Origin: Gammaproteobacteria bacterium
GTDB lineage: Bacteria; Pseudomonadota; Gammaproteobacteria; J044
DNA length: 14,539 bases
Reading direction: 5' to 3'
NCBI GenBank assembly: GCA_026995955.1
Contig: JALWNJ010000237.1
Span: 1-14,539 of the forward strand
Below are positions 1-14,539 of the stretch, piece by piece (the stretch's first letter is position 1; every line of letters starts with the position of its first letter). The notes under the pieces are model-generated. The model was not told the origin of the DNA, searched no databases, and saw only the letters and a list, made by a program, of their open reading frames with translations. The translations under genes and the position numbers were made by a program.

Positions 1-377
1 CCCTCGATGACCTGCTGCCCCACCTCCGGCGGCAGCCTGTCGATGGGCCAGGCGAAGATGGCGATGGCCATCAGCGGCCGCCCGCCCATGGCATAGATGT
101 CGCTGATGGCATTGGTGGCGGCGATCTGCCCGAAGCGGAAGGGGTCGTCCACGATGGGCATGAAGAAATCGGTGGTGGACAGCACCGCCATACCGTTGCC
201 GAGATCGAAGGCCGCCGCATCGTCGCGCGTATGGTTGCCCACCAGCAGCGCCTCCGGCACCGCCTGCGCGACGCTGCCGCGCAGCATCTCCTCCAGCAGC
301 GCCGGCGAGATCTTGCAGCCGCAACCGGCGCCGTGGGAGTACTCGGTAAGGCGGATGGTTTCTATGGGCGGTTTCAT
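1..377 (-). CDS. selD: Selenide, water dikinase (selenophosphate synthetase), 5' part only
   Basis: SelD makes selenophosphate from selenide and ATP; this is the selenium donor for selenocysteine tRNA and for 2-selenouridine in tRNA. Translating the reverse strand from the ATG at 377-375 gives a protein beginning [18 protein letters not shown], followed by the signature CGCK. By comparison with E. coli SelD, Cys19 here matches catalytic Cys17, Lys22 matches Lys20 and Asp53 matches Asp51. The nucleotide-binding stretch with [13 protein letters not shown] and [11 protein letters not shown] follows at about residues 64-100. The catalytic position is an ordinary cysteine codon (TGC), not a UGA selenocysteine codon. 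Only about 125 of the usual 345 or so residues are present; the rest lies beyond the left edge. It is transcribed away from the tetR operon. The partner gene (selA or selU/mnmH) is not in the window. Confidence 0.95.
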
Positions 378-410
378 GAAACGGGCAGCGACCTGTTGAC
401 AGCAGATCCT

Positions 411-416
411 ATTGTA
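411..416 (-). promoter_or_regulatory. Possible -10 element for selD
   Basis: The reverse strand reads TACAAT here, five of six matches to the sigma-70 -10 consensus, about 34 bases upstream of the selD start codon. No convincing -35 hexamer lies at 16-18 bases, so the promoter would be weak or activator-dependent. The selD ribosome site is also poor: the nearest purine-rich run lies about 14 bases before the ATG. Confidence 0.3.
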
Positions 417-442
417 CCGCAGCCCGCTGCCCGGCCGGCGGA

Positions 443-471
443 TTGACATGACGCACCCTCATCCATAAGAT
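443..471 (+). promoter_or_regulatory. Sigma-70 promoter of the tetR-ABC exporter operon
   Basis: A perfect -35 hexamer TTGACA (443-448) is followed after exactly 17 bases by TAAGAT (466-471), four of six matches to the -10 consensus. Transcription would start near 478, giving a leader of about 27 bases before the tetR ATG. This is the strongest core promoter in the window, which suits a gene set held off by a repressor rather than one needing an activator. Confidence 0.7.
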
Positions 472-485
472 AGTAATTGATTACT
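472..485 (+). promoter_or_regulatory. Palindromic operator, probably for the adjacent TetR repressor
   Basis: AGTAAT-TG-ATTACT is an inverted repeat with perfect 6-base arms and a 2-base centre. It lies directly after the -10 hexamer and over the predicted transcription start, where a bound dimer would block RNA polymerase. TetR-family repressors usually bind such palindromes beside their own gene. A further TTACT-like copy (TTACTT at 485-490) follows and may extend the site. Assignment to this TetR is an inference from position. Confidence 0.55.
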
Positions 486-504
486 TACTTAATCGAGGTC
501 GCAC

Positions 505-1113
505 ATGACGCAACCATCCACCCGCCTGCCCGCCGCAGAGCGCCGCCTGCTCACCGTGGACACGGTCATCGATCTTGCCGCCGAAGAGAGCCCGGATCGC
601 ATCACCACCGAGCAGATCGCCCAGCGCATGGGCATCACCCAGGGCGCCCTGTTCCGCCACTTCCCGAGCAAGGAGGCCATCTGGGAGGCGGTCATGGGGC
701 AGGTCGCCGAACGACTGCTGGAACGGGTGGAGCGCGCAGCGCGCGAGGCCGGCAACATCGGCGATGCCCTGCAGGCCATGTTCATGGCCCATGTGCGCTT
801 CGTGGCCGAGCACCCCGGCGTGCCGCGCATCCTGTTCGGCGAACTGCAGCGACCCGAGATGACGCCGGCCCGGCATGTGGCACGCATGCTGGTGCGCCAT
901 TACGGCGAGCACCTGCAGGGCCTGATCCGCAAGGGCCAGGAACGCGGCGAGCTGGCCGCGGACATCGCGCCCCAAGCCGCTGCCGCACTGTTCATTGGCA
1001 CCATACAGGGCCTGGTGATGCAAACGCTGCTCGAGGGCGACACCCGTGCCCTCCTGCAACGCGCCCCAACTGCCTTTGCCCTCCTTCGCCGTTGCCTGGA
1101 GGCCCCCACATGA
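505..1113 (+). CDS. TetR/AcrR-family transcriptional regulator
   Basis: The 202-residue product has the TetR N-terminal DNA-binding domain. Helices start around residue 14, and the helix-turn-helix covers about residues 33-53 (ITTEQIAQRMGITQGALFRH), followed by the usual F-P-S-K-E-A at 53-58. The C-terminal 140 residues are alpha-helical and would form the ligand and dimer domain; the ligand cannot be read from sequence. The ATG at 505 has GAGGT at 495-499 as ribosome site. The gene is first in an operon with an ABC exporter, and its TGA overlaps the ATG of the adaptor gene (ATGA at 1110-1113). The expected role is a local repressor relieved by a substrate of the exporter. The palindrome at 472-485 is its likely operator. 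Confidence 0.9.
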   Translation: MTQPSTRLPAAERRLLTVDTVIDLAAEESPDRITTEQIAQRMGITQGALFRHFPSKEAIWEAVMGQVAERLLERVERAAREAGNIGDALQAMFMAHVRFVAEHPGVPRILFGELQRPEMTPARHVARMLVRHYGEHLQGLIRKGQERGELAADIAPQAAAALFIGTIQGLVMQTLLEGDTRALLQRAPTAFALLRRCLEAPT

Positions 1114-2261
1114 GACTACCCCAACCCACCCGCCGTCTGTTCGGGATGCTGCTGGTCCTGATCCCGCTGGCCGCCCTGTTCGTGCTCGTGGCGCTGCGTA
1201 CCGGGCCGCTGGCCCCGGTTCCGGTCACCGTCGCCACGGTGGAAGCGCAGCCGGTACAACCGGCCCGCTACGGCATCGGCACCGTGGAGGCGCGCTTTCG
1301 CCACCGCATTGGCCCCACCCTGCCCGGCCGGGTGAAGCGGGTGGTCGTCGATGTCGGCGACCGGGTACGCGCCGGCCAGTTGCTTGCCGAAATGGACGAA
1401 GTGGATCTCGAGGCCCGCATCCGGGCAGCCCGGGCCGCGGCGCAGGCCGCCGAGGCACGCCTGAAGGAAACCGAGGCCCGTGTCGCCTTTGCCGCCACCG
1501 AACTCCGGCGCTACGAGCGCATGCTGGCCAGCCAGTCCACGAGCGAGGAATCGGTGGCCAATCGCCGGCTGGAATACGAGATTGCCCGCGCGACCCGGCT
1601 GGCCGCGCGCAGGGAGCACGAACGCGCCCGGGCCGAGCACGATGCGCTGTTGGCGCAGCGCGACCATCTGCGCCTGTTGGCGCCGGTGAACGGACTGGTC
1701 GTCAGCCGTCTGGCCGAGGCTGGGGATACGCTGGTGTCCGGTCAGCCGGTGGTCGAAGTCATCGACCCGCAACAACTGTGGATCGAGGCCCGCTTCGACC
1801 AGACCCATGCCGGCGGTCTGGCGGCCGGACAGCCGGCCCGGATCGTGCTGCGCTCGCGCCCGGACGGGCCGTTGCCGGGCAAGGTCTTGCGCGTGGAGCC
1901 ACTGGCGGATTCCGTCACCGAGGAGCTGCGCGCGCGTATCGTGTTCGACAGGCCACCCTCGCCGCTGCCCCCGCTCGGCGAGCTGGCCGAGGTTACCGTC
2001 GCCCTGCCCCCACGGCCTGCCGCGCCCACCGTGCCGAACGCCGCCCTGCAGTACCAGGCCGGGCGCATCGGCGTATGGCGCCTCGAGTCCGGCAGACCGG
2101 TGTTCACCCCGGTCCGCACCGGCGCATCGGACCTGGAAGGCCGGGTACAGATCAAGGCAGGGCTGAAGGTCGGTGACCGCATCGTGGTCTACAGCCGTGC
2201 ACCATTGCACGAGGGCAGCAGCGTGCGCATCGTCGACCGCATCCCGGGGGTGCCCCGGTGA
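1110..2261 (+). CDS. HlyD-family periplasmic adaptor of an ABC exporter
   Basis: The 383-residue membrane fusion protein would link an inner-membrane ABC transporter to an outer-membrane channel. A short cytoplasmic N-terminus is followed by a membrane anchor at about residues 10-29. The first half of the lipoyl domain is at about 70-98 (GRVKRVVVDVGDRVRAGQLL), then an Ala/Arg/Glu-rich coiled coil at about 98-187, the second lipoyl half at 188-220 (LLAPVNGLVVSRLAEAGD), and a beta-barrel region. The start is the ATG at 1110, overlapping the tetR stop and preceded by TGGAGG at 1097-1102. The same frame is open upstream to 477, but that stretch lies antiphase under tetR and is not protein-like. 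The partners follow directly, which indicates a DevB/MacA-type adaptor. No outer-membrane channel gene lies in this operon. Confidence 0.9.
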   Translation: MRLPQPTRRLFGMLLVLIPLAALFVLVALRTGPLAPVPVTVATVEAQPVQPARYGIGTVEARFRHRIGPTLPGRVKRVVVDVGDRVRAGQLLAEMDEVDLEARIRAARAAAQAAEARLKETEARVAFAATELRRYERMLASQSTSEESVANRRLEYEIARATRLAARREHERARAEHDALLAQRDHLRLLAPVNGLVVSRLAEAGDTLVSGQPVVEVIDPQQLWIEARFDQTHAGGLAAGQPARIVLRSRPDGPLPGKVLRVEPLADSVTEELRARIVFDRPPSPLPPLGELAEVTVALPPRPAAPTVPNAALQYQAGRIGVWRLESGRPVFTPVRTGASDLEGRVQIKAGLKVGDRIVVYSRAPLHEGSSVRIVDRIPGVPR

Positions 2262-3451
2262 TCAGCCTTGCCGGACGCGACATCCTGCATGGCTGGGGCA
2301 AGTTCCTGTTCACCGGCCTCGGCCTGGGCCTGCTGATCGGCGTGACGCTGACCATGGCCGGGGTGTACCGGGGCATGCTGGACGACGGCCGCATGCAGCT
2401 CGACAACAGCGGCGCCGATCTCTGGGTGGTGCAGAAGGACACGCTCGGCCCGTATGCCGAACCCTCCTCGCTGCCCGACGACAGCTGGCGTCGGCTGCGT
2501 ACCCTGCCCGGCGTGGCCCAGGCAGCGGGCATCACCTACCTGACGATGCAGGTGCAGAACGGGAAACGCACGGTGCGCACCATGGTGGTGGGCATCGCCC
2601 CGTACGGCCCGGGCACGCCGGGTTGGCCACGCCATCTGGTGGCCGGGCGACACATCACCCGTGGGCATTACGAGGCAGTGGCCGATCTGGGCACCGGCTT
2701 CCGGATCGGCGACCGGGTACGGCTGCGCCGGCACGAGTACACGGTAGTGGGGCTGTCGCGGCGCACGGTATCTTCCAATGGCGACCCGATGCTGTTCATT
2801 CCGCTCTCCGATGCCCAGCAGGCGCAGTTCCTGAAGGACAACGACGCCATTCTGGAACAGCGCCGGCGCATCGCCGCCAATCCGGTCCTGGGGCGCCCGA
2901 CGGTGGTGGATGCCGCCATCGAGAGCCAGACCAGTCCGCATTCCGTCAATGCCGTACTCTTGCGCCTTGCACCCGGAGCCCGCAGCGAAGAGATCGTGCA
3001 GACCATCGGCCGCTGGCAACGCTTCACCGCCTACGACCGCGATGCCATGGGCGACATCCTGATCGGCAAGCTGATCGCCACCGCCTCGCGGCAGATCGGC
3101 ATGTTTCTCGTCATCCTGGCCTTCGTCAGCGCCGCCATCGTGGCCTTCATCATCTACACCATGACCATGGACAAGATCCGCGAGATCGCGGTGCTCAAAC
3201 TGATCGGCACGCGCAATCGCACCATTGCGGGGATGATCCTGCAGCAGGCACTGGCGCTGGGATTGATCGGGTTCGTCGTCGGGCGCATCAGTGCCGGCCT
3301 GGCCACTCCGCTGTTTCCCAAGTTCGTACTGCTGATTCCGCTCGACTCGTTCATCGGGTTCTTCGCCGTGATGGCGATCTGCACCGTGGCAAGCCTCGCC
3401 TCCATCCGGCTCGCACTGCGGGTCGATCCGGCCGAGGCCATCGGAGGCTGA
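2258..3451 (+). CDS. ABC exporter permease, FtsX/DevC-MacB type
   Basis: The 397-residue protein has the architecture of MacB/DevC/LolC-type permeases. A first membrane helix at about 15-37 is followed by a periplasmic domain of about 240 residues (ADLWVV near its start), then three helices at about 281-301, 326-347 and 365-385. Between helices two and three, REIAVLKLIGTRNRTI (about 308-323) is the conserved cytoplasmic coupling segment that contacts the ATPase. The end, RVDPAEAIGG, is the typical FtsX-family terminus. The start is a GTG at 2258 overlapping the adaptor stop (GTGA). These exporters act mechanically on substrates taken from the periplasm or outer leaflet (lipids, lipoproteins, peptides, drugs). 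The size and single-domain organisation are closest to DevC. The substrate is not identifiable. Confidence 0.88.
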   Translation: MISLAGRDILHGWGKFLFTGLGLGLLIGVTLTMAGVYRGMLDDGRMQLDNSGADLWVVQKDTLGPYAEPSSLPDDSWRRLRTLPGVAQAAGITYLTMQVQNGKRTVRTMVVGIAPYGPGTPGWPRHLVAGRHITRGHYEAVADLGTGFRIGDRVRLRRHEYTVVGLSRRTVSSNGDPMLFIPLSDAQQAQFLKDNDAILEQRRRIAANPVLGRPTVVDAAIESQTSPHSVNAVLLRLAPGARSEEIVQTIGRWQRFTAYDRDAMGDILIGKLIATASRQIGMFLVILAFVSAAIVAFIIYTMTMDKIREIAVLKLIGTRNRTIAGMILQQALALGLIGFVVGRISAGLATPLFPKFVLLIPLDSFIGFFAVMAICTVASLASIRLALRVDPAEAIGG

Positions 3452-3452
3452 C

Positions 3453-4169
3453 ATGAACAAAAAGGGCATCGTCATCCGCGGACTGCGCAAGCGCTACGGT
3501 GAGGGCGAAACGGCCGTCGAGGCGCTGCGTGGCGTCGACATGCAGGTAGCCCCGGGCGAGGTGGTCGGTCTCGTCGGCCCCTCCGGCTCCGGCAAGAGCA
3601 CCCTGCTCAAGTGCCTGGGGGCGGTCATCGATCCCACGGCCGGGTACATGGAACTGGATGGAGAGGTCATCTTCGACGATGGCTGGAAGGTGCGCGATCT
3701 GCGCGCCCTGCGCCGCGACCGCATCGGCTTCGTGTTCCAGGCGCCGTATCTCATCCCCTTTCTCGACATCGTCGACAATGTGGCCCTGCCGCGCATGCTG
3801 GCCGGGGTCCCCAATGCAGAGGCCCGTGAAACGGCCCGGGAGCTGCTGCAGGCGCTGGACATGACGCACCGCATCGGTGCCATGCCGGCGCAGCTCTCCG
3901 GCGGCGAACAGCAGCGCGTGGCCATTGCCCGCGGCCTGGTCAATCATCCGCCGGTCATCCTCGCCGACGAACCGACGGCACCGCTGGATACGGCGCGGGC
4001 GATGGCCGTGATGCGCATCCTGCAGGACATGGCGCGACGCTTCCACACCGCCGTCATCGTGGTCACGCACGACGAGAAGATCATCCCCACCTTCCGCCGC
4101 ATCTACCACATCCGCGACGGCGTCACCCATGAGGAGGCCGGCGAGGGTCGGCCACTGGACGCGAGCTGA
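3453..4169 (+). CDS. ABC exporter ATP-binding subunit (DevA/MacB-N/LolD type)
   Basis: This 238-residue nucleotide-binding protein powers the permease encoded just upstream. All core motifs are visible: Walker A GPSGSGKST (42-50), Q-loop Gln96 in GFVFQ, signature LSGGEQQRVAIARG (148-161), Walker B VILADE (168-173) and switch His206 in VVTHD. The D-loop reads APLD rather than the more common (S/A)ALD/NLD, a small departure next to the catalytic glutamate. The ATG at 3453 lies one base after the permease stop, with GGAGG at 3443-3447. It is the last gene of the operon, and its stop lies 9 bases from the stop of the convergent DUF3240 gene. Confidence 0.93.
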   Translation: MNKKGIVIRGLRKRYGEGETAVEALRGVDMQVAPGEVVGLVGPSGSGKSTLLKCLGAVIDPTAGYMELDGEVIFDDGWKVRDLRALRRDRIGFVFQAPYLIPFLDIVDNVALPRMLAGVPNAEARETARELLQALDMTHRIGAMPAQLSGGEQQRVAIARGLVNHPPVILADEPTAPLDTARAMAVMRILQDMARRFHTAVIVVTHDEKIIPTFRRIYHIRDGVTHEEAGEGRPLDAS

Positions 4170-4178
4170 CCGGGCGGC

Positions 4179-4526
4179 TCAGTCCTGGGCCTGGTCGGCA
4201 CCAGGCAGCACGCTGCCACCGATACAGCCCTGGCGCAGAATGGGCAGCACGCGGAAGAAGACCGCCCCGCGCGAGAGGCGGGCGTCGATTTCCTGCAACA
4301 ACGGATCCACGCCCGCGGCCGCCAACTCGACCTCGATGCGCACCTTGTTCTGGGCGCCGGCAACCTGTTCCTGCGCCGTCAGCCGCTCGTCCGGCTGACC
4401 ATGACCGCGAATGAAGGAGACGGTAAAGAACAGGCCACTGCCGTGTGCCAGCAACAGATCGGAAAGAATGCGCGCCTGCGGCCGGGCGACGATGAGTTGC
4501 AGCAGGACATCGGACGGGACACTCAT
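4179..4526 (-). CDS. DUF3240 / PII-like small protein at the end of the metal efflux operon
   Basis: The 115-residue protein has no signal peptide or membrane segment. It reads as a small alternating beta/alpha protein: strand DVLLQLIVA (about 6-14), helix, strand GLFFTVSFIRGHG (30-42), an exposed loop with LTAQEQVAG (49-57), strand KVRIEVEL (61-68), helix, and a final strand AVFFRVLPIL. The GHG...T.QEQV.G pattern fits the DUF3240 family as I remember it. The fold order resembles PII/CutA-like proteins, and one PII-like group (PII-NG) is known to be encoded beside heavy-metal RND pumps. Its start overlaps the czcA stop (ATGA at 4526-4523), with GGAG upstream, so it is made with the pump. The likely role is a cytosolic sensor or modulator of pump or metal status, which is an inference. 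Confidence 0.72.
   Translation of the reverse strand: MSVPSDVLLQLIVARPQARILSDLLLAHGSGLFFTVSFIRGHGQPDERLTAQEQVAGAQNKVRIEVELAAAGVDPLLQEIDARLSRGAVFFRVLPILRQGCIGGSVLPGADQAQD
4189..4206. other. GC-rich hairpin at the convergent operon ends
   Basis: GCCTGGT-CGGC-ACCAGGC forms a 7-base-pair stem with a 4-base loop. It lies inside the last codons of the DUF3240 gene and 20 bases after the stop of the ABC ATPase gene. No T-tract follows on either strand, so it is not a canonical Rho-independent terminator. It could pause polymerase or block 3' decay between the two convergent operons, or be chance in GC-rich code. Confidence 0.3.
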
Positions 4527-7500
4527 GATGACATCTCCGGGGATTCGGCCCCGTCAGCCCCGTTGCGTCGCCGTTCCTCCAGCCCGGCGACGAACCGAAA
4601 GCCGATGGGCAACAGCAAAAGGGTAAGCGGCGTCGAGGTAAACAGGCCGCCGATGACCACGATGGCCAGCGGACGCTGGATCTCGGAGCCCGGCCCGGTG
4701 GCCAGTGCCAGCGGTACCAGACCGAGGGCCGCGATGCTCGCCGTCATGAGTACCGGCCGCAACCGCCTGCGGGCACCCTCCACCACCACGCGATGCAAGG
4801 GCATGCCACGCGCCAGCAGTTGATTGAACAGCGTCACCATCACCACTCCGTTCAGCACCGCGATGCCCAGCAGGGCGATGAAGCCCACCGAGGCCGGCAC
4901 CGACAGGTACTCTCCGCTGAGCCACAGGGCCACGATACCGCCGATCATGGCCAGTGGCACATTGAGCAGGATGAGCAGGGCCTGCGGCACCGAACGGAAG
5001 GAAGCAAACAGGATGACGAAGATCATCAGCAGCGCCACCGGCACGACGATGGACAGCCGTTTCGCGGCGCGCTGCTGGTTCTCGAAGGTGCCGCCCCAGG
5101 AGAAGTGATAGCCAAGCGGCAAATCCAGCGCACGGGCACGCTGCTGCACTTCCTCGACAAAACCCACCAGATCACGGTCGCGGACATTGGCCACCACCAC
5201 GGCAAACCGCTTGCCCATCTCGCGCTTCACCAGTACCGGGCCGCTCACCCGTTCCACCCGTACCAGCTGGCGCAGCGTCACGCTGCCGCCTTCCGGCAAC
5301 GGCAACGGCACTTCCAGGTTAAGAAAGCGCGGCGAGTCCGCGCCCAGCTCCGGCGCCCCGCGGATGAGCAGCGGGATGCGCCGGATGTCGCGGTACACGG
5401 TGCCCACCCGCAACCCCTCGAGCTGGGCACGCAGCAGATCCGCGATCCGCTCGACACTCAGACCCATGCGGCCAATGGCATCGCGATCCGGTGTGATGCG
5501 CAGGTAGCGGGAGCCCTCGTTGACGGGGGTACGCACATCCGTGGCACCCGGCACCTGTTCGATCAGGGCCACCAGTTCCTTGGCCAGCCGGTTCAGCTCG
5601 GCCGGGTCGTCGCCAAAGATCTTTACTGCCAGATCACCGCGTGCGCCGGTCAGCATCTCGTCCACCCGCATCTGGATGGGTTGGGTGAAGGCATAGTTGA
5701 TGCCGGGGAAGTCCCGCTCCAGCACGGCACGCATGGCGGCCACCAGCCCGGCCTTGTCGGCCATGCGCCACGCTTCGCGCGGCTTGAGGACCATGAACAT
5801 GTCGGTGTCGTTGAGCCCCATCGGGTCCATGCCCAGTTCATCGGAACCCACGCGTCCGACCATGCTCACGATCTCCGGCACCTGATCCAGCAGGGCCCGC
5901 TGGATGCGCAGATCGAGCGCCACCGAGGCTTCCAGACTAATGGCCGGCGACTTTTCCACCTGCAGGATGACATTGCCCTCGTCCATCTGCGGCATGAAAC
6001 TCTTGCCCACCAGGGCGTAGATGCCAACCGCACCGGCCATGGCCAGCAACGCACCACCCACCGCCAGCCTCGGGCGCGCCAAAGCATGGTCGAGCAGGGG
6101 GACATAGCGCGCCTGCAGCCAGCGAACCAGCCTCGATTCCTCGTGCCGGACGCGCCCCAGCAGCATCGAGGCCAGTGCCGGAATGACGGTCAGCGACAGC
6201 AGTACCGCGCTGGCCAATGCGAAAACGATGGTCAGAGCCACCGGCCGGAACAGCTTGCCCTCCAATCCCTCCAGGCTGAGCAACGGCAGGAACACGATGA
6301 TGATGATGCCAATGCCCGAGATCACCGGCAGCGCCACCTCCTGGGTGGCGCGGTACACCAGGTGCAGGCGCGGCAGCCGGGAATCGCCGCGCTGCAGGTG
6401 GGTGACGATGTTCTCCACCACCACCACGGCCGCATCCACCAGCATGCCCAGGGCGATCACCAGCCCCCCCAGCGACATGAGGTTGGCCGTCATGCCATAG
6501 AGGCGCATCAGGATGCAGGTCAGCAGGATGGCGAGCGGCAGGATGAGCGCCACGGTGATGGCCGCGCGCAGATTGCCCAGGAAGGCCAGCAACAGCAGCA
6601 GCACCAGCACCACCGCCTCGATCAGGGCCCGATTCACTGTCCAGGTGGCACGGTTCACCAGCTCGCTGCGATCGTAGAACACCTGCAGGTGCATGCCCTC
6701 GGGAAGCGTGCGTTCCAGCGCATCCAGTCTTTCGCGCACGCCACGGATGACCTCTCGCGCATTGGCGCCCTTGAGCGCGATGACCAGCCCCTGCACCGCT
6801 TCGCCCTTGCCATCGCGTGTCACCGCCCCGTAGCGCGCCAGCGAGGCCACCTCGACCCGCGCCACATCGGCCACGCGTATGGGCACACCGTCACGCACCG
6901 CCACCACGGTACGACCGATGTCGTCCGTGCCTGAGTAGTTTCCGGTGGTGCGGACCAGCAGCACCTCCTCGCCCTCGGTAAGGCGGCCGGCGCCATCGTT
7001 GCGATTGTTGTCCTCAAGCGCAGCACGCAACTGCTCGAAATCGATGTCGTGGGCGGCCATGCGCGCCAGATCGGGACGCACCGCAAACACCCGCACGAAA
7101 CCGCCCAGCGCATTGACATCGGCCACGCCCGGCACCGACCTCAGGGCAGGGCGAATCACCCAGTCGAGCAGGTCGCGCTTCTCCATCAGGCTCAGCGCAT
7201 CGCCCTCGATGGTGAACATGAAGACATCACCGAGCGGCGTACTGATGGGAGCCAGCCCTCCAACCACGCCTTCCGGCAGCGTCACCTGCGCCAGTCTTTC
7301 GTTTACCTGCTGGCGGGCCCAGTAGATGTCGGTACCCTCGGCAAAGTCGATGGTGATGTCCGCGATGCCGTACTTGCCCATGGAACGCATCATGGTCTCG
7401 CCGGGGATGCCCAACAGCTCCATCTCGAGCGGCGCAATAACGCGGCTCTCGACCTCGGCGGGGGTCATGCCCGGGGCCTTGAAGATGAGCTTTACCTGGG

Positions 7501-7633
7501 TGGGCGATACATCAGGGAAGGCATCGACGGGCGTTTCCATCAGCGCCCGATACCCGGCGCCAAGGATGCCGAACACCAGCATCAGCACCAACAGGCGCTG
7601 AGCCAGAAAGAACTGGATCCAGCGATCGATCAT
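4523..7633 (-). CDS. czcA: Heavy-metal efflux RND permease, CzcA/CusA family
   Basis: The 1036-residue protein is a full-length heavy-metal RND antiporter subunit, which uses proton influx to drive metal ions out through a CzcCBA tripartite complex. A first membrane helix (about 12-30) is followed by the PVDAFPDVSPTQVKL segment typical of HME pumps. A large periplasmic domain, a helix block (about 335-490), a second periplasmic domain (about 545-850) and a final helix block follow. TM4 reads IALGMLVDAAVVVVEN with Asp400 and Glu407. The first acidic residue of CzcA's DFG motif is Ala394 here, as in CusA. The three CusA copper-ligand methionines appear to be replaced (Gln558, Asp609, Glu659), which points to a divalent ion rather than Cu(I)/Ag(I). 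The start overlaps the czcB stop (ATGA). I cannot assign Zn, Co, Cd or Ni specifically. Confidence 0.92.
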   Translation of the reverse strand: MIDRWIQFFLAQRLLVLMLVFGILGAGYRALMETPVDAFPDVSPTQVKLIFKAPGMTPAEVESRVIAPLEMELLGIPGETMMRSMGKYGIADITIDFAEGTDIYWARQQVNERLAQVTLPEGVVGGLAPISTPLGDVFMFTIEGDALSLMEKRDLLDWVIRPALRSVPGVADVNALGGFVRVFAVRPDLARMAAHDIDFEQLRAALEDNNRNDGAGRLTEGEEVLLVRTTGNYSGTDDIGRTVVAVRDGVPIRVADVARVEVASLARYGAVTRDGKGEAVQGLVIALKGANAREVIRGVRERLDALERTLPEGMHLQVFYDRSELVNRATWTVNRALIEAVVLVLLLLLAFLGNLRAAITVALILPLAILLTCILMRLYGMTANLMSLGGLVIALGMLVDAAVVVVENIVTHLQRGDSRLPRLHLVYRATQEVALPVISGIGIIIIVFLPLLSLEGLEGKLFRPVALTIVFALASAVLLSLTVIPALASMLLGRVRHEESRLVRWLQARYVPLLDHALARPRLAVGGALLAMAGAVGIYALVGKSFMPQMDEGNVILQVEKSPAISLEASVALDLRIQRALLDQVPEIVSMVGRVGSDELGMDPMGLNDTDMFMVLKPREAWRMADKAGLVAAMRAVLERDFPGINYAFTQPIQMRVDEMLTGARGDLAVKIFGDDPAELNRLAKELVALIEQVPGATDVRTPVNEGSRYLRITPDRDAIGRMGLSVERIADLLRAQLEGLRVGTVYRDIRRIPLLIRGAPELGADSPRFLNLEVPLPLPEGGSVTLRQLVRVERVSGPVLVKREMGKRFAVVVANVRDRDLVGFVEEVQQRARALDLPLGYHFSWGGTFENQQRAAKRLSIVVPVALLMIFVILFASFRSVPQALLILLNVPLAMIGGIVALWLSGEYLSVPASVGFIALLGIAVLNGVVMVTLFNQLLARGMPLHRVVVEGARRRLRPVLMTASIAALGLVPLALATGPGSEIQRPLAIVVIGGLFTSTPLTLLLLPIGFRFVAGLEERRRNGADGAESPEMSS

Positions 7634-8748
7634 TCCTCACCACCCTCGAGCATGGGCTTGAGATACACCGCACCGCGTGTCAAGAGCTGCATACCGTCAG
7701 CATCGTCCAGATTGCCGGTGGGGCGCACCACCACCCGCTCGGCATCGCGCGCCAGCACCTCGACGGGGATCGGTTCGGCGCCCTGTGGGGTACGGCGAAA
7801 CACGGTGGGAACGCCATCGACCTCGACCAGTCCGGCTGCCGGCAGGCGCCAGGCACCCCGGCCCTTGGCTTGCCCGGCGAGAAAGCGCACCCGAACCAGC
7901 TCACCCGCCAGCAGGCTTCCGTCGGCATTGTCGAATCGGGCATGCACGGACACCCTGAGCGTGCGCGGATCTACCGAGCGCCCGATCCACGCGATCTCGC
8001 CCCGCCGTCCCTGCTGATCCAGCACCACGCCCTGTCCGGGTTCGAGGCGCCGGGCCACGGCCGCAGGCACCGGAATGTGCACGGCGATCCAGGCGGTGTC
8101 GGACACCACCGACAGCCGCTCACCCCGCTGCACCCGCCGTCCGGGGACCGTATCCATGGGGGCCAGGAAGCCGTCACGCGGCGCCCGCAGACGCACCATT
8201 CCATTGAGGTCACGGCGCTTCTCGAGATCGGTGAGCTCTGCCTCCGTCATGCCGGCAAAGACCAGCCTGCCACGCTGCGCGCCGGCCCGGTCGCCGAGCA
8301 CGGTGTAGCGCTGCTCCGCTTGCAGAAACTTCTTGCGCGACAGGCTTCCCGCCTTGTAGAGACGGCGGGCACGCCGGTATTCCTCCTGCGCCGGCTTCAG
8401 CTCGGCCAGGGTCGCCAGCCAGTCCTGCTGCAGCTGCCTGAGTTCATCGCTCTCCAGTATCAGCAGCACCTCGCCGGTCCGTACGGGACCGTGCAGATGC
8501 TGCACTGTACGCACACGCCCGGCCACCGGTGCCACGACCTCGGCCCGATGTACGGGCGGGAGCTTCACACGACCGGACCAGGCTGGCCCGGGAACTTCCC
8601 GAATCCGTTCGGGCACGGCAAATGCCAGCCCCATGGCTTCGATCTGCCGTGCATCGAGCGGCAGCTCCACGGCCTGGGCCGGAAACATGACGCTACCGAG
8701 GCCGGCAGAGAGTGCCAGCACCGGCAGGAGAGTCGCAAATCGTTTCAT
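7630..8748 (-). CDS. czcB: RND metal efflux adaptor, CzcB-like membrane fusion protein
   Basis: This 372-residue periplasmic adaptor joins the CzcA-like pump to the CzcC-like channel. The start at 8748 gives a clear signal peptide, MKRFATLLPVLALSAG, ending AQA at 24-26. The open frame runs a further 72 codons upstream, but that stretch is antiphase to czcC and lacks signal character. After the signal come a beta region, a lipoyl half (VVAPVAGRVRTVQ...GEVLLILES), an Arg/Glu/Ala-rich helical hairpin, the second lipoyl half (RLRAPRDGFLAPMDTVPGRRV) and beta-barrel and proximal domains. The protein is shorter than classical CzcB proteins and has no His-rich N-terminal metal-binding extension. Its start overlaps the czcC stop (ATGA at 8748-8745), with GGGGA just upstream. 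Confidence 0.88.
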   Translation of the reverse strand: MKRFATLLPVLALSAGLGSVMFPAQAVELPLDARQIEAMGLAFAVPERIREVPGPAWSGRVKLPPVHRAEVVAPVAGRVRTVQHLHGPVRTGEVLLILESDELRQLQQDWLATLAELKPAQEEYRRARRLYKAGSLSRKKFLQAEQRYTVLGDRAGAQRGRLVFAGMTEAELTDLEKRRDLNGMVRLRAPRDGFLAPMDTVPGRRVQRGERLSVVSDTAWIAVHIPVPAAVARRLEPGQGVVLDQQGRRGEIAWIGRSVDPRTLRVSVHARFDNADGSLLAGELVRVRFLAGQAKGRGAWRLPAAGLVEVDGVPTVFRRTPQGAEPIPVEVLARDAERVVVRPTGNLDDADGMQLLTRGAVYLKPMLEGGEE

Positions 8749-9998
8749 GGCAGAATCCCCACAGCCTGTTGGAACGCATGGATACGCCGTGACAAGCCAG
8801 CCCGGACGAGGCCAAGCTGAAGGCGTGCGTCGTTTTCCTGTTGTTGCACGATGAGCAGTTCCTGCAGGCCGATCTCGCCGGCCTTCCAGGACTGCACGGA
8901 CAGTGCCAGTGCCTTGCGCGCCGCCTGATACTGATCGCGGGCCAATGGCAGCAGGGCCTGCCACCGCTGCAGGGCCTCGCGTGCCTCCACGAGCCGCTGA
9001 CGCAGTTCGCGGTCGGTGGTCGCCAGCTCTGCTTCCCGTTCACGACGGTCACGGTCACGCTCGGCCCGCGCTCGCTGGTATTCCGGGTTGTCCCCCAGCG
9101 GCACGCGCAACTCCAGCAACAGCGCGGTATCACTGGGGCCACCGGGTAACGCATCGTGCCTGGACCCTACGAACAGTTCGGTGCTGCTGCGTTGCGACCA
9201 GAGATCGATGGCACCGCGCGCAAGTGCCACCGCCCCACGCTGTTCCACCCACCGGTGATGCGGATGCTCAGCAAGCTGAAGCGGGGCATCGACACGGGTC
9301 GGCACCGGCGGCGTGGCCAGTGCAGCCAAGGCCGGTTCGTCGACATCGATGCCCCACAGCCGCGCCACCTCAATGGCCTGACGCAAGGCTCCCTCCGCCT
9401 CCACCACCCGACGCCGGGCCTGACTCAGATTGCGCTCTGCCAGCAGCAGATCGAGACGGCTGGCATCTCCAGCCTCCACCTGCGTCTTCACCACATCGAA
9501 GAGGCGTTGCGACTGCCGCTGCGCCTCGCGGGCATGGTCGCGCCGGGTGCGGCGCTCCAGCAGGTCGTCGTACAGGCTTCTGGCAATGCCGGCAGCCTGC
9601 CAATACAGCCAGTCGGCATGGGCACGCTCCAGCTCCGGATAGCGGGCAACCAGCTCGGAAAACACCTGTTTCTGCCGCAAGACCTTGAGCGGCAGATCCA
9701 CGCCCCCTTCCCAGGTCACGAGTCCCTGGCTGTCCGACAGGCGGTAGTTCTCGTGGCGCAGGCTCACACCGAGATTGCCCAGTACATTGGCACCTGCATC
9801 CCGTGTCTCGCGTGCCAGCTCGGCATAGCCCTGCAACAGTTTGCGTTCCGGCTGGCGTTCGAGTACGCGACGGGTCCAGTCCACCACCAGAGGCGCATCG
9901 ACGCCTGTCGTCGCTAGAGCCATTTTCTGGCCTGCCGCCATCCCGACCAGCGGCAACCAGGCGGCCAGGAGGATTGCGGTCACCGGTTTGCGTTTCAT
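8745..9998 (-). CDS. czcC: Outer membrane efflux channel, CzcC/TolC family
   Basis: The 417-residue product begins with the signal peptide MKRKPVTAILLAAWLPLVGM (cleavage near residues 21-22) and continues as a mostly helical protein. It has the long Arg/Glu/Ala/Gln-rich coiled coils and duplicated plan of TolC-like channels, with GDASRLDLLLAERNLSQARR in the first repeat and GEIGLQELLIVQQQENDAR in the second. These G(D/E)...L..LL.....L segments are diagnostic of the family. No lipobox cysteine is seen. The start at 9998 overlaps the stop of the cytochrome gene (ATGA) and has GGAAGGG upstream. The longer open frame to 10439 lies antiphase under the cytochrome gene and is rejected. It would form the outer-membrane exit of the pump and could in principle also serve the ABC exporter, which lacks a channel gene. 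Confidence 0.87.
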   Translation of the reverse strand: MKRKPVTAILLAAWLPLVGMAAGQKMALATTGVDAPLVVDWTRRVLERQPERKLLQGYAELARETRDAGANVLGNLGVSLRHENYRLSDSQGLVTWEGGVDLPLKVLRQKQVFSELVARYPELERAHADWLYWQAAGIARSLYDDLLERRTRRDHAREAQRQSQRLFDVVKTQVEAGDASRLDLLLAERNLSQARRRVVEAEGALRQAIEVARLWGIDVDEPALAALATPPVPTRVDAPLQLAEHPHHRWVEQRGAVALARGAIDLWSQRSSTELFVGSRHDALPGGPSDTALLLELRVPLGDNPEYQRARAERDRDRREREAELATTDRELRQRLVEAREALQRWQALLPLARDQYQAARKALALSVQSWKAGEIGLQELLIVQQQENDARLQLGLVRAGLSRRIHAFQQAVGILP

Positions 9999-10549
9999 GA
10001 CCCGGCCCTTCCATTGCAGCTCCGTGCCCTTTTGCGGCCGGTGACCATGGCCCGCACCAGGTTCTCGCCCTCCAGAACGCTCATGAGCAATACACCCGCA
10101 ATGTGCAGACCCACGAGCATCAACGCCAGGTTTGCCAGCAGCTCGTGCAGTGCCTCGAACAGCTCGCTGCCGCCGAAAGCGTCCGCCAACAGGCCGCTGG
10201 CCACCACCAGGGCCAGCACGGTCAGCAGCATCACCACCATGGCTCCACCGGCGGGATTGTGGCCATCGTAGTGCTGTGCCCTGCCCTGCAGCAGCGCCAG
10301 CAGATGCGCCTTTACCGCAGAGGGCCCGCGCACGAAATCGGCAAAGCGGGCATGGCGTGGTCCAACCACGCCCCACAGCAACCGAAAGAACAGCAGAGCG
10401 GCCATGGAATACCCTGCCAGCCGGTGCAGATCCATCCATTCGTCCCCTGTCAGCCAGGCCAGCGCAAAGACCAGCACCAGCGACCAGTGGAACAGGCGCA
10501 GCAGAGGGTCCCAGACCCGGATCTCCTCAGTGCAGGAACCGTTGTGCAT
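9995..10549 (-). CDS. Membrane b-type cytochrome (Ni/Fe-hydrogenase cytochrome b / cytochrome b561 family)
   Basis: The 184-residue four-helix membrane protein has the family N-terminus (E)IRVWDPLLRLFHW and the internal GPRHARFADFVRGP and HNPAGGAMVV segments. Candidate heme ligands are His21 and His42 (helices one and two) and His135 and His149 (helix four region), the usual two-heme arrangement for quinol/cytochrome electron transfer. The start chosen is the ATG at 10549, which has GGGGGA a few bases upstream. The alternative ATG at 10591 lies upstream of the predicted -10 and is unlikely to be on the mRNA. It is the first gene of the czcCBA operon and its stop overlaps the czcC start. The redox partner is not encoded here. 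A PepSY protein is encoded divergently, and the two families often occur together. Confidence 0.87.
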   Translation of the reverse strand: MHNGSCTEEIRVWDPLLRLFHWSLVLVFALAWLTGDEWMDLHRLAGYSMAALLFFRLLWGVVGPRHARFADFVRGPSAVKAHLLALLQGRAQHYDGHNPAGGAMVVMLLTVLALVVASGLLADAFGGSELFEALHELLANLALMLVGLHIAGVLLMSVLEGENLVRAMVTGRKRARSCNGRAGS

Positions 10550-10581
10550 GCGATTTCCCCCATCTTTCACAGCGTGCATGC

Positions 10582-10613
10582 ACCATAGCAACCTACCCTG
10601 AAATCAAGCTGAA
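10582..10613 (-). promoter_or_regulatory. Response-regulator-dependent promoter of the cytochrome b-czcCBA operon
   Basis: Reading leftward, TTCAG (10613-10609), six bases, TTCAG (10602-10598), ten bases, then TATGGT (10587-10582). The direct half-sites repeat every 11 bases, the spacing bound by tandem OmpR-family dimers. No -35 consensus is seen where one is expected, and the second half-site occupies that area, typical of an activated promoter. Transcription would begin near 10575, leaving a leader of about 26 bases before the ATG at 10549. Confidence 0.6.
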
Positions 10614-10630
10614 AATCGGCGTTGCCTCCG

Positions 10631-10662
10631 TTCAGCTTTGTTTCAGGCACAACGGTTAGAAT
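10631..10662 (+). promoter_or_regulatory. Response-regulator-dependent promoter of the PepSY-regulator-kinase operon
   Basis: Reading rightward, TTCAG (10631-10635), six bases, TTCAG (10642-10646), ten bases, then TAGAAT (10657-10662), five of six matches to the -10 consensus. It is the mirror image of the leftward site, with identical spacing; the two 17-base arms (10597-10613 and 10631-10647) match at 15 of 17 positions. Transcription would begin near 10669. It suggests positive autoregulation of the two-component operon. Confidence 0.62.
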
Positions 10663-10692
10663 GAACGGAAAAATCCCGTGGAGTCCCTGGCC

Positions 10693-10746
10693 ATGCCCAG
10701 CGAAACCCATGACCATTGCCGGCAACCTGGCCGCAGAACACAATGA
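10693..10746 (+). CDS. Possible 17-codon leader ORF coupled to the PepSY gene
   Basis: An ATG at 10693, with GGAG at 10680-10683 (9 bases upstream), opens a 17-codon frame, MPSETHDHCRQPGRRTQ. Its TGA (10744-10746) overlaps the ATG of the PepSY gene as ATGA. It lies wholly within the predicted transcript, which starts near 10669. The PepSY ATG has no good ribosome site of its own, so re-initiation after this ORF would explain its translation. The HDHC cluster could bind metal, but the peptide is too short to classify. It may be chance; the overlap style matches the neighbouring operon. Confidence 0.4.
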   Translation: MPSETHDHCRQPGRRTQ

Positions 10747-11126
10747 AATACCGTAGCCTGCTGCTGCTCGTCCTCGCCCTGGCGCTGCTGGTCGGCGCAT
10801 GGCTGCTGGCGCGCGAGCAGTGGCAGGTCTACCATCGGGTCACCATCGACGATACGCACCCGACCCTGGCGGACGAACCCCGCTCCGGCCCACTGCCGCT
10901 GAACGAGCTGCTGGCCCGGCTGACACTGCCCGCAGACACCCGTATCGTCGAAATCGAACAGGAACCGGAACACGGCGCATTCGTCTACGAAATCGAAGTG
11001 CTGGAACCGGATGGCCGGGTGCGCGAACTCTTGGTGGACGCCCGCAGTGGCCGCATCCTGGGTGAGGAGCACCCCGATCAGGAAACGGAGGAACGGCATC
11101 ATGCGCCTGTTGCTGGCGGAAGATGA
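10743..11126 (+). CDS. Membrane-anchored PepSY-domain protein
   Basis: The 127-residue protein has one N-terminal membrane segment (about 3-23, YRSLLLLVLALALLVGAWLL) and then a periplasmic part. The PepSY-type core is at about 60-103: an L.E...R helix (LNELLARL), IVEIEQEPEHGAFVYEIEVL, then DGRVRELLVDARSGRIL. The last strand pair and the DARSG turn are typical of PepSY. The start is the ATG at 10743; an upstream in-frame TTG at 10716 has no support. The gene overlaps the response regulator by 26 bases. PepSY proteins beside two-component systems are often regulated by metal or envelope signals and may modulate the sensor or a protease. A direct role as signal-binding accessory to the adjacent kinase is an inference. 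Confidence 0.8.
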   Translation: MKYRSLLLLVLALALLVGAWLLAREQWQVYHRVTIDDTHPTLADEPRSGPLPLNELLARLTLPADTRIVEIEQEPEHGAFVYEIEVLEPDGRVRELLVDARSGRILGEEHPDQETEERHHAPVAGGR

Positions 11127-11760
11127 CCCCGACCTGGTGGACGACCTGCTTCCCCTGCTGCGGCGGGCCGGATTCGCCGTCGATGTAGCCAGCGACGGCC
11201 ATGAAGCCCAGCACCTTGGAGAGACGATTCCCTTTGATGCCGTGATCCTGGACCTTGGCCTGCCGCTGCGTTCCGGACTGGAAGCCCTCGAGCACTGGCG
11301 CGCCCATGGCCAAAGCATGCCGGTACTCATCCTCACGGCGCGCGACAGCTGGCAGGACAAGGTATCGGGGCTCAGGGCCGGTGCCGACGACTACCTCACC
11401 AAACCCTTTCACCCCGAGGAGCTGCTGGCCCGGCTACAGGCCCTGATCCGGCGTGCTCACGGGCGCGTCGAGCCCGTTCTGCGGGCCGGCTCGCTGGAGC
11501 TCGATGAGACCCGCCAGGCCATCCGCATGCATAATGGCAAGTGGCAGGAGCTTACCGGCACCGAGTTCCGCCTGTTGCGTACCTTCATGCTCAACCCGGG
11601 CCGGCTGCTGTCCAAGTCCCAGTTGGTGGAGCATGTCTACGACCAGGACTTCGATCGCGACAGCAACCTCATCGAAGTCTATGTACGCCGGCTCCGCGAC
11701 AAGATCGGGCGTGATCGCATCGAAACCCGCCGCGGACAGGGCTATGTCTTCCACGAGTGA
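11101..11760 (+). CDS. OmpR-family response regulator, QseB/PmrA-like
   Basis: The 219-residue DNA-binding regulator has a receiver domain (1 to about 115) with the acidic pair Asp8/Asp9, phospho-acceptor Asp51 (VILDLGLP), switch Thr79 (LILTARD) and Lys101 (YLTKPF). A winged-helix domain (about 125-219) follows, with LTGTEFRLLRTFM, the recognition-helix stretch SNLIEVYVRRLRDKI and the closing RRGQGYVF. The ATG at 11101 has GGAGGA at 11085-11090; the frame is open upstream to 11011 only because of overlap with the PepSY gene. It ends 17 bases inside the kinase gene. The TTCAG-N6-TTCAG sites upstream of the operon have the PmrA/QseB-type half-site spacing, so this is the natural candidate to bind them. 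Confidence 0.95.
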   Translation: MRLLLAEDDPDLVDDLLPLLRRAGFAVDVASDGHEAQHLGETIPFDAVILDLGLPLRSGLEALEHWRAHGQSMPVLILTARDSWQDKVSGLRAGADDYLTKPFHPEELLARLQALIRRAHGRVEPVLRAGSLELDETRQAIRMHNGKWQELTGTEFRLLRTFMLNPGRLLSKSQLVEHVYDQDFDRDSNLIEVYVRRLRDKIGRDRIETRRGQGYVFHE

Positions 11761-13063
11761 CCGTCCCCGCTCGCTGGAACGCCAGCTCGGGCTGACCCTG
11801 GGGCTTCTGCTGGCACTTGTCCTGAGCATCCTGCTCGGCCTGTCCGCCTGGCTGGCTCGGGAAACCGCCCTTCAGTTCGCGCTCAGTCGGCTGGAGCACG
11901 ATGCCGAAGCGATGCTCGGCGCCATCGATCTCGAACAGCACAGGCTGGATCAACCCATGCCACCCATCTACCGGCAACCCCTGTCCGGGCACTACTACAC
12001 CCTGCGTTTTCCCGACGGACAGGAACTCAAGTCGCGCTCACAATGGAACCTGCGCCTGCTCATCCCGCATCCTGAACACCCACACGGCAGCTGGTGGCTG
12101 GAAGACGGCCCGCAGGCACAGCAACTTCTGGTGTGGCAGGGCCGTTTCCGAAAGAACGGGCAGGAACTCCTGCTCGTCGTTGCCGAAGATGTAGCCCCGC
12201 TGCTGACCGCCATCCGCGGCTATCTGTGGGCCGGAGTCCTCGCTGCCCTGTCCGCGGTTCTGCTCGTCCTTGCGCTGCAACGCGCCATCCTGCGCCGTGC
12301 CTTCGCCCGACTCGACAGAACGCGCCGGGAAATCCGTCAGGTTCGTGAGGGTCGCCTGCAGCGGCTCGGTACCGAAGTGCCAGCCGAAGTGCGCCCCCTG
12401 GTCGAAGAGTTCAACCACCTGCTCGAAGCCTGGCGCGAACACCAGGCCCGCTCTCGAAACGCCGTGGGCAATCTGGCCCACGCCCTCAAGACACCGCTGC
12501 AACTCATCCTGCGCCAAGCCGAGACCAGCGGAGACAGCCAACTGCAGGCAGCAGCCAGCCGCATGCAGCACCGGCTGGAGCAGGAGCTGCGACGGGCACG
12601 CATCATCGGGCCAGCCGGCGCGGGACAACACTTCCGGCCTCATGACGATGGTCGTGACCTCGTCGACACCATCCAAACCCTCTACCGTGACCGGGCACTG
12701 CAGATCGATGTGGACATCAGGACCCCGGACACCCTCCCCTTTGAACAAACCGACCTGATCGAACTGCTTGGCAACCTGCTCGACAATGCCGCAAAGTGGG
12801 CCCGGCACCGCATCCGGCTGACCCTTGAACTCGATCAGGGCTGCCTGCACATCACCATCGACGACGACGGCCCCGGCATTCCGCCGCAGGAACGCGATCA
12901 GATCCTCGCGCGCGGTCACCGCCTCGACGAAAACCGCCCCGGCCACGGCCTTGGCCTGGCCATTGCCAGCGAAATCACTGCCTGCTACCACGGCCAGCTG
13001 CAACTCGAACAGGCCCCGGAACTCGGTGGCCTGCGCGTCAGCATCGAGCTGCCGCTGCCCTGA
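11744..13063 (+). CDS. Sensor histidine kinase, PhoQ-like HisKA type
   Basis: The 439-residue inner-membrane kinase has TM1 at about 15-37, a periplasmic sensor of about 115 residues (about 40-155) and TM2 at about 160-178. A short HAMP-like linker (to about 235) and a dimerisation helix follow, with phospho-acceptor His246 in NLAHALKTPL, the PhoQ-style H-box. The ATPase domain carries the N-box with Asn344 and Asn348 (LLGNLLDNAAKWA), G1 DDDGPGIP (373-380) and G2 GHGLGLAI (400-407). The start at 11744 lies inside the response regulator gene, with GGACAGGG upstream. The sensor domain has several aromatic residues (HYYTLRFPDG, SWWLEDG) but no obvious metal-binding cluster of Cys or closely spaced Met; His109, His112 and His114 (PHPEHPHG) are the only candidate. 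The signal is inferred to be metal or redox from the target operon. Confidence 0.93.
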   Translation: MSSTSDRPRSLERQLGLTLGLLLALVLSILLGLSAWLARETALQFALSRLEHDAEAMLGAIDLEQHRLDQPMPPIYRQPLSGHYYTLRFPDGQELKSRSQWNLRLLIPHPEHPHGSWWLEDGPQAQQLLVWQGRFRKNGQELLLVVAEDVAPLLTAIRGYLWAGVLAALSAVLLVLALQRAILRRAFARLDRTRREIRQVREGRLQRLGTEVPAEVRPLVEEFNHLLEAWREHQARSRNAVGNLAHALKTPLQLILRQAETSGDSQLQAAASRMQHRLEQELRRARIIGPAGAGQHFRPHDDGRDLVDTIQTLYRDRALQIDVDIRTPDTLPFEQTDLIELLGNLLDNAAKWARHRIRLTLELDQGCLHITIDDDGPGIPPQERDQILARGHRLDENRPGHGLGLAIASEITACYHGQLQLEQAPELGGLRVSIELPLP

Positions 13064-13074
13064 TCCCACCATCC

Positions 13075-13115
13075 TTGTCATGACACCGGTTTGTCATCGC
13101 GACATTTCATGTCGT
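13075..13115. repeat. Clustered TGTCA/GACA inverted motifs after the kinase gene
   Basis: Within 41 bases there is a perfect palindrome TGTCATGACA (13076-13085), then TTGTCATCGCGACA (13091-13104), then a hairpin CGACAT-TTC-ATGTCG (13100-13114). There is no T-tract on either strand for a standard terminator. The group could be a factor binding region for recC, a Rho-type or imperfect terminator for the kinase operon, or chance. Confidence 0.3.
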
Positions 13116-13121
13116 CCCCCC

Positions 13122-13151
13122 TTGTCTCCACTTCCGCTTCCGGTTCAGAAT
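13122..13151 (+). promoter_or_regulatory. Possible sigma-70 promoter of recC
   Basis: TTGTCT (13122-13127) and CAGAAT (13146-13151) are separated by 18 bases, each with four of six consensus matches. Transcription would start near 13158, about 41 bases before the recC ATG. It is a weak match but the only plausible pair found in this 135-base gap. Confidence 0.3.
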
Positions 13152-13198
13152 CGGCCCATGGCAGGACGCCTGCCACCAGCCGAGGACCCCACCCGCCC

Positions 13199-14539
13199 AT
13201 GCTGCACCTGCACACCGGCAACCGCCTGGAAGACCTGGCCGACGCGCTGATCGACGACCTGCGCGACAGCCCGCTGCCACCGCTGGCCGAGCAGGTGGTG
13301 ATCTGCGAGAGCCCGGCGCTGGCCGGCTGGCTGAAGCAGCGCTTCTGCCTGCGCGATGGCATTGCCTGCCTGCTCGACACCCGCCTGCCGGCAGCCTGGC
13401 TGTGGGAGCAGGCCCGTCGGGCGCTGGGACTGGAGGCCGAGGGCGATCCGCTGGACCGGGAGCGCCTGGTATGGCGGGTGCTGGCCGCGCTGCAGGACCC
13501 CGCGTGCCGAGCGGACCTGCCGGACATCGAGCGCTACCTGCAGGGCGACCGGGGCAGCCTCAAGCAGTGGCAGTTCGCCTGTCATGTCGCCGATGTGTTC
13601 GACCGCTACCAGTACCACCGCCCGGAACTGATACGCGCGTGGTCCCGGGCCGCCAACCCCACGGACTGGCAGCCACGGCTCTGGCAACAGGTGTCGCGGG
13701 GCGTGGAGCTGCACCGGGTGGCGCTGATGGATCGTTTCCTGGAGCGCCTGCAGGACGATCCGCCCGACGGACTGCCGCCGCGCATCGACCTGTTCTCGCT
13801 GCACAACCTGCCCGAGCTGCTGCTGCAGGCCTTCGCGGCACTGGCCCGCCTGCGGCCCGTGCACCTGTGGCTGCTGGCCCCCACGCCGGAATACTGGGCC
13901 GACCTGGAGACGCCCCGTCACATCGCCTCCAGGCGCCGCAAGGCCTATCTCAAGGCAGAAAACGACCCGGAGAAGCGCAACGCGATCGAACACGAGATGG
14001 CACTGTGGCAGGTGGGCAACCCCCTGCTCACCCAGTGGGGCCGCGCCGGGCAGGCCTTCCAGGACCTGCTGCTGGCCGACTGGGTGCCGCTGCAGGAGGA
14101 AAGCGACCACTTTCGGGCGCCCGGGCGCGACACCCTGCTGCACTGCCTGCAGGCCGATGTCCACGATGCCGTGACGCCGGACGACGACGCCCCCCAGCCG
14201 GTGCCCGAGACGGAACCGGCCCTGCCCTCGCTGCAGATCCATGTCTGCCACGGCGCCCTGCGGGAGTGCCAGGTGCTGCACGACACCCTGCTGCACTGCC
14301 TGCGCGAGGATCCGGACCTGCAGCCCGAGGACATCCTGGTCATGGTGCCGGAGATCGAACGCTACGCTCCGGCCGTCGAGGCGGTGTTCGGCAGCCGCGG
14401 CGAGGGGGCGCCACATCTGCCCTACAACCTCTCCGACACCCTGCAGGCCGAAGAGCACCCCTTGGTGCGCGCCTTCCTCGACCTGCTCGAGCTGCCACGC
14501 AGCCGCTTCGGCCGCGCCGAGGTGCTGGGCTTGGCCAAC
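13199..14539 (+). CDS. recC: Exodeoxyribonuclease V (RecBCD) gamma subunit, N-terminal part
   Basis: RecC is the Chi-recognising subunit of the RecBCD helicase-nuclease for double-strand break repair and foreign DNA degradation. The visible 447 residues begin MLHLHTGNRLEDLADAL and follow the RecC order: CESPALAGWLKQRF, IACLLDTRLPAAWLWE, KQWQFACHVADVFDRYQYHRP, then VGNPLLTQWGRAGQAFQDLL, IHVCHGALRECQVLHD, DILVMVPEIERYAPAVEAVFG and HLPYNLSD. These match the helicase-like N-terminal domains of E. coli RecC as I recall them. Full-length RecC is about 1100 residues, so more than half lies beyond the right edge; the frame stays open to the last base. The ATG at 13199 has only a distant GAGGA (13182-13186). 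recB and recD usually follow and are probably downstream. Confidence 0.93.
   Translation, partial: MLHLHTGNRLEDLADALIDDLRDSPLPPLAEQVVICESPALAGWLKQRFCLRDGIACLLDTRLPAAWLWEQARRALGLEAEGDPLDRERLVWRVLAALQDPACRADLPDIERYLQGDRGSLKQWQFACHVADVFDRYQYHRPELIRAWSRAANPTDWQPRLWQQVSRGVELHRVALMDRFLERLQDDPPDGLPPRIDLFSLHNLPELLLQAFAALARLRPVHLWLLAPTPEYWADLETPRHIASRRRKAYLKAENDPEKRNAIEHEMALWQVGNPLLTQWGRAGQAFQDLLLADWVPLQEESDHFRAPGRDTLLHCLQADVHDAVTPDDDAPQPVPETEPALPSLQIHVCHGALRECQVLHDTLLHCLREDPDLQPEDILVMVPEIERYAPAVEAVFGSRGEGAPHLPYNLSDTLQAEEHPLVRAFLDLLELPRSRFGRAEVLGLAN

Follow-up and report, generated by a model that had tools for sequence, protein, structure and literature searches.

How might two operons that diverge from one intergenic gap, the first encoding a sensory system and the second a cytochrome and a metal-efflux pump, be controlled together? 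This question is raised by a gammaproteobacterial stretch of 14,539 nucleotides, which is referred to here as the window. The features on which the analysis rests are listed in Table 1.

Table 1. Genes and candidate regulatory elements of the window
Feature	Coordinates	Strand	Basis
RND permease, CusA/CzcA family, heavy metal	4523..7633	-	NCBIfam TIGR00914, 1019.2 bits, above the cut-off of 701.45
RND periplasmic adaptor, CusB/CzcB-like	7630..8748	-	Pfam HlyD_D23, 2.7e-22; start by eye
Outer-membrane efflux protein, TolC-like (OMF)	8745..9998	-	Pfam OEP, 1.6e-15; start by eye
Cytochrome b561 (CytB), first leftward gene	9995..10549	-	Pfam PF01292, 3.6e-25; GGGGGA ahead of ATG by eye
Leftward -10-like hexamer, TATGGT	10582..10587	-	Exactly N10 past the leftward operator; offset 10 strongly preferred in gammaproteobacterial relatives
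Leftward tandem operator (candidate), TTCAG-CTTGAT-TTCAG	10598..10613	-	Sequence and genome pattern scan; read from 10613 down to 10598
Rightward tandem operator (candidate), TTCAG-CTTTGT-TTCAG	10631..10646	+	Sequence and genome pattern scan
Rightward -10-like hexamer, TAGAAT	10657..10662	+	Exactly N10 past the rightward operator; offset 10 favored in gammaproteobacterial relatives
Small PepSY protein (Orf1 position), first rightward gene	10743..11126	+	Pfam PepSY, 8.4e-10
Response regulator of the OmpR family (putative reader of the two operators)	11101..11760	+	Response_reg and Trans_reg_C
SK1-kind sensor kinase	11744..13063	+	HATPase_c; SK1 signature SGHYYT and KSRSQWN (periplasmic); start by eye

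Two tandem sites in the gap

The intergenic gap (10550-10742, 193 bp) carries two TTCAG-N6-TTCAG sites arranged back to back between the divergent genes. The initial annotation had described them as mirror-facing TTCAG-N6-TTCAG-N10-TAnnnT sites, and in the sequence read both are exact; its count for the two arms (10597-10613 and 10631-10647), which are identical at 15 of 17 positions as an inverted repeat, was likewise reproduced. The consensus built from 58 full sites, the window's own two included, opens with the same 16 bases as the left arm of the window, TTCAGCTTGATTTCAG. Transcription starts predicted from the -10 hexamers fall at about 10575 (minus) and 10669 (plus), which are about 25 and 75 bases (by eye) from the first ATGs at 10549 and 10743. 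Also noted, at 10691-10744 and preceded by GGAG, was a frame of 17 codons whose end is the ATGA with which the PepSY gene begins. Short frames of 21 and 16 codons with the same ATGA overlap are present in the relatives L149 and L150; set beside that of the window, they have H or C near the start with no clear sequence likeness, and they may be chance.

The genome from which the window comes (2,147,691 bases in 443 contigs, 86% complete) contains exact TTCAG-N6-TTCAG four times, two of them in the gap, and the backwards control once. Relaxed to TTCA-N7-TTCA-N11-TAnnnT, the full pattern has two matches, both in the gap, and its backwards control has none. A genome scan for TTCAG-N6-TTCAG-N10-TAnnnT, which the initial annotation had suggested, matches only the window's two sites in 2.15 Mb. 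None of 200 dinucleotide shuffles of the window contains a match, and among 200,000 first-order Markov versions of the gap, 10 have at least one full site and none has one on each strand. The bare tandem repeat with up to two mismatches is not enriched in the window relative to the shuffles (7 found, 6.67 expected); the information therefore sits in the exact form together with the -10. A plain sigma-70 promoter scan of 10300-10900 found none, which fits an operator that replaces the -35 hexamer.

Genes of the two operons

The leftward operon runs in the order CytB, OMF, adaptor, and RND permease. The adaptor scores 91.7 bits against NCBIfam RND_mfp, slightly below the cut-off of 94.9. No SHP or diheme cytochrome c gene was found in this operon of the window, in which CytB is followed directly by the OMF, adaptor, and RND genes. 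A separate efflux-like operon at 505-4169, read from the translations, comprises a TetR-like regulator, an adaptor, an ABC permease, and an ATPase.

Kinship of the regulator with PmrA, as initially proposed, was not borne out. The PmrA equivalog is its best NCBIfam match, yet the score of 190.9 bits lies below the cut-off of 330, on which ground PmrA was rejected as its family. The score against the CusR/CopR heavy-metal subfamily TIGR01387 (166 bits) is also below the cut-off (279.2). The regulator is FeuP/SK1-like rather than PmrA-like, its kin in the literature being FeuP, compared through its published motif, and the RR of the Orf1/RR/SK1 module. Per residue, its best match is a receiver chain in the PDB that bears the name CarR (149 bits over 121 residues). 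Vibrio CarR was rejected, as the motif reported for V. vulnificus CarR, GACA-N6-TACA (PMC10433830), differs; the CarR of the PDB chain may be that of another organism. UzcR of Caulobacter, which was considered for the metal response, was rejected as well, since its published motif, CATTAC-N6-TTAA (PMC8963506), differs.

Conservation in relatives

Relatives were drawn from the class and from named genomes because the family and order of the source genome offer three genomes only, with CytB found in one of the three. From the named genomes, the best 80 of 558 relatives of the regulator were kept; these, with the window (L085) and three loci from its own and a same-family genome (L086, L088, and L089), form an 84-locus set. 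Seventy-eight of the best 80 (L007-L084) are mostly labeled Alphaproteobacteria, with a few vaguer or doubtful labels. The class search covered 369 gammaproteobacterial genomes and gave 117 regulator matches in 112 genomes at E <= 1e-65. Wider stretches were fetched for the top 80 class matches besides the window and the same-family genome G002, and for G002 itself; the remaining 35 were left out. Those 80, G002 (L116), and a Sedimenticola locus (L005) make up 82 gammaproteobacterial loci, L006 having been dropped as a duplicate of L162. The window is outside the 82, yet its two sites count among the 58 full sites. The rows in all locus counts are related species and not independent.

In the 84-locus set (best 80 of 558 plus four), TTCA-N7-TTCA is found 80 times in the 58 kb that directly precede the regulator, whereas the other 745 kb contain it 24 times. 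Other periods between 6 and 19 give one to five upstream repeats; period 11 alone is raised. Within 700 bp upstream and on the strand of the regulator, the repeat is present in 74 of the 78 mostly alphaproteobacterial loci (among the best 80 of 558). Of the four loci lacking it, one (L013) carries a pair at a greater distance upstream, and in another (L046) the upstream sequence extends for only 332 bp. The 75 sites in these 78 loci comprise 45 distinct 16-mers, so that many of the loci are close relatives. These sites have no strict N10 hexamer, TAnnnT lying at offset 10 in 2, at 11 in 6, and at 15 in 6 of the 75.

The gammaproteobacterial loci differ in this geometry. The initial annotation had proposed to look for the half-sites in relatives and had singled out the identical N10 distance on both sides, and both recur here: among 109 TTCA-N7-TTCA sites in the 82 loci, TAnnnT lies exactly 10 bases on in 56, whereas the remaining offsets between 0 and 33 have 0 to 7 sites each, with the 7 falling at offset 21, a repeat unit beyond. 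Other repeat periods (6-19) give 22 to 83 repeats in the same loci, with 0 or 1 having TAnnnT at 10. The exact full site is found anywhere in the fetched stretch in 45 of the 82 loci and is absent from 37; within 3.2 kb upstream of the regulator it is found in 41 (36 with one site, 5 with two) and absent from the other 41. With a leave-one-out matrix run on 2.2 kb upstream, 58 of the 82 loci beat the best of 82 reversed-sequence controls and 24 fail, although the matrix is shaped by the choice of sites with TAnnnT at N10, against which the reversed control guards only partly.

At least one full site is present in 69 of the 112 genomes with the regulator (134 matches, 12 reversed-pattern controls) and in 83 of the 257 genomes without a close regulator (125 matches, 64 reversed controls); the difference is significant (Fisher p = 1.9e-7), the split itself depending on the E <= 1e-65 cut-off. 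The excess of sites in the genomes without a close regulator reflects either more distant members of the family or a use of the motif by others, which speaks against an exclusive reading.

Target genes and operon layouts

Within 700 bp on their strand, the 58 full sites are followed first by CytB in 36 cases, by OMF in 7, and by PepSY in 5, with no assigned gene in 10. The window's OMF finds a match in seven gammaproteobacterial loci, and in every one of them a full site precedes the matching gene by less than 400 bp. Upstream of the regulator, CytB is on the same strand in 49 of the 82 loci and on the opposite strand in 5; in 28 it was not found. In the two closest relatives (76 and 71% identity), CytB and PepSY are also divergent, with full sites on both strands. 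The locus of G002 is entirely co-directional; its PepSY-regulator-kinase genes are preceded by one full site, and a second lies after the kinase and before the OMF-adaptor-RND genes. This locus and the target counts indicate that each operon can own a site, the back-to-back form of the window being one layout of several. With respect to the placement of sites, the proposal that both operons are targeted thus agrees with the relatives, in which sites precede both the cytochrome/PepSY/two-component and the efflux operons. The 71%-identical relative L150 carries DUF1924, which we take to be SHP, and diheme cytochrome (DHC) genes after CytB.

Comparison with known systems

TTCA-N7-TTCA is Motif 3, the candidate FeuP binding site of Sinorhizobium meliloti, which is found upstream of 12 genes, five of them known to be FeuP dependent, and also at six of nine other FeuP-dependent genes (PMC3616915). 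The tetramers and the spacing are identical to those of the window, which shares with 74 of the 78 mostly alphaproteobacterial loci (among the best 80 of 558) the position of the motif upstream of the regulator's own operon. The sites analyzed here differ from the published FeuP motif in a fifth base that is mostly G, a spacer consensus of their own (CTTGAT), and the -10 at N10, and instead of ndvA the predicted target is an operon for a cytochrome and metal efflux. FeuN is described as a periplasmic modulator of FeuQ (PMC12714254). The Ensifer locus L078 holds a relative of the regulator, and its small upstream protein has no Pfam match.

The second system is the Orf1/RR/SK1 module of SHP operons, whose kinase is marked by SGVYWQ and RSRSLWD variants and for which a divergent promoter in Rhodospirillaceae and CzcABC neighbors in Allochromatium vinosum are described (PMC2909971). 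The window has the same three genes, a kinase with the SK1 signature (SGHYYT and KSRSQWN), and a cytochrome b partner, and it combines divergent operons, as in Rhodospirillaceae, with efflux genes, as in A. vinosum; the small PepSY gene sits just before the regulator, as the small periplasmic Orf1 does, and was equated with it by position and context. Among 159 kinases in the loci (the window and one duplicate included), SGxY[WY] occurs within one mismatch in 149, SRSxW in 90, and both in 89. Between CytB and the efflux genes, the window differs from the SHP operons in carrying neither SHP nor a diheme cytochrome. The excerpted account of those operons proposes a divergent promoter and names no operator (PMC2909971).

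The initial annotation had also recognized an 11-base period of the OmpR family, and this period is shared by the published PmrA and BqsR sites. BqsR, the ferrous-iron regulator of Pseudomonas aeruginosa, has the operator TTAAG-N6-TTAAG with the downstream pentamer over the -35; its spacer of 6 bp is required, and additional pentamers are of benefit (PMC4682146). The window shares with it the pentamer pair and the 6-bp spacer and, by analogy, would share the site over the -35 and the activating role; BqsR differs in its TTAAG half-site and in serving a ferrous-iron system. The PmrA/BasR box, TTTAAG-N5-TTTAAG, is another tandem of 11-bp period, with TTTAAG in place of TTCAG (PMC10927774). Upstream of four relatives (L172, L184, L193, and L218), one half-site is TTAAG instead of TTCAG, bridging to the PmrA/BqsR-type boxes. 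Upstream of CytB in L150 (about -540 to -503 from the regulator), four TTCAG stand in a row in 11-bp steps before a -10, resembling the extra-pentamer clusters of BqsR.

Proposed mechanism

It is probable that each TTCAG-N6-TTCAG serves as an operator of the regulator encoded at 11101-11760, acting on its own promoter, so that both operons are induced jointly. The SK1-type kinase would phosphorylate the adjacent regulator, and a phosphorylated dimer would bind head to tail to two half-sites one helical turn apart. The half-site pair would occupy the -35 region, 10 bp before the -10, and the regulator would recruit RNA polymerase in place of a -35 element. The rightward copy would then fire the PepSY-regulator-kinase operon (positive autoregulation) and the leftward copy the cytochrome b561-TolC-adaptor-CusA/CzcA operon; a single periplasmic signal, perhaps metal or redox stress, would raise the sensor and effector operons together. 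The sites themselves, their conservation, their geometry, and their linkage to the regulator are observed directly. We infer that the regulator binds them, that it activates rather than represses, that the two sites act independently, and what the signal may be. The 37 of 82 gammaproteobacterial loci that have no exact full site and the lack of a strict N10 in the mostly alphaproteobacterial sites are points against this reading.

Alternative readings of the sites

The mirror arrangement could mean that the two sites form one composite dyad operator, in which dimers on the two arms touch across the gap, whose length of 17 bp would be important for firing that is coordinated or mutually exclusive. 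The 15/17 inverted match of the arms would agree with this, but such identity follows from both copies fitting one consensus. Opposite-strand TTCA-N7-TTCA pairs within 300 bp (161 loci) are back to back in eight cases and face to face in one (256, L186). The back-to-back gaps are 17 bp in the window, 18 in L013, and 18 in L149, and these three near-equal values in distant organisms may be meaningful; the other five are 35 (L150), 47 (L026), 51 (L019), 64 (L186), and 242 bp (L075). The 35 bp of L150 were counted from the nearest of its four tandem TTCAG, its full site being 57 bp away. In L149, the near minus-strand repeat lacks TAnnnT at N10 and the full site of that strand lies at a distance of 241 bp, which tells against the dyad, as do the 36 of 41 gammaproteobacterial loci with an upstream full site that have just one and the two co-directional sites of G002. 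The gap of 17-18 bp shared by three of eight back-to-back pairs is not predicted by independent sites and shifts some weight from independent operators to a composite dyad; the latter is nevertheless improbable. Mirror symmetry as a required dyad is unlikely because of the five unlike gaps and the co-directional layout, so that the mirror-symmetric pair of the initial annotation holds as an exact description of the window and is doubtful as a required feature. L013 belongs to Rhodospirillaceae, far from the window, and its back-to-back pair (2478-2527) lies between two divergent cytochrome b genes.

A different OmpR-family regulator of the same cell might read the sites instead of the adjacent one, or both might do so. 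A 48%-identical paralogue exists (G000:C302:9558-10214), and 1.4 kb ahead of it lies a third TTCAG-N6-TTCAG (L117, 8172-8236, contig C302 of the source genome) with TATCCT at N11, about 50 bases ahead of the ATG (by eye) of a His-rich, apparently secreted protein. The full sites in genomes without a close regulator point the same way; other regulators may read the motif, or many of these sites may be chance. The repeats, however, cluster upstream of relatives of this regulator and not across the fetched stretches at large, and we judge a different reader unlikely. It is also conceivable that the sites repress, the regulator blocking both promoters until it is dephosphorylated or released; polymerase can be either blocked or recruited by a protein bound over the -35 region. 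Neither site has a consensus -35/-10 promoter, which implies promoters that are weak without an activator, and both BqsR, with the same pentamer spacing and its downstream pentamer over the -35 (PMC4682146), and FeuP (PMC3616915) are activators, which makes repression very unlikely. A chance repeat would accord with the shuffle-level frequency of two-mismatch bare repeats, but the initial view that the equal N10 distances are hard to explain by chance is strengthened by the simulations, in which no gap has one full site on each strand, and by the conservation of the pattern and its N10 in relatives, and coincidence is hardly credible. The preferred reading thus remains that of two operators of the adjacent regulator.

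Implications for the sensor family

Novelty is modest in that the motif and the module are each already known; new here are the link between motif and module, the strict N10 geometry, and the fused cytochrome-pump operon. The rhizobial candidate FeuP motif and the sensor module of SHP operons are thereby tied together, and the Orf1/RR/SK1 module gains a predicted operator with strict promoter geometry in gammaproteobacteria. In a wider reading, to which we give about even chances, TTCA-N7-TTCA as an operator would go back to the ancestor of the entire Orf1(PepSY)/RR/SK1 family of Alpha- and Gammaproteobacteria, FeuNPQ being one of its branches, and in gammaproteobacteria it would be fused to the promoter at a fixed N10. 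Such a family would link electron transfer by periplasmic cytochromes with the efflux of metals; the window would represent a compact cytochrome and pump operon, and the 17-18-bp gap may be a preferred divergent geometry. With a predicted operator of strict geometry, the regulons of the module become listable from sequence, and the signal can be sought through the targets, namely, cytochromes and metal pumps. For the organism itself, the arrangement of the gap suggests that one sensor may switch on its own operon together with the neighboring cytochrome and metal-pump operon.
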